The position numbers were made by a program, and so were the translations under genes. The notes under the pieces were generated by a model. It saw only the letters and a list, made by a program, of their open reading frames with translations. It was not told the origin of the DNA and did not search any database. Positions 1 to 64,000 of a DNA stretch of 64,000 nucleotides are shown here, one piece after another (within the stretch, counting starts at the first letter, position 1; the number at the start of each line of letters is the position of its first letter). The stretch lies in assembly GCF_002958735.1 (NCBI RefSeq), contig NZ_PPGH01000018.1, positions 62,001 to 126,000 of the forward strand, read 5' to 3'. The DNA comes from Chromatium okenii (GTDB taxonomy: Bacteria > Pseudomonadota > Gammaproteobacteria > Chromatiales > Chromatiaceae).

Positions 1-2
1 TG

Positions 3-626
3 GTGGAAGAAGCGCCTGCGCCCGGCCTCACTGAAACCCAGCGCCGTGAAATCGGCGAACGCTGCGCAGCTGCGTGTCGCACTATTGGTTATCGCGGCGC
101 GGGAACCTTTGAATTCTTGTATGAAAACGGGCAGTTTTATTTCATCGAAATGAATACGCGGGTGCAAGTTGAGCATCCGGTAACGGAAATGGTGACGGGC
201 GTTGATATTGTCAAAGAGCAGATTTTAATTGCTGCTGGAGAACCGCTGCGCTATCGCCAGAGCGATATTGTGATGCGTGGTCATGCAATTGAATGTCGAA
301 TTAACGCAGAGGATTCGGAAACCTTTATGCCGTGCCCCGGTAAGATTACCGATTTTCATGCGCCAGGCGGTCCCGGAGTGCGTTTAGAAACGCATATTTA
401 TTCTGGCTACACCGTGCCGCGTTATTACGATTCGATGATTGGAAAGTTAATTACGCATGGCGAAGATAGGGAAGCAGCCATTGCGCGAATGTGTAATGCG
501 CTGCGCGAAACCGTGATTGAAGGAATCAATACCAATATCAAGCTCCAACGCGCGATTTTGCGTGATGGAACCTTCCTTGCTGGTGGTGCCAACATTCATT
601 ACCTCGAAAAGAAATTGGGAATGTAA
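3..626 (+). CDS. accC: biotin carboxylase subunit of acetyl-CoA carboxylase, C-terminal part
   Basis: Carboxylates the biotin of AccB with ATP and bicarbonate, the first step of fatty acid synthesis, in the cytosol. The gene is cut by the window edge, so only about the last 207 residues are present. Visible family signatures are [20 protein letters not shown] (ATP-grasp and biotin carboxylase active-site strand) near residue 48, then [12 protein letters not shown] of the C-terminal biotin carboxylase domain. The natural stop lies 9 bases before prmA, so accC and prmA are probably co-transcribed, a common accB-accC-prmA order in Gammaproteobacteria. The reading frame is intact within the visible part. 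Confidence 0.95.
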
Positions 627-635
627 TTTCAACTC

Positions 636-1514
636 ATGCCTTGGTTACAACTTTCATTCGATGTCGCCCGTGAACAGGCGGAAACCTTTGCGCTCAATTT
701 GGAATTAGCGGGGGCGTTGTCGGTCACGCTCGGCGACGCTGGCGATGAGCCGCAATTGGAACCTGCGCCGGGCGAAACGCCGCTGTGGTCGGTGGTGACA
801 GTGACGGCGCTGTTTGATAGCGATGCAGAAACGCAGGCAGTGGTTGAGCGGCTAGCGCTGCATCTCACCGCGCAACTTGGCGCTACGCCCAAAATCGAGC
901 GGATTGAAGATCAAGTTTGGGAGCGCGTGTGGCTTGACACTTTCAAACCGACGCGGTTCGGGCAGCGGCTGTGGGTGTGTCCGCACGGGCAAGTGCCGAA
1001 TGATCCAAATGCCGTAATTGTGGCGTTGGATCCCGGATTAGCGTTTGGCACGGGTCATCACGCCACGACTGCGCTCTGTTTGGAATGGCTTGACGGCGCG
1101 GCGCTGGGCGGAAAAACGGTGCTTGATTTTGGCTGCGGTTCGGGAATTTTGGCGATTGCGGCATTGAAACTGGGCGCAGCGCGGGCAATTGCGGTCGATC
1201 ACGATCCGCAAGCGTTGACGGCAACCCACGATAACGCGGCAGCCAATGGTGTTGCGGAGCGGTTGGAGATTTACGCGCCGGAGGAATTGCCAGCGGAGTT
1301 GGTGGATACGGTGCTGGCGAACATTCTCGCTGGACCGTTAATTACATTGGCGCCGCGTTTGATCGGACTGTTACGACCGGCTGGCGATTTAGTGTTGTCT
1401 GGTGTTCTTGCTGACCAAGTGGACGGTGTCCGTGCCGCTTATGCCCAGCAGATTGAACTTGCGTCAACGCGCTTGCGCGAGGAATGGGCGTTGATTTATG
1501 GGCAGAAAAAATAG
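636..1514 (+). CDS. prmA: ribosomal protein L11 methyltransferase
   Basis: SAM-dependent enzyme that methylates ribosomal protein L11. The 292-residue length matches the family. An N-terminal substrate-binding region is followed by the class I methyltransferase fold: DPGLAFGTGHHATT near residue 132, SAM motif I DFGCGSGILAIAALKLGA near 162, and a VLANILAGPL catalytic-region motif near 226. The gene starts 9 bases after the accC stop. About 170 bases of non-coding sequence without a recognisable feature follow it, so it probably ends the accC transcription unit. Confidence 0.95.
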   Translation: MPWLQLSFDVAREQAETFALNLELAGALSVTLGDAGDEPQLEPAPGETPLWSVVTVTALFDSDAETQAVVERLALHLTAQLGATPKIERIEDQVWERVWLDTFKPTRFGQRLWVCPHGQVPNDPNAVIVALDPGLAFGTGHHATTALCLEWLDGAALGGKTVLDFGCGSGILAIAALKLGAARAIAVDHDPQALTATHDNAAANGVAERLEIYAPEELPAELVDTVLANILAGPLITLAPRLIGLLRPAGDLVLSGVLADQVDGVRAAYAQQIELASTRLREEWALIYGQKK

Positions 1515-1685
1515 TGAGATGCCTAAAGCCGTTTTAATCAACTAAATCAATAATTTGCATCCATGACTGCGTAACTCCTACAATCATTCGGAAAAGCGCC
1601 AGCTCGTGGCGTTACTGCCAGCGCCGTGCACTGATAAACCATTTTCACTGACGGCTCTTTTGCGCAAAACAGGTAAACTAGCGCA

Positions 1686-2576
1686 ATGAGCGAGCAAATC
1701 TACGATCTCCATACCCATTCAATTGCTTCCGACGGCACTTTGACGCCAACGGCGTTGGTCACCCGCGCCGCTGCCGCAGGCGTGACCGTGTTGGCACTCA
1801 CCGATCACGACACCACCGCAGGCATTGCTGAAGCGGTCGTCGCTGCGCAGACAGAAGGAATCACCTTGATTCCCGGCGTTGAAATTTCGGTGACGTGGAA
1901 TTCGCGCACCGTGCACATCGTCGGATTGCGCGTTGACATCAAGCAACCGTTGTTACAAACCGGTTTGGCGGAATTGCGCACATTTCGCGCATGGCGTGCT
2001 GAAGAAATTGGTGCACGTTTGGCAAAACATGGCATCGCAGATGCCTATGAAGGAGCACGAGAATTTTCCAATGGCACACTGATCGGTCGCACCCATTTTG
2101 CCCGCCTGTTGGTGAAACGCGGTTTGGCTCTTGATAACAGTGAAGTTTTTAGGCGATTTCTCGTGCATGGCAAGCCCGGACATGTGGCTGGGCAATGGGC
2201 GACGCTGGAAACCGCAGTCGGTTGGATTCATGCTGCTGGCGGTCAAGCAGTGATTGCGCATCCTGCACGTTATCGCCTCACTCGTACCCAACTATTGAAA
2301 TTAATTGGTGAATTTCGAGAACACGGCGGTACTGGCATTGAAGTTGTCACCAGCACGCACAGCCGCGATGAAGTGCTGAATTTCGCTGTTCACGCGCAAA
2401 CCCAGCAGCTTCTCGCTTCCGTCGGTTCCGATTTTCACAGTCCAGAACATACTTGGTTACAACTCGGACGCTTGCCGCCGTTACCGAACGATTGCACGCC
2501 CATTTGGCAGACGTGGTCACTGAGTGACGCTGCTTCACTTCCAGTTGCGCCCGCACGGATGAACACAGAATCCTAG
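1686..2576 (+). CDS. PHP-domain phosphoesterase (RNase AM / YciV / TrpH-like)
   Basis: Metal-dependent phosphoesterase of the PHP superfamily. Characterised relatives (YciV, now RNase AM) degrade short oligonucleotides and process 5' ends of 5S/16S/23S rRNA, and the same role here is inferred. Metal-ligand motifs are visible: YDLHTHSIASDGTL at the N-terminus, LALTDHDTTAG near residue 36, PGVEISV near 63, IGRTHFARLLVKRG in the middle, AVIAHPARY near 193 and VGSDFHSPEH near 246. The length of 296 residues is normal. The gene lies 13 bases upstream of a YciO-type gene; the yciV-yciO pairing is frequent in Gammaproteobacteria and supports both calls. Confidence 0.88.
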   Translation: MSEQIYDLHTHSIASDGTLTPTALVTRAAAAGVTVLALTDHDTTAGIAEAVVAAQTEGITLIPGVEISVTWNSRTVHIVGLRVDIKQPLLQTGLAELRTFRAWRAEEIGARLAKHGIADAYEGAREFSNGTLIGRTHFARLLVKRGLALDNSEVFRRFLVHGKPGHVAGQWATLETAVGWIHAAGGQAVIAHPARYRLTRTQLLKLIGEFREHGGTGIEVVTSTHSRDEVLNFAVHAQTQQLLASVGSDFHSPEHTWLQLGRLPPLPNDCTPIWQTWSLSDAASLPVAPARMNTES

Positions 2577-2589
2577 AGATAACAACGAG

Positions 2590-3212
2590 ATGGCGCAATT
2601 TTTTCAAATTCACCCCGATAATCCGCAAACCCGACTCATTCGTCGTGCCGTGGAAATTCTGCTGGAAGGTGGCGTGGTGGTTTATCCCACTGATTCTTCT
2701 TACGCGCTCGGTTGTCAAATCGGCGAAAAAGCCGCGATGGAGCGCATTCGTCGACTGCGCCAGCTCGATGACAAACACAATTTCACGTTGATTTGCCGCG
2801 ATTTGTCGGAAATCACGACTTATGCCCGCATCGACAACCAAGCCTTTCGACTGTTGAAATCACTCACGCCCGGTCCCTACACCTTTGTTTATGAAGCAAC
2901 CAAACAGGTGCCGCGCCGGTTGCTGCATCCCAAACGCAAAGCCATTGGCATTCGCGTTCCCGATCACACGATCTGTCGCGCATTGCTGGGTGAACTGAAT
3001 CAGCCGATTTTGAGTACCACGCTGATTATGCCGAACGCCGAGCAGCCGCTGACTGATCCGTATGAAATGCGCGAACTGCTGGATAAACATGTGATTTAAT
3101 TATCGACGGCGGTTTTTGCGGGTTGGAACCAACCACCGTGGTCGATATGACCGCCGAGCCGCCGCTGCTAATCCGTCGTGGCAAAGGCGATGCCACACTT
3201 TTTGAGGAATAA
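2590..3212 (+). CDS. yciO: YciO/TsaC-family (Sua5-YrdC) protein, frameshifted near its 3' end
   Basis: Member of the YrdC-like dsRNA/nucleotide-binding family. YciO paralogs resemble TsaC (threonylcarbamoyl-AMP synthase), but their physiological role is uncertain. Seen: VVYPTDSSYALGCQIG near residue 36, KRKAIGIRVPDH and ILSTTLIMP. The first frame stops at 3099 after LLDKHVI. The -1 frame from 3093 continues DLIIDGGFCGLEPTTVVDM and ends RRGKGDATLFEE at 3212, which is the normal YciO C-terminus. A single lost G at position 3093 explains this, so a sequencing error or a recent indel is more likely than a truncated protein. Corrected length is about 207 residues. Confidence 0.85.
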
Positions 3213-3221
3213 CGAGAACTT

Positions 3222-3905
3222 ATGGAATTTGCACAGATTATCAATTATTTACAGTTTGCAGCGGTGTTGGCGATTCCGGTGTTGCTGGCGATTACCGTCC
3301 ACGAAGCAGCGCACGGCTGGGTTGCCAACCGTTTGGGCGATCCGACGGCGCAGCAGTTGGGGCGCGTCACCTTTAATCCGATTAAACACGTTGATTTAGT
3401 TGGCACGGTTGTCGTTCCGGCGCTGACTTTCGTGTTTTTGCACGGGCTGCTCTTTGGCTGGGCAAAACCCGTGCCGGTGACTCCGCATCGCCTGCGCCAG
3501 CCGCGCCGCGATATGGCATTGGTGGCGCTGGCCGGTCCGGCAGTGAATTTGCTGATGGCGCTGGCGTGGTCGCTGCTGATAATCACTGCGCCAATGCTGG
3601 CGCTGGTGAGCAATGGATTGGCAACCACGCTGGCGCACATGAGCGCGGCTGGCGTGGTGGTGAACCTATTTTTGATGGCGTTAAATCTGGTGCCGCTACT
3701 GCCGCTCGACGGCGGGCGCGTGATGACCGGAATTTTGCCGCCACGCGCAGCGGGTTGGTTTTATCGCGCCGAACCGTTCGGCTTGATCATTTTGCTGATG
3801 TTATTGATGACGGGATTGCTGGGTTCGGTGCTGATGCCAGTGGTGACGGGCATCGTCAATCTGCTGCCGGGCGCTGAAATTGTAAACGCGCTGTTTTTTC
3901 ATTGA
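3222..3905 (+). CDS. site-2 protease family (M50) membrane metalloprotease
   Basis: Integral membrane zinc protease of the small YwhC/Rv-type M50 group. Its substrate is unknown. The HEAAHGW zinc motif lies in the first transmembrane region (about residue 27). The second-site motif LNLVPLLPLDGGRVMTG is near residue 153, with its Asp supplying the third zinc ligand. Around five to six hydrophobic segments are visible and there is no PDZ domain, so this is not RseP. Length of 227 residues is typical. It sits between yciO and trpS, an arrangement common in Gammaproteobacteria. Confidence 0.9.
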   Translation: MEFAQIINYLQFAAVLAIPVLLAITVHEAAHGWVANRLGDPTAQQLGRVTFNPIKHVDLVGTVVVPALTFVFLHGLLFGWAKPVPVTPHRLRQPRRDMALVALAGPAVNLLMALAWSLLIITAPMLALVSNGLATTLAHMSAAGVVVNLFLMALNLVPLLPLDGGRVMTGILPPRAAGWFYRAEPFGLIILLMLLMTGLLGSVLMPVVTGIVNLLPGAEIVNALFFH

Positions 3906-3929
3906 GTTAACGCGAGAAAAGTTCAGCTT

Positions 3930-5147
3930 ATGTCCTCTGTTTCTGCACAACATGCGCGAGTACTTTCGGGAATGCGTCCGACCGGGCGACTGCATCTCGG
4001 TCACTATCACGGCGTGCTCAAAAATTGGCTCGAATTGCAGCACGAATACGAATGCTTCTTTTTCGTCGCCGATTGGCACGCGCTGACCACGCATTACGAC
4101 GATCCCACTGGCATTCCCAACAGCACCCGCGAAATGGTGATTGATTGGCTGGCAGCAGGTTTGAATCCCGGTTCGGCGACGATTTTCGTGCAATCGCGGG
4201 TTCCCGAACATGCCGAGCTGCATCTGCTGCTGTCGATGATGACGCCGCTGGGCTGGCTGGAGCGCGTGCCGACGTACAAAGATCAGCAGGAACGATTGAA
4301 AGAACGCGATCTAGCGACCTACGGTTTTCTCGGTTATCCGCTGCTGCAAAGCGCCGACATTCTTGTTTATAAAGCCGGGCAAGTGCCGGTCGGTGAAGAT
4401 CAGGTTGCGCATGTTGAACTGACCCGCGAAGTAGCGCGGCGCTTCAATCATTTGTACGGACGCGAACCCGGTTTTGAGGAACGCGCTGAAGATGCCAAGC
4501 GCAAAATGGGTAAGAAAAACGCTAAGTTATTTGATACCCACAAACGGCGTTATCAGGAACAGGGCGACGGTGAAGCGTTGGAAATAGCGCGGGCGCTGGT
4601 CGAAGGACAGGGCAATCTCACGGTTGCTGACCGTGAACGGCTGCTCGGTTATCTGGAAGGTGGCGGGCGCGTGATTTTGCCGGAGCCGCAGCCGTTGTTG
4701 ACCAAAGCCTCGCGGATGCCCGGTTTGGATGGACAGAAGATGTCAAAGTCGTACAACAACACCATCGCGCTGCGCGATTCGCCAGCCGTTGTGGAAAAAG
4801 CGTTGCGCACCATGCCAACTGATCCGGCGCGAGTGCGGCGCACTGATGCTGGCGATCCGCAAAAATGTCCGGTCTGGCAATTTCATCAGGTGTATTCCAA
4901 CGACGCGGTGCGCGACTGGGTGCAAACCGGTTGCCGCTCGGCGGGCATTGGCTGCCTCGAATGTAAACAGCCGATTATCGACGGCGTGTTGGCAGAATTG
5001 CTGCCGATGCAAGCGCGAGCGGTGGAATATGAAGCGCAGCCGGAATTGGTGCGCAGCGTGCTTAACGAAGGTTGTGAACGGGCGCGTGAAGTAGCCCGCG
5101 AGACGCTGGACGAAGTGCGTCACGCGATGTCATTGGTCATGGCGTAA
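3930..5147 (+). CDS. trpS: tryptophanyl-tRNA synthetase (long form)
   Basis: Class Ic aminoacyl-tRNA synthetase that charges tRNA-Trp. The HIGH-type motif is GRLHLGHYHG near residue 19 and the KMSKS loop is GQKMSKSYNN near 268. GQVPVGEDQVAHVELTREVARRFN of the Rossmann fold lies between them. At 405 residues it is longer than the classical about 334-residue enzyme. The extra length lies around residues 185-240 (a charged stretch with KRKMGKKNAKLFDTHKRRYQ and a helical region), an insertion also seen in several gammaproteobacterial lineages. scpA follows 16 bases downstream. Confidence 0.95.
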   Translation: MSSVSAQHARVLSGMRPTGRLHLGHYHGVLKNWLELQHEYECFFFVADWHALTTHYDDPTGIPNSTREMVIDWLAAGLNPGSATIFVQSRVPEHAELHLLLSMMTPLGWLERVPTYKDQQERLKERDLATYGFLGYPLLQSADILVYKAGQVPVGEDQVAHVELTREVARRFNHLYGREPGFEERAEDAKRKMGKKNAKLFDTHKRRYQEQGDGEALEIARALVEGQGNLTVADRERLLGYLEGGGRVILPEPQPLLTKASRMPGLDGQKMSKSYNNTIALRDSPAVVEKALRTMPTDPARVRRTDAGDPQKCPVWQFHQVYSNDAVRDWVQTGCRSAGIGCLECKQPIIDGVLAELLPMQARAVEYEAQPELVRSVLNEGCERAREVARETLDEVRHAMSLVMA

Positions 5148-5162
5148 CGCCCGGTTGAGATT

Positions 5163-5999
5163 TTGAACACGTCTGCTGCATCACCGGCGTTGGCGCAGAT
5201 TGCGGGTGTGCCACTGCTGGCGCTGCCGCAGGATTTGTACATTCCGCCGGACGCGCTTTCGGTTTTTCTCGAAACGTTTGAAGGGCCGCTCGACCTGCTG
5301 CTGTATCTCATCAAACGCCAAAATCTGGATATTTTGGACATTTCAATCACCGACATCACCGCGCAATATCTCGCCTACATGGAGCTGATGACGGCGCTGC
5401 GCTGGGAATTGGCAGCGGATTATTTGGTGATGGCCGCCACGCTGGCCGAAATCAAATCGCGGCTGCTGCTGCCTCGCGCCAGCACCGTTGACGAACCCAG
5501 CGCAGATGATCTCCGCGCCAGCTTGATCGCTCGGTTGCAGGATTACGCCCGTTTTAAACAGGCCGCGATTGAACTCGATGCGCGTCCACGACTGGAGCGC
5601 GATCTGTTTACGGTTCACGCCGCACCACCGCCCGGCGCAGTGCAACGAAAATTGCCGAATGTTGATTTGCAGGATTTGGTCGCTGCACTGCACGAGGTGT
5701 GGACGCGAGTCGATCATCTGACGCAACACCGCATCACGCGAGAATCGTTGTCACTGCGCGAACGGATGGCTGAAGTGCTCAATCAACTGAGCGACGGAAT
5801 GACGCATCATTTCAATGCGTTATTTGATTACCGTGAAGGACGCGCTGGCGTCGTTGTCACCTTTTTGGCGCTGCTCGAATTGCTGAAATCCAACCTGCTA
5901 GAATTGCGACAAACTGCGCCATTTGCACCAATTCAGGTGCAATTGCGTATTGCTTCATTGCCCACTCCAATCATTGCCGATGACCACGCCTCCGCTTAA
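5163..5999 (+). CDS. scpA: segregation and condensation protein A
   Basis: Kleisin subunit of the Smc-ScpAB condensin-like complex, which bridges the SMC ATPase heads during chromosome segregation. The conserved N-terminal kleisin core FEGPLDLLLYLIKRQNLDIL is near residue 41, followed by YLVMAATLAEIKSRLLLPR. The C-terminal winged-helix part contains RAGVVVTFLALLELLKSNLL. The start is the TTG at 5163; no in-frame ATG precedes the conserved core. The last 20 bases overlap the start of scpB, which implies translational coupling. Confidence 0.92.
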   Translation: MNTSAASPALAQIAGVPLLALPQDLYIPPDALSVFLETFEGPLDLLLYLIKRQNLDILDISITDITAQYLAYMELMTALRWELAADYLVMAATLAEIKSRLLLPRASTVDEPSADDLRASLIARLQDYARFKQAAIELDARPRLERDLFTVHAAPPPGAVQRKLPNVDLQDLVAALHEVWTRVDHLTQHRITRESLSLRERMAEVLNQLSDGMTHHFNALFDYREGRAGVVVTFLALLELLKSNLLELRQTAPFAPIQVQLRIASLPTPIIADDHASA

Positions 6000-6533
6000 A
6001 CACATCGTCGAAGCTGCATTATTTGCCAGCGGCGGTGCACTCACGCTGGCGCAAATTCGGGCGCTGTTTGCTGACGATGAACGTCCGCAACCTGATGAAA
6101 TCCGTGCCGTCATCGCCGAACTCGCGGCGGATTATCAAACGCGCAGCATTGAAATCGCGGAAATTGCGGGAGGATTTCGGATTCAGGTACGCACTGAAAT
6201 TGCGCCGTGGATCGCTCGGCTGTGGGATGAACGTGCGCCGCGTTATTCCCGCGCTTTATTGGAAACGCTGGCGCTGATTGCTTATCGCCAGCCGATCACG
6301 CGGGGCGAAATTGAGGACATGCGCGGCGTGACGGTGAGCACCAGCATGATGCAAACGCTCATTGAACGGGAATGGGTGCGCGTCATCGGGCATCGTGACA
6401 CGCCCGGACATCCGGCGCTCTACGCCACCACCGCACTTTTTTGGAATACTTCGGGCTGCGCTCGCTCAACGATTTACCGAAATTAGCTGAACCCAGCGCA
6501 CCGTTGCCGCTCACCCTGATTCCGCCACTTTGA
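5980..6533 (+). CDS. scpB: segregation and condensation protein B, frameshifted in a T-run
   Basis: Winged-helix partner of ScpA in the condensin-like complex. The ATG at 5980 gives MTTPPLKHIVEAALFASGG, the typical ScpB N-terminus, and overlaps scpA. The conserved LALIAYRQPITRGEIEDMRG is near residue 96. After residues GHPALYATT the annotated frame degenerates. In the neighbouring frame, from the six-T run at 6436-6442, the sequence continues FLEYFGLRSLNDLPKL and stops at 6533, which is the expected ScpB ending. A one-base homopolymer error is the simplest explanation. Corrected length is about 184 residues. Confidence 0.88.
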
Positions 6534-6894
6534 AATAACGCCATGATCGACCAACCACGTATTTCCAGCATCGCACCGCCCGAACACGGCGGACGGTTGC
6601 GTCAAGCTGCTGAACAATTTGGCATTCCGTTGACGAGCTGGCTTGATCTTTCGACTGGATCAATCCGCACAGTTGGCCGGTTCCGCGCTGCCGTTAGCAG
6701 TCTGGCAACGCTTGCCAGAAGATGACGACGGATTGGAAATCGCTGCGGCGCGTTATTACAGCATCGCAGAAAATCCTCTGCCGTTAGCCGGTTCGCAGGC
6801 AGATTCAAGTTTTACCCACGCTGCGCCCACGCAGTCGCGTTGGTGTTCCTGCGATTGGTTATCAAGAACACGCCCACGCATGGCGGCGAGCGGG

Positions 6895-7015
6895 TCATCA
6901 GGTGCTTGAACTGAGCGATGCCGATTTATTTGACCAATCCCCCCCTGCCCCCCTTTTTCTAAGGGGGGAGAATGGCATCATCAGGTGCTTGAACTGAGCG
7001 AAATTTGACCAATCC
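6895..7015 (+). repeat. 83-bp-offset internal duplication of a cobD segment
   Basis: A 24-bp stretch of cobD at 6895-6918 recurs at 6978-7001. A following 13-bp stretch at 6928-6940 recurs at 7003-7015, with 9 bases lost between the two matches in the second copy. Both copies end in AATCC, the edge of a C/G-rich palindromic repeat. The arrangement suggests duplication associated with repeat insertion or slippage. Confidence 0.8.
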
Positions 7016-7074
7016 AAGAGACATCCCTTTGCATCGCAAAGCCCCCCTTTAGCAAAGGGGGGTTGGGGGATTTA
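6936..7074. repeat. paired C-rich/G-rich palindromic repeats inside cobD
   Basis: Two units in inverted orientation. The left unit is about 6936-6970 (AATCCCCCC...CTTTTTCTAAGGGGGG). The right unit is about 7040-7074 (GCCCCCC...AAAGGGG...GGGGGATTTA). Each can fold on itself and the two can pair with each other. The same family occurs near 24260, 28183 and 52871. The pair separates the DLFDQ and FIEQLD parts of cobD. Confidence 0.8.
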
Positions 7075-7693
7075 TCGAGCAGTTGGATGTGCTCGTCGTC
7101 ATCAATCCCAATAATCCCACCGGACACCAGTGGTCAGTGGCAACCCTGCTCGATTGGCATCAACGGTTGGCAGCGCATGGCGGCTGGCTGATTGTGGATG
7201 AAGCGTTTATGGATGCCACGCCGGATGACAGCCTGCTGCCGTATCTCCCTCGCCCCGGTTTAATCGTGTTGCGTTCGCTGGGCAAATTTTTTGGACTGGC
7301 GGGTGCACGAGTGGGATTTCTGTGTGCTGACGAGGAGTTACAAACGCAGGCGCAGATGCAGCTCGGTCCGTGGACGCTGTGCCACGCAGCGCGATGGATT
7401 GCCCGTCACGCGCTGACCGATGCAATTTGGCAAGTTACCACCCGCGACGCGCTGCCTCATGCCTCAGCGCGTTTGGCGAAATTGCTCAGTTATCACCGAC
7501 TGATGCCGACTGGCGGAACGGCGCTGTTTCAATGGGTGCAACGCGCAGATGCAGCGCGGATTTACGTTGCGTTGGCGCAACAGGGAGTTTTGGTGCGCCA
7601 TTTTGCGGAATCGGCAAGTTTGCGCTTTGGGTTGCCGGGTGATGCCAGCGAGTGGCAGCGATTGAGTTTGGCGCTGGCGGCGCTTGTGCACGA

Positions 7694-8164
7694 GTGAAAC
7701 CGGATTGGTTGAACGTGCCTGCTGCGCCCGCAGTGGTCACTACAGCACCGCGTGCACGCATCATTGCCTTTTGCAGTGAATTAGAATCGGCAGTCACTCA
7801 ATGGCAGCACGATTATCTGGATTGCGATGTTGAATTAATTCATCATCATTTTAATACGCAGCACTGCGATAAACACCGCATTGATGTTGCTCTCAGCGTT
7901 GGTCGTCATGCAGTGGAACGTGCCAAATTAGCGCAGCGTAACATTTTAATTACTGGCACTTTTTCCAACTCAACAATAAAAAAACCGCTGGCGCATGGTG
8001 ATTGCTTCAGCGGCGATGTTTATCATCAACTTCATCACGGCAATTTTGAACTGGCAGCACTCGTCGGAATGACCATCGCCAGCGCCCAATTGGGTATTGC
8101 AATTCGCATACATGGAACATCTGCTGCGCTGGTGCGCGATATTGCGACTCAATTGCAACAATAA
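7694..8164 (+). CDS. CobT-like (NaMN:DMB phosphoribosyltransferase-like) short protein
   Basis: Not recognised with certainty. The C-terminal half, with GNFELAALVGMTIASAQLG followed by IRIHGTSAALV, resembles the end of CobT, which joins nicotinate mononucleotide and dimethylbenzimidazole. A stretch DVALSVGRHAVERAKLAQRN also fits that fold. At about 157 residues it is less than half of a normal CobT (around 350) and lacks the N-terminal half. The start is taken as the GTG at 7694, whose GTGA overlaps the cobD stop and implies coupling to cobD. It could be a degenerate CobT or a distinct small paralog acting in B12 synthesis. Confidence 0.4.
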   Translation: MKPDWLNVPAAPAVVTTAPRARIIAFCSELESAVTQWQHDYLDCDVELIHHHFNTQHCDKHRIDVALSVGRHAVERAKLAQRNILITGTFSNSTIKKPLAHGDCFSGDVYHQLHHGNFELAALVGMTIASAQLGIAIRIHGTSAALVRDIATQLQQ

Positions 8165-8183
8165 CGCAATTACTCCAGTTGAT

Positions 8184-9482
8184 TCAACTGCGAATACGCG
8201 GAGTTGCAGCAAATAATTGGTGCGCGTTATCAATTAAATTTTCAATGATGGCAGTGATGACTGGAACTGATACCGAATTACCAAGCTGCCGATACGCCCA
8301 TGAATCAATTGGGTGCAATATAAAATCATCAGGAAATCCTTGGAGCCTTGCGCATTCACGCGGCGTAATTCTTCGCGGCATTCCATTCTGCACAATACCC
8401 AAACGATGCGCATCACTCGCTACGATAGTGATAGAAACGCTTTCTGGGTCTAAAAACTTAAATACTTCAAAAGACATATTGCCGCAAGTAGGATTGTATT
8501 TTCCATTGATTAAACGAAGATAACCCTTTGCAACTAAAGATGATAACAGAGCATTAAGATTTAATTGATTCCAAAATGTGCTAATTTGATCATGCGTGAG
8601 TTCTTTTCCATCTTGCGCCATTCCAAAATGCTTTTTTCTTCTATTACTGATGATCGCCTGCATTAGAGCACGTTCATCATCTGTGCACTCACCTTTTATT
8701 CCTAAATCCCACGAATGGAGCGAGTTTCCACCGCGATGATCAATCAATCTTACTCCGTGCAGTTTGTCGTATGATTGGTCATTCAAGACATTAGATAACT
8801 GATTACAAAATGTTTCTGAACAATGATATTTAGCTTCTACTGTTGGCTCTAAAATATCCTTAACGCATTTGCATTTCTTTGGTGTAGAAAACAAATCTGA
8901 TTGAAATGATTTTCTTTTGAAAGCATGAGAATCAGTAGCACCTAAATCGGATTCAATGGAAAGAATAGGTTCACCTCCTAAAGAACAGATTAAATAGATT
9001 CTAATTCTGTTTTGTGGCACATTAAAGTTGGAGCTATTTAGCAACAAAGATTTGATGCCATATCCCAAAGATTCTAATTTAGAAATAACTGTTGCATAAG
9101 TTCTCCCGTTATCGTGCGTTGTAAAACCTCTGACATTTTCCAATAGATTAGTTTGGGTTTGTGTTCAGAGGCAGCAATCAATCTTTCAATTTCAAAAAAA
9201 AGTGTGCCTCTGGTATCCGCAAAACCTTTCTGTTTACCTGCATAAGAAAATGCTTGACAGGGAAAACCAGCTAAAAGCACATCATGTTCGGGAAGTGCTT
9301 CGATTAAGCGAATATCACCGTTGGGCGTTTCATTGAAATTGAGCGAATAGGTTTCCTGCGAATTTTGGTCTATTTCGCTGGAAAGTACACAACGGCTTTT
9401 TATGTTGTGTTTAGTTAACGCTAATTCAAATCCCTTGCGCATTCCGCCAATGCCCGCAAATAAATCTACAAATTCTAATCAT
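8184..9482 (-). CDS. DNA (cytosine-5) methyltransferase, frameshifted
   Basis: Type II-style C5-cytosine methyltransferase. Motif I DLFAGIGGMRKGF lies at the N-terminus, motif IV GFPCQAFSYAG carries the catalytic Cys, motif VI is ENVRGF, motif VIII includes NRIRIYLI, and motifs IX-X are RRITPRECARLQGFPDDF and QLGNSVSVPVI. Two frame changes are needed: one just after the ATG at 9482 and one near 9150 just before ENVRGF. The gene is clearly more AT-rich than its neighbours, which suggests acquisition by transfer. No restriction endonuclease is adjacent, so it looks like an orphan methyltransferase or the survivor of a restriction-modification system. Recognition specificity cannot be read from the sequence. 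Confidence 0.85.
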
Positions 9483-9527
9483 GTGATTTATTTTTATGTG
9501 ATTAAATCAGTCGCCACACGACTGTAA

Positions 9528-12500
9528 TCAAACATCACAGCGTATGCACCACACTTTTTGACCACTTGGATCAAGCACTTGCGCCTGTGCGATCACTTGT
9601 TGATGATGCGTAAATAAAATGACCTGCGTTTTTGCTGAAAAAGTCATTAGCGCATCGACTGTTGCCCGCGCTCGCGCATCATCAAACTGAATTAAAATGT
9701 CATCTACAAATGGCAACGGCTCGGTTCCTTGCAAATGATGTTCTAAATTTGCCAAGCGCAGCGCCAAATACAATTGATCGCGGGTTCCGGTACTCATGCC
9801 TTCAACGTGTAATCGCTCTCCATTAGCGCGTTGCCCGACTAAAATCGGTTGTTCTGCATCATCAAAACCGCTTTCAACTGCATGAAACGCATTGCAGGTT
9901 AATTGCGCAAAATAACTACTGGCACAGGCTAGAATTGGATCGCGGTGTGTGCGCCGAAAGCGTTCAATTTCATCGCGGAGAATTTTTGCTGCTAATTTCA
10001 ATTGCACATAACGCTCCGCTTGCACCCGCAAAGTTGCCAGCACCGCCTGCATTTCTTCGGCAGCCAGCGCTGCAACATTGTTGCCTTCCATTTCCGCAAA
10101 CTGTCGTTCGGCATTGACTTTTGCCTCCAGCAACGCAACTGCTGCGGACGCAAGTCGTTGTTAATTCGCAATTCCAGCGCTGTCAATTCCGCCAGCACGG
10201 TGTCGCGCTCCACCTTCGCTGCTTCATGGCGCAGCGCGTCAATGCCCAATCCGTCACCGGCAGCCATCAACGCTTCTTCCACATCCTGAAGCTGCTTCTG
10301 CACATTGCGCTGCGTCAACACCTGTTGTTCCACCACGAGCAGCGCCGTTGGATCAGCACAACGCGCCTCGCGGCACAACTCCGCCAGCACTGCGTCCGCT
10401 GCCTGAATCGTCGCTGCTGCCTGCTGAATTTCCGTTTGCGTGCTGTGCGATTGCCGCAACAATTCATCGACACGACTGCGATCTTCGCGCTGTTTGCCCA
10501 ACCGCTGATGCAACTGCATGACTCCGTCAGCCAGCGGACGCGCCAACAAATCCCGTGCTAATCGCGTTAATAGCGCGTTGGCTTCGCCTTGAAATGCCGC
10601 CGCATCGTGATCAATGCCAGTGATCCTGCCTGTTAACCCCTCAGCTTGCTGTAGTTGATGCAAACAATCGTTTAACGTTTTCAAATGATCGGACGCATCG
10701 CCCGGGCTGGCATCGGCGGGCAAACCCAGCTCGATCATCAATGCTGACCACTCGCTCGCCCACGCATTCCGAGCGGCTTGAGTGCGTTCCACTTCCAGCG
10801 CCAGCCGTTGCTGCGCATCTTGCAGCGTCACTAATTCACGTTCCAACTGCGCTCGCCGCCGTTCGGTTTCCGTCCGAGCGGTCAACTGCATTTCGGCTTG
10901 CGCCACAATTTCCCCAAAAGTACAAAAGGTTGCTGGCGCGTCCACGGCTTCCAACGCTGCCGCCAACGCCCGCACATGACCGCGTGACAGGTTTTCTGAT
11001 TCGGTTAACGCCGCACGTTGTTCATCGGCTTGTGCTGCCTGCTCGCGCAACCGATTGGCGCGATGCAACCATGACTGCATCTCACGCGGCGGCAGCGGCT
11101 GCTCCACGCCGCAGGGCAACCACAGCGCCAGCCATGATTGCGCCAACAACTCGCGTTGTTCCTGTTGCAGCGCCAACGTTTGCGCGAGATCGCGCAGTTG
11201 CTGCGTACAGGATTCGCGTCGTGCCTGAGCGGTCGCTTGGTCGTGGACGCGCTGGGCTTCGCGGCGCAACCGATCGGCAATCTGATCGACTTCCGCCACC
11301 GCCAATTCCACCTGCTTCGCCAACGCAGTTTTCTCGGCTTTCGTCGCAGCAGCGAGCGCCGGCGCGGGCGCTTGACTCAAACTGAATTCCGCTGGTTTAG
11401 CGACTGCCGACCGCGAGCGCGGTTCGCTGGCAAACAGCAGCGTTTTCAACTGCTGCAACAGTTGATCGCGCTGATGACGCGCCTGCGCCAGCTCCATTTC
11501 TGACGGCACTGCGCCGACGAGCTGCAACGCCCGTAACGTTTCCTCAATCTGCCGGAGTTGGGAACGCAGCTCCGAATGCGTGGTTTCCGCGCTGCGTTGT
11601 GCATCATCAAGCTCCTGAAATTGTTTGATAAACCGTTCAATTGTGGGCGCATTGGGCAACGGCGCTCGCCGCAGCGCGTCAAGATCAGCCGTCCACAAAC
11701 CCAGTGCCGCCAATTCGCGTTGGCATTCATCATCCGCGCTGTTGTTGTGCCTGCGCCTGCGCGATGGCGCGATCCAAATCACCAGCGCCGCGAGCAGCGT
11801 CAAGCGCGTGACGCAACCCGTCCAACGGTTGACTGATCGGCAATTCAGTTAACGCAGTGCGCAGCCGTTCGCTGCTGCGTGGTGCGTGTGAATTGATGCT
11901 GCGCTTGCGCGACTGCGGCAGCGAGTGCGCCCCGCTGATCACCGAGTTCGCTCACACGACGGCGGCGATTGAGTAACGGACGCAGGCTGGGCGCGTCAGC
12001 CAAAGTCAACGCGGGATGGGTTTGTGCCAGCAGCGCAGCGGCTTGTGCATTAAATCCGTTGCGATCTGCGACCAGTCGAGTGCGGTCCAAGGCGGCTTTG
12101 CGATGACTGCCGAGCCGTTCCAACAGGCTGTCAATCAACTCCGCTTCAGCGAGTAAATCCTCGTGCACGGTCACGGCAACGATTTTTTGTTGCAACACTT
12201 GATCGCGTTCCCGCGCACTGGCTTGGCTGGCAAATGCGGTGGCACGTTGCGACCACGCTGCTTCTCGGCGCTGTCCAAAATCTGCGGAGAGCTGCGGCAG
12301 ATCGCCCAATTCCGCCAGTTGCGCCAGCAATTGCTCGCGGCGAGCGAGATTGGGCAAGGTGCGCCGAATGCGTTCCAAACGACTGCGCTGGCGCGAGGCT
12401 TCAGTTAACGCAGCGTCCAGTTCCAGCACTCGCGTTCGCGCCAGCTCAACCGCTTTGCGGATGTCATCCCACTGTCGCGCCGACAGCGCAAGTTCACGCT

Positions 12501-13092
12501 GGCGGCGTTCTAATTCGGCAAACTGATTCAATTGCTGGTTAATCAAGCGGCTGCTGGAACCACGCCGCGCCGAAAAGAGTTCAACAGCATCTTGATCGAG
12601 ACGTTTGAGCACGGCGTGCAAATTGCCGCCACCCAAGCCTGCGCCAAACAGTGCTTCAGCTTCGCGTCCGCGCTCGGCGAGCAGCGCCAGCCCGCCACTG
12701 ATGAGATTGTCGTGATCAATGCCAAACAGCCGTTCAAACATCCGTTCATCCACGCCGCCGAGCAGCTGCGCCAGCGCGTCATCAGGAAGTGGCGTGTCGT
12801 GTGCATCACGCAGCGTTTGTTTGCGTCCTTTTTTACGGAAGCAGTGCAATTCTTGACCGCTGGCGCTGCGAAAACGTCCGCCGATGCGCAGGTTGGGATT
12901 GGTGTGACGGAAGTTGTCTTGACAGCGTTCGGGAATGCCAAACAGCAGAGCGCGGAGAGCGCGGAGTGCGGAGCTTTTGCCGGCTTCATTGGCACCGAAG
13001 ATGATGTGTAAACCGTGCTCGCCGCCGCTGAGATCAAGATGACCATCAGTAAACGGACCAAAGGCGCGTAGATAAAGCTCAAGAATTTTCAT
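9528..13092 (-). CDS. YhaN-type AAA/SMC-like ATPase, split by three frameshifts
   Basis: Large SbcC/Rad50-like ATPase that pairs with the YhaO-type nuclease downstream of its start. The N-terminus MKILELYLRAFGPFTDGHLD with Walker A GANEAGKSSALRAL is followed by the IGGRFRSASG and FGIDHDNLISGG conserved blocks. A very long coiled coil spans roughly residues 190-980. The C-terminal ABC signature GMSTGTRDQLYLALRLA and Walker B FVDDILIQFDDARARA occur at 9640-9830. Frames change near 11860, 11760 and 10090, so the about 1,180-residue protein is seen in four pieces. Homologs are linked to DNA-end processing and repair, and that role is inferred here. The first 281 codons are duplicated immediately upstream. 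Confidence 0.82.
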
Positions 13093-14030
13093 CAGTCATC
13101 CACTCCGCAATCACGGTCTTGTTCGAGCAGCCGTTCAAATAACGCTGCTTCTCGGCGCTGTCCAAAATCTGCGGAGAGCTGCGGCAGATCGCCCAATTCC
13201 GCCAGTTGCGCCAGCAATTGCTCGCGGCGAGCGAGATTGGGCAAGGTGCGCCGAATGCGTTCCAAACGACTGCGCTGGCGCGAGGCTTCAGTTAACGCAG
13301 CGTCCAGTTCCAGCACTCGCGTTCGCGCCAGCTCAACCGCTTTGCGGATGTCATCCCACTGTCGCGCCGACAGCGCAAGTTCACGCTGGCGGCGTTCTAA
13401 TTCGGCAAACTGATTCAATTGCTGGTTAATCAAGCGGCTGCTGGAACCACGCCGCGCCGAAAAGAGTTCAACAGCATCTTGATCGAGACGTTTGAGCACG
13501 GCGTGCAAATTGCCGCCACCCAAGCCTGCGCCAAACAGTGCTTCAGCTTCGCGTCCGCGCTCGGCGAGCAGCGCCAGCCCGCCACTGATGAGATTGTCGT
13601 GATCAATGCCAAACAGCCGTTCAAACATCCGTTCATCCACGCCGCCGAGCAGCTGCGCCAGCGCGTCATCAGGAAGTGGCGTGTCGTGTGCATCACGCAG
13701 CGTTTGTTTGCGTCCTTTTTTACGGAAGCAGTGCAATTCTTGACCGCTGGCGCTGCGAAAACGTCCGCCGATGCGCAGGTTGGGATTGGTGTGACGGAAG
13801 TTGTCTTGACAGCGTTCGGGAATGCCAAACAGCAGAGCGCGGAGAGCGCGGAGTGCGGAGCTTTTGCCGGCTTCATTGGCACCGAAGATGATGTGTAAAC
13901 CGTGCTCGCCGCCGCTGAGATCAAGATGACCATCAGTAAACGGACCAAAGGCGCGTAGATAAAGCTCAAGAATTTTCATCAGTCATCCACTCCGCAATCA
14001 CGGTCTTGTTCGAGCAGCCGTTCAAATAAC
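12255..14030. repeat. 887-bp tandem duplication spanning the yhaO/yhaN junction
   Basis: Bases 12255-13143 recur as 13142-14030: an 889-bp identical match at an offset of 887, with the copies overlapping by the 2-bp AC. Identity appears complete by reading, and the translations in several frames are the same in both copies. Each unit contains the 3' end of the yhaO-type gene plus the first about 281 codons of the yhaN-type gene. Because 887 is not a multiple of 3, the extra copy ends out of frame. Confidence 0.92.
13092..13979 (-). pseudogene. truncated extra copy of the yhaN-type gene fused to a yhaO tail
   Basis: Encodes 295 residues. The first about 281 are identical to the YhaN-type ATPase N-terminus, including GANEAGKSSALRAL (Walker A). 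The last residues LFERLLEQDRDCGVDD are the C-terminus of the YhaO-type nuclease read through the duplication junction. It lacks the coiled coil, ABC signature and Walker B, so it cannot be a functional ATPase. If expressed, it sits between nuclease and full ATPase gene and keeps the ATPase start and spacing intact for the second copy. It is a direct product of the 887-bp tandem duplication, or of an assembly artefact. Confidence 0.85.
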
Positions 14031-15250
14031 AGCGCCTTCACGTCTTCCAAACAGGCGTGTAGTACCTGCGGTTGAATGGGATCAAAGGCATCGTCGCCGC
14101 TGCGCAATTCCGCAGGCAGAGAATCACTGAGTTCGGTCACTTCTTTGGCGAGTTCCGCGAGTCGCTCTTGATCAAGTTCCAGATCACGAATCGCTTGCAC
14201 CAGTCCGCCAAGCGCGTCATTGCGTCCCAACGCTGGAGGCGGCGCAGTGCTGGTGGTGTCAAGCACCAGTCGTTCCAGCCACAGATCGCTGGAGTGAATG
14301 CTGCTCGCTAATACGCGGGCGTTATTGATGAGTTGCTGCTGGCGCGTTTGCAATTGCGGATGCAGCTCGGAACGTCCAGTGAATTGCACTCGCACTGCGA
14401 GCAGGCGACCGTCCGCGTGATTAAGTGCGCTGCGCAGTCCAGATTCCAGCCGCTGATCAAGTTCTTCAAACGTGGTTGCGTCCGTGAGATCAATCGGGCA
14501 TTGCGCCCAGCGCACCACGTCCAGCGGATGAAAGGTAACGCTATCGACCGTTCCGTCCGTCACTTGCACCAGCATTGCGCCTTTCGCGCCGGTTTCGCGG
14601 GCATGGCGACCCTGTAAATTGCCGGGAAATACGATCCACGGGTCTTGCGTGAGAATTTCGCGGCGGTGCACATGACCGAGCGCCCAGTAGTCGTAACCCC
14701 GCGAGCGCAGTCCGTTCAGACTGCACGGGGCGTAGGTTTCGTGACCGGGGCGACCATCCAGCGAGGTGTGCAATAAACCGATGTTGAATAATCCCGACTG
14801 CGCCAGCGGGTAATTGCGGGTTAAATCGTCAGTGACAGCGCGAGTCGCAAACCCCTGACCGTGCACCGCTAGCCCGTGTGCTTCAACAATGCGCGTTTCC
14901 GGTCGTTGCGTGGAAAAGATGTGTACATTTGGTGGCAGCCGCAGAATGCGGGTGATTTGACTGGCGGCGTCGTGATTGCCAGCGATGATGAACACGATAA
15001 TTCCGGCTTCGTGTAACCGCGCCATCTGCGTAGCGAAAAATAAACCGGTGCGATAATCCTTCCAATCGCCATCGTAAAGATCGCCAGCCAACAGCACGAC
15101 ATCGACGGCTTCAGTCAGCGCCAGCGCAATGAGATTCTCAAACGCTCGTCGGGTCGCACCCCGCAATTCTTCAAGCGGTGCGCCGTCGTAACGTTCAAGG
15201 CCGCGTAATGGGCTATCGAGATGCACGTCTGCTGCATGAATCAATTTCAA
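13979..15250 (-). CDS. YhaO-type metallophosphoesterase (SbcD/Mre11-like nuclease)
   Basis: Calcineurin-like exonuclease partner of the YhaN-type ATPase, with an inferred role in DNA-end processing. Metal-binding motifs are in family order: KLIHAADVHLDSPL at the start, VVLLAGDLYDGDW near residue 57, FIIAGNHDAASQI near 90, and YWALGHVHRREIL near 188. The ORF could extend to 15316, but the TTG at 15250 is preferred because the conserved core begins there and a GAGGAAG ribosome binding site lies just upstream. Its stop is adjacent to the start of the duplicated ATPase fragment, as expected for an operon. Confidence 0.85.
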   Translation of the reverse strand: MKLIHAADVHLDSPLRGLERYDGAPLEELRGATRRAFENLIALALTEAVDVVLLAGDLYDGDWKDYRTGLFFATQMARLHEAGIIVFIIAGNHDAASQITRILRLPPNVHIFSTQRPETRIVEAHGLAVHGQGFATRAVTDDLTRNYPLAQSGLFNIGLLHTSLDGRPGHETYAPCSLNGLRSRGYDYWALGHVHRREILTQDPWIVFPGNLQGRHARETGAKGAMLVQVTDGTVDSVTFHPLDVVRWAQCPIDLTDATTFEELDQRLESGLRSALNHADGRLLAVRVQFTGRSELHPQLQTRQQQLINNARVLASSIHSSDLWLERLVLDTTSTAPPPALGRNDALGGLVQAIRDLELDQERLAELAKEVTELSDSLPAELRSGDDAFDPIQPQVLHACLEDVKALLFERLLEQDRDCGVDD

Positions 15251-15386
15251 CGCCGCTTCCTCATCATTCGCTGTCTGTTGAAAACATTGAGCATGTTGAC
15301 ATGATAGTGTCAGCAACGCATTCCCGCGTTATCCTTGCCGCATTGAAAAATCACAATGGTATTCGCGCTGTTGCGCAGAACAAACG

Positions 15387-16652
15387 ATGACTGAGATCAC
15401 TCCCCCCGCTTTTTTTTATTCGCGCCAATTCCGCTTGGTCTGTGGCTTGGCACTCATTCCGAGCTTGATCGCCTGCAATGGTTTGTCGCAAATGGTCAGA
15501 CCTGAGCTCCAAAAAGTGGAGCCGGTGGTGGCGGAGCAGCCGCCAACTACGCCGGAGACGGTCACTGGTGATCAAAAAACGCCACCGCCAGAAGAGCCGA
15601 TCAAAGAGATCAAACTCAAACCGAGTGCGCTATTTGAATGGAATGGTAATGGGCGGCATGTGTCGCGCATCGTGGTCGATACCGATAAACAGAAAGCGCG
15701 GTTTTATGCCGGTGAGACTGAAATCGGTTGGAGCATGGTGGCGACTGGGGTGTCCAATTACCCCACGCCGACTGGTCAATTCAATGTATTGGAAAAGGTT
15801 GAAAACAAACGTTCCAATCTGTACGGCAAAGTGGTTGGTCGAGGCGGTTCAGTGGTGCGCACCAACGCCAAGATGGGACGCGATCGGATTCCAGAAGGTT
15901 CGCGCTTTGAAGGAGCGCACATGCCATTTTTCATGCGCTTAACTGGCGATGGCGTCGGTCTTCACGCTGGACCGATTCCCAATCCGGGACAACCTGCGTC
16001 GCATGGCTGTATTCGGATGCCTAGCCAACTTGCGCCGGTGTTGTTCAATCACGTGTCCATCGGCACGTCAGTATCGATCACTGGCGGCGGACCAAGTTAC
16101 GGTAATTACGCGGCGAAACAACGCGCTGCGAATGCGCAGCAGGTCGCACAACAAACGGCACAAGCCAATGAACGGCGGCGCATCGAAGCAAATAAAGCCA
16201 AAGCTGCGGCTGCGGCGCGTGAAGCCAGAGCACGGCGCATCGCTGCTGCGAAAGCGAATAAACCTGCCACAATCGCCAAAGTGGATGTCCCAGCTGCATC
16301 CAGTGACGCAGCCGTCGCAGTAAATAACCAAACACCAAATGCCGTTGCGCCCACGCCGCCAACTCCGAGCGTTGCCCCGCAGCAGCCAACTCCGCCAGTT
16401 GCAGCAACACCAGCGGTAATTTCTGACGTTGCAACGCCAGTGAAACCAGCGCCTGCTCCTGCTGCACCCGTAAATCCGACACCACCGCCCGCCGCTCCTG
16501 CGCCAACTCCAAAACCGGAACCGGCGCCAGTTGCACCTGTTGCAGCACCAGCTCCGGTCGCGCCACCAGCTCCTGCGCCAGCGCCCAAACCGGAACCTGC
16601 GCCAGCACCAGCGCCGGAAACGCCGCCAACTCCAGCAGCGCCAGCGCAATAA
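15387..16652 (+). CDS. L,D-transpeptidase (YkuD) lipoprotein with Pro/Ala-rich tail
   Basis: Likely cross-links or anchors peptidoglycan in the periplasm. A hydrophobic leader ending in the lipobox-like LIPSLIAC near residue 30 suggests a lipoprotein. The YkuD domain spans about residues 85-235. Its catalytic motif is HGCIRMPSQLAP near residue 208, with His and Cys present, preceded by MRLTGDGVGLHAG. After residue 245 comes a basic, Ala/Lys/Arg-rich helix (AAAREARARRIAAAKANK), then about 110 residues of Pro/Ala repeats such as APAPAPKPEPAPAPAPETPP. Such tails can span the periplasm or the cell wall. The tail DNA is low in complexity, so its length may vary between strains. Confidence 0.88.
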   Translation: MTEITPPAFFYSRQFRLVCGLALIPSLIACNGLSQMVRPELQKVEPVVAEQPPTTPETVTGDQKTPPPEEPIKEIKLKPSALFEWNGNGRHVSRIVVDTDKQKARFYAGETEIGWSMVATGVSNYPTPTGQFNVLEKVENKRSNLYGKVVGRGGSVVRTNAKMGRDRIPEGSRFEGAHMPFFMRLTGDGVGLHAGPIPNPGQPASHGCIRMPSQLAPVLFNHVSIGTSVSITGGGPSYGNYAAKQRAANAQQVAQQTAQANERRRIEANKAKAAAAAREARARRIAAAKANKPATIAKVDVPAASSDAAVAVNNQTPNAVAPTPPTPSVAPQQPTPPVAATPAVISDVATPVKPAPAPAAPVNPTPPPAAPAPTPKPEPAPVAPVAAPAPVAPPAPAPAPKPEPAPAPAPETPPTPAAPAQ

Positions 16653-16687
16653 TGCGTATTCGCTGAATTGCCATTAAGATCAAGATC

Positions 16688-17464
16688 ATGCTGCACATTC
16701 GCCCGCTGCCTGCGTTTACCGACAACTACATTTGGTTGCTAACCGACGGCAGCGCCCATGCTGCGGTGGTCGATCCGGGCGCGGCGGAGCCAGTGCTCAC
16801 TGCGCTGGCTGCCGCGCAGCTGATTTTGACGGCGATTGTGCTCACGCATCATCACCGCGATCACCTCGGCGGCGTTGACCAGTTACAGGCAGCATTTCCG
16901 GCGGTGCGGGTGTATGGCGCAGATGATCGACGCATTCCGCAGGTCACGGAGCGCGTAAACGGTGGTGATCACCTGCAACTGGCTGGTTTAGAAGCGCATT
17001 TTGAAGTGCTCGCCGTGCCCGGTCACACGTCAACGCATCTGGCGTATTTGGGCGAAGGTCGGCTGTTTTGCGGAGATACGTTATTCGCAGCGGGTTGTGG
17101 GCGCGTGTTTGATGGTACTCATGCGCAATTGGCAGCGTCGCTGGCGCAATTGGCGGCATTGCCCAAGGACACAATGTGTTATTGCGCCCATGAATACACC
17201 TTAGATAATCTCGGCTTTGCGCAATGGGTTGAACCGAATAGCGCAGCAATTGCGGAACGATTGATTACCGAGCAAGCGCGGCGCGAGATGAATGTGCCAA
17301 CAATACCTTCATCGCTGGCGCTGGAATTAGCCACCAATCCATTTTTGCGCATCAATGAACCGGAAGTCATTGCTGCGGCAGAACGTGCTGCCGGACAAAA
17401 ATTAAATACCGCAGTTGAAGTCTTTACTGCCTTGCGCCAGTGGAAAGATCGTGAATATGATTGA
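16688..17464 (+). CDS. gloB: hydroxyacylglutathione hydrolase (glyoxalase II)
   Basis: Hydrolyses S-lactoylglutathione to lactate and glutathione in methylglyoxal detoxification. It has a metallo-beta-lactamase fold with the dinuclear metal motif LTHHHRDHLGG near residue 56, then VPGHTSTHLAYL near 113, LFCGDTLFAAGCGRVFDGT near 130 and CAHEYTLDNL near 166. The C-terminal glutathione-binding segment ends AVEVFTALRQWKDREYD. Length of 258 residues is typical. Its stop region forms an inverted repeat shared with the convergent gene downstream. Confidence 0.95.
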   Translation: MLHIRPLPAFTDNYIWLLTDGSAHAAVVDPGAAEPVLTALAAAQLILTAIVLTHHHRDHLGGVDQLQAAFPAVRVYGADDRRIPQVTERVNGGDHLQLAGLEAHFEVLAVPGHTSTHLAYLGEGRLFCGDTLFAAGCGRVFDGTHAQLAASLAQLAALPKDTMCYCAHEYTLDNLGFAQWVEPNSAAIAERLITEQARREMNVPTIPSSLALELATNPFLRINEPEVIAAAERAAGQKLNTAVEVFTALRQWKDREYD

Positions 17465-17498
17465 ATTAAAAAACCTTGCTTTATCCTGTTAATTCAAT
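17460..17498. terminator. AT-rich inverted repeat between convergent genes
   Basis: ATTGAATTAA at 17460-17469 pairs with TTAATTCAAT at 17489-17498 around a 19-base loop. It covers the stop regions of gloB and of the opposing gene. It could act as a bidirectional transcription stop, although the long T-run of a classical terminator is missing. Confidence 0.4.
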
Positions 17499-17976
17499 CC
17501 CACAGGCGCGGCACACCAATTTCTGTAATCTGCGTTCCTGCATAATTGATCGTGATTTCGCCTTTCAAAAAACTCCAATTCGCCATCAGCGTTATCCGCC
17601 ATTGATTACAAACAGTAAGGGCTTCTGCTGCCTGATTGAGATCAACGCCTTGATGAAATACGACCGCTTGTTTTATTCCGCCAATTTGTGCTGATCGCAC
17701 CACGCCTTGCTTGATGTGAATTGCCGCACAAATCACATTGGAATTCGTTTTATGAGAAGTGAGCAGAACGATACGATCTGCGGGCAATGGAATCGTAAAT
17801 GGCGAACCATTTGCGGTGAATGAAGCAGCAAGCCGCTGTAGCTCACGCTCCAATTGATAACCATCCCAAAACATCAATATCGCCATTCCGCTCATCGAGA
17901 GCACGAAAAATAGTAAAATCCCGCCACTCCATTTCAGCACTGCCATTCGCCATGTCATGGCTGTATTGCTATCCAT
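17494..17976 (-). CDS. unknown protein with one N-terminal membrane segment
   Basis: No family recognised. 160 residues with one strong hydrophobic segment (about residues 14-36, SGGILLFFVLSMSGMAILMF), then a soluble, beta-rich domain likely on the outer side of the inner membrane. The latter includes PLPADRIVLLTSHKTNSN and a C-terminus NYAGTQITEIGVPRL. Its start lies 22 bases inside the preceding gene on the same strand, so it is translationally coupled. It is the last gene of a four-gene minus-strand operon (20594-17494). Confidence 0.55.
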   Translation of the reverse strand: MDSNTAMTWRMAVLKWSGGILLFFVLSMSGMAILMFWDGYQLERELQRLAASFTANGSPFTIPLPADRIVLLTSHKTNSNVICAAIHIKQGVVRSAQIGGIKQAVVFHQGVDLNQAAEALTVCNQWRITLMANWSFLKGEITINYAGTQITEIGVPRLWD

Positions 17977-18539
17977 CGCATTCCACCGTCACGCGAATGC
18001 GCCGCACCAACGCATTGCTCAACAGCATCTATCACCGTTAATTCTAATTCGCTGTGAATACCGCCTTCATCGCGACACCAATTCCATAACACATACCAAT
18101 AATTAATATCTGCCAATTGTTTTTCTGGTGATTGACGCAGCCATTCACTGGAAACAATGATGCGTAAATGGCAATTGTCTGGCACTTGCATTTCTGCTAA
18201 ATGTATAAGCTGCAATCCGTGACGTTGTCCGGCGGCACTTAAAATCCATTTCCGAAATTTTTTCAAATTGTTAGTTTGTCCACGCGGGCGATTAAATGCG
18301 CCAACGATATTGAGCATTACCACGATTCCGGGCGGTATCATCACTGCTAAAAAACCTGCCGTTTCCAGACTAAAATTCAAGTGCATTAAACCTACGGCAA
18401 TCAATACACTTAACGCGACCCAAATCAGAAATAGTGCCAGCATTCCTGCTGCTCGCACTACACTGCGCTTGAAAGTTGATGGAGGGAAAAAATCATCATG
18501 CCAAACGGTGTAATCAAGCGCACAACTGCGTTGGTTCAT
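17955..18539 (-). CDS. unknown protein with two membrane segments
   Basis: No family recognised. 194 residues. Two adjacent hydrophobic segments (about residues 28-52, AAGMLALFLIWVALSVLIAV, and 58-82) form a hairpin. A cytoplasmic or periplasmic domain of about 110 residues follows and contains WLRQSPEKQLADINYWYVLW. The end overlaps the next gene by 22 bases, and the 354-residue gene lies 73 bases upstream on the same strand. The shared strand and tight packing suggest a common membrane-associated function with its neighbours. Confidence 0.55.
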   Translation of the reverse strand: MNQRSCALDYTVWHDDFFPPSTFKRSVVRAAGMLALFLIWVALSVLIAVGLMHLNFSLETAGFLAVMIPPGIVVMLNIVGAFNRPRGQTNNLKKFRKWILSAAGQRHGLQLIHLAEMQVPDNCHLRIIVSSEWLRQSPEKQLADINYWYVLWNWCRDEGGIHSELELTVIDAVEQCVGAAHSRDGGMRWIAIQP

Positions 18540-18612
18540 GTGTCAATCTCATTCGGTAAAAGGTCATTCTAATCGCAATTAATCCGTGCTAACACGGATG
18601 AATTGCTGACAA

Positions 18613-19677
18613 TTATTCAGGAAATGGTGCTTCAAATAATAGATGCTCGGTTACAGCATAAATCCGTAATGTAAGTTGTTCTTTCATGCTAATAAATACA
18701 TTCACGATTGGGCATTGTGCATTAAGTTGATAACGCTGGCGCACCAGACCATTCGCAACGATTAATTCCAATACGATCGGCGTCACGATTTGCCAAACGG
18801 CATGAAGTTGCAGCGCATCGCCACTGGGAATAGGAATAATTTGCAAATTCAACCAGTTGCCTATTTGCCACTGCGTTACGGGTTCCAGCGCAGCACCGTC
18901 GCGTATCGGCTGTAGCACGGGTTCTAATTGCAGATGCCATTGTTGCGCTGCGGCGCGTAAACCGTCACCCATTCGTTCCAACCACGATGACATTGCGGGC
19001 GTTATTACCAATTGTGCTGCGGATAAGCGCACCGCCGCTGCGTTTCGATAGATCGCTTGATATTGATAGCGCAGGTCGTTATCGCTGCCGAACGGTGTGC
19101 CAGTGAGCACGAGTTGACCGCTGTGCGTGACGCGCTGCACCAAACTGCCGGGTTTCGGCGCAATGTCGAGCGATTCGCCCGCGCAGTATTCCGCTGCAAG
19201 ATCGTGCACTGCCACCAATCGCTGCGGTGCGAGTTCGCCCAACGCTGCCTGTGCTTCGTGCGGATCACATTGCGCTGGATTCCAACACTGCACCATGGCG
19301 ACCAACGGATCGCAGGGCGCGTCGCACAGCTCCAGCACCAGATCGGCGGCGCTGGCGTAATCAGTTTCATGAGCGCACAGATAACCGCGCCAACATTTTG
19401 ATTTAATTGGCTCTGTGAGCAACACCGCCAGCGGTTGCGCATTGCCGTGCACTGGCGAATCCATGCGCACAATCAATCCGGGGCGTGGCGTTAAATTGCC
19501 ATGCTGCGCAGCGGCGGAAATGCGAGCGGCAATCGCTTCAGCAAGAAATACCGGCATTGGCAACACATCGTCGTCATTGTCATCGTTAAATGTCGCATCA
19601 ACTTCAGGCGCGTCACTAAACGGTTCTGGAAAGATATTCGATTGAATAATACTCAATTGAGAAAAGAATTGCGGCAT
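18613..19677 (-). CDS. unknown 354-residue protein
   Basis: No family recognised. Acidic N-terminus (NDDNDDDVLPMP near residue 33), then a predicted globular protein without signal peptide or membrane segment. A cysteine-bearing stretch LCDAPCDPLVAMVQCWNPAQ lies near residue 114 and a Trp/Leu-rich region QWQIGNWLNLQIIPIP near 272. A GGAGAG ribosome binding site precedes the ATG at 19677. It lies 45 bases after the sigma-like gene and before two small membrane protein genes. A cytosolic partner of those membrane proteins is possible but cannot be shown. Confidence 0.6.
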   Translation of the reverse strand: MPQFFSQLSIIQSNIFPEPFSDAPEVDATFNDDNDDDVLPMPVFLAEAIAARISAAAQHGNLTPRPGLIVRMDSPVHGNAQPLAVLLTEPIKSKCWRGYLCAHETDYASAADLVLELCDAPCDPLVAMVQCWNPAQCDPHEAQAALGELAPQRLVAVHDLAAEYCAGESLDIAPKPGSLVQRVTHSGQLVLTGTPFGSDNDLRYQYQAIYRNAAAVRLSAAQLVITPAMSSWLERMGDGLRAAAQQWHLQLEPVLQPIRDGAALEPVTQWQIGNWLNLQIIPIPSGDALQLHAVWQIVTPIVLELIVANGLVRQRYQLNAQCPIVNVFISMKEQLTLRIYAVTEHLLFEAPFPE

Positions 19678-19722
19678 GAGGCTCTCCGTGCGAAACGATG
19701 ATAAGCGTTGAGGCGATCAAAG

Positions 19723-20594
19723 TTAAACCATCGCCTGCTGATGTAACGCGACTAGACAGAGAATTTTCAATGCAATTCTAATTTCAAAACGATGTTCTGC
19801 ATCAATAGTGATTCCCAAGCTCGTTAACCATTCACCGCAATAACTAGAATGAAAACTGCGCATTGCTGCATCATTATGTTTGGGAACGTGGAGACCAAAA
19901 TTGACGATGCGAGAATAATATGAAGGCATGGGATAACATTTTGATAATTCAAATAAAGATGAATAGTCATCGCCAGTTGCGCAGAAATGTTTAGTGAGAT
20001 ACAAATGAATCCACCACAGATGTTTATTGAGTTTTTTCCACTGCTTCTTTGCTTGCAGAAAATCCTGAGCCGCAATGGTAATCTGGTCTAAATCAATCGC
20101 CAAATTTTTATGAAATGCTTGTACTAAATCTGGGGCAATGCGCCCGGTTTTCACTTCTAATTCTAGCAGATTTAAGAGCAATTCTTGATCTTTTTCATCA
20201 TGATTAGCAATGAAATCATCAAACGATTTTTGATCTTGGTATTGCTGTGCTTGATCGGTTTCATTGCCATCTTGATCACTAAAATAAATTGGATCAAACA
20301 CATTTTTCAAAGCACGTTGCTTGTCAATCAGATAATTACGGTAAAAACTAACTAATGCTCCTGTGTGATAAATCTGGCTGTAACTATTCGCAGTGATGTA
20401 AACCTTATCAAAAATAAAATCATTGATATAATCATCGCTTTCATTAGGCAAAGTGTTGATTATTTGTAAACATTTCCACGCAGTACGTGAAAAATAAGGT
20501 GATAAAAGTTGTTCCATTCTGCTTCGTTAAGACGAGCACGTCGCTGCCAAAAATCAATGAGTTGGGCGCTAAGTTCCTGTTGGTGAACTGACAT
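19723..20594 (-). CDS. possible sigma-factor-like protein, frameshifted
   Basis: Tentative call. An ATG at 20594 with a GGAG site starts MSVHQQELSAQLIDFWQRRA. After one base is restored in the T-run near 20505 this joins the long frame with FSRTAWKCLQIINTLPNESD, then DDYINDFIFDKVY and GALVSFYRNYLIDKQR. The spacing and pattern recall sigma-70 region 2, but no -10-binding aromatic cluster can be assigned with confidence. The C-terminal half (about residues 170-290) has no recognised motif. Corrected length is about 289 residues. The DNA is AT-rich. As first gene of a four-gene operon it may be a regulator. Alternative: a wholly unrelated helical protein. Confidence 0.4.
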
Positions 20595-20716
20595 ACTCTG
20601 CTCCTAATCATTCATGCAAAATGATTGTTTGTTGCGAGTTAACGCGGGCTAATTATTCCCCCCAAGGCTAATCCAGCATTCTGACCATTCTGCATTGACA
20701 AATCGCAATCGACTAC

Positions 20717-20752
20717 AAAAAAACGGCTGAGATCAGTGGTCTCTAAGCCGTT
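20717..20752 (-). terminator. intrinsic terminator or leader attenuator, minus strand
   Basis: Read on the minus strand, AACGGCT (20752-20746) and AGCCGTT (20728-20722) form a stem whose loop contains a further short pairing AGAGA/TCTC. Seven T follow (20723-20717). It lies about 125 bases upstream of the operon starting at 20594, so it either ends an older upstream unit or acts as an attenuator in the operon leader. Confidence 0.55.
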
Positions 20753-20828
20753 AATCAAGAAAATTGAGGTAAGTAACAGCTTGCAATAATCTATACATAT
20801 CTAATAAAATCTATACTTATGGAAAAAA

Positions 20829-21052
20829 TTAGTAAAGATAGGTGAAGCGGCAAAAATTTTGGAAATGTGTGTAAATACATTGCGTCGATGGGAAGCGTCG
20901 GGCGAATGAGTCCCAACGCGAAAAACGCCAAGTGGAACACGTTACTACAGCGTTGCTGAATTGATGAACGTAGGTGAAATACGGTGTGTTACGCTCGCGT
21001 TTTAAGTTACGACCAAAAAGAAGATTTGCAGGCTACGTTGAATAAATTTTAG
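20829..21052 (+). pseudogene. tnpA: remnant of IS607 TnpA serine recombinase
   Basis: The first part reads VKIGEAAKILEMCVNTLRRW, the MerR-like helix-turn-helix of IS607 TnpA. An in-frame stop replaces the codon after EASGE, followed by VPTRKTPSGTRYYSVAELM. In another frame, YARVLSYDQKEDLQ (about 20990-21030) matches the start of the serine recombinase catalytic domain, with the active Ser retained. The rest of the catalytic domain is missing, and tnpB begins about 25 bases later. The element cannot transpose by itself. Confidence 0.75.
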
Positions 21053-21076
21053 ATGTGTTGATTGAGATTAGAAACC

Positions 21077-22179
21077 ATGTTACTGGCACACAAAATTGAA
21101 TTGCGCCCCACACCTGAACAGATGGTGTATTTGGATAAAGCCTGTGGCTCCAAACGCCATTGCTATAATCAATTATTGGCGCATTTTTCAAAACCAGAAA
21201 ATAAGTGGTCAAAAAACGAAGCATATCAGCATTACATTAACGTACTTCGTAAAGAATTTGACTGGTACAACGAAGTTTCAAGCCGTGTTACCCGCAATGC
21301 AATTGATGACTTAGATACCGCCTTTAAGCACTTTTTTAGGCGCGTCAAAGCCAAACAAAAAGCAGGTTTTCCACGCTTCAAAAAGAAAGATTTGCGTGAT
21401 AGTTTTGCGTTGCGTGAATCGGCTAAATTTGATGTTATCGGTTGTGAATTGCGGATTGAAAAACTCAAAACTAAAATTGAACTGCGTCAACCGTTACGTT
21501 TTCAAGGCATCGCAAAACAAGTCACGATTTCTAAACGCGCTGGAAAGTATTTTGCTGCAATTTTAGTTGAAACAGAAGACTACAATCCCCACGATGTTGA
21601 TCGCCAACACTCAGTTGGGTTGATTTTGGTATCAAATCACTTGCCGTTTTAAGCACAGGTAAAGTGTTTTTTGCCAATCAAAAGTTGAAAGCCAGTTTGA
21701 AAAAGTTGGCAAAACTTCAACGCAATTTAACCAAGAAAGTGAAGAATTCAAACCGTCGAGCGAAAGCCAAGCTGGCAATTGTAAAACTTCATTTTCGTAT
21801 TGCACGACAACGACAAGCCTTGTTGCATGAATTGTCGGATTATCTGACTAAAAACTTTGACGTGATTACGATTGAAGATTTAAACGTTAAAGGCATGTTA
21901 AAAAATCGAAAACTCAGTCGCGCTATCAGCGATGCTGGTTTTGGTTATTTACGGCAGATGATTGAATACAAGGCTAAATTGAGAAATTGTGTCATTGTTA
22001 TCGCAAATCGATTTTTTCCCAGCAGTAAAACATGTTCCTGTTGTGGAAAAATCAAAACAGATTTAACGCTGGTAGATAGAATTTTTAACTGCGCGTGTGG
22101 ATTTAGCGCGGATAGAGATTTGAACGCCGCGCTCAATCTAAATCAATACGGTCTGGACACGCTTACAGCCAGACCTTAA
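21077..22179 (+). pseudogene. tnpB: TnpB RNA-guided nuclease (IS607-associated), frameshifted
   Basis: Ancestor-type of Cas12. The N-terminal part (21077-21652) reads HKIELRPTPEQMVYLDKACG. A frame change near 21615 falls within RuvC motif I, where the other frame gives DFGIKSLAVLSTGK. RuvC II is IEDLNVKGM (Glu), the zinc ribbon is CSCCGK...CACG, and RuvC III is DRDLNAALNLNQ (Asp). All catalytic acids can be found if one base is restored, so the break may be a sequence error, and a homing nuclease could remain active even though TnpA is dead. The about 110 bases after the stop up to the right end are where an omega RNA would be expected. Confidence 0.8.
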
Positions 22180-22354
22180 ATGCACACCAGAGCAAAGTTA
22201 GACCATCGTTTCATCATGGCTTTTGCGTTGACGGTGTGAATATATCAAATCTAGATTTGTACCCTTTTGTATAGATTTTGTTAGATATTTAGTAGCGGTT
22301 TGATACTGTTACACTTTCCCGCCACTTGATGGATGAACTGGGTTAAAAATTCAC

Positions 22355-22834
22355 ATGAGATTAACGACTAAAGGTCGCTACGCCGTGACTGCCATGCTGG
22401 ATTTGGCGACCCATCAACAACAGGGATCAATTGCCTTGGCTGACATCGCCCAGCGCCAAGGATTATCGCTGTCTTATTTGGAACAGTTGTTTGCCAAATT
22501 ACGCCGCAGCGCGTTGGTAAGCAGTGTGCGCGGTCCCGGTGGTGGTTATCGCCTCGCCCGCGCAGCAGCGGAGATTTCGGTTGCTGAAGTGATTTTTGCC
22601 GTTGATGAAAATCTCGACACCACGCGCTGCGGCGGTGCTTGCGATTGCCAACATGACGGTCCGTGCTTGACTCATCGTTTGTGGCATGAGTTGAGCAATC
22701 ACATCGCGGTTTATCTCAGCGCCATCAGCCTGCAGCAGTTGATCGATCAGCACGAACAAGATAAAGCACCTCCGCTGACGCCTTGCACCACTGTTAATGT
22801 GCAATTGGGTTTTACGCCGCGCACGAGACGTTAA
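22355..22834 (+). CDS. iscR: Rrf2-family Fe-S cluster regulator IscR
   Basis: Transcription regulator that senses [2Fe-2S] status. The N-terminal winged helix MRLTTKGRYAVTAMLDLATH includes the recognition region LSLSYLEQLFAKLRR and wing GPGGGYRLAR. The cluster-binding region TTRCGGACDC...GPCLTHRLW has the three Cys and the His of IscR. Length of 159 residues is normal. Unlike the usual iscR-iscS-iscU order, the next gene is a convergent rhodanese, so this copy is isolated. It could be the main IscR or a second Rrf2 copy. Confidence 0.88.
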   Translation: MRLTTKGRYAVTAMLDLATHQQQGSIALADIAQRQGLSLSYLEQLFAKLRRSALVSSVRGPGGGYRLARAAAEISVAEVIFAVDENLDTTRCGGACDCQHDGPCLTHRLWHELSNHIAVYLSAISLQQLIDQHEQDKAPPLTPCTTVNVQLGFTPRTRR

Positions 22835-22840
22835 ACCGCC

Positions 22841-23269
22841 TCAGCATTGTTCCCATGGCAATCCATGAAAGCGCCAGCCGCCGACACTGCTGCGGTGATG
22901 CTGCTCATCGCGCTCTCCTTCAAATCCTTCATCAATGTGATACACCATCCGCAGCCCGTCGCGGAGCAGCGCCTGCCCAGCATCGAGCGAACGCTTGCCG
23001 CTGCGACAAATGAGGATAATTGGCGTGCTGCTAACGCCTTCAGCGGAGGACACGCCGCCGAGAATCAACTGCCTGATTTCAGTCACAAAATTCGGGTTAA
23101 TCGTCCAATCCGGTTCGTCAATCCACGCAACATGAATCGCGCCTTGTGGATGACCGACGAACAGAAATTCCATTGATGAACGAATATCGACCAAAATCGC
23201 TTGCGGATTGGAGTTGAGCATTTCCCATGCTGCGTGTGGCGTCAGGCTGTGCGGAAGGTCAGCGTTCAT
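22841..23269 (-). CDS. rhodanese-like sulfurtransferase domain protein
   Basis: Single rhodanese domain of 142 residues with the active-site loop ILICRSGKRSLDAGQ; the Cys and the basic loop are present. VDIRSSMEFLFVGHPQGAIHVAW is the conserved first half. The C-terminal extension EGFEGERDEQHHRSSVGGWR resembles the EGFEG-D-GHR-NGW ending of cytosolic rhodaneses linked to sulfur oxidation. It likely transfers sulfane sulfur in the cytosol; the acceptor is unknown. It ends 7 bases from the end of iscR in a convergent arrangement. Confidence 0.88.
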   Translation of the reverse strand: MNADLPHSLTPHAAWEMLNSNPQAILVDIRSSMEFLFVGHPQGAIHVAWIDEPDWTINPNFVTEIRQLILGGVSSAEGVSSTPIILICRSGKRSLDAGQALLRDGLRMVYHIDEGFEGERDEQHHRSSVGGWRFHGLPWEQC

Positions 23270-23348
23270 TTGAGATAATCCTGAAAGAGATGGGCGTTTG
23301 ATCTTAGGATTCAGTCGTGGTCATCGCAATTGTGTTGAGGAATTTGTC

Positions 23349-24346
23349 GTGGCAAAACCATCGCTGAACGCTAAACGTTCGTTCACAGCGGTCATTAAAG
23401 AGCGGCTGGCGCAACAGCTTGTCCGGTTGCTGGCGCGACTGCCGCTGGCGCTGCTGCATCGGCTCGGCGCAGCAGTCGGGTTGCTGGTGCAATGGTGGCC
23501 AAACCGCCAGCGCCGCAATGCGTTGATTAACATCGCATTATGTTTGCCGCATCTCAGCCGTCAGCAGCAGCTTGAACTGCGCAATCGCAATCTGCGCGAG
23601 TTCGGTAAAACCTACTTTGAGATTGCATATCTGTGGCGACGCCCGCTCGATCAAGTGCTGGCGCTGGTGCGCGAAGTGCGCGGCGCAGAATGGTTGCAGC
23701 GCCAGCCCGGTCAAGGCTTGATCGTGCTTTCGCCGCATTTGGGCGCGTGGGAATTGGCGGGGTTATATCTGGCAGCGCAGGGGCCGACCGCGATTTTTTA
23801 TAAACCGCAACACTATCTTGACGCGATGATCGTGAAGCACGCGGGCGCAGCGGCGCTGAATTAGCGCCGATCACTGCGAAAGGAATTCGGGTTTTGGTGC
23901 AGGCGTTGGAGCGCGGCGAGGCGGTCGGCATCCTGCCGGATCAAGAGCCGAAAGCCGATAAAGGTGCGGTATTTGCGCCGTTTTTTGGGATTCCCGCGTT
24001 CACGATGTTGCTGGTGAATCGCCTCGCTCGCCGCACCGGAGCGCCGGTGATTTTTCTGTTTGCCGAACGGCTGGCAAATGACAGCGGTTTTCGGTTGCAC
24101 TGTTTACCTGCGCCGGCGGGCATTGATAGCGCCGATGATATTGAAGCTGCCGCTGCGCTCAATCGCGGAATTGAGCAATGCGTGATGACCTGTCCCGAAC
24201 AATATCTGTGGCCATACAAACGCTTTCGGCGGCGTCCGGCGGGCGCAGCGAAGATTTATACCAAAATCCCTAACCCCCTTTTGCTAAGGGGGGAAATGTT
24301 CGTCTTTAACGATTTTTTGATTGCTTTGGAGATTGCATCATGTTGA
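23349..24346 (+). CDS. lipid A biosynthesis (LpxL/HtrB-like) acyltransferase, frameshifted
   Basis: Transfers a secondary acyl chain to lipid A or a related lysophospholipid at the inner membrane. The start is the GTG at 23349 with GAGG upstream. An N-terminal hydrophobic segment ([20 protein letters not shown]) precedes the catalytic HX4E motif [12 protein letters not shown] near residue 130. The frame breaks near 23863: in the next frame, [20 protein letters not shown] and [20 protein letters not shown] follow. A single indel restores about 320 residues. The 3' end runs into a C/G-rich repeat (24262-24296), which adds about 20 abnormal residues and brings the stop 3 bases inside the ispF start region. 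Confidence 0.85.
24262..24296. repeat. C/G-rich palindromic repeat at the acyltransferase 3' end
   Basis: Single unit reading AAAATCCCTAACCCCC, then CTTTTGCTAAGGGGGG. The CCCCCTTTT/AAGGGGG arms can form a hairpin. Same family as the units at 6936-7074, 28183-28218 and 52873-52964. The open reading frame of the acyltransferase passes through it. Confidence 0.75.
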
Positions 24347-24814
24347 TTGGACAGGGCTTTGATGCCCATCGTTTTGCGCCGGGACGCCGGTTGATTCTGG
24401 GCGGATTGGATATTCCGCATGAGCAGGGGCTCATTGCCCATTCTGATGGCGATGTGCTGATTCACGCGCTGTGCGATGCGCTACTCGGCGCGGCGGGGCT
24501 GGGTGACATCGGTCATCATTTTCCTGATACCGATCAAGCATTTGCCGGCATTGACAGCCGGATTTTGCTGCAGCGCGTGATGGAGTTTGCGCGAGCGCGG
24601 ACTCGCCGTACACAACGCCGACATGACGATCATCGCCCAGCAGCCCAAGCTCGCACCGCACATTTCGGCGATGTGCGAAATCCTCGCCACCGATCTTGGC
24701 TGTGCGCTGGCGCGGGTGAATGTCAAAGCAACCACGATGGAGCACATGGGTTTCACTGGGCGCGGCGAAGGCATTGCTGCATCTGCAGTCGTGCTGTTGA
24801 CGGAATCGGCATGA
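24340..24814 (+). CDS. ispF: 2-C-methyl-D-erythritol 2,4-cyclodiphosphate synthase, frameshifted
   Basis: Fifth enzyme of the MEP isoprenoid pathway. It forms homotrimers with zinc at the active site. [19 protein letters not shown] (Asp and His ligands) and [20 protein letters not shown] are near the start, with [13 protein letters not shown] near residue 46. The frame changes near 24597; the second frame gives [18 protein letters not shown] and ends [20 protein letters not shown]. Restored length is about 158 residues, the family norm. The gene is essential in MEP organisms, so the shift is probably an error. The stop overlaps the truD start (ATGA). Confidence 0.9.
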
Positions 24815-25884
24815 GCGCACTGCTACCGCATTGGACGTCGGTTGCTGATTTGCCGCGCAGTCACGGCGCACCGCTGGGGCGAGGCACGTTGCGAGTGCAA
24901 CCGGCTGATTTTCAAGTGGAAGAGCAACTGGGTTTTGTGCCGGATGACGACGGCGAGCATCTGCTGCTGTGGGTGCGCAAAACCGCTACCAATACCGAAT
25001 GGGTCGCACGGCGGCTGGCGACGTTGGTCGGTGCGCCGGTTTCGGCGATTGGTTATGCCGGGCTGAAAGATCGTCACGCGGTGACGACTCAGTGGTTTTC
25101 CGTGCCGCGTCCGCGTGAGGCGCAGCCCGATTGGACGTTGCTGGCAGCGGATGGAATCGAAGTGCTCGCCGTGCATCGCCATCGTCGCAAACTCCGACGC
25201 GGCGCGTTGTCTGGCAACCGTTTTCAGATTGTGCTGCGTGAGTGCACGGCGGATGCAGCGGCGCTGGCGCTGCGACTTGACGCGATTCGGCAACGCGGCA
25301 TTCCGAATTATTTTGGTGAACAACGCTTTGGTCACGCGGACGGCAATCTGCGCCGCGCCCACGCGCTGTTTGAAGGAACTGCCGGGCGCGTGTCCCGGCA
25401 TCAGCGCAGTCTGTGGCTTTCTGCGGCGCGATCGCAGATTTTCAACGCGGTGCTGGCGGAACGAGTGCGCCGCGATGATTGGGATCAAGTGCAGCCCGGC
25501 GACTGTTTGCAACTCGCGGGCACGCATTCGCATTTCAGCATCGACGAAATAGACGCAACGCTGCTGGCGCGATGCGCACAAATGGATGTGCATCCGACTG
25601 GGCCGTTGTGGGGCGTGGGCGTGTTGCCGACTCGCGGCGCAGTGCGGACGTTGGAAGAACAGATCGCCGCTGAATTTCCGAGTTGGTTGAGCGGTTTGGC
25701 TGCGCACGATTTAGTGCAGGAGCGGCGAGCATTGCGGGTTCGGGTGGCGGAATTAAGCGGGGAATTGGCAGCGGAAACGCTGACGCTGCGGTTTGAATTG
25801 CCGGCTGGCGCGTATGCCACAGCCGTGTTGCGTGAGCTGGTGGATTGGCAGGAGACGGCAGCGGCGGCGCTGCCATCTGCTTGA
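24811..25884 (+). CDS. truD: tRNA pseudouridine(13) synthase
   Basis: Makes pseudouridine 13 in tRNA-Glu. The catalytic motif is [17 protein letters not shown] near residue 79 (catalytic Asp). [10 protein letters not shown] and [20 protein letters not shown] follow, with the inserted TRUD subdomain in the C-terminal half. The ATG at 24811 overlaps the ispF stop, which is the usual ispF-truD order. Because of the ispF frameshift, a long frame fuses the two genes, but this is artificial. The last 88 bases are duplicated, with only synonymous changes, 1.6 kb downstream, so the present truD tail may come from an incoming element. Confidence 0.93.
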
Positions 25885-25893
25885 ATGGACAGT
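25797..25893 (+). repeat. direct repeat, left copy (truD 3' end)
   Basis: 97 bases covering the final 28 codons of truD, its stop and 9 bases beyond. They match 27394-27490 at 91 positions. All six differences fall in third codon positions or silent first positions, so both copies encode the same peptide, from [15 protein letters not shown] to the stop. The two copies bracket the lipoprotein cassette. Confidence 0.9.
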
Positions 25894-25900
25894 AGTGCTC

Positions 25901-25955
25901 TGATCAATAGGATTGCATTGCTTTTTTACCTTGCGGTTTGTGACACTATTGATCA
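25901..25955. repeat. inverted repeat just inside the cassette's left edge
   Basis: TGATCAATAG at 25901-25910 is perfectly inverted as CTATTGATCA at 25946-25955, with 35 bases between. It begins 8 bases after the end of the left truD repeat and 28 bases before the first lipoprotein gene. It could be an operator, a hairpin in the leader, or a recombination site. Confidence 0.6.
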
Positions 25956-25983
25956 ATTGTTTTTTACAAAATGAGATACAAAA

Positions 25984-26439
25984 ATGCTCAATAAACGAAG
26001 CAGTCATTTTTTAGCGCCACTACTGACCATAGCTTTACTCAGTGGATGTCAGTCTGCAGCCTTCCATAGGGCAGACGTTCAAGACAATTCGATGGATCGA
26101 ATGACTATTGGTAAGGTACAAAAAGAAATACGTGTTGGCATGAATGGGGCTGATGTTGCCCAAGCACTTGGTTCCCCTAATATCGTATCTACTGACGAAG
26201 AGCGCCGGGAAGTCTGGATATACGATAAGATCGCTACCGACCGTGCGTATTCGTCTAATAGCAGCGGTATCAATGCTCTAATCCTTGGCTTTGGCGGGGA
26301 TGCCGCAGGTGGCGTCGGTGTTGGTGGCAGCTATTCAGCAGGTGCTTCTTCAACAAGTCAGCGTACGCTAACCGTCATTATCAAATTTGATAAAGAAGGA
26401 AAAGTCCGTGATTTTGCTTATCACACATCAAGGTTCTAA
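25984..26439 (+). CDS. BamE/SmpA-like outer-membrane lipoprotein
   Basis: 151 residues. The signal peptide ends in the lipobox LLSGC near residue 22, so it is lipidated and probably outer-membrane (residue after Cys is Gln, not Asp). The mature part has the SmpA/OmlA-type helix-turn IRVGMNGADVAQALGSPNIV, then EVWIYDK and a Gly/Ser-rich loop GGDAAGGVGVGGSYSAGASS. It ends with TVIIKFDKEGKVRDFAYHTS, as in BamE-like folds. It is first of three co-directional lipoprotein genes (gaps of 3 and -4 bases) lying between the two truD repeats. Distinct from housekeeping BamE, and its function is unknown. Confidence 0.75.
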   Translation: MLNKRSSHFLAPLLTIALLSGCQSAAFHRADVQDNSMDRMTIGKVQKEIRVGMNGADVAQALGSPNIVSTDEERREVWIYDKIATDRAYSSNSSGINALILGFGGDAAGGVGVGGSYSAGASSTSQRTLTVIIKFDKEGKVRDFAYHTSRF

Positions 26440-26442
26440 AAA

Positions 26443-26976
26443 ATGAAAAAGCTACCAATTATGGTTGGCGCACTATTCCTTGCAGGATGCGTAACGGTTC
26501 CGCTGAACACTTTCGTTGTCACGCCTGAGTTATTGCAGCAAAGGCAGTTAGAAACCCGTCGCTATGACGGCATCAAAGAAGCTGATTTAATTACGTCAAG
26601 TGCAAATGTGCTTCAAGACCTTGGGTTTAATCTTGAAAACTCAGAAACCAAGCTTGGAGTTCTAACTGCAAGCAAACAGCGCGATGCCACCAATGGCGGT
26701 GAAGTTGCAGCAGCAATCATGGTCGCCCTTTTAGGCGGTGGTGCGATGGCAATCAGTAAAGACCAAACAATTCGTGTGGCACTTGTAGTTCGCCCTGTTA
26801 ACGACAGCAACGGTAAGTCAATGGCTGATAGTCACTTTGTTCGTGTAACGTTTCAACGCCTCGTGCGGCGAACAGACAATACAGTAATTGCTCAAACTCT
26901 AAGCGAAACAGAGCTCTACCAAGATTTCTATGAGAGAGTTTCAAAAGCAGTTTTCCTTGAGGCGCATAAAATATGA
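26443..26976 (+). CDS. unknown lipoprotein with membrane-prone central segment
   Basis: 177 residues with lipobox ALFLAGC near residue 16. The mature protein holds SSANVLQDLGFNLENSETKL, a pattern shared with the third protein of the cassette (IISTLQDLGFVIDRADLMLG), so the two are related. A hydrophobic Gly/Ala-rich stretch AAAIMVALLGGGAMAISKD lies near residue 92, followed by a beta-rich region and a C-terminal YQDFYERVSKAVFLEAHK that also matches the third protein. The stop overlaps the next gene by 4 bases. Function unknown. Confidence 0.7.
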   Translation: MKKLPIMVGALFLAGCVTVPLNTFVVTPELLQQRQLETRRYDGIKEADLITSSANVLQDLGFNLENSETKLGVLTASKQRDATNGGEVAAAIMVALLGGGAMAISKDQTIRVALVVRPVNDSNGKSMADSHFVRVTFQRLVRRTDNTVIAQTLSETELYQDFYERVSKAVFLEAHKI

Positions 26977-27392
26977 AATTCCTGCTTCCTATAACTTTAG
27001 TATGTCTTTCACTGATCGGCGGTTGCGCCACTACAAATCAGCGAGTGTTGGATTCAGGGGACGAGACACAACTGCAAAAACGCAGTTATCAGTCGCGCAT
27101 ATTTGAAACGCCAGATAAGGAAAAAGTCTTGCGAGCAATCATTTCTACACTTCAGGATCTCGGTTTTGTAATTGACCGAGCTGACTTGATGCTAGGAAGT
27201 GTTAGCGGAACAAAACTTGATGGGCATCAAATTAAAATCACAGTTTCGGTTAGAGCTAAAGGCATTGACCGCGTGTTGGTTCGTGCAAATGCGCAATTTA
27301 ATGTAACGCCGATCGAAGACCCGAAGCACTATCAAGACTTTTTCGCATCACTTGAAAAGTCCTTATTCCTTACTGCTAATACGGGTGAATAG
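26973..27392 (+). CDS. unknown lipoprotein, paralog of the preceding one
   Basis: 139 residues with lipobox SLIGGC near residue 18. It shares with the previous protein the motifs STLQDLGFVIDRADLMLGSV and, at the end, YQDFFASLEKSLFL, but lacks the hydrophobic central stretch. The start ATG overlaps the previous stop (ATGA), so translation is coupled. The stop is directly followed by the right truD repeat. With the BamE-like first gene this forms a three-lipoprotein cassette, probably acting together at the outer membrane. Confidence 0.7.
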   Translation: MKFLLPITLVCLSLIGGCATTNQRVLDSGDETQLQKRSYQSRIFETPDKEKVLRAIISTLQDLGFVIDRADLMLGSVSGTKLDGHQIKITVSVRAKGIDRVLVRANAQFNVTPIEDPKHYQDFFASLEKSLFLTANTGE

Positions 27393-27393
27393 C

Positions 27394-27490
27394 ATTGCCG
27401 GCTGGCGCGTATGCCACTGCGGTGTTGCGTGAATTGGTAGATTGGCAGGAGACGGCAGCAGCGGCGCTGCCATCTGCTTGAATGGACAGT
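27394..27490 (+). repeat. direct repeat, right copy (displaced truD 3' end)
   Basis: 97-base partner of 25797-25893. It encodes the same last 28 residues and stop of TruD but has no upstream reading frame, so it looks like the orphaned original end of truD after insertion of the 1.5-kb cassette. Confidence 0.9.
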
Positions 27491-27921
27491 TAAAACTTCA
27501 AACCCAGCGCCAGCCCCGCCAGAAATGACGCGCCGCTGGTGAGATTGTTGCCAACAAAGCCTAAAAAAGCGCCGCCAGCGGCGCTCAACCACGCCGCCCA
27601 TCCGTCGTAATGCCCTTCGATGCTGACCCAGTTGATTTCGACCAAACCGGCATATTGCAGACCAAAAACGCCGAGCAGTATCAATCCCATCAACAGTAGC
27701 GCGATTTTGAACGCGACTTTTAACGCAAAGCCCATCGCCATTCCGACCATAAACGAGAAGCCGAGCGTGAGAAAAAAGCCGGTGTTAAACAGTTCACCGG
27801 CGCGGCTGGCCAGATCGGGGTTCGCTGCTTCGTGGTCGGGCAACAGCGTCGATGCGAAGCTGCTGGCGCTGGTCAACAGTCCCAGCGGAATGGTGCGGAT
27901 GATCGTGGTGGAAAGTTTCAT
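27490..27921 (-). CDS. FUN14-family membrane protein
   Basis: 143 residues, with a hydrophobic leader (TIIRTIPLGLLTSASSFAST) and then the FUN14-type core. GFSFMVGMAMGFALKVAFKI is a glycine-patterned transmembrane helix, followed by ALLLMGLILLGVFGLQYAGL and a C-terminal helix SFLAGLALGLKF. Bacterial FUN14 proteins are inner-membrane proteins of unknown function. Its stop codon touches the displaced truD repeat, so this gene was probably the neighbour of truD before the cassette arrived. Confidence 0.75.
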   Translation of the reverse strand: MKLSTTIIRTIPLGLLTSASSFASTLLPDHEAANPDLASRAGELFNTGFFLTLGFSFMVGMAMGFALKVAFKIALLLMGLILLGVFGLQYAGLVEINWVSIEGHYDGWAAWLSAAGGAFLGFVGNNLTSGASFLAGLALGLKF

Positions 27922-27934
27922 TGAAATTTCTGCG

Positions 27935-28025
27935 AGAAACCCTGCCGTTCAGGGCGGGGAGGCAGAGCCCCGTGCGAAGCACGGTCAGGTCGCCAATCTC
28001 GCTTTCTTCCTTAATGTTGAGTGGA
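27935..28025 (-). mobile_element. remnant of an IS200/IS605-type right end with TnpB tail
   Basis: On the minus strand the sequence reads LNIKEESEIGDLTVLRTGLC in one frame, resembling the tail of TnpB proteins. Two GC-rich hairpins follow (CCCTGCCGTTCAGGG and CCCGTGCGAAGCACGG on the plus strand), typical of the structured right end of such elements. The rest of the element is absent. Confidence 0.5.
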
Positions 28026-28034
28026 ACGACTCGA

Positions 28035-28056
28035 TTAGTAAGAAAAAACTTACTAA
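28035..28056. repeat. perfect short inverted repeat
   Basis: TTAGTAAG at 28035-28042 and CTTACTAA at 28049-28056, separated by six A. It lies just beyond the IS remnant; it may be a small hairpin or an old element boundary. Confidence 0.5.
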
Positions 28057-28134
28057 CCATATTGGAGCAATTCTATTCTACTAATCATGACGCCTTAACA
28101 GCAATGCTAGCATTTTAATTCATGCAGACATAAT

Positions 28135-28163
28135 AAAAAAGCCAGCATCACGCTGGCTTTTTT
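28135..28163. terminator. bidirectional intrinsic terminator
   Basis: Six A, then GCCAGC at 28141-28146, loop ATCAC, GCTGGC at 28152-28157 and six T. It works on both strands and ends the ntrYX unit on the minus strand. Confidence 0.85.
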
Positions 28164-28182
28164 GTTTGAAACCAAGGGACAA

Positions 28183-28218
28183 AAAAGCCCCCTTTGAAAA
28201 AAGGGGTTGGGGGATTTA
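28183..28218. repeat. C/G-rich palindromic repeat next to the ntrX stop
   Basis: Single unit AAAAAGCCCCCTTTGAAAAA followed by AGGGGTTGGGGGATTTA, ending 2 bases from the ntrX stop codon. Same family as the other three loci. Confidence 0.75.
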
Positions 28219-28220
28219 AT

Positions 28221-29588
28221 TCAACGCCGTTCTTTAATTTCAATCCCCAGCGAGCGCAATTTGCGATACAGATGCGTGCGTTCCATGCCCGCCTCTTTCG
28301 CCATCTTGCTGACATTCCCGACATGTTTTTCTAGTTGATAATCGAGATAAGCTTTCTCAAATTGCTCCCGCGCATCGCGCAGCGGTTGATCAAAAGACAC
28401 CAAGCCTTCCAATACCTGCGTTTGCACCAGCGGCGGTGCACCCAGTGCAATTTCCACTTCTTTCTGACCGATTTCGTCGCCGGTTCCCAAAATCAATACC
28501 CGCTGCACCAGATTTTTTAATTCGCGCACATTGCCCGGCCAACCGTAATTGCGCAGAAAATTCTGAGCGCCGACGCTAAAACGGCGATACGCCAGCTTTT
28601 CGTGGGTGGAAAAATAATCCAGATAAAAGTTCAGCAAATCAGACACATCTTCGGCGTGTTCGTGCAATGACGGAATTGATAACGGCACGACGTTGAGATG
28701 ATAAAACAAATCTTCACGAAAACGCCCAGCGCGGACTTCATCTTCTAAATTGCGCTGCGTCACCGCCACAATGCGCACATCAATCCGCACCGGTTCATTG
28801 CCGCCAACCCGCAAAAATGAGCCGCTATCCAATGCGCCCAGCAGTTTTAATTGCGCATCCAATTCCATATCCGCAACTTCATCCAGCAGCAAGGTTCCGC
28901 CCGCCGCTTTTTCCAAACTGCCGTAATGGGTGTGCTCGCCGTCTTCAGTGCCAAACAATTCTCGCGCTGCGTTGTCGCCATTCAACGCCGACACGCTCAA
29001 ATCCACAAACGGACGATCCCGCCGCGCACTTTGCGAGTGCAGATAACGGGCGAAAGTCTCGCGCCCGCTGCCGGCCTCGCCCATGATCAGCACCCAAGTA
29101 TCGTGCTGGGCGATGCGCTTGACCTGTTCGCGCAGCCGCTGCATCGCGGCGCTGCGCCCAACGGGTTCATGCACCTGCGGCGTGCGGCGTTTTAAGCCGA
29201 TGTTTTCCTGCTGCAATTTGTCGGCTTCCAGCGCCCGCTCCACCGTCAGCAGCAATTTCGCCATCGACAGCGGCTTTTCTAAAAAGTCATACGCGCCGAG
29301 CCGGGTCGCCTCCACCGCCGTCTCCACCGTGCCATGACCAGACATCATAATCACCGGACACGGCAGCTCGTCCTCTTCCGCCCACTCTTTCAACAGCGTG
29401 ATGCCGTCGATGTCAGGCATCCAAATGTCGAGCAAAATCAAGTCTGGTCGCCGCTCGCGCAGCGCATGACGTGCCGTTTCGCCATTTTCCGCAATGGCGA
29501 CGACATAGCCCTCATCTTCGAGAATTTCCTGCACCAAGCCGCGAATATCCGGCTCATCGTCCACTACCAAAATATGGGTTGCGCTCAT
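28221..29588 (-). CDS. ntrX: NtrX-type response regulator with altered ATPase motifs
   Basis: Partner of the NtrY-like kinase, with roles in nitrogen or redox-related gene control in other bacteria. Order: receiver domain with phospho-acceptor Asp near residue 54 (LILLDIWMPDIDG), AAA+ domain about 140-370, Fis-type DNA-binding helix at the end (NVSKMAKEAGMERTHLYRKL). The Walker A reads GEAGSGRE, with Arg where the Lys of GESGTGKE is expected. The sigma-54 contact loop GAFTGA is absent (ELFGTEDGEHTHYGS). Walker B GTLLLDEVAD is present. It may therefore regulate without activating sigma-54. Length of 455 residues is normal. Confidence 0.88.
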   Translation of the reverse strand: MSATHILVVDDEPDIRGLVQEILEDEGYVVAIAENGETARHALRERRPDLILLDIWMPDIDGITLLKEWAEEDELPCPVIMMSGHGTVETAVEATRLGAYDFLEKPLSMAKLLLTVERALEADKLQQENIGLKRRTPQVHEPVGRSAAMQRLREQVKRIAQHDTWVLIMGEAGSGRETFARYLHSQSARRDRPFVDLSVSALNGDNAARELFGTEDGEHTHYGSLEKAAGGTLLLDEVADMELDAQLKLLGALDSGSFLRVGGNEPVRIDVRIVAVTQRNLEDEVRAGRFREDLFYHLNVVPLSIPSLHEHAEDVSDLLNFYLDYFSTHEKLAYRRFSVGAQNFLRNYGWPGNVRELKNLVQRVLILGTGDEIGQKEVEIALGAPPLVQTQVLEGLVSFDQPLRDAREQFEKAYLDYQLEKHVGNVSKMAKEAGMERTHLYRKLRSLGIEIKERR

Positions 29589-29612
29589 GTCTTTGTGTCT
29601 TGTGCTGAATCT

Positions 29613-31838
29613 TTAGACCGCTGGCGCGGCAGCTTGCCAAATCGGGAATTGCACCCGCACTAAGGCACCCGCGCCGGTATTTTCAAGTGTAATCATACCG
29701 CCGTGTTCCTCGACAATCTTCTTAACGATTGCCAGACCCAAGCCGGTACCTTTGGTTTTGGTGGTGACGTAAGGCTCAAACAACCGTTCCAACAACTGCG
29801 CGTCAAAACCTGCGCCATTGTCTTCTACCGTCAACTGCAACCACGTTTCTCCCCTTTGCCCAACGGGGATTTCATCGAGCACTGTCGTCGTGACGATGAT
29901 GTGCGTATCGGTGCGTTGATCGAGTGCCTCCTGCGCATTTTTAATCAGGTTATGCAGCAACTGGCGCAACCGTAGCGGATCGCCGCGCACCTGCACCTCG
30001 GACGCATTCAGGCTGATGTGCAGCGCCGGCGTTCCAGCACTGCGATATAAATCAAGGACTTCCTGCGTGAGTTGGTCGAATATCAGCGGCTGCGGCTGAA
30101 TGCGCGGCGTTTTGGCGTAATCCGAAAAATCATTCACCATCGCCTTCATCGCCTCCACCTGCGCGATGATCGTACTGGTGGCGCGGTCGATAATTCGCGC
30201 ATCTGCTTCATCTGCCTTCGCCAGCAACTTGTGGCGCAGCCGCTCGGCAGACAATTGGATCGGCGTCAACGGATTCTTGATTTCATGCGCCAGCCGCCGT
30301 GCTACTTCGCCCCAAGCTGCGTTGCGCTGGGCGGTAATCAGCGACGTAATATCATCGAAAACAACGACATGTCCGCGTTGCTCTGAATCGGGCACTGGCA
30401 GCGGACTACCGCGACACAGCAGCGTTTGATTGCCCTCGCTGCGCTGCAACACCACCTCCGCCCGCCACGTTTTTCCGACTGCGAGCTGGTGACGGACGGT
30501 TTCAATCCACGGCAGCAGTTCCGGTTGCTGATCCACCATTTGCGCGAGACTGACGCCGCCATCCTCCGCAAAGGTCAACGCCAAAATCGTGCGAGCTGCG
30601 GGATTAGCAGTGCGCAACTGCTGTGCTTCGTCGAAAGCGACGACGCCTGACGACAAGCGTCCCAGCACCGTTTCCAAATAATTACGTTGGGTTTCAACGG
30701 CTTGTTTACTGCGAGCAGCATCATCGCGGGCGCGGGTGATGCGGCGCGACATCGCGTTGAACGACGCGACCAAAAAGGTCAACTCGTCATCATGGCGCGA
30801 CAGCGGAATCTGCTGCTCGTAATCGCCAGCCGCGATAGCTTGGGTTCCTCGCGCAATGTCGGCAATCGGCGCAACCAACCGGCGAGCAGTGTGAAATGCC
30901 GCAATCAGCGCCGCCATCAGTCCAAACAGCAGCACCAGCGACAGCGTGAGGGAAAAACTAAGTTTGAGCGATTGGCGCAGATACGCCAGCTCGGTGTAAC
31001 GGTTATAGGCGTCTTCCAACTGGGTTGACAGTTCAGTAATTCGCGCCGAAGTCGGAAAAATCGCCTGCATTCGCATTTCACGACCGCGAGGGTCTTCCAC
31101 CAGCGCCCGCACCACCAGTTCTTCACTGACGCCGCTTTCTAATCCGACGTAAGTGCCACCGTTGCGGAGATTTTGTTGAATTTCGTATTCGACGTGATTG
31201 GGCACTAACTGCGTGGGGTCTTCATTCGCCGTGCCCAGCACCACACCGCCGGGACCGTAAACGGTGAGTTCAATCGCGCCAGCTTTACGGCGTAAACTAT
31301 TGAGACTTAATGCAATTGCGGTTGCGGAACGGTCTTCAATGCCCGCCAGCAACTGCTCGGTGTATTTGCCCAGCACCCGTTGATTGAGATCAAGCGACGC
31401 CTGATTGAGCAGCAGCGCGTCCTGCATCGCCCGACCAATTTTCACGTCAAACCAGCTATCAATGCCGCGCAGCAGAAAGCCCAGCGAAAAGTAATAGACC
31501 ACTGCGACCGGCAGCAGCGAAATCAGTGCGAATAAAATGACGATCCGCGCCGTCAACCGCGATCCTGCTGCCTGCTGCCGATGACGCCGCACCAAGCGCA
31601 CGATGTTGACGCCGACCAGCAGCGCCAGCACTGCCAATCCGGTTAACACCAAAAATAGCAGCGGAACAAAGGCACGACTGAGCGTTTCGGAATTTTCGAC
31701 CGCGTTGCGCATCAGCACCAACACGATAAACAGCGCGATATTGAGAATGGCGACGGGCAAAATGCCGTTCAAACCCAGTTCGCGCAGGCGTTTCAGCGGC
31801 GTAATGGCCACGAATGCCACCCGCTGGAAAGTTGCCAT
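29613..31838 (-). CDS. ntrY: NtrY-like sensor histidine kinase
   Basis: 741-residue membrane kinase. It has N-terminal membrane segments (residues about 20-110), a periplasmic sensor portion (about 120-285), a further transmembrane segment (LSLVLLFGLMAALIAAFHTA), HAMP, and PAS (about 385-490). The H-box is RRLAHEIKNPLTPIQLSAER and the ATPase motifs are LLHNLIKNAQEAL, DNGAGFD and TKGTGLGLAIVKKIVEEHGG. It phosphorylates NtrX, encoded 24 bases downstream. The start overlaps the upstream DUF4390 gene by 46 bases, as is common in this conserved block. Confidence 0.92.
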   Translation of the reverse strand: MATFQRVAFVAITPLKRLRELGLNGILPVAILNIALFIVLVLMRNAVENSETLSRAFVPLLFLVLTGLAVLALLVGVNIVRLVRRHRQQAAGSRLTARIVILFALISLLPVAVVYYFSLGFLLRGIDSWFDVKIGRAMQDALLLNQASLDLNQRVLGKYTEQLLAGIEDRSATAIALSLNSLRRKAGAIELTVYGPGGVVLGTANEDPTQLVPNHVEYEIQQNLRNGGTYVGLESGVSEELVVRALVEDPRGREMRMQAIFPTSARITELSTQLEDAYNRYTELAYLRQSLKLSFSLTLSLVLLFGLMAALIAAFHTARRLVAPIADIARGTQAIAAGDYEQQIPLSRHDDELTFLVASFNAMSRRITRARDDAARSKQAVETQRNYLETVLGRLSSGVVAFDEAQQLRTANPAARTILALTFAEDGGVSLAQMVDQQPELLPWIETVRHQLAVGKTWRAEVVLQRSEGNQTLLCRGSPLPVPDSEQRGHVVVFDDITSLITAQRNAAWGEVARRLAHEIKNPLTPIQLSAERLRHKLLAKADEADARIIDRATSTIIAQVEAMKAMVNDFSDYAKTPRIQPQPLIFDQLTQEVLDLYRSAGTPALHISLNASEVQVRGDPLRLRQLLHNLIKNAQEALDQRTDTHIIVTTTVLDEIPVGQRGETWLQLTVEDNGAGFDAQLLERLFEPYVTTKTKGTGLGLAIVKKIVEEHGGMITLENTGAGALVRVQFPIWQAAAPAV

Positions 31839-32374
31839 GATGGTTTGAGATAAGCCATCGGACGCAGCGGTAACGGCAGTTCTTCGATGTCGAGAAACAC
31901 CTTGATCTGCACTTCGTAATCGTCTTTTGCGTCCAACTTATCTTGATGTAAAAGTTGGAGATTGCTGATTTCACCCAGCGCCCGCAACGCCGCATCGCGG
32001 GTAACAAAACTGCGCCCATGATGACCGGGCAGCCGATAAACTTCGTAGCCATCAGACAGCGGTTTATAGCGAATCACCGTGCGTAACTGCTGATCCAATA
32101 AGACATTTTCCCACAGCCACGCGCTGCTGCGGCGCACCTGAACATGCGCCACAATCGTCAGCGGGACGCCGTGATCGAGCGCCTCCAGCGCGGCATTACT
32201 GAAATGGGCATCAATTGCGGTGTCCAGAAAATATGCCCCGTTTTCCACTCGAATCACCGGCTCGCGGATGATGAAATCTTCATCCGCCCAAGCTGGCGTA
32301 AAGACCAAGCTCGACGACAGCAGCGTCAATAACAGACTCAGCGCCAGCGGCCAGCGTCGCGCTGTCGCTTTCAT
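31793..32374 (-). CDS. DUF4390 domain protein
   Basis: 193 residues. The start is the ATG at 32374 (MKATARRWPLALSLLLTLL), overlapping the rsmB stop, with a cleavable signal peptide ending near PAWADEDF. The mature protein shows the DUF4390 pattern YFLDTAIDAHFSNAALEAL and RYKPLSDGYEVYRL, and it ends YLKPSWQLSSGWHSWPL. Likely periplasmic. The function is not known, but it is almost always found between rsmB and ntrY in Gammaproteobacteria, which suggests a link to the NtrY sensor. Confidence 0.85.
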   Translation of the reverse strand: MKATARRWPLALSLLLTLLSSSLVFTPAWADEDFIIREPVIRVENGAYFLDTAIDAHFSNAALEALDHGVPLTIVAHVQVRRSSAWLWENVLLDQQLRTVIRYKPLSDGYEVYRLPGHHGRSFVTRDAALRALGEISNLQLLHQDKLDAKDDYEVQIKVFLDIEELPLPLRPMAYLKPSWQLSSGWHSWPLRR

Positions 32375-33711
32375 GGAGCGACCCGTTCCAGCAGAGCGTA
32401 ATAAAACCCATCGCTGCCACCGGTCGTCGGCAACCACTGCCGACCGTGCAGCAGCGCGTGTCCGGCAGCAGTCGGTAACGGCAGTTCACGCGCATCGGCG
32501 GTGCGGGCGAGAAACGCCGCAATTTGCTGCTGATTTTCCGCCGCAAGCAGCGAGCAGGTCGCATACAGCAGCCGTCCGCCCCGCGCCAGCAATGGCCAAA
32601 TCGCATCCAACATCTGCGCCTGCGTCGCACACAGCGCCGGAATATCGCGCTCGCGCCGCAGCCATTTGATGTCAGGATGACGACGAATCACGCCAGTTCC
32701 CGAGCAGGGTACATCCAACAAAATGCGTTCAAACGGCTGGGCGCACCACTCGCCCGCTGGCGCTGCCGCATCCGCAACCAACACCTGCGCGGTCAAACCG
32801 AGTCGCGCCAGCGTCGTGTTGACCGTCGCCAGCCGCGTCGCATCGCTGTCAATGGCGATTAAATTCAACGCATTATCCGCACGTTCCAGCATCGCTGCCG
32901 TTTTGCCCCCGGGCGCGGCGCAAGCATCCAGCACTCGGTGTCCGGGCTGGGCGTCCAACCACTGCGCGGCCAATTGCGCCCCGCTGTCTTGTACCGAAAC
33001 CCAGCCCTCGGCAAATCCGGGCAAATCACGGGTGGGGCGCGGCTGTTCCAAAAGTACGCCAGCGTCACAGTCTGGAATGTGCTGCGCGGCGATGTCAGCA
33101 GCAGTCAATTGCGCCAAATAATCCGCTGGCGCGATGCACAACCGATTGATCCGCAACGCCATTGGTGGTCGTGCATTGCTGGCGTCGATGATCTGTTCCC
33201 AATCGGCTGGCCAATCGGTTTGCACTCGCGCCAGCAACCAGTCTGGAAATAACCATCGCGCCGCCGGCTCCAATTCGATCTCCGTCAACAACGTCTCACG
33301 CTCGCGCAAAAACCGTCGCAACAGCGCGTTGACCAGTGCTGCCAGCGCCGGTTTACCGAGCAAACGGCAGGCTTCCACCGTCACTGAAACGGCAGCATGA
33401 GCGGCGGTATTCATGGCGAGGAGTTGATATAAGCCGATCAAAATCAAGGCTTCTACATCGTGATCGGACGGTTTGAGCGGGCGGTTGAGCAGGCGTTTCA
33501 GCAGTGCGTCCAAGCGCGGCAACACCCGCAATGCGCCGTAAACCATTTCCTGCACCAGCGCCTGCTCGCTAACAGGCAGTGCCGGATGTGGACGGGCGAG
33601 CACTCGCGTCAACGATTGCCCTTGCGACCGTACGCGATACAGCGCCTGCGCTGCGGCAAGTCGAGCGATCACGCCAGCGGGTGCGGTGGATGCAGCAGAA
33701 GATTTAACCAA
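32371..33711 (-). CDS. rsmB: 16S rRNA m5C967 methyltransferase
   Basis: Methylates C967 of 16S rRNA. The N-terminal NusB-like RNA-binding domain (about residues 5-140) is followed by the Rossmann methyltransferase. Motif I is VLDACAAPGGKTAAMLE near residue 263, motif IV DVPCSGTGVIRRHPDIKW with one catalytic Cys, and motif VI LLYATCSLLAAENQQQI with the second Cys. Length of 446 residues is normal. The start lies 7 bases inside fmt, and the gene belongs to the def-fmt-rsmB block. Confidence 0.95.
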   Translation of the reverse strand: MVKSSAASTAPAGVIARLAAAQALYRVRSQGQSLTRVLARPHPALPVSEQALVQEMVYGALRVLPRLDALLKRLLNRPLKPSDHDVEALILIGLYQLLAMNTAAHAAVSVTVEACRLLGKPALAALVNALLRRFLRERETLLTEIELEPAARWLFPDWLLARVQTDWPADWEQIIDASNARPPMALRINRLCIAPADYLAQLTAADIAAQHIPDCDAGVLLEQPRPTRDLPGFAEGWVSVQDSGAQLAAQWLDAQPGHRVLDACAAPGGKTAAMLERADNALNLIAIDSDATRLATVNTTLARLGLTAQVLVADAAAPAGEWCAQPFERILLDVPCSGTGVIRRHPDIKWLRRERDIPALCATQAQMLDAIWPLLARGGRLLYATCSLLAAENQQQIAAFLARTADARELPLPTAAGHALLHGRQWLPTTGGSDGFYYALLERVAP

Positions 33712-34666
33712 AACGCACTCCGTCTACCTGACGGGCGTTGCGGTAATCGGCAGCAGTCATCGGCTTTTTACCGGAGGGTTGCAGGCGCGTGATGCGCAGC
33801 ACACCGTCGCCAGTGGCAACGCAAATGCCGGTTTTATCGGCGGAAATGACGGTTCCGGGTGGAACGGAAAGCGGGAATAACGCTGCGTCCGCTTCTGCTT
33901 CCCAAATCCGCAACGGCGCGTCATCAAGCGTGGTGTGTGCGACTGGCCACGGATTGAAGGCGCGAATCTGGCGCTCAATCAACGGCGCAGGTTGTGTCCA
34001 GTCAATCCGCGCTTCGTCTTTGGTCAACTTGTGCGCGTAGGTTGCCAGCGCATTATTCTGAATTTCGGGCTGGCGCGAGCCGTCACACACGCCGGGCAGC
34101 GCCTCCAGCAACGCCTGCGCCCCGAGCACCGCCAGCCGATTATGCAGACTGCCGCCAGTTTCATTCGGTTGCAGCGGCGTGACGACGCGGTGATAGACCG
34201 GGCCGGTGTCTAAACCAGCTTCCATTCGCATGATGCACACGCCACTTTCGGCATCGCCCGCGAGCACGACGCGTTGAATCGGTGCAGCGCCGCGCCAGCG
34301 TGGGAGCAATGAAGCATGAACGTTGATGCAGCCCAGCCGAGGCGCTTCCAATACCGTCACCGGCAGCAGCAGCCCGTAAGCCACCACGATCATCAAATCT
34401 GCATTCAAATCGCGCAGTTGCGCCACCGCAGCAGCGTCTTTTTTCAAGCTCTCTGGCTGAAATACCGGCAGCGCGTGGGTTTGCGCCAATTGCTTGACCG
34501 GACTCATCTGGAGCTTTTGTCCGCGCCCCGCGAGCCGATCCGGCTGGGTGTACACGGCGACCACATTTAAGCCAGCGTCAATCAGCGCGGTGAGGCAGTG
34601 CGCCGCAAACTCCGGCGTTCCGGCAAAAATAATCCGCTGCTCACGCACTGCCGCTGCCATTTTCAC
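33704..34666 (-). CDS. fmt: methionyl-tRNA formyltransferase
   Basis: Formylates initiator Met-tRNA using 10-formyl-tetrahydrofolate. [20 protein letters not shown] is near the start, with the catalytic region [20 protein letters not shown] and [15 protein letters not shown] near residue 115 (Asn, His, and Asp later in GLDTGPVY). The C-terminal tRNA-binding domain ends [20 protein letters not shown]. 320 residues, as usual. The ATG overlaps the def stop (ATGA), so the pair is coupled. Confidence 0.95.
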
Positions 34667-35196
34667 AGTGCACTCCGGCGAGTGGCGTTTGAATCGACGC
34701 TTTGGCGTTGATCGCGTTCCAATTTATGACGAATGCGCTGGCGCTTGAGCATCGAAATGTGATCGACAAACAGCTTGCCGCCGAGATGGTCGATTTCGTG
34801 CTGAATGCAGACGGCGAGCAGCCCGTCTGCGTCGAGCGTGAACAATGCGCCGTCACGGTCGAGTGCCTGCACTTTAACGCGCTCGGCACGAGTAATTTTT
34901 TCATAAAAGCCGGGGACGGATAAGCAACCCTCTTCGCGCTGCTCGGTGCCTTCCAGCGCCAGAATTTGCGGGTTAATCAAACACAATGGGTTGTTGTGTT
35001 CTTCAGAAACGTCCATCACCAAAACTTGCAGCGGCACGTTGACCTGAATCGCTGCCAGCCCGATGCCGGGTGCGGCGTACATAGTCTCTAACATGTCATC
35101 GACAAGGCGCGTGATTGCGGCGTCAACACGCAGCACGGGACGCGCTTTTTGGCGTAAACGAGGATCGGGAAAAGTCAGAATGGCGAGCTTTGACAT
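34663..35196 (-). CDS. def: peptide deformylase
   Basis: Removes the formyl group from new proteins; an iron/zinc enzyme. Motif 1 is [20 protein letters not shown], motif 2 is [16 protein letters not shown] with the Cys ligand, and motif 3 is [19 protein letters not shown] with the HExxH type QHEID. The ATG at 35196 ([18 protein letters not shown]) fits the family. An upstream in-frame start at 35253 would add an unlikely 19 residues. Length of 177 residues is typical. Confidence 0.95.
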
Positions 35197-35326
35197 CGGT
35201 GCGGAGGTGTGAAAATGAAGTGGAAAGAATGAAATTGGGTGCGCTAGGATCAATAATCAGCACAGAATAGTACACCAGTGTCGACGCGGATGACTTCCGT
35301 TTCGACCCACATTCAGGGCTTTTCTC

Positions 35327-36277
35327 ATGCTTTACCGTCTCGTGATCACCGCCTGCATGACCAGTCTGCTGCTGGTATCAATTCCCGTTGCCATTGCCAT
35401 TGAGACGGTCAAACTCAGTCCACAAGTTCGCGCCACGCCGCTGGCAGAGGTCATTCCGACGGTGGCGATTAACGCCATTTTGCCTTTTCTTACTCAGCCG
35501 CTGGTGACGGACACCGAGCAATTGCAACGCGCCGCTTATGTGGTTGGATTTCCCGACGAACATTTAATTGCTGGGTCAAACGATCAGATTTATGTCCGCA
35601 AAATCCTCGCCAACGCGCCGACTGCGTTTCAAATCGTGCGCCCCGGCGCAGCACTCCGCGATCCCGATACCGGCGAAATTCTCGGTTATGAGGCGCAGTT
35701 TGTCGCCAATGCCGTGCTGGAGCATTCGGGCGATCCGGCGCGAGTGCGCATCATTCAAGCTGCGCGAGAAGTGGCGATTGGCGACCGGGTGCTGCCGACC
35801 AGCGCTGCTGAGAAACCGTTAACCGATTTCGAGCGTCATCCTGCGCCAGCGGGAACCTCTGGACGGATCATTTCAGTGTTTAACGGCGTTTCGCAAATCG
35901 GTCAATTTGACGTGGTGATTCTCAATCGCGGCAGCCGCGAGCACATCGCGCTCGGTCATGTGTTTGATGCGTTCATCGGCGGCGACAGTGAACGCGATCA
36001 AATCAGAGACGGCAGCAGCGATGCCAATTGGCGCGATGAAAGCCCCGCAAAAACAGAGTTCTGGTACGGACACGACATGGAGCAGCGCGGCTGGCAGGAA
36101 AATGAATGGCCGCTGCACCAGCGTTTTGAGCGCAAAAATACGCAATTTATTCGGCCGTTAGAACGCGCTGCGACGTTGATGGTGTTCCGCACTTTTGAGC
36201 GCGTGAGTTTTGCGCTGGTGTTGGATGCACAACGCGCTTTTCAGGTCGGGGCGCAGATCGCGCCAGCTGCACCCTGA
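35327..36277 (+). CDS. LysM-family cell-wall protein lacking its LysM domain
   Basis: In Gammaproteobacteria the gene between def (divergent) and dprA usually encodes a secreted protein with signal peptide, LysM domain and a long C-terminal domain. Here the signal peptide (LVITACMTSLLLVSIPVAIA) is followed directly by TVKLSPQVRATPLAEVIPTV, which in relatives comes after LysM. The C-terminal domain (PYVVGF-like AAYVVGFPDEHLIAGSNDQI, GDRVLP, RIISVFNGVSQIGQFDVVIL) is complete. The LysM module therefore seems to have been deleted, and the protein may no longer bind peptidoglycan directly. The stop overlaps the dprA start. Confidence 0.7.
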   Translation: MLYRLVITACMTSLLLVSIPVAIAIETVKLSPQVRATPLAEVIPTVAINAILPFLTQPLVTDTEQLQRAAYVVGFPDEHLIAGSNDQIYVRKILANAPTAFQIVRPGAALRDPDTGEILGYEAQFVANAVLEHSGDPARVRIIQAAREVAIGDRVLPTSAAEKPLTDFERHPAPAGTSGRIISVFNGVSQIGQFDVVILNRGSREHIALGHVFDAFIGGDSERDQIRDGSSDANWRDESPAKTEFWYGHDMEQRGWQENEWPLHQRFERKNTQFIRPLERAATLMVFRTFERVSFALVLDAQRAFQVGAQIAPAAP

Positions 36278-37408
36278 TGACACCACAATTATCGAATGAC
36301 GCGCTGGCGGCATGGCTGGCGCTGGTGAATGCGCCCGGCATCGGTCCGCGCACTGTCGCCAAATTGATCGAGCAGTTTGGTGAACCGACGGTGATCCAAG
36401 GTGCTTCGGCGGCGCAACTCGCAGCCGTTGGTCTCAAAGCCGACAGCATCGCAGCAATCAAGCGCCCTGACGCAGCGCTGCTGGCAACGGTACTCAACTG
36501 GTTGCAGCAGCCCGGAACTGACGTGCTCACGCTGACCGATCCGCGTTATCCGCCGCAATTAGCCGACATTCACGATGCACCGCCGCTGCTGTATGTGCGC
36601 GGCGATGTCCGGCTGCTCGCCGAACCGCAAATTGCCATCGTCGGCAGCCGCAATCCCACGCCGAGCGGCGTTGAAATTACCCAAGAATTTGCCCGGCAAC
36701 TGGTCAGCTACGGCTTGGTGATTACCAGCGGGCTGGCGCATGGCATTGACGGCGCAGCGCATGTCGGCGCACTGGAAAGCGGGCGCACCATCGCCGTGTT
36801 TGGCACTGGCTTGGATCGCGTGTATCCGGCGGCGCATCGGGCGCTGGCGCGGCAGATCGCGGAGAACGGTGCGTTGGTCAGCGAATTTCCACCGGGCAGC
36901 GAACCACTGGCGCAGAATTTTCCCCGGCGCAACCGTTTGATTAGCGGCTTGAGTTTGGGCGTGTTGGTGACAGAAGCAGCTCTGAAAAGCGGCTCGCTGA
37001 TTACTGCTCGCACGGCGCTGGAGCAAGGGCGCGAAGTGTTTGCTGTGCCCGGATCAATTCGCAATCCGCTGGCGCGAGGCTGTCATGCGCTGCTGCGCGA
37101 CGGCGCAAAATTGGTGGAATCTGCCGCCGATATTCTGAGCGAATTAGCCCCGCTGCTGCGGGTTGCGCTGACGGCGACCGCTGCATCAGCGCCGCCGGAT
37201 GAGGCGCTGCGGATGGATTATTGACCTTGATGCCGAATCGCGGGCAGTGCTAAAAGCGATGGGATTTGATCCCGTTGCGCCCGATGAATTGATTGAACGC
37301 AGCGGTTTTCCGGCGCAGCAGGTCACGTCTATCTTGTTGGTCTTGGAATTAAGCGGTCATGTATCATCAGTTCCAGGTGGTCGTTATAGCCGCATTCGTG
37401 GGCGCTAA
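36277..37408 (+). CDS. dprA: DNA processing protein DprA (Smf), frameshifted near the end
   Basis: Loads RecA on incoming single-stranded DNA during natural transformation. N-terminal SAM-like domain, then the Rossmann-fold core with IAIVGSRNPTPSGVEITQEF near residue 112, SGLAHGIDGAAHVGAL, AVFGTGLDRVYPAAH and FPRRNRLISGLSLGVLVTEA. The first frame stops at 37224. The next frame continues DLDAESRAVLKAMGFDPVAP into the C-terminal winged helix and ends at 37408. Restored length is about 377 residues. A single indel near 37215 explains the break. smg follows. Confidence 0.9.
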
Positions 37409-37474
37409 CGGTCATGATTTTGATGCAGGAACGGCAACGCTAAATCCAATGTAACCTCAAGATTGAGAACGAGA

Positions 37475-37945
37475 ATGGATGAAAATATGGTCGATGTGTT
37501 GATCTACCTGTATGAAAATTACATGGATGGCGAGAATCAACCGCCCACCGATCAAGGTGAGCTGGAGGCGGAATTGGCACAAGCCGGTTTTAGCAAGGCT
37601 GAAATTGATAAGGCGTTGCAGTGGCTGGATGATTTGGCGATTAGCGCAGATGCGTCGTCCGATAGTCACAGCGCCGGATCAATGCGCATTTACACTGCGG
37701 ATGAATGCGCCAAAATTGATGTAGAAGCACAAGGTTTACTGCTGTCGCTGGAACACAACGCCATTCTCGACCCCGCCAGCCGCGAATTAGCCATTGACCG
37801 CTTATTGGCCATTGATCATCCGGCAGTGTTGGAAGAAGTGCGCTGGGTGGTATTGCTGGTATTGATGAATCGTCCGGGACGCGAAGATGCGTTTACCCAG
37901 ATGGAAGACATGCTCTACAACGTGCGCCCAGCATATTTGCACTAA
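37475..37945 (+). CDS. smg: Smg family protein (DUF494)
   Basis: 157 residues from the ATG at 37475 (MDENMVDVLIYLYENYMDGE), which is the conserved Smg N-terminus; an ATG four codons earlier is less likely. LEAELAQAGFSKAEIDKALQ and the C-terminal ALDRLLAI-type helices are typical of the family. The molecular function is not established. Placement between dprA and topA is strongly conserved in Gammaproteobacteria and supports the call. Confidence 0.9.
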   Translation: MDENMVDVLIYLYENYMDGENQPPTDQGELEAELAQAGFSKAEIDKALQWLDDLAISADASSDSHSAGSMRIYTADECAKIDVEAQGLLLSLEHNAILDPASRELAIDRLLAIDHPAVLEEVRWVVLLVLMNRPGREDAFTQMEDMLYNVRPAYLH

Positions 37946-37985
37946 ACCCCTGAAAAAATCGCATTTTCCGATTAGAAGCTGCCCC

Positions 37986-40287
37986 ATGAATCTCGTTATT
38001 GTCGAATCGCCCGCCAAAGCTAAAACCATTAAGAAATATCTCGGCGCAGATTTTGAAGTCATCGCCTCTTACGGGCATGTGCGCGATCTCGTGCCGAAAG
38101 AAGGAGCGGTCGATCCAGACAACGGCTTTGCGATGAAATACCAAATCATCGAACGCAATGAGAAACACGTTCAAGCCATTGCGAAAAAGCTCAAGGACGC
38201 CAGCGCCCTGTATTTAGCAACTGACCCAGATCGTGAAGGCGAGGCGATTTCGTGGCATCTATACGAATTATTGAAAGGTCGTCGCCAATTGGGTGAACGT
38301 CCGGTGCATCGCATCGTCTTTAATGAAATCACCAAACGCGCAGTACAAGAGGCGGTCGCTAATCCCCGCGAGCTGTCGTATGACTTGGTGAATGCGCAGC
38401 AGGCGCGGCGAGCGTTGGATTATCTCGTCGGCTTCAATTTATCGCCGCTGCTGTGGAAAAAGATTCGACGCGGTTTGTCCGCTGGGCGGGTGCAAAGTCC
38501 GGCGCTGCGGCTGATTTGCGAGCGCGAGAATGAGATTGAAGCCTTCGTGCAGCAGGAATACTGGACGCTGGAAGCGGATGCTGCGAAGGACACGAAAACG
38601 TTCAGCGCCAAATTGACCCATTTCGATGGCGTGAAATTAGAGCAATTCAGCATTATCGACGCAGATCGCGCCAGCTTTGTGCGCCAGCAATTGGAACAAG
38701 CCGCTGCTGGAACACTTCGCGTCGAGCAGGTGGAACGCAAACAGCGCAAGCGCCAGCCTGCGCCGCCGTTCATCACGTCCACGCTGCAACAGGAAGCTGC
38801 CCGCAAACTTGGTTTTACTGCGCTGCGCACGATGCGCGTTGCCCAGCAGTTGTATGAAGGCGTTGATGTCGATGGCGAAGCGGTGGGCTTGATTACCTAC
38901 ATGCGCACCGATTCGGTGAATTGGCGCAGGAGGCGATTGAGGAAATTCGCGCCTATGTCGTTGATCGTTATGGCGCAGCCGATTTGCCGGAACAGCCGCG
39001 CTTATTCAAAACCAAATCCAAAAACGCGCAGGAAGCGCATGAAGCCATTCGTCCCACGTCGATTCTGCGCGAACCGAATGCAGTCAAAGCGCATTTGGCT
39101 CCGAACAATTCCGGTTGTACGAACTGATTTGGAAACGACGCTGGCCTGTCAAATGGCACACGCGCTGATTAACCAAGTCGCAGTGGATTTAAGCGCCGGC
39201 ACGACCGAGCATCTGCTGCGGGCGAATGGTGCGGTGATTGCCGAACCGGGCTTTATGCGCGTGTATCTGGAAGGTCGGGATGACGTGCAGAGCGCCGATG
39301 ATGACGAGGAGCGAATGCTGCCGGAAATGCAGATCGGCGAGCAGATCAAATTGCTGGCGCTGCGCACCGAGCAACATTTCACCGAAGCGCCGCCGCGTTA
39401 TTCGGAGGCATCGCTGGTGAAAGCGTTGGAGGAATTCGGCATCGGTCGCCCGTCGACTTACGCCTCGATCATTTCCACGCTGCAAGATCGTGAATACGTC
39501 ACGTTGGATAAAAAACGCTTTTCGCCGACCGATGTCGGGCGCGTGGTCAATCGGTTTCTGACTGAGCATTTCACCGCTTATGTGGATTACGATTTCACGG
39601 CAAAATTGGAAGACGAATTGGATGCAGTGTCACGCGGCGAGGAGGAATGGGTTCCGCTGCTGGAGCATTTTTGGAAACCATTCAAAGATTTAGTTGATCA
39701 CACGCAAGCGCATGTCAAACGCAGCGATGTGACGCAGGAAAAGCTCGACGAGCTGTGCCCAAATGCGGCAATCCGTTGTCAATTCGGCTGGGGCGCAACG
39801 GGCGGTTTATTGGTTGCACCCATTATCCCGAATGTGATTACACCCGCGATCTGAATGCCGATAAAGCGCAGGCAGAAGCGCCGGAACTCGTTGAAGGGCG
39901 CACCTGTCCGCTGTGCAATCGGCGTTGGAAATCAAACGCGGGCGCTATGGCAAGTTCATCGGTTGCAGCAGTTATCCGACCTGTAAACATATAGAACCGC
40001 TGGAAAAACCGGAAGATACCGGCGTTGTTTGTCCGCAATGTCACAAAGGCACGTTGCAGAAAAAGAAATCGCGGCGCGGCAAATTGTTTTATTCCTGCTC
40101 GACTTATCCAACTTGCGATTACGCGGTGTGGGATGAACCCGTTGCCGAACCCTGCCGCAGTGCGGCTGGCCGATTCTCACGCTCAAAACCACCAAAACCA
40201 AGGGCACAGTTAAAGCCTGTCCACAAAAAGGAATGCGGCTATCGGGTGGCGGTCGAAACAGTCGAAACGAATAACGCACTGATTTAG
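37986..40287 (+). CDS. topA: DNA topoisomerase I, with several frameshifts
   Basis: Type IA topoisomerase that relaxes negative supercoils; essential in most bacteria. The start is the ATG at 37986 (MNLVIVESPAKAKTIKKYLG). The Toprim motif is LYLATDPDREGEAISWHL, and the active-site Tyr lies in GLITYMRTDSV just before the first break. Frames change near 38922, 39108, 39130, 39768 and 39930, and again near 40160. Several are cured by one extra base (T in AATTGG at 38919; C in GCCCAAA at 39757). The C-terminal part has about three Cys4 zinc ribbons (PKCGNPLSIRLG, CSSYPTCKHI, CPQCHKGTL). So many breaks in an essential gene point to sequence errors. Confidence 0.88.
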
Positions 40288-40315
40288 CAGACCATTTTAT
40301 GTTTGAAATGGTCTG
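40288..40315. terminator. hairpin between convergent topA and dnaG
   Basis: CAGACCATTT at 40288-40297 pairs perfectly with AAATGGTCTG at 40306-40315 around an 8-base loop. A clear T-run is missing, so it may be a weak or factor-assisted terminator for both genes. Confidence 0.5.
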
Positions 40316-40352
40316 AATTGCTCCGTTTCTCGCACCTCGTCGTTCAACCGAT

Positions 40353-41957
40353 TCAGCCCATCTCGAAACTCCGCTGCAACATCCGCCTCCACCAAATCGC
40401 GCAAAACGGATGCACACTCAACCACTGCAAATACCCGAAGTGCGGATGTTCACGCCAGCGTTCCAACAGCATCGCCGTCGTCAATTCTGGGTGTGCAATC
40501 AAGGTGTTAAGCAATTGCTTCAGGATGTCCACGCCCCGCGTTGATGAACGCTGCCAATCGGTCGCTAACGGTTTCGCAACCGCAGCCAATTCAGGATTGG
40601 CAAGCAGCAGCCCGATGGTTCGCGCAATTAACGTGAGCCGCCCGGGTTGCGGCATGGATTGCCGGCGTTGCTGGGGGCGTGGTGGCGGTGCAAGCTGCGG
40701 CAATTTCACGATGTCCGCCAATTCCTGCGCCAGCAAGTTGCGATAAACACCAATTGGCACTTTTTCAATCAACGGTTGGGCGAGTGTTGCCAAGCGGGCG
40801 CGTCCTTCAGCACTGGCAATTTCCCTCACCTGCGTTTGCAACTGCGTCAATAAAAACGTTGATAACGGCAGCGCCTGCGCCAATCGTGCCGTCAAACCAT
40901 CTGCGCCCTCGCGGCGAATCAACGTGTCGGGATCGTCGCCTTCAGGCAAAAACAGAAATTGCAGCGATTGCTGACCGGTCAGCAGCGGCAACGCAGTTTC
41001 TAATGCTTTCCACGCCGCAGCGCGTCCGGCGCGGTCGCCGTCAAAACAAAAAATCAGCTCCGGCGCAGTGCGCAGCAGTAGTTGCAGTTGTTCCGACGTG
41101 GTCGCAGTGCCGAGCGTGGCGACTGCGTTGGTGATGCCGAACTGCGCCAGCGCGATAACATCCAAATAACCTTCCACGATCAGCAGCGCGTTTAAGTGCC
41201 GATTCGCCTGCTGCGCTTCAAACAATCCGTACAGCTCGCGCCCCTTGTGAAACACCGGCGTTTCCGGTGAATTGAGATATTTCGGTTTGGCATCGCCGAG
41301 TGCCCGTCCACCAAAACCGATGACGCGCCCACGTCGATTGCGGATCGGAAACACAATCCGATTGCGAAACCGGTCATAACGTTGTCCATCGCGCTCGGCA
41401 ATCAGACCGCAAATGCGCAGTCGGTCGCGCTCAACCGCAGTGCTGCCCAAGTGCGTGAGAATGAAATCAGTCGCTGGCGGCGCAAAACCCAGTTGATAAC
41501 GCGCAGCAATCTCGCCGGTGAGTCCGCGCTGTTTGAGATAACTCACGGCGTGATGCGCTTCAGGATGCTGGCGCAACTGCTGGCGATAAGCATCATTGGC
41601 GCGTTCGAGCAGGTGCAGCAGCGGATTGACATCGGGCAAGGCTGGTGTCGTTTCGCCGTCACTCGGCAGCTCCAATCCAGCGCGAGTTGCCAGTTCCTCA
41701 ATCGCCTCCACAAACGATAGGCGATTGTATTCCATGAGAAAACCAATTGCTGTTCCGTGCGCACCGCAACCGAAGCAGTGATAAAACTGCTTTTCTGGAC
41801 TGACCGTAAACGAAGGGGTTTTTTCGTCGTGAAATGGACAACGGGCTTGATATTCCTTGCCCGCTTTACGCAACTGCAAGCGCGAACCAATCAGTTCAAC
41901 GATGTCAGTTCGCGCTAGAAGTTGGTCGATGAATTCTGGAGGGATTCTGCCAGCCAT
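40353..41957 (-). CDS. dnaG: DNA primase
   Basis: Makes RNA primers at the replication fork. The N-terminal CHC2 zinc domain is RCPFHDEKTPSFTVSPEKQF followed by YHCFGCGAHG (residues about 40-64). The catalytic core has PIRNRRGRVIGFGGRALGD and Toprim motifs LLIVEGYLDVIAL and LIFCFDGDRAGRAA. The C-terminal DnaB-interacting part is short, giving 534 residues against the usual about 580-600. It lies downstream of rpsU and yqeY as in the macromolecular synthesis operon, but rpoD does not follow: the next gene is convergent topA. Confidence 0.94.
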   Translation of the reverse strand: MAGRIPPEFIDQLLARTDIVELIGSRLQLRKAGKEYQARCPFHDEKTPSFTVSPEKQFYHCFGCGAHGTAIGFLMEYNRLSFVEAIEELATRAGLELPSDGETTPALPDVNPLLHLLERANDAYRQQLRQHPEAHHAVSYLKQRGLTGEIAARYQLGFAPPATDFILTHLGSTAVERDRLRICGLIAERDGQRYDRFRNRIVFPIRNRRGRVIGFGGRALGDAKPKYLNSPETPVFHKGRELYGLFEAQQANRHLNALLIVEGYLDVIALAQFGITNAVATLGTATTSEQLQLLLRTAPELIFCFDGDRAGRAAAWKALETALPLLTGQQSLQFLFLPEGDDPDTLIRREGADGLTARLAQALPLSTFLLTQLQTQVREIASAEGRARLATLAQPLIEKVPIGVYRNLLAQELADIVKLPQLAPPPRPQQRRQSMPQPGRLTLIARTIGLLLANPELAAVAKPLATDWQRSSTRGVDILKQLLNTLIAHPELTTAMLLERWREHPHFGYLQWLSVHPFCAIWWRRMLQRSFEMG

Positions 41958-41996
41958 GGGTTTAACAGGCAGTGGGGGCGCAACATGGCGCGAGGA

Positions 41997-42440
41997 TTAA
42001 CTGGCAAGTCGTTGTTTAATAAGGGTACTGACTGCGCCCATGTCGGCGCGACCCTGAACCTGCGGACGCAAAATCGCCATCACCTTGCCCATGTCGTTCA
42101 TCGCCGTCGCGCCAGTGCTGGCAATTGCAGCATCCAGCAACGCGGTTAATTCCGCCTCAGTCAACGCCGTCGGCAAATAATGCTGAATCACTGTGACTTC
42201 AAAACGCTCTACATCGGCGAGGTCTTCGCGCCTAGCAGCGGCGTATTGCGTAATCGAATCGCGGCGCTGCTTCAACATCTTATCGAGTACCACGAGCACC
42301 TGCGCGTCATCAAGTTCGATGCGTTCGTCCACTTCGCGCTGTTTGACCGCCGCCAAAATCAGCCGAATCACGCCAAGTCGAACTTTGTCGCCCGCTTTCA
42401 TTGCGGTTTTCATGTCGTCTTGAATTTGTTGTTTGAGCAT
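41997..42440 (-). CDS. yqeY: GatB/YqeY-domain protein
   Basis: 147 residues with an N-terminal helical part MLKQQIQDDMKTAMKAGDKV, conserved RLGVIRLILAAVKQREVDER, and a C-terminal YqeY/GatB tRNA-binding-type tail DMGKVMAILRPQVQGRADMG. The family resembles the tail domain of GatB, but its job is uncertain. The ATG at 42440 is preferred to the upstream ATG at 42458. It sits between rpsU and dnaG, a conserved position. Confidence 0.9.
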   Translation of the reverse strand: MLKQQIQDDMKTAMKAGDKVRLGVIRLILAAVKQREVDERIELDDAQVLVVLDKMLKQRRDSITQYAAARREDLADVERFEVTVIQHYLPTALTEAELTALLDAAIASTGATAMNDMGKVMAILRPQVQGRADMGAVSTLIKQRLAS

Positions 42441-42584
42441 GTTGGCGGTAGGTCTCAATCAAAGCATGGAGAACAAATGAAAAATCCAATCGTCAGTCAT
42501 GGCGATTGGATTTGAATACAGCAATTGGACTTCAATCACCGGGTGCACATTCGGCGCAGTGCCGAACGTTGACCTGCCGACCAT

Positions 42585-42800
42585 TCAATAAGGACGTTCC
42601 CAGCGCCGGGACTCGCGTTGCAGCTTTTTCTGGTGACGCTTGACGGCAGCTGCCTTTTTGCGCTTCCGCTCGGAAGTGGGCTTTTCATAAAACTCACGAC
42701 GGCGGACTTCAGCAAGCACTCCTGCTTTCTCGCAGGAACGCTTAAAACGCCGCATAGCGACTTCAAATGGTTCATTTTCTTTGACGCGGACGCTGGGCAT
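42585..42800 (-). CDS. rpsU: 30S ribosomal protein S21
   Basis: 71 residues: [20 protein letters not shown], then [20 protein letters not shown] and a highly basic tail ending RRWERPY, the full S21 signature. S21 sits at the 30S platform and helps mRNA binding at initiation. First gene of the rpsU-yqeY-dnaG operon; a gap of about 145 bases to yqeY leaves room for separate regulation. Confidence 0.97.
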
Positions 42801-42934
42801 AGATAGTCCTTAAAAGGTCTCCAAATGAGAGAGTTGGGGTAAAAAAGATCGTTGATCTTAACGGAAAGCAGTCTTTAATTGCAAAAACTTGAATCATTTA
42901 GCACTCCAAATCGCTCCACTCGCGCAGCACACCG

Positions 42935-44560
42935 TCACACCCGAAAACGCCCAATCTGTTGTTTGAGATTCAGCGCCATCGTTTCCAAACGCTGCGCCGT
43001 CGCTGCCGCCATCTGAATCGTTGACGTAGTGTCAGAAACCATGCGCTCAATTTTATCAATGTGTTGCGCGATGGCGGTGGACGCGCCAGCCTGCTCGTGC
43101 GTGGTATCGGCGACGGCATGAATTCGCGCCAGCGTTTGATCGGTGTTTTCCTCAATTGCCCGCAGCGATTCCGATGCTGAATTGGCGAGCGTGACGCCAA
43201 TTTCCAATTCCGGCAGCGCCCGATTCATTGCTTCCACCGCAACACCAGTATCGTGTTGAATTCCCAAAATCATTTGCTCAATTTCCGTCGTCGCAGTCGC
43301 CGTGCTGCTCGCTAATTTGCGCACTTCATCAGCCACCACCGCAAACCCGCGTCCCTGCTCACCGGCGCGAGCCGCTTCAATCGCTGCGTTCAGCGCCAGC
43401 AAATTGGTTTGTCCGGCGATGCCCTTGATGACATTGGCAATACTGGAAATTTGCTTGGTGCGCTCCTCTAACGCCCGCATTTGCATCGACGCATCGGTCA
43501 TGGTCACTGCAATTTTTTGAATAGCACGACTGGCTTGATCGGCGCGTTCGCGTCCTTGACTCGCCAGCACCAGCGCATCACTCGAATTGCTTTCAGTTTC
43601 GCGGGCATTTTCAGAGATTTGACTAGAACTGATGGTGAGTTGATCAATTGCCGCCGCCATCGCCGCAGTCGCCTGCGCCTGCTGATTCGCTGCACTAGAA
43701 ACTTCATTAAATGCCAATTTAATTTCCTCGGCATCATCCACCAATGAATCCGCTTCGCCATTGATCGACAAAATTAAATTACGCAGCGCATCAATCATGG
43801 TGCGCAATGACTGCAACAAACTATCTGGCGGTGGCTCGCCAAATGCGACGGTTAAATTGCCTTTAGCGATCTGCTGCATGGTTAATTGCGCTGGCGCTAA
43901 CTCACCACCCAATTGTGCCAAAATACTATTGCCCAGCAGCCAACCCGCAAAAATCAGCCCCACCAATAACACGCCGGCAATACTTCCGAATAATAGTGCA
44001 GCTGACCAATATGCTCGACTTACATCATCAATATAAACGCCAGTACCAATCACCCAATTCCACGGCGTAAACAATGCGGCATAAGAAAGTTTAGGTTCAT
44101 TTTGTGTTAGCCCGGGACGCGGAAACCAATAATCTACAAAATCACCACCGCGTTGTCCGGCTTTCACCAATTCTTGTACTAAGAATTTACCGTTGGGGTC
44201 TTGTAAATCACGTTTATTTTGTCCTTCAAATTCCGGTTTTGATGGATAGAGGATGTAAATGTAATTGGTATCAAAGATAAAATAGTAGTTGTTTTTATCA
44301 TAGCGAATATGACGCAAATTTTCTCGCGCTGCCAGCTGTGCATCTGCTTCTGAAAGCTGACCATTTTGATAAAGTTGGTGATAATAGCTGAGAACGCTCA
44401 TTCCCACTTCAACCAAGTTTTTGGTCTTTTCTTTGCGGTCATCGAGCATGTTGTTTTGCAATTGAAACAGCGCAATAAAACCAATGCTAAATACGCCGAT
44501 CAACATTAAACCAATCAATAACCGAATTCGGGTTGCAACTTTCAATTGCTTAAAAAACAT
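42935..44560 (-). CDS. methyl-accepting chemotaxis protein with Cache sensor
   Basis: 541-residue transmembrane chemoreceptor. TM1 is about residues 12-32. A periplasmic single-Cache domain (sCache_2 type) contains [20 protein letters not shown] and a C-terminal [16 protein letters not shown]2 is about residues 186-210. HAMP-like linker and signalling domain follow, with the hairpin tip [20 protein letters not shown] and [20 protein letters not shown]. Ligands for such Cache domains are often small organic acids, but this cannot be decided here. Monocistronic by appearance. Confidence 0.92.
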
Positions 44561-44677
44561 GACGACCGCTCCGTAAAGCCATCTGAAAAATCAAAATCAT
44601 ATTGACAACATATTCTCTGCTTTGGCGCAATGGATTCGCCGTTGCCACAGTTTGTGCACAACGGCAAACCAACTTTT

Positions 44678-45004
44678 TTACTGCATCATTGCAGTTGGAT
44701 CAAGCCACACTTGACCTTCCGCAATTCGCACTGGATAAATGCAAATTGGCATTTCTGCTGGCGCATCTAATGGCGCACCAGTTTCTAAACTAAACCGGCT
44801 GCCGTGGAGCGAGCATTTAATCTGCGCACCATCTAAACAGCCAAAAGACAGCGGATAATCTTCGTGGCTGCAATTGTCTTCCACTGCGTAAAACTGTCCA
44901 TTAACGTTGGCAATGAGATAAGCCCGCTGCGCCAGCGTCACCTTAATAAATTTGCCCGGCGCAATCGCTTCCGGCGTGCTGACGGCAATCCACGGCGCGT
45001 CCAT
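44678..45004 (-). CDS. small Rieske [2Fe-2S] protein (NirD-like ferredoxin)
   Basis: 108 residues from the ATG at 45004. The Rieske motifs are NCSHEDYPLSFG (Cys-X-His) and KCSLHGSRFSLETG (Cys-X2-His). No signal peptide, so a cytosolic electron carrier of the NirD/bacterial-ferredoxin Rieske type. The start lies one base past the stop of the TrpD-like gene on the same strand, so the two are probably co-translated. The electron partner is unknown. Confidence 0.9.
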   Translation of the reverse strand: MDAPWIAVSTPEAIAPGKFIKVTLAQRAYLIANVNGQFYAVEDNCSHEDYPLSFGCLDGAQIKCSLHGSRFSLETGAPLDAPAEMPICIYPVRIAEGQVWLDPTAMMQ

Positions 45005-45005
45005 G

Positions 45006-46115
45006 TCAGCGCACCCGCTCGGCAGCGCGACCCGAATCGAGTACATCGCGCAGTCGATCTGCGGCGACGGCCAGCGATGCCTCGCGTCCCAGATGCCACA
45101 AAATCAATGCGCCACCAAACACTAAACTGTCATACATCGCGCCGGTTTCGCCATTCAGTGCAGCTAAACCCGCTTCGGCCGCAGCTTGTGCAGCGGCATG
45201 AACATCAACGACTACGGCAATTTCATCGCCGGGGCGCGTGGTTTGCGGTAAATCATCCGGTAGTGGTACGGCGCGACTGCTGCTCAATACTCAAATCCAG
45301 CGGATCAATGTCAAACGCCTGCTCTTCGGAATGATGTTGATAATTAAAGCAAACGCCCTTTTGTCGCAGCGACGGAATCACGCCGCCTTCAATCCCGCGC
45401 ACCAGCAGCGCCGAATCAAATCCGGCATGACGCGCCAGCAACGCATAAATCCGCGAATACGGTTTATGCACATAACCTGTGACCAAATGGGTGCGTTTGC
45501 GCCCTGAATCGGACGCGCCATCACTTCTGCGGTCGTGATCGCTTGCCGTTTGACGATAGTCGAACGCAGTTCTGCCAAATCATGCAGCGGCGGACAAAAG
45601 GTGCGTTGATCGACATAACTCCAACCCAGCGCCGGATCAGCCAATCGCGCTGCGGCTTCCGCTGGCGTTAAATCCACCGGCACACCCGCAGCAGCCAGCA
45701 CATGCCGATGGGTGACACCAAATTTTGGGCCAATCGCATTTGCGCCCTGACTGATGGACGCCACGCCATATTCGGCGAGCAGCGGCATTAAAAACGGCGC
45801 AGCAGGCAGGCAGCGGTTATAACCATCGTAAGGATCGGCAATGTCTACCACGTCATCGACTGCGGCAATCACCGGCGTGGTGACATCGCGGATCGCGTCG
45901 AGAACGCCCTTAAACTCTTCATCCGTTTCGCGCTTCATCCGCAGTGCAATCAAGAAAATGCCTGCCTGCACCGGATCAACCTGTTGATCCAAAATCGCCC
46001 GCATTCCGGCGCGAGCTTCTTCCAGTGAAATGTCTTTTGACAATTCCGGTCCGGTCGCAATGCGTTGAATAATCGAACGCATCTGTAATTGCGCCGCATT
46101 AGGAGTGGTATTCAT
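45006..46115 (-). CDS. anthranilate phosphoribosyltransferase-like (TrpD2/YbiB type), two frameshifts
   Basis: Glycosyltransferase-family-3 fold protein. N-terminal helical domain SKDISLEEARAGMRAILDQQ, then DPYDGYNRCLPAAPFLMPLL, where true TrpD has the PRPP-binding GTGGD loop; this marks it as a TrpD paralog of unclear activity (YbiB relatives bind nucleic acid). The frame breaks near 45490 and 45275. The middle piece reads TGYVHKPYSRIYALLARHAG and RGIEGGVIPSLRQKG, and the last piece holds GLAALNGETGAMYDSLVFGG. Start is the ATG at 46115 with AGGAA upstream. Restored length is about 370 residues. Coupled to the Rieske gene. Confidence 0.72.
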
Positions 46116-46205
46116 GCTGATTCCTGATGAAATGATGTGATCAATGATGACCTGAGCGACATGCGACATTTTGCGCTCACCCAGCTACTTTTGGAGTGTT
46201 TACCG

Positions 46206-47635
46206 TTGCGCCCAATTCCTGCGTTTCCATTTCCTGAGTTCACCCGCACTGCCGTTTTAGTGGCAGGCGATTTAATGCTAGATCGTTATTGGAGCGGCGC
46301 AACGACCCGCATTTCTCCCGAAGCTCCTGTGCCCGTGGTGCAAGTCACGCAGATTGAAGAACGCCCCGGCGGTGCGGCCAATGTCGCTCGCAATCTCGCT
46401 GCGCTCGGTGTACGCACGACGGTAGTCGGCGTGACTGGCGCAGATGATGCAGCAGATCGGCTGGCTGAATTGCTCACGGCTGCTGGCATCACTGCTCGAT
46501 TCTGCCGTCGCGCCGAAGTGCCCACCATCACCAAATTGCGGGTGATGAGCCAGCATCAACAATTGTTACGTCTGGATTTTGAGCAATCACTCGCGCCCGT
46601 GGGCGATGATCCGTTGCCAGCGTTGGTCACGCAACTGCTCGCTGACGCCGATTTGTTGCTGTTGTCGGACTACGCCAAAGGCACGCTCGCCGATCCACAA
46701 CCGCTGATTGCCGCTGCTCGCGCTCGCAGCATTCCCGTATTGATCGACCCAAAAGGGCGCGATTTCACCCGTTATCGCGGCGCCACGCTGCTCACGCCAA
46801 ACCTGCACGAACTGGAGTGCATTGTCGGTGTCTGTGGAGACGACGCGATTTTGATTGACAAAAGTCAACGATTACGCAAAGAACTGAATTTAACCGCGCT
46901 GTTGGTGACGCTCGGCGAACGCGGAATGTTGCTGCTGGCGCAGGATGCAGCGCCACTGCATCTGCCGACGCAAGCGCGAGAAGTGTTCGATGTCACCGGC
47001 GCAGGTGACACTGTGATTGCGACGCTGGCTGCTGCGCTCGCCGCAGGAGTGGCGCTCGCTGATGCCTGCGCACTGGCAAATGACGCCGCGGGCTGGCAGT
47101 CGGCAAATTGGGCACGGCAACTGTCAGCGCAGCGGAGTTGAAACAAGCGGCGGGGAGCACAGAATGGTCAACCATTCTCACTGCCGAATCACTGGAAATG
47201 GCAGTTGCAGCAGCGCAGGCGCGGGGTGAACGCGTGGTGATGACCAACGGTTGTTTTGATCTGCTGCACGCTGGGCATGTCGCCTATTTGCAACAGGCGC
47301 GTCAGCTTGGGGAGCGGCTCGTCGTCGCAGTCAATGATGATGCGTCGGTGCGGCGTCTTAAAGGAATTGAGCGTCCAATCAACAGTTTAGCGCAGCGCAT
47401 GGCGGTATTAGCGGGATTGGCGGCGGTAGATTGGCTCTGCGCATTCAGTGAAGACACGCCAGAACAATTGATTTGTCGCGTGAAGCCGGACGTATTGGTT
47501 AAAGGCGGTGATTATCAGATCGCGCAAATTGCTGGCGCGGATTGTGTACGAGCACAGGGTGGCGAGGTGCGCATTCTTGATTTTGTGTCGGGATGTTCGA
47601 CCAGCCAAATCATCGGAACAATTCGTGACGTTTGA
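46206..47635 (+). CDS. hldE: bifunctional heptose-7-phosphate kinase / heptose-1-phosphate adenylyltransferase, frameshifted
   Basis: Makes ADP-heptose for the LPS inner core. The kinase half (PfkB family) has VLVAGDLMLDRYWSGATTRI, PGGAANVARNLAALG and the catalytic GAGDT-type VFDVTGAGDTVIATLAAAL. The frame breaks near 47090, where one extra C would continue VGKLGTATVSA. The nucleotidyltransferase half has VVMTNGCFDLLHAGHVAYLQ and ISTSQII-type GCSTSQIIGTI. The TTG at 46206 with GGAG 9 bases upstream is preferred, since earlier ATG codons (46137, 46161) add unusual residues. Restored length is about 476 residues. Confidence 0.9.
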
Positions 47636-47711
47636 ATTGTTCTCAATGCCGTTTATGATCATTGCCCCAGCAGTTTCCAATTGAGGAATAGTTGATGAAT
47701 CCCTGAATAAC

Positions 47712-49667
47712 ATGAAAATTTCGCACCGCCTGTATTTAATCACCGGCATTGTCATTGTCTCCAGTTTAGCAATTTATTTAATGCTAATGTTATTACTGCG
47801 CGGATTGGAACAAACCAACATGGGAGTATTTGACCATGAAGCGAAAGCACACATTTTCACGCAAACGATTACTGCTGAATTAAATATGGTGAGTCGCTTG
47901 TCGCGTAACATCATGTTGGGCGGAGATTTTGAGAAAAATCTGGCAGACATTCGGGCAATGGAAACTACCATTCGCACCAATTTTGATGCGCTGCCTGCGC
48001 GCTCACCAGCGCAGAAGAACAGCGGTTAGCTGAATCAAGTCGCAAAAGTACGCTGGAATTTGTCAGTATTGTATTGTCAATGGTTGAAGACATGCGGGCA
48101 TTACCTGCCGCCGAGCGACATACTTTATTTGAACGCTATGAACGTGATGCGACGCCGCCAGCGCAGGAATCGCGCAAGTATTTTGGCGAGTTAACCGGCT
48201 TACGAGCTTAATTATCAGTCTGCCGCTATTCACGCAAAACAGCAGTTTGATCATTTAACCACGCTGCTTAATTTCAGCATTCCGCTGTATATTTTTGTAT
48301 TAAGTGTCATTTTGCTTTCCATTGCGCAATCCATTACCAAACCGCTCAATCAATTGATCATAGCCATGACCGAATTGAGTAAAGGCGAGGGTAATTTGAG
48401 TCAACGCTTGCGTATTACGGGGCGGCACGAATTGGCGCAAATGGCACAGGTTTTTAATAATTTTACCCAGAGTATTCAGCACTTAATTGGGCAAATGCAC
48501 CATCACAGTTCTCATGCGGTGAGTGCGCTTTTCATTTGGAAGTTGATTCAGAAGAAACGCTCAAACATGTCGGGCAAGCCGCCGATCAAATGGCGGCAGT
48601 CGCTACTGCCAGCGAGCAGATGACTGCGACTACCGATGCCATTGCGCAAAGTTGCAGTCATGCTGCCGAACAAGCGCATGAAGCCAGCAAACTCGCCGAA
48701 CAGGGCGCAGAAGTGGTGCAACGCACCATTGCCACCATGCAAACCATGACGCAGATGGTGAAATCGGCATCAGAAATTGTGCAAGACCTCGGTACACGCT
48801 CCGATCAAATTGATGCAATCGTGGGTGCAATTAAAGCAATTGCCAATCAAACCAATTTGTTGGCGTTAAACGCTGCGATTGAAGCTGCCCGCGCTGGTGA
48901 GCAAGGTCGCGGTTTTGCGGTGGTGGCAACCGAAGTGCGGGCGCTTGCTGAACGCACCAATCAGGCGACCCGCGAAATCAGCGAGATGATTCAAGGTATT
49001 CAGCAGGAAACCACTAAAGCAGTGATTTCAATGAGTAAAAGTGTTACTGAAGCCGAGCAGGGTTCCAGTGAGGCGATACGCTCTGGCGATGCGCTGGCGG
49101 ATATTTTGAGCAGCGCCAATGTGGTTAATTTGGAAATTGATCAAATTGCCACTGCGGCCGAGCAGCTTGCTGCTACAATAATGAAGTTGCCAATAACATC
49201 CTGCGCATTAGTGAAGTGACGCAGGTTTCCCGCGATCAATCTAAACGTACTGAAGCGACGGTGGGCGGGATGATGGAGACTTTTCAGCATTACAAGCATC
49301 GCTCGGTCAATTCAAAAATGACGATGATTTGAATTGCATCATTCATAAAGCGAAGGTTGCGCATCTGGTGTTTATTCGCAAAATCAAACAGCAATTGCGC
49401 AGCACTGCGCTCGCCGATCCCAACGCGCTGCCGACACATCACACCTGCAATTTTGGCAAGTGGTATCACGGCGCAGGACTGGAATGTTTCCCTAATAGCG
49501 CCCCATTCCGCGAAATCGACGTTCATCATAAACAGGTGCATGAGCTGGCAAAACAAGCACTTACCGCGCATAACGCCGAGCAGCACCGTCAAGCCGATCA
49601 GCATTATCACGCGATGGTGAACGCTTCGGATCGGTTGCAAGTGCTATTGGATCAATTAGACCGATGA
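47712..49667 (+). CDS. methyl-accepting chemotaxis protein with C-terminal zinc-binding (CZB) domain, many frameshifts
   Basis: Chemoreceptor. N-terminal membrane segment [20 protein letters not shown], periplasmic helical sensor, second membrane segment [23 protein letters not shown], signalling domain with [20 protein letters not shown] and [20 protein letters not shown]. It ends with a CZB domain: [31 protein letters not shown] and [16 protein letters not shown], which carry the His and Cys zinc ligands. Frame changes near 48005, 48205, 48525, 49185 and 49320 must be bridged. CZB domains sense zinc or oxidants such as hypochlorite in other bacteria. The stop overlaps the waaA start. Confidence 0.82.
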
Positions 49668-50962
49668 GCGTGCACCGTTATTACACTTGGTTAATGCGCT
49701 TGGCGCTGCCGCTCGCGCTGGCGCGTTTGTATTGGCGCAGTCTGCGCACTCCGGCATATCGCGCCCGCATCGGCGAACGGCTGGCGTGGTCATCAGCGCC
49801 AGCGCCGCGAGCAGAAATTTGGATTCATGCCGTGTCGGTCGGCGAAGTACAGGCAGCCGCGCCGCTGGTGCGTCATCTGCTGGCGCGGATTCCAGCGCGG
49901 CGCATCTTGGTGACGACGACCACGCCAACCGGCGCGGATCGGGTGCGCGAACTGTTTGGCGACGACGTGACGCAACATTATTTACCCTTTGATTTACCGA
50001 GCATCGTGGGGCGTTTTCTCACGCAGGCGCAGCCGCAATGCTTGATCGTGATGGAAACGGAAATCTGGCCGAATCTGCTCGCTGCTTGCGCCGAGCGCGG
50101 CATTCCGACTGTGCTGGCAAATGCACGGTTGTCGGCACAATCGGCGCGAGGTTATGCGCGATTGCCGCAGTTGACGCGCTCCACGCTGGCGCATTTCACC
50201 GCAATTGCCGCGCAAACTGCTGCCGATGCCGAGCGATTTATTGCGCTGGGCGCGAATCCAGCGCGAGTGACGGTCACGGGCAATCTCAAATTTGAGCAGC
50301 GCCCAGCGCCCGATGTGCAGCAGCGAGCGGCAGCGGTGCGCGAGAGTTGGGGCGGCGCGGCGCGTCCGGTCTGGGTGGCAGCGAGTACGCATGAGGGCGA
50401 GGAAGTGCAGTTATTGGCGGTGCATCAGCAGTTGCGGGCGCAAGTGCCAAACGCGCTGCTGGTGTTGGTTCCGCGTCATCCTGAACGTTTTGAACGGGTT
50501 GCCGCGTTGATTGCCCGCCAGAATTGGTCACTGGTGCGGCGGAGTGCGGCGCGGAATTGCGATTTGGCAACGGCGGTGTTTCTTGGTGACAGCATGGGCG
50601 AATTGCCGTTACTGCTGGCGGCGGGAGATGTGGCGTTTATCGGCGGGAGTTTGGTTGCAGTCGGCGGTCACAATCCGCTGGAAGCTGCAGCGGTTGCCGT
50701 ACCGGTGATTGTCGGGCCGCACACGTTTAATTTTGCGGCGATGACGGAATGGCTGATTGGTGCTGGCGCGGCAGTGCAAATGAATGACGTTGCGGCGCTG
50801 GCGGAACAGTTGCAGCAGTGGCTGACAAATGCAGCGTTACGGGCGGAAATTGGCAAACGCGGGCAGCGCGTGGTGGAAGAACATCGTGGGGCGCTGGCGC
50901 GGTTGGTGGAAGTGCTGGATGCAGTGACGGCGCCATGCGCCGCCGCGAACCTGATGAATTAA
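49664..50962 (+). CDS. waaA: Kdo transferase
   Basis: Transfers 3-deoxy-manno-octulosonate from CMP-Kdo to lipid A precursors. Membrane-associated GT30/GT-B enzyme of 432 residues. N-terminal hydrophobic region [60 protein letters not shown], and in the C-terminal half [20 protein letters not shown] and [18 protein letters not shown]. The ATG overlaps the chemoreceptor stop by 4 bases. Together with hldE it indicates a heptose-containing LPS core. Confidence 0.95.
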
Positions 50963-51447
50963 GCGAGAATTTCCGCTTTCTCAATCACCACATCCTGCTT
51001 GGGCACGTCCTGATGACCTTTGCGGCTGCCGGTATCCACACCTTTGATTGTATTGACGTTATCCATGCCTTCAACCACGCGCCCAAACACGCAATAACCC
51101 CAGCCATCCTGCCCGGGATAATCCAGAAAGCTGTTGTTCGCCACGTTGATGAAAAACTGCGAGCTGGCCGAATGCGGGTCGGGCGTCCGCGCCATCGCCA
51201 GCGTACCAGTTTGATTTTTCAGCCCATTTTTCGCTTCATTCTGAATTGGGCTGCGCGTTGCCTTTTCAGTGAAATCCGCCGTCATCCCACCGCCCTGCAC
51301 CATGAAACCGTCAATCACGCGGTGAAAAATCGTGCCGTCGTAATGCCCATCGCGGACGTATTGCTCAAAATTGGCGCAGGTCAACGGCGCTTTTTCAGTG
51401 TCGAGTTCAATCACAATGTCGCCGTAATTGGTAGTCAGTTTAATCAT
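50959..51447 (-). CDS. ppiB: peptidyl-prolyl cis-trans isomerase, cyclophilin type
   Basis: 162-residue cytosolic cyclophilin (no signal peptide). [20 protein letters not shown] at the start, active-site [15 protein letters not shown] near residue 41, and [16 protein letters not shown] near 106. It ends AEILA, overlapping the end of waaA by four bases in a convergent arrangement. The btuF gene begins its end 9 bases upstream on the same strand, so a shared transcript is possible. Confidence 0.95.
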
Positions 51448-51456
51448 GGGTTTATC

Positions 51457-52338
51457 TCAATTGTGGGTGAAAAGAAGCGGCGCATGGTACGGACTTGGCG
51501 GTGAATTGTCAGTTTCAATTGGCGCGAGCCGGTCGATTTGCGCGGCAATCTGTTCGGCAGCGTCCACCAATTCCAAACCGCCACAACCCCACGCATTGCC
51601 CGGCACTCGGAGTGTCGGCAGTCGCGCCAGCAGCGTTTGGAATAGCGGATGCCGCCCGTAAGCCGCAGCGGTGAGTGATTGATTCTGCTCGAAATAACCG
51701 AGTAGCAGCACGTCCGGCGGCGTTTGCACCAACTGCTCCAGCGGAAACCGACTCCAACCCGAACGACGCGCCGCAGCGTTGCGCAGATGCAGCCGCTGCA
51801 ACACGTCATCAACATAAGTTTTCGCGCCAGCCGTCCCGCCATTTGGTCGCAAATACAACACGTTATATGCAGGTCGAGCAGCTATTGCCAGCGCCTCCAT
51901 CCGTTGCGCAATCGCAGCAATTTTGGCCTCAGTTTCCGCACCGCGTCCCAGCCGAGCGGCAAGTTGCCGCGCCGCGTTGAGCGCATCGTCCCAATGTTTC
52001 GGATACGGCAGCGCAATCACTTCAATTCCTTGATTTGCCAATAGTTCCGCATGACGCCGCCCCGTCCAACCACTGTACACCAGCGCGATATTCGGTTTAA
52101 GCGCCAACATTTCCTCCACGCTGCCGCGATTCGTCGGATAACGCGCAGCAGTGGCGGCGAGCGGCGAAAGTTGCGGATTGTGGCTGGCGCGAGACACCGA
52201 AATAATTTGCGCTGGATCAGCAATTTGCAGCAATAACAAATCAGCACATAAATTGGTGCTAGCAACCGTTGGCAATGAATCTGCCAACGTCGATAACGTC
52301 AATAACAATAGGCTGATGAATACACCAATCTGCTGCAT
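51457..52338 (-). CDS. btuF: BtuF-like cobalamin/metal-chelate ABC transporter binding protein
   Basis: 293-residue periplasmic binding protein. The signal peptide MQQIGVFISLLLLTLSTLAD is followed by PTVASTNLCADLLLLQIADP, ISVSRASHNPQLSPL and MLALKPNIALVYSGWTGRRH of the BtuF/FepB class III fold. The context (cobU, metH, cobQ) suggests cobalamin or cobinamide as ligand. The start ATG overlaps the cobU stop (TAATG), so the two are coupled. No permease or ATPase gene is nearby. Confidence 0.8.
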   Translation of the reverse strand: MQQIGVFISLLLLTLSTLADSLPTVASTNLCADLLLLQIADPAQIISVSRASHNPQLSPLAATAARYPTNRGSVEEMLALKPNIALVYSGWTGRRHAELLANQGIEVIALPYPKHWDDALNAARQLAARLGRGAETEAKIAAIAQRMEALAIAARPAYNVLYLRPNGGTAGAKTYVDDVLQRLHLRNAAARRSGWSRFPLEQLVQTPPDVLLLGYFEQNQSLTAAAYGRHPLFQTLLARLPTLRVPGNAWGCGGLELVDAAEQIAAQIDRLAPIETDNSPPSPYHAPLLFTHN

Positions 52339-52868
52339 TATTCAATCCGCACACCCAAACGATTTAATTCCAACGCATAACCGCCAGTCACCAAATAGGT
52401 CGCTGCGCATTGCCCGCCGAGATGACGAATTAATCCACCCAAACGATCACGAAATAACCGCCCCATCGGATATGCGGGAATGACACCCCAGCCGGTTTCT
52501 TCGGCAACAAAAATAATTAACGCGGGATGCGTTTTCAATTGTTCAAACAATTGCGTAACCTGAAATTGCCAATCCGCGTCATTCAGTTCAATTAAATTCG
52601 CCGTCCAAGTGCCGAGTGAATCAACCAATAGACAATACTGCGCATTTTGATAAGCGGCAAGCGTTGCCGACAATTCAATTGGAGCGCAAACCGTTGCCCA
52701 TGTTGCCGGACGTCGGGTGCGATGGGCAGCAATTCGTGCTGTCCATTCTGCATCATCGGCATTTTCAAGTGCGGTTGCGCAATAAATCACTTGCCGTTGT
52801 GATTCATGCGCTAACCTTTCCGCCCATTCACTTTTACCACTCCGCGCTGGACCAGTAATTAGAATCGT
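52338..52868 (-). CDS. cobU: adenosylcobinamide kinase / guanylyltransferase, start unclear
   Basis: Phosphorylates adenosylcobinamide and transfers GMP to it in assembly of the lower ligand (CobU/CobP). The P-loop ILITGPARSGKSEWAERLAH lies at the very N-terminus, then VIYCATALENADDAEWTARI, HRTRRPATWATVCAPIEL and LVDSLGTWTANLI, with VAEETGWGVIPAYPMGRLFR and a final LGGQCAATYLVTGGYALELN. No ATG, GTG or TTG exists in frame before the P-loop; upstream is a C/G-rich repeat. Either translation starts at a non-standard codon (for example ATT at 52865), or the TTG in the repeat is used after a one-base correction of a G-run. Confidence 0.85.
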   Translation of the reverse strand, partial: TILITGPARSGKSEWAERLAHESQRQVIYCATALENADDAEWTARIAAHRTRRPATWATVCAPIELSATLAAYQNAQYCLLVDSLGTWTANLIELNDADWQFQVTQLFEQLKTHPALIIFVAEETGWGVIPAYPMGRLFRDRLGGLIRHLGGQCAATYLVTGGYALELNRLGVRIE

Positions 52869-52872
52869 TGAG

Positions 52873-52964
52873 AAATCCCCCCAACCCCCTTTTCCAAAGG
52901 GGGGCTTTTTAATACGGAGAGACTTTCTTGCTCCCCCTTTGGCAAAGGGGGCTGGGGGGATTTA
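52873..52964. repeat. paired C/G-rich palindromic repeats between metH and cobU
   Basis: Two inverted units. The left is about 52873-52905 (AAATCCCCCCAACCCCC then TTCCAAAGGGGGGC). The right is about 52930-52964 (GCTCCCCCTTTGGCAAAGGG then GGCTGGGGGGATTTA). The outer end of the right unit contributes the metH stop codon TAA. Same arrangement as inside cobD. Confidence 0.82.
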
Positions 52965-55900
52965 TTCATAACCCAATACTGGCGCTAACCATCGTTCTGC
53001 CTCTGCCAGCGTCATTCCTTTACGCTTGGCGTAATCTTCAACTTGATCTTTTTGAATTTTACCCGTACCAAAATAGCGGGCTTGCGGATGTGAAAAATAC
53101 CAACCGGAAACGGCAGCAGTTGGCAACATGGCGAAGTTTTCAGTGAGTTGCAAACCAATTCGCCGCTCCGGTTCTAATAATTGCCACAACGTCCCTTTTT
53201 CAGTGTGATCGGGACAGGCTGCATAACCCGGTGCGGGACGAATGCCTTGATATTGTTCGGCAATCAATTCTGCATTATTAAGCGCCTCATTAGGCGCATA
53301 ACCCCAATAATGCGTTCTAATCAATTGATGCAGCCGTTCCGCAAATGCTTCCGCTAAACGATCCGCCAGCGCCTTTAACATAATGGCGTTGTAATCATCG
53401 TGATCGGCTTCAAAACGCGCTAAATGCGCGTCAATACCGATGCCAGTGGTTAATGCAAACGCACCAAGATAATCGCGCTGCTGCGCTTCAAGCGGTGCAA
53501 TAAAATCACTTAAACAGAGATTGAATTGACTACGTTCGGCGCTGCGCAACATTTGCTGACGTAAATGATGCAATCGCGTTAATTCGGTTTGGCGCGTGTC
53601 ATCGGTATAGAGCGCAAGATCATCATCGGCAACACGATTGGCGGGGAAAAACCCAAAAACACAACGCGCCGTTAGCCAGCGTTCATTCACTAATTGCGCT
53701 AAAAAGGTTTGCGCATCTGCAAATAATGCCCGCGCTTCTGTACCGACGATTTCATCATCCAGAATAGCAGGGAATTTCCCCGCCAATTCCCACGCATTAA
53801 AAAACGGCAGCCAATCAATGCAATCCACCAATTCAGTGAGCGGGAAATCTTCAATCACACCAATCACGCGGTCGCCGTCGCGTTCAATCTGTAAATTAAA
53901 TCCAGCGTCATTAGTCAATTCCGGCGTGAGCATTGCCGGACGCGGTGGTTGCTCATTCGCCCAATCAATCCGCGTCCGATTGGCGCGAGCATCCGCAATT
54001 AACATCGCTTTGCGCGTATTATCTTTGCTTTCACGCGCAGCGCGAATTGCCGCGTATTCTGTATTGATTGCGGCAATGTAATCGCCGCGCATTTCATCAC
54101 TGAGTAATTTAGACGCAACGCCAACTGCCCGCGACGCATCTGGCACATAAATCACGGGCGCAGTGCGTTGCGGCGCAATTTTTAATGCGGTGTGTAATTT
54201 AGAAGTCGTCGCACCGCCAATTAACAGCGGAATATCCAAACCTTGTCGTGGCATTTCTTGCGCAACATGCACCATTTCTTCTAATGACGGCGTAATCAAT
54301 CCCGATAAACCAATAATATCGACCTGCTCCTCAAGCGCCCGTTGAAAAATAGTTTCTGCGGAAACCATCACGCCAAGATCAATCACTTCATAATTATTGC
54401 ATTGCAAAACAACGCCAACGATATTTTTACCAATATCATGCACATCGCCTTTTACGGTTGCCATTAAAATGCGTCCGTTATTTTTCGCCATATCACCAGC
54501 AGCAGCTTTTTCCGCTTCTAAATACGGAAATAAATAAGCAACCGCTTTTTTCATCACTCGCGCTGATTTCACCACCTGCGGTAAAAACATCTTGCCTGCG
54601 CCGAATAGATCGCCGACATAATTCATGCCCGCCATTAACGGCCCTTCAATCACCAGCAATGGTCGTCCTAATAATTGCCGCGCTGCTTCTGTATCTTCAT
54701 CAATGTAATCAGTGATGCCTTTAACGAGAGAATGGGTTAAGCGTTTTTCAATTGGCCAACTGCGCCATTCTTGTTCTTCTGGACGCACTTCGGCAGTGCC
54801 ATCTCCTTGATAACGCGGTGCAATATCCAATAACCGTTCAGTGCTATCAGCGCGACGATTGAGAATCACGTCCTCAACTGCATCGCGTAATTCAGCAGAT
54901 AAATCATCATAAATGGCTAATTGACCGGCATTAACAATACCCATATCCATGCCAGCACGAATGGCGTGATAGAGGAATACAGCGTGAATTGCTTCGCGTA
55001 CTGGGTTATTGCCACGAAATGAAAACGAGACATTGGAAACGCCGCCGGAGATTTTGGCATGAGGCAAGCTGCGTTTAATTTCACGAGTGGCTTCAATGAA
55101 ATCGACTGCATAATTGTTATGCTCTTCAATTCCGGTAGCGACCGCAAAGATATTCGGATCAAAAATAATATCTTCTGCCGGAAAACCAACTTGTTCCGTC
55201 AAAAGCCGATAAGCGCGAGTGCAAATTTCAATTTTGCGGGCTTGCGTATCCGCTTGCCCAACTTCATCAAATGCCATCACGATCACTGCTGCGCCATAAC
55301 GCCGACATAATCGCGCTTGCTGTAAAAACTTTGCTTCACCTTCTTTCATTGAAATTGAGTTGACGATGGACTTGCCTTGAACACATTTCAATCCGGTTTC
55401 AATCACTTCCCATTTTGAGGAATCAATCATCACCGGTACGCGAGCAATTTCTGGTTCCGCAGCCACTAAATTGAGAAACCGCCGCATCGCCGCAACTGCA
55501 TCAAGCAGCCCTTCATCCATATTCACATCAATGACTTGTGCGCCGTTTTCAACTTGCTCTTGCGCCACACTCAATGCGGTATCGTAATCACCGTCTTTAA
55601 TTAACCGCTTAAAGCGTGCCGAGCCAGTAACATTGGTGCGTTCACCGATATTCACAAACAGCGATTCTGCACCGATATTAAATGGTTCCAACCCCGATAA
55701 CCGACACGCTGGCGCGATATTTGGACGCTGGCGCGGTGGCATTCCAGCAACCGCCTGAGCCATTGCGCGAATATGATCGGGCGTCGTGCCGCAACAGCCG
55801 CCGATGATATTAAGAAAACCACTTTGCGCCCAATTCGCAACTTCAGTTGCCATTTGTTCAGGACTGAGATCATAACCGCCAAGTTCATTCGGTAATCCGG

Positions 55901-56717
55901 CATTAGGATGTGCAGAAACCATGCAGTCGGCAATTCGTGCTAATTCCTGTACATAGGGGCGCAATTCATACGGACCGAGAGCGCAATTTAAGCCAATGCT
56001 AATTGGATCAGCATGGCGCAGCGAATTGAAAAATGCTTCAGTCGTTTGACCTGTTAATGTGCGCCCGGATTGATCGGTAATTGTCCCAGACAGCATGATT
56101 GGATATTCAATCCCATCTTCATCAAAAACTTGGCGCACTGCAAATACGGCCGCTTTTGCATTCAAGGTGTCGAAAATGGTTTCAATTAAAATGATGTCTG
56201 CGCCACCCACAATTAAACCGCGAGTTGATTCGGTATAAGCCGCAACCAGCGTATCAAAATCAACATTGCGATGACCAGGATCATTTACATCGGGTGAAAT
56301 AGATGCAGTGCGATTGGTGGGGCCGAGAACGCCAGCAACAAAACGTGGTTTATCTGGTGTTGAATACGCATCTGCAGATTCTCGCGCTAATCGCGCCGCT
56401 GCCACGTTGATTTCATAAGATAACGCTTCCATGCCGTAATCAGCCATTGCAATGCGCGTGGCATTGAAGCTGTTAGTTTCAATAATATCTGCGCCCGCTT
56501 CTAAATAAGCGCGATGAATTCCAGCAATCACATCGGGGCGCGTTAAGACCAATAAATCGTTATTGCCTTTTACATCGCTCGGCCAGTCCGCAAACCGTGC
56601 GCCGCGATAATCTGCTTCGGTTAAACTGTGACGCTGAATCATAGTGCCCATTGCACCATCCAGAATTAAAATTGTTTGCGCAAGGCGATTTTTTAAGCGT
56701 GAGGTTGAATTAAGCAT
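52962..56717 (-). CDS. metH: cobalamin-dependent methionine synthase
   Basis: 1,251 residues, full length. Homocysteine-binding domain (residues about 15-330) with zinc ligands in LNCALGP and [13 protein letters not shown]. Pterin domain (about 360-620, [19 protein letters not shown]). B12 domain with the cobalt-ligand motif [20 protein letters not shown] near residue 760. C-terminal reactivation domain with [20 protein letters not shown] and [20 protein letters not shown]. An AAGGA site precedes the ATG. The frame is intact over 3.7 kb. It overlaps the upstream Cys-rich gene by 8 bases and is followed by cobU, placing a B12 user inside a B12-synthesis operon. Confidence 0.97.
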
Positions 56718-57006
56718 TATGAGTATCCTTAAATTGATCTGTTGACCACAGCGTCGGTTGTTCTAACCACTTTTGAATGAACTGCCATGATGCCGCATAA
56801 CCATCATGCGGCAAGCGGCACTGAGAACAATCTTTGCGCGGTTGACCATGACGATCAATCAACATTGAATAAGTGCCGGGGCAATTGTAAGCATATAACG
56901 GGCAATAGCAGAATAAGCAGTTAAATTCTCGGTGAATACCGCTGTGACAGGGATAAAATGCACAGGCGGTATTGGTAAATCCTTGGAAAGATGCAGCGAC
57001 ATTCAT
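56710..57006 (-). CDS. cysteine-rich small domain protein
   Basis: 98 residues with a dense Cys/His pattern: [20 protein letters not shown], then [15 protein letters not shown] and [12 protein letters not shown]. This matches the 'cysteine-rich small domain' family often encoded beside cobalamin genes, probably a metal-binding (zinc, cobalt or Fe-S) protein. It lies 3 bases after cobQ and overlaps metH, so it is firmly inside the operon. A role in cobalt handling is inferred only from context. Confidence 0.85.
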
Positions 57007-57009
57007 TAT

Positions 57010-58578
57010 TCATTTTGCCAGCGCCAGCAACGCATCTAAATCTAAACAGCTTTCAACGTGATCGGCGAGCGCATTTAATGCAGATTCAATTCGCGCTTCA
57101 AAATCAATTTGCGCCGCTTGCACGCCAACCTGCGCTAGCCAATGCGCCCGAAACGCATCCGCGCCGAAAATGCCGTGTACATAACCGCCCATCACGCGCC
57201 CGTCCGCCGTCATCGCGCCTTCCGCTCGTATGTCGCCCGCGCCGTCATCCAGCAGCAACCAAGGTCGCGCCAGCCCCGCGCCAGTCGTCCGCCCCATGTG
57301 CATTTCATAGCCTGTGACGCGGCAGCCACTCTGTTGTTCTTGCGCCACAATTTCAATCAGGCGTTTATCGCCGCTGATCTCGGTTTCAAGGTCAAGCAGT
57401 CCCAAACCGGCGGTCTCGCCCGGCACACCTTCGATGCCCAGCGGATCGCGCACGACGCGCCCAAGCATTTGAAATCCCGCACATAATCCGACCACGCGCC
57501 CGCCGCGCCGAACGTGTGCAAGGATGTCGATGTCCCAACCTTCGCGCCGCAGCACCTCCAAATCAGCGCGGGTCGCTTTCGAGCCGGGCAAAATCACGAC
57601 ATCGGTATTTGCCGGCAGCGGTTCGCCGGAGTTGAGCCAGCGCAGATTGACGCTCGGCTCGGCGGCCAGCGGGTCCATGTCGTCAAAATTGGCGACCCGC
57701 GACAGGCGTGGAATCACGATATTTAAGGTGCCGCCGCTGGTTTCCGCCGGTCGTTCCAGCGCCAGCGAATCCTCCGCTGGCAGTCGCGCCGCGCCTTCAA
57801 ACCAGCGCACCATGCCCAAAAATGGCCAGTTGGTGTGCGCAGTAATCGTCGCGCAGGCCGGTTCAAACAGCGAAAAATCGCCGCGAAATTTGTTGACGAT
57901 GTAGCCGACCACGCGGTCACGATCCGCTTGATCGAGCAGCAGCCACGTGCCGACTAATGACGCCATCGTGCCGCCTTTGTCCAAATCGCCGAGCACGATG
58001 ACCGGCACCTTGGCGCGTTCGGCAAAGTGCATGTTGGTAATGTCGCAGTGGCGTAAATACACCTCCGCGCCGCTGCCCGCGCCCTCCACCAACACCAAAT
58101 CGGCCTCGGCACAGAGGCGCTCGAAACTGTCCAACACCGCTGGCATCAAGCCTTGGCGCATTTCGTGATAGACCCGCGCTGGACAATTGCCGAGCGAGCG
58201 TCCGCGCAACACGACCTGCGAACCGACGTTGCTTTGTGGTTTTAATAATACGGGGTTCATGTGAATTGATGGCGCGACGCCACAAGCGCGAGCCTGCAAC
58301 GCCTGCGCACGACCGATTTCACCGCGTGGTTGCTCGCCAGCAACATCTGCTGGCGCATCACCGTCCGCCGTTACTGCCGCGTTATTGCTCATGTTTTGCG
58401 CTTTGAACGGTCGCACCACCAGCCCGCGTCGCGTGTACGCCCGACATAATCCCGCGACAAACAAGCTCTTACCGACATCAGAGGCCGTGCCCTGAATCAT
58501 CAAAGTACGGGCGCGACGCGGGCCGTGTGCGAGCAACGGCGGCAAAATCAACGTGATTGGCGGTGCAGAATCGGTCAT
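57010..58578 (-). CDS. cobQ: cobyric acid synthase
   Basis: Amidates four side chains of adenosylcobyrinate a,c-diamide, using glutamine and ATP. N-terminal dethiobiotin-synthetase-like domain with P-loop LMIQGTASDVGKSLFVAGLC and RPFKAQNMSNNAAV, ALQARACGVAPSIHMNPVLL. C-terminal class I glutaminase domain with the nucleophile in VVGLCAGFQMLGR (Cys present) and GYVHGIFGADAFRAHW. 522 residues, slightly longer than usual through an extra stretch near residue 75 (GDAPADVAGEQPRG). First gene of the minus-strand B12 operon. Confidence 0.95.
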   Translation of the reverse strand: MTDSAPPITLILPPLLAHGPRRARTLMIQGTASDVGKSLFVAGLCRAYTRRGLVVRPFKAQNMSNNAAVTADGDAPADVAGEQPRGEIGRAQALQARACGVAPSIHMNPVLLKPQSNVGSQVVLRGRSLGNCPARVYHEMRQGLMPAVLDSFERLCAEADLVLVEGAGSGAEVYLRHCDITNMHFAERAKVPVIVLGDLDKGGTMASLVGTWLLLDQADRDRVVGYIVNKFRGDFSLFEPACATITAHTNWPFLGMVRWFEGAARLPAEDSLALERPAETSGGTLNIVIPRLSRVANFDDMDPLAAEPSVNLRWLNSGEPLPANTDVVILPGSKATRADLEVLRREGWDIDILAHVRRGGRVVGLCAGFQMLGRVVRDPLGIEGVPGETAGLGLLDLETEISGDKRLIEIVAQEQQSGCRVTGYEMHMGRTTGAGLARPWLLLDDGAGDIRAEGAMTADGRVMGGYVHGIFGADAFRAHWLAQVGVQAAQIDFEARIESALNALADHVESCLDLDALLALAK

Positions 58579-58603
58579 GCGTTAATTCTCAGAAAATCAA
58601 TAG

Positions 58604-58645
58604 AAAAAGCCTGCATCAAAACCGCAGTTGCGGTAAATGCAGGCT
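58604..58645 (-). terminator. intrinsic terminator of bchE
   Basis: On the minus strand AGCCTGCAT (58645-58637) pairs with ATGCAGGCT (58616-58608), followed by five T. An inner ACCGCAACTGCGGT hairpin strengthens it. It separates bchE from the cobQ operon. Confidence 0.85.
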
Positions 58646-58698
58646 CAGAGTTCACCGCGGCACTTCCGGCAACACCACCGGCAGCGCCCACATCAAAA

Positions 58699-60345
58699 TC
58701 AATGGCGCTCGTATTGCTTGATCTGTTCCTCAGTCATCTGCTCATTGCCGCCACCGCAGGCTTTCGGCGCACCGTTGCTGCACGTTTGTGGCGCAGCGCC
58801 AATCACACTGATCGCCGGACGTTTCGCGGCTGGCGCTTGTTTCCACGCATTATGATCTGGCTCAACAATCTTCGATCTGCTCTTGTCATAATCAAAGCGA
58901 ATGAGCTTTTTCAACAGCGGGCCCCAATAATTCTGCTGCCCCAATTGATAGAAGCGGCGTTCATAGGCGCTCTTCAAAAACGCCTTAATACAGCCCAGCA
59001 AATAACGACGGCGCACTGGGTCTTTCACCCAAGGATATTGGAAAAACATCTTGCGCATATAAAAGCGCCGATAATTCGCCATCACGCCATCCAATAATTC
59101 AGCGCGATCAATGTTGTCGGGCTTCATAATCGGCGACACGAAGTTGTATTTAGAATAATCATGCACCTCCACCTTGTCGCCCATTTCCGTAAACATATCG
59201 GAGAACGGCCACGGCGTGAACATCGACCAATTGGCCATATCTGCGCCCCAATCCATCACCATCTCATAGGTTTCTTCCAGTGTGGCACGGGTTTCATTCT
59301 CCAACCCAACGATGAACTGCGCCTCGGTCACAATCCCGTTCTGCTGCAACAATTGAATGGCGCGTTTATTCTGCGCGACCGTCGTTTCTTTCACGAAACG
59401 ATCCAAATTCAACTGCGCTGCCGCTTCGGTGCCGAGTGAAATATGCACCAAGCCGGCTTTACGATAAAACGGCAGTAAATCTTCATCGCGCATCACATCG
59501 GTGACGCGGGTGTTAATGCCCCATAAAATCCCAAGTTTGCGGTCAATCAATTCCTGACAGAATTCGACAAACATATTCTTGTTAATCATCGGTTCTTCAT
59601 CAGCGAGAATGAAGAAGCCAATGCCGTGAACCTTCACCAATTCTTCAATCTCATCGACCATGCGCTTGGGGCTGCGCACGCGATAATCACGCCAGAATTT
59701 CCATTGCGAGCAGAAGCTGCATGTAAACGGACAACCGCGTGCCATATTCGGCGTTGCTACTGGCACGCCGAGCGGAATGTAAATGTACTTTTTCCACTCC
59801 AACACGCTCCAATCTGGCCAAATCGAATCGACATCTTTAATTGATGGTTCGACGGGAGTGGCGATGACTTGTTTATTGTCATCGACATAAGCAATGCCTT
59901 TAATGTTCTCGCGTTCAGTCAGCCAGCGTCCTTCATCAATGGCGCGAATTAAATTGAGCGTAACGGCTTCACCTTCACCGCGCACCACGACATCAATCCA
60001 TGGCGCTTCATTGAATACTTGCGCATACATGAAAGTCGCATGAATACCGCCCAGCATGGTAATGACATTTGGATGTTCTTCTTTCGCAATTTGTAATACG
60101 CGCTGCGCAGTGTAAATCATCGGGGTCATCGCAGTAGTTGCAACGATGTCGGGCTTGGCATTACGGATAGCCACGCGCAATTGCTCATCGTCCAATTTAT
60201 CTACCAGTGCGTCGATGAACTGATAATCTTGATAACCACCTGCTTTGAGATAACCTGCCAGATAGGCGACCCATGCTGGCGACCAGTTACCTGCGATGTC
60301 AGCAGCACCGGCGCTATAATTTGGGTGGACAAAAAGGATTCGCAT
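58699..60345 (-). CDS. bchE: anaerobic Mg-protoporphyrin IX monomethyl ester cyclase
   Basis: Radical SAM enzyme that forms the isocyclic ring of bacteriochlorophyll without oxygen, using cobalamin. The N-terminal B12-binding-type domain begins [20 protein letters not shown] and includes [18 protein letters not shown] and [15 protein letters not shown]. The radical SAM cluster motif [18 protein letters not shown] (CxxxCxxC) is near residue 204, then [37 protein letters not shown] and [16 protein letters not shown]. 548 residues. The C-terminal tail [14 protein letters not shown] is Cys-rich. CGGAG lies 7 bases before the ATG. It is divergent from cobF and ends at a strong terminator, so it is transcribed alone. 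Confidence 0.88.
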
Positions 60346-60539
60346 TGTTGGCTCCGAATGAGTGAAAAACAGTAAGAAAAGCCATCGAAAAGTGGTGATA
60401 ACGTGGTATCAAAGCAAGGGGCGCACCAACTTAAAGTGGAATTCGGACTAGGCGGATGATCATAGCAACCACACTTCCAAATCGCTATACGAAGTCAACT
60501 GATCGGTTTGGAATCGCAGCAGAGTAAACACGGATCACG
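60346..60539. promoter_or_regulatory. divergent bchE/cobF intergenic region
   Basis: 194 bases between two divergently transcribed genes, so promoters for both are expected here. No cobalamin riboswitch, no TGT-N12-ACA (PpsR/CrtJ-type) site and no clear FNR box could be recognised by eye. Confidence 0.4.
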
Positions 60540-61310
60540 ATGAAAACACTGTATTTAATTGGCATGGGACCGGGTAGCCCAGAATATCTCACGATGCAGG
60601 CGATCAACGCGCTCAAGCAGGTGAACGTGTTTTTTATGCTGGAAAAGGAGGGGCGCGGCAAGGCAGAACTGCTGGAAATGCGCCAAACCATCCTGACGCA
60701 TTATCTCGGCAATACCGGGTATCGGGTGGTAATGGCGACCAGTCCGGCTCGCGCTAAAACCGTTGATTATCAAAATGATGTGCAAGTTTGGCACGATGAA
60801 AAACGGGCGCTATTTGCGCAACTGGTCGCGGACGAATTGACCGACGGTCAAATTGGTGCATTTTTATTATGGGGCGATCCATCGCTTTATGATCAAACGG
60901 TCTCGTTAATTGCTGATTTAACTGCGCATTCTGCGGGACAATTAGAATTTACAATCATTCCCGGCATCACCTCGATACAAGTATTAACCGCAAAACATAA
61001 AATCCCACTCAATCGTGTCGGTGAAAGCATCACCATTACCACTGGACGCCATGTTGAAACTTGCGATCCAACTGAAATCAATAACGCAGTGGTGATGCTG
61101 GATTATAATGCGTCATTTCAACGCTTCACTGGGCAAAATATGGATGTTTATTGGGGAGGTTATCTTGGTTGCGCCGATGAGGTGTTAATGGCTGGAGCAA
61201 TAGATGAAGTACGCGATGATTTACTGCGTATTAAATCCCAAGTGCGGGATGAAAAGGGCTGGCTGATGGATATTTATTTGCTGCGGCGCAGAACAAATAG
61301 TGCTGAGTAA
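60540..61310 (+). CDS. cobF: precorrin-6A synthase (deacetylating)
   Basis: SAM-dependent methyltransferase of the aerobic cobalamin pathway. It methylates C-1 of precorrin-5 and releases acetate. MKTLYLIGMGPGSPEYLTMQ is the tetrapyrrole methylase start. GAFLLWGDPSLYDQTVSLIA and TIIPGITSIQVLTAKHKIPL are the substrate and SAM loops, and NNAVVMLDYNASFQRF and YWGGYLGCADEVLMAG are CobF-specific. 256 residues. CobF is specific to the oxygen-using route, so the organism likely makes B12 aerobically. Divergent from bchE over 194 bases, which may hold shared control sites. Confidence 0.9.
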   Translation: MKTLYLIGMGPGSPEYLTMQAINALKQVNVFFMLEKEGRGKAELLEMRQTILTHYLGNTGYRVVMATSPARAKTVDYQNDVQVWHDEKRALFAQLVADELTDGQIGAFLLWGDPSLYDQTVSLIADLTAHSAGQLEFTIIPGITSIQVLTAKHKIPLNRVGESITITTGRHVETCDPTEINNAVVMLDYNASFQRFTGQNMDVYWGGYLGCADEVLMAGAIDEVRDDLLRIKSQVRDEKGWLMDIYLLRRRTNSAE

Positions 61311-61468
61311 ATGTCAGCAATTCTGATTAGTTTTTCATTAGAAAAACCCTAGATAAAATCTGTTTGTAGCCACTAACGCACAAATAGCAACTGCGCTCCG
61401 TTTGGCGGGGCTGTTATGATTGATTTTTGAACCATGAACAACGCCCTGCGGGGTGGGAGAAGAAGCAG

Positions 61469-61966
61469 ATGGCAGGTGTTAATCGTGTGATTTTGATCGG
61501 AAATCTCGGTGCCGATCCTGAAGTGCGATACATGGCCAACGGTGATCCTGTGGCGAATGTTTCACTCGCCACTAAGGAGACGTGGAAAGATCGTAACACT
61601 GGCGAAAAACAGGAGCGCACTGAATGGCATCGTGTTGTTTTCTTTGGCAAAATCGCTGAAGTGGTCAAGCAGTATCTGCGCAAAGGATCACAGATTTATG
61701 TTGAAGGCAAGTTGCGTACACGCAAATGGCAAAAAGAGGGTCAAGATCATTACACTACTGAAGTTGTGGTTGATTTAGCTGGAACAATGCAGATGCTCGG
61801 CGGTCGCCAAGAACAGAGTAGCGGCTCTTCAGTACCGTTTGATGATGAGCCATCATATGCACCTCAAAGTAGCAGTAGCAGCCGACCGCAATCTGCTGCG
61901 TCTGCACCATCGTCATCTGGAAGCCACGGCGGTAGCAGTAATTTTGATGACGATATTCCGTTCTAA
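61469..61966 (+). CDS. ssb: single-stranded DNA-binding protein
   Basis: 165 residues from the ATG at 61469, preceded by GGGAGAAGAAG. The OB-fold domain starts [20 protein letters not shown], with [20 protein letters not shown] and [15 protein letters not shown] Ser/Gly-rich linker (about residues 113-158) leads to the acidic tip DDDIPF that binds partner proteins. A start 14 codons upstream (61427) is less likely. A strong terminator follows, so it is monocistronic. Confidence 0.97.
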
Positions 61967-62000
61967 CCTTTAATTGCGTTATTAGCGATAACGCTCTAAT

Positions 62001-62030
62001 AAAAAGCCCTGCATTTACAGGGCTTTTTTA
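62001..62030. terminator. intrinsic terminator after ssb
   Basis: AAAAAGCCCTG (62001-62011), loop CATTTA, CAGGGC then six T. Symmetric, so it can also serve the convergent amidotransferase gene. Confidence 0.9.
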
Positions 62031-62065
62031 TATCAAATAATGCTTCGAGTACGACCAAAATTCAG

Positions 62066-63958
62066 TTACAAATTTTGCTGCGCACAAAACGCTTCAAACA
62101 TCAATAAACTCCAAATTGCTGGACTAAAATCACGCATTCCTGATTGATGTTGTTCCACCATCCATTGCAATTGCTGGGCATCAAATAATCCGGTGTCATT
62201 CAAACGTTCACCCAATACGCTTTGTCGTACTCGTTCCCGCAGCGGTCCACGAAACCAATTCGCTAATGGTACGGCAAAACCCATTTTAGGACGGTATAGA
62301 ATATCATCACCTAAATACGGTTCTAATGCCTTTTTCAATACATGTTTTCCTTCGCGTCCCTGCAATTTTAATTCGGGCGGTAATCCCGACACCCAATCAA
62401 TAAATTGGTGATCAAGAAATGGTACGCGCACTTCTAATGCGTGTGCCATGCTGGCGCGATCTACTTTCGTCAAAATGTCGCCGGGTAAATAGGTTTTCAT
62501 ATCCAAATACTGCACCCGTGATAACGGATGCTCTGGCGCACGGGCAGCATAGCGGCGCAACACTTCAACTGCCTGATAACCTTGACGATCTCGTTTGAAT
62601 TGCGGCGAAAATAACGCTTCTCGCGTCGTCGCGTCGAGAATTGACACGCTATCGAAATAGCCATCAACTGAATCCCTCGCCAGCGCCAAAAACGTTGATT
62701 TTGCTCGCAATACCTGCGGCGCCCAATCTGCTTTCGGATATAACGCGCCGAGCGTGCCAAATAGCGGTCCGCGCAACCATTGCGGTAAACGCCCGCGCAC
62801 CTGCTCCTCGTGCACATGCCAGCGGTGGCGGCGATAACCGGCAAAACTTTCGTCACCGCCATCGCCAGATAAACAGACCGTCACCCGTTGCCGCGCCAGC
62901 TCGCATACTCGATATGTCGGCATTGCGGAACTGTCGGCGTAAGGTTCATCGTACAGTGCTGCAAGTTGGTCAATTAAATTAAAGTCATCAGGATCAACGG
63001 CTTCGACGTGATGCGCAGTCCGGTAACGTTGCGCCACCCGCTCGGCAAACGCACTTTCATTAAAACGCGGGTCGCCGAAAGAAATCGAACAGGTGTTGAC
63101 CGGACGCTCCGACAGCCCAGCCATCATCGCCACAACTGCGCTCGAATCGACGCCGCCAGACAAAAATGCGCCCAGCGGCACCTCTGCCACCAAACGAATG
63201 CGCACTGCCTCGCGCAGGCGTTCAATCACCTGCTCGGTTGCCTCGCGTACATCGGTTATGCCATTGGATTGAAACGATATTTCCCAGTATTCACGCGGCG
63301 CAGGCAATGTACCATTACCGCGCTGCAACGTCAGCGTGTGAGCGGGCGGCAACTTATGCACAGATTTAAAAATACTACGCGGATCAGGGATATAGCCGTA
63401 AGCGAAATACTCTTCCACCGCCAGCGGATCGATTTCCCGCGACAACGTTGGATCAACAAGCAATGCCTTGATTTCAGAACCAAAAAGCAATAATCCGTCA
63501 GCAGTAAGCGCGTAATGCAGCGGCTTAACCCCCAGCCGATCTCGCGCTAAAAACAACGTCTCGCGGTTACGATCCCACAACGCAAACGCAAACATTCCAC
63601 GAAAGCGATTAACGCAGCGTTCGCCCCATTCTTCCCACGCATGAACAATGACTTCTGTATCGCAATGCGTTTTGAATTGATGCCCAGCAGTACGCAATTC
63701 AGCAATCAATTCCTGAAAATTATAAATTTCACCATTAAACACTACGACCACAGATTCATCTTCATTAAATAATGGCTGATGTCCGCCGGATAAATCAATA
63801 ATTGATAATCGCCGATGTGCTAAACCTACACCCGGCTCCAGATGCAGTCCACCGTCATCGGGTCCGCGATGAAATAGCGTCTGATTCATTTGCGCCAATT
63901 GCTCGGCGTTAATAGGGCGGCGTTCTTGAGTATCAAAGATTCCAGCAATTCCGCACAT
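62066..63958 (-). CDS. asparagine synthase-type amidotransferase (exosortase/EPS-associated)
   Basis: 630-residue glutamine-hydrolysing AsnB homolog. N-terminal class II glutaminase domain starts MCGIAGIFDTQERRPINAEQ with catalytic Cys2, HRGPDDGGLHLEPGVGLAHR and FNGEIYNFQELIAELR. The synthetase domain has the ATP-binding PLGAFLSGGVDSSAVVAMMA near residue 255 and CLSGDGGDESFAGYRRHRWH. The length and the C-terminal pattern FLDHQFIDWVSGLPPELKL resemble the XrtA-system amidotransferases that modify surface polysaccharide, but no exosortase genes are in view. Asparagine synthesis is the alternative. The start is the ATG at 63958; the next gene lies outside the window. Confidence 0.88.
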   Translation of the reverse strand: MCGIAGIFDTQERRPINAEQLAQMNQTLFHRGPDDGGLHLEPGVGLAHRRLSIIDLSGGHQPLFNEDESVVVVFNGEIYNFQELIAELRTAGHQFKTHCDTEVIVHAWEEWGERCVNRFRGMFAFALWDRNRETLFLARDRLGVKPLHYALTADGLLLFGSEIKALLVDPTLSREIDPLAVEEYFAYGYIPDPRSIFKSVHKLPPAHTLTLQRGNGTLPAPREYWEISFQSNGITDVREATEQVIERLREAVRIRLVAEVPLGAFLSGGVDSSAVVAMMAGLSERPVNTCSISFGDPRFNESAFAERVAQRYRTAHHVEAVDPDDFNLIDQLAALYDEPYADSSAMPTYRVCELARQRVTVCLSGDGGDESFAGYRRHRWHVHEEQVRGRLPQWLRGPLFGTLGALYPKADWAPQVLRAKSTFLALARDSVDGYFDSVSILDATTREALFSPQFKRDRQGYQAVEVLRRYAARAPEHPLSRVQYLDMKTYLPGDILTKVDRASMAHALEVRVPFLDHQFIDWVSGLPPELKLQGREGKHVLKKALEPYLGDDILYRPKMGFAVPLANWFRGPLRERVRQSVLGERLNDTGLFDAQQLQWMVEQHQSGMRDFSPAIWSLLMFEAFCAQQNL

Positions 63959-64000
63959 CTAAATCATCCCCTTATCTATTCCATCAAAGCCGATTATTTC

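Follow-up and report, generated by a model that had tools for sequence, protein, structure and literature searches.

The DNA analyzed here is a stretch of 64,000 nucleotides, referred to as the window, which is part of a 327-kb contig in an assembly of 3.78 Mb and 45 contigs (88.7% complete, 13.6% contamination). The host bacterium is a close relative of Chromatium weissei (Chromatiaceae). The locus studied is located on the minus strand and consists of gene 1 (20517-19723), gene 2 (19677-18613), gene 3 (18539-17955) and gene 4 (17976-17494) in this order, with the following features.

20463..20594, minus strand: N-terminal part of gene 1 (43 codons), lying in another reading frame and matching residues 1-43 of intact relatives
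19723..20517, minus strand: main ORF of gene 1, 264 aa, predicted sigma region-2 fold (ORF list and structural match)
18613..19677, minus strand: gene 2, 354 aa, MazF/PemK-fold domain and beta-sandwich, candidate anti-sigma factor (predicted fold)
18540..18612, minus strand: junction after gene 2, the site of the CHAT gene in C. weissei and other relatives (DNA alignment)
17955..18539, minus strand: gene 3, 194 aa, two-helix membrane protein at the place of the CHAT gene (hydropathy and alignment)
17494..17976, minus strand: gene 4, 160 aa, one-helix membrane protein (hydropathy and alignment)

The original prediction had described a tightly packed and partly AT-rich set of four genes on one strand next to an IS, and this layout was borne out. 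All four ORFs were present on the minus strand, the GC content of gene 1 was approximately 35%, and a split TnpB-type IS (21062-22179) was found directly upstream of gene 1. Hydropathy analysis also agreed with the two and one membrane helices presumed for the last two products (approximately two in gene 3 and one in gene 4), the genes of which overlap by 22 nt. The start at position 20594 needed correction, as it opens a separate frame of 43 codons ending inside the next frame, and is not in the frame of the gene 1 ORF. Scanning of the window proteins against Pfam, NCBIfam, PADLOC and PHROGs gave nothing useful.

Gene 1 is one protein split by a frameshift. The 43-residue piece and the 264-aa ORF corresponded to consecutive parts of a single protein of approximately 290 aa, which was encoded by one continuous ORF in the relatives, and the N-terminal piece matched positions 2-47 of the gene 1 profile with an E-value of 4e-15. 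The frameshift is probably an indel error in sequencing or assembly, because the nearby housekeeping genes for LpxL and IspF in the window were likewise frameshifted, despite being otherwise approximately 83-95% identical to those of C. weissei. For the same reason, the frameshift was not accepted as firm proof of decay. Against C. weissei, gene 1 gave a dN/dS of 0.096 and gene 2 a dN/dS of 0.165, values comparable to those of the neighboring genes (0.065-0.16). This fits purifying selection on both genes since the split from C. weissei, a divergence that may mostly predate the loss of the protease gene described below.

The distribution of gene 2 was investigated by a profile search within the phylum of the host. 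Matches were obtained in 17 of the 210 genomes of the order, covering 10 genera, and in one further genome each of the class sample (n = 369) and the phylum sample (n = 398). Counting the window, 17 loci had gene 1 immediately ahead of gene 2; the approximately 16 other genomes with this gene pair belonged nearly all to one order, Chromatiales according to the lineage of C. weissei. Moreover, gene 1, gene 2 and a gene for a CHAT protein were arranged in the same order and on the same strand in 13 loci, two of which were incomplete (CHAT gene truncated in L008, gene 1 cut by the contig end in L040). All three genes were also present in a 14th locus (L045), having an intact CHAT gene upstream and a CHAT remnant in place. 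Gene 2 and the CHAT gene usually overlapped. These results demonstrated a conserved module that comprises genes 1 and 2, but not genes 3 and 4. The four-gene operon proposed originally, with co-occurrence as its check, was rejected as a conserved unit, as only genes 1 and 2 occurred together across genomes. A literature search found no description of a gene set for CHAT, MazF and sigma proteins; the novelty is provisional and a prior description is possible.

The third gene of the module in the relatives is assigned, on the basis of its sequence, to CHAT proteases with a His/Cys dyad. The putative catalytic His184-Gly and Cys219 were invariant in all 13 aligned rows, and the Pfam model PF12770 (CHAT) was matched by the protein of L010 with 26.5 bits against a cut-off of 24 (E 5.5e-6) and weakly by several others. 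The proteins were usually 740-800 aa in length, two divergent ones being approximately 650-680 aa, and had the CHAT domain at the N-terminus followed by repeats weakly recognized as TPR. Pfam scans recognized no cyclic-nucleotide sensor in the CHAT proteins. In a distant gammaproteobacterium (G934), the relatives of gene 1 (E 1.3e-31) and gene 2 were followed by an ORF for a C14 caspase (Peptidase_C14, PF00656, E 1.6e-8), which shortly overlapped with the gene 2 relative. This caspase ORF had a hydrophobic N-terminus like a signal peptide, and a membrane helix was predicted at residues ~270-289 of the gene 2 relative. Two different caspase-clan proteases, CHAT in the 13 loci and C14 in G934, thus follow the same gene pair. 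No Pfam match to SAVED or Lon was found in these third-gene proteins of either type.

The window copy has lost the protease gene and carries gene 3 in its place. Between C. weissei and the window, genes 1 and 2 and both flanks showed 75-84% DNA identity, and the 2.4-kb CHAT stretch of C. weissei was replaced by approximately 740 bp containing gene 3, with the alignment break joining window positions 18617/17879 to positions 6052/8494 of L007. No similarity to CHAT coding sequence remained at the junction, and gene 3 was accordingly rejected as a CHAT remnant. A CHAT relative was not found anywhere in the host assembly, 88.7% complete. No full-length relative of gene 3 was detected in 53 related genomes. 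Short weak matches to gene 3 in G002 and G003 were not informative. C. weissei alone had a relative of gene 4, with 62% identity and located downstream of the intact CHAT gene; gene 4 is probably a neighbor rather than a member of the module. The suggestion of a regulator with an anti-regulator module accordingly stays plausible in kind, but the partner is to be sought in gene 2 together with the CHAT protein of the relatives, not in the membrane proteins.

The structure of gene 1 was modeled by AlphaFold on the intact orthologue from C. weissei with the alignment of relatives as input (pLDDT 78.6, pTM 0.53). Residues ~5-102 of the model matched region 2 of the sigma factor SigC with a Z-score of 8.6 and an rmsd of 2.7 over 87 of 88 residues in VIA-align. 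In the same comparison, the best 17 structural rows were all sigma factors or sigma complexes, row 18 was a phage RNA polymerase chain (Z 4.1), and the first clearly unrelated row followed at Z 3.4. Gene 1 is thus predicted to be a protein with the fold of sigma region 2, and the sigma-70 region 2 originally suspected in the first product holds at the fold level. The assignment rests on the fold, because the sequence profiles of Pfam and NCBIfam gave no sigma-family match and the E-values of Foldseek alone were 1.6 and worse. Profile-profile comparison with sigma factors also found nothing, in an underpowered search with partly failed controls. A linker at residues 100-132 was disordered, and the C-terminal half was helical without a fold match, although it contained a conserved helix-turn-helix-like stretch, SLxxLARRHxIPSYHxKAVKLGIT. 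This half may nevertheless hold a sigma-4 domain (-35 binding), although a match to region 4 was absent from the structural listing. In G030, the region-2-like part was present twice.

The AlphaFold model of gene 2 (pLDDT 81.0) contained a MazF/Kid barrel at residues ~60-170, for which all 50 rows listed were of MazF type (best match Z 9.4, rmsd 2.6, 101 residues), and a C-terminal beta-sandwich at residues ~269-351. A weak collinear profile match to genomic MazF proteins was also observed. In the motif inspection of 17 rows, an Arg preceded the conserved Pro in three rows only, and the PxT[S/T] motif of MazF was not found. Gene 2 was not classified as an ordinary MazF toxin because the catalytic Arg (RP) and Thr (PxT[S/T]) were not conserved, and the barrel, judging from these motifs, is probably no longer an RNase. 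No relative of gene 2 was found in the plasmid and viral sequence collections searched, and searches of PDB sequences with all of the module profiles gave no meaningful match.

In nine loci, gene 1 was preceded by an extra small gene, which in most cases overlapped gene 1 or bordered directly on it. The product was not recognized by a Pfam scan. Its Arg and Pro-x-Thr were, nevertheless, invariant in 9/9 rows and coincided, in a weak profile match, with the MazF motifs RP and PITS. Neither the window nor C. weissei carried this small MazF-like gene, and it was also missing in several other complete modules.

The module is linked to CRISPR loci beyond chance. CRISPR components adjoined the module in at least six genomes. 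In G428, the module and cas6 formed one operon of a type III-D locus, with the CHAT gene overlapping cas6, and the same region contained Cas10d, three Cas7-type subunits, Csx10, Csx19, a Csx1-type CARF nuclease, arrays, RT, Cas2 and Cas1. Arrays, RT-Cas1, Cas10 and Cas7/Cas5 subunits were located beside the module in G482. Cas1 and arrays were present within ~8 kb of the module in both G517 and G418. G429 had genes for Cas6 and CARF-RelE/CARF-ADA, and G478 had a CARF-ADA gene, long arrays and a Cas6-like ORF. Four modules were within ~8 kb of a strong Cas1 hit when 0.135 were expected (Poisson P ~1e-5, counting strong Cas1 hits only and assuming independence of the four modules, which are from four genera). 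A Cas10 palm model used as a type III census was inflated by GGDEF-type matches and was dropped from the statistics. Beside the modules of G428 and G482, the Cas7-11 (gRAMP) model gave only a cross-match; the other loci were read by ORF lists. In G004, a broken end of the CHAT gene adjoined a CRISPR array. No CRISPR gene was present in the stretch examined for approximately two thirds of the modules, among them those most closely related to the window copy, and neither Cas1 in the host assembly nor a CRISPR array in the window was detected.

The CHAT protease in the relatives and the occasional location within type III CRISPR loci make the module a probable transcription switch for defense, triggered by a protease. 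We consider, with a probability of about 0.5, that the sigma/anti-sigma half of such a transcription switch is encoded by genes 1 and 2, by analogy to known systems. Gene order, co-occurrence, folds, the protease catalytic motif, CRISPR proximity and the protease loss were computed, and from these we infer the sigma activity, the binding of gene 1 to gene 2, the cleavage of gene 2 and the trigger. Gene 1 would be a divergent ECF-like sigma factor, held inactive by gene 2 as an anti-sigma factor through its MazF-like barrel. In complete copies, invasion or stress would activate the downstream caspase-clan protease (CHAT with TPR-like repeats, or C14 in G934), which would cleave gene 2 and release gene 1 to turn on defense genes. 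The trigger at CRISPR loci may be target recognition by the type III system. Restraint of gene 1 by gene 2 and cutting of gene 2 by the protease is the most economical reading, as the order of sigma, partner and protease parallels the Csx29 and CalpL circuits. The window copy, having two membrane-protein genes instead of the protease, may be an orphan regulator or respond to another trigger.

Several other readings of the locus have to be weighed, and those of a toxin-antitoxin system, a non-sigma gene 1 and a loss of function in the window are partly compatible with each other. The module might act in toxin-antitoxin or abortive infection, with a MazF-fold RNase, either the small upstream protein or gene 2, held by a module partner until CHAT cleavage releases it and the cell is arrested or killed. 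The MazF fold of gene 2 and the invariant Arg and Pro-x-Thr of the small protein suit such a toxin, and the MazF-like Calp fragment was itself first taken as a toxin (PMC9704534). We regard this reading as unlikely, however, as the small gene is absent from several complete modules as well as from the window and C. weissei, gene 2 is without the Arg and Thr by motif, and the constant neighbor of gene 2 has a sigma fold instead of an antitoxin fold. Gene 1 could also be a structural or DNA/RNA-binding protein that has a sigma-2-like bundle but does not work as a sigma factor, in a protein-conflict complex in which the protease attacks phage or host proteins. Its dissimilarity to sigma families in sequence, the disordered linker, the C-terminal half without a fold match and the doubled region-2-like part in G030 are in keeping with this, but 17 of 17 best structural rows were sigma proteins (Z 8.6 vs. 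3.4 for unrelated ones), the conserved helix-turn-helix-like stretch was found in the C-terminal half, and the gene order fits two published systems of sigma, anti-sigma and protease. A gene 1 of this kind appears improbable.

The possibility that the window copy itself is decaying and has no function should be taken seriously, though it falls short of an even chance. The CHAT gene is gone, gene 1 is frameshifted and an IS has been inserted upstream; against this, the dN/dS values (0.10 and 0.165) resemble those of neighboring housekeeping genes, although the divergence may mostly predate the loss, the frameshift is probably an error as in LpxL and IspF, and the incomplete assembly (88.7%) has to be considered. 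It is very unlikely that genes 1-4 form their own membrane-signaling operon, in which genes 3 and 4 have taken over from the protease as a sensor or anti-regulator. The single strand, tight spacing and intact ORFs, and the position of gene 3 exactly at the former CHAT place, would agree with such an operon, but gene 3 has no full-length relative and does not co-occur with genes 1 and 2 elsewhere, and gene 4 in C. weissei stands beside an intact CHAT gene.

Returning to the protease-triggered switch, the window copy without the protease is of limited interest, and its relatives are more telling. The complete copy in C. weissei would provide candidates in cultured purple sulfur bacteria and bears on the purpose of the transcription response. 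More tentatively, and with considerable doubt, the module may represent a family of immune switches whose anti-sigma factor is a MazF fold without the RNase motif and whose sigma factor is freed by interchangeable CHAT or C14 proteases, either in type III-D CRISPR loci or alone, the lineage of the window having come under membrane-linked control.

The original statement that no known family fits holds with regard to sequence families; in layout, however, the module is a close parallel of the Calp and Craspase circuits known from the literature. The more distant comparisons are with MazF/PemK toxins and the SAVED-CHAT cascade. MazF/PemK toxins share the fold of residues 60-170 of gene 2 and the motif of the small upstream protein, whereas gene 2 lacks the Arg/Thr motif, has an extra C-terminal domain and is not adjacent to MazE. 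The SAVED-CHAT/prokaryotic caspase cascade of type III-B in Haliangium, mentioned in PMC11229360, resembles the module in the ties of CHAT and caspase-clan proteases to type III CRISPR, while no SAVED domain was recognized in the module proteins.

In the type III-E CASP system (Craspase), CASP-sigma is inhibited by Csx30, which in turn is cleaved by the CHAT protease Csx29 (PMC10028731). A CHAT protease, an ECF-like sigma factor and an intervening partner in one gene set are common to both, but in the module the CHAT domain is N-terminal with the repeats behind, and there is no Cas7-11 next to the module, with separate Cas7 and Cas10d subunits in G428. Gene 2, a protein of MazF fold and beta-sandwich, is also shorter (335-426 aa) than Csx30 (565 aa), and the A4-A6 profiles gave no sequence match in the PDB set with respect to homology to Csx30/Csx31. 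In the Calp system, CalpL cleaves the anti-sigma factor CalpT and thereby frees CalpS (PMC11417357), and the 23-kDa fragment of CalpT resembles MazF (PMC9704534). The Calp system shares with the module a logic of three parts, including a sigma-like protein and a partner resembling MazF, and some module copies are likewise located in type III CRISPR loci. The Calp protease is, in contrast, SAVED-Lon, whereas that of the module is CHAT or C14 with no SAVED domain recognized; many module copies are also away from CRISPR, and nine loci carry the extra small MazF-like gene. Calp and Craspase appear to reach the same circuit, in which a protease cuts an inhibitor and a sigma factor is freed, with different parts. 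The module would be a third set, combining the CHAT protease of Craspase and the MazF-fold partner of Calp, also without CRISPR nearby. If this is true, it would point to protease-controlled sigma switches as a wider class, on which CRISPR loci draw.

A protein whose family is unknown, about 820-930 aa in length, was found to adjoin the module of gene 1 and gene 2 in four genomes, one locus in each:

L043:1779-4562
L044:12386-15163
L046:10790-13240
L048:10729-13203

The four proteins shared 62-79% identity across the final ~810 aa, and at L046 and L048 their gene was preceded by an NYN-domain gene divergent from gene 1. The protein is a candidate for a target or an additional member of the module system.

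In G517, the gene after gene 2, where the CHAT protease gene usually lies, encoded instead a ~524-aa protein with a hydrophobic stretch close to its C-terminus (L047:6033-7607), and an ORF resembling it was located in G516 (L053:858-2626), near gene 2 and CHAT remnants. The usual place of CHAT in G482 held a CHAT remnant with an internal deletion, and an intact CHAT gene was present upstream of gene 1 (L045, 6768-7394 and 10460-12715). The genome G004, lacking genes 1 and 2, retained a remnant of the CHAT C-terminus, interrupted by a stop codon, immediately adjoining a CRISPR array (L042:8423-9812). Within gene 1 of G030 (L011:12846-14021), the region-2-like part was doubled.

In the window, comparison with C. 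weissei showed the LpxL-like and IspF genes (23298-24808) each to be split by a frameshift, a sign of indel errors in the assembly. The N-terminal stretch (~890 bp) of an SbcC-like gene was present in two tandem copies (11845-13979), a doubling that may be an assembly artefact. Upstream of gene 1 lay an IS-type element (20800-22179), the TnpB gene of which was broken at 21652/21664 and, as judged by eye, was immediately preceded by an apparent decayed MerR-like/recombinase start.
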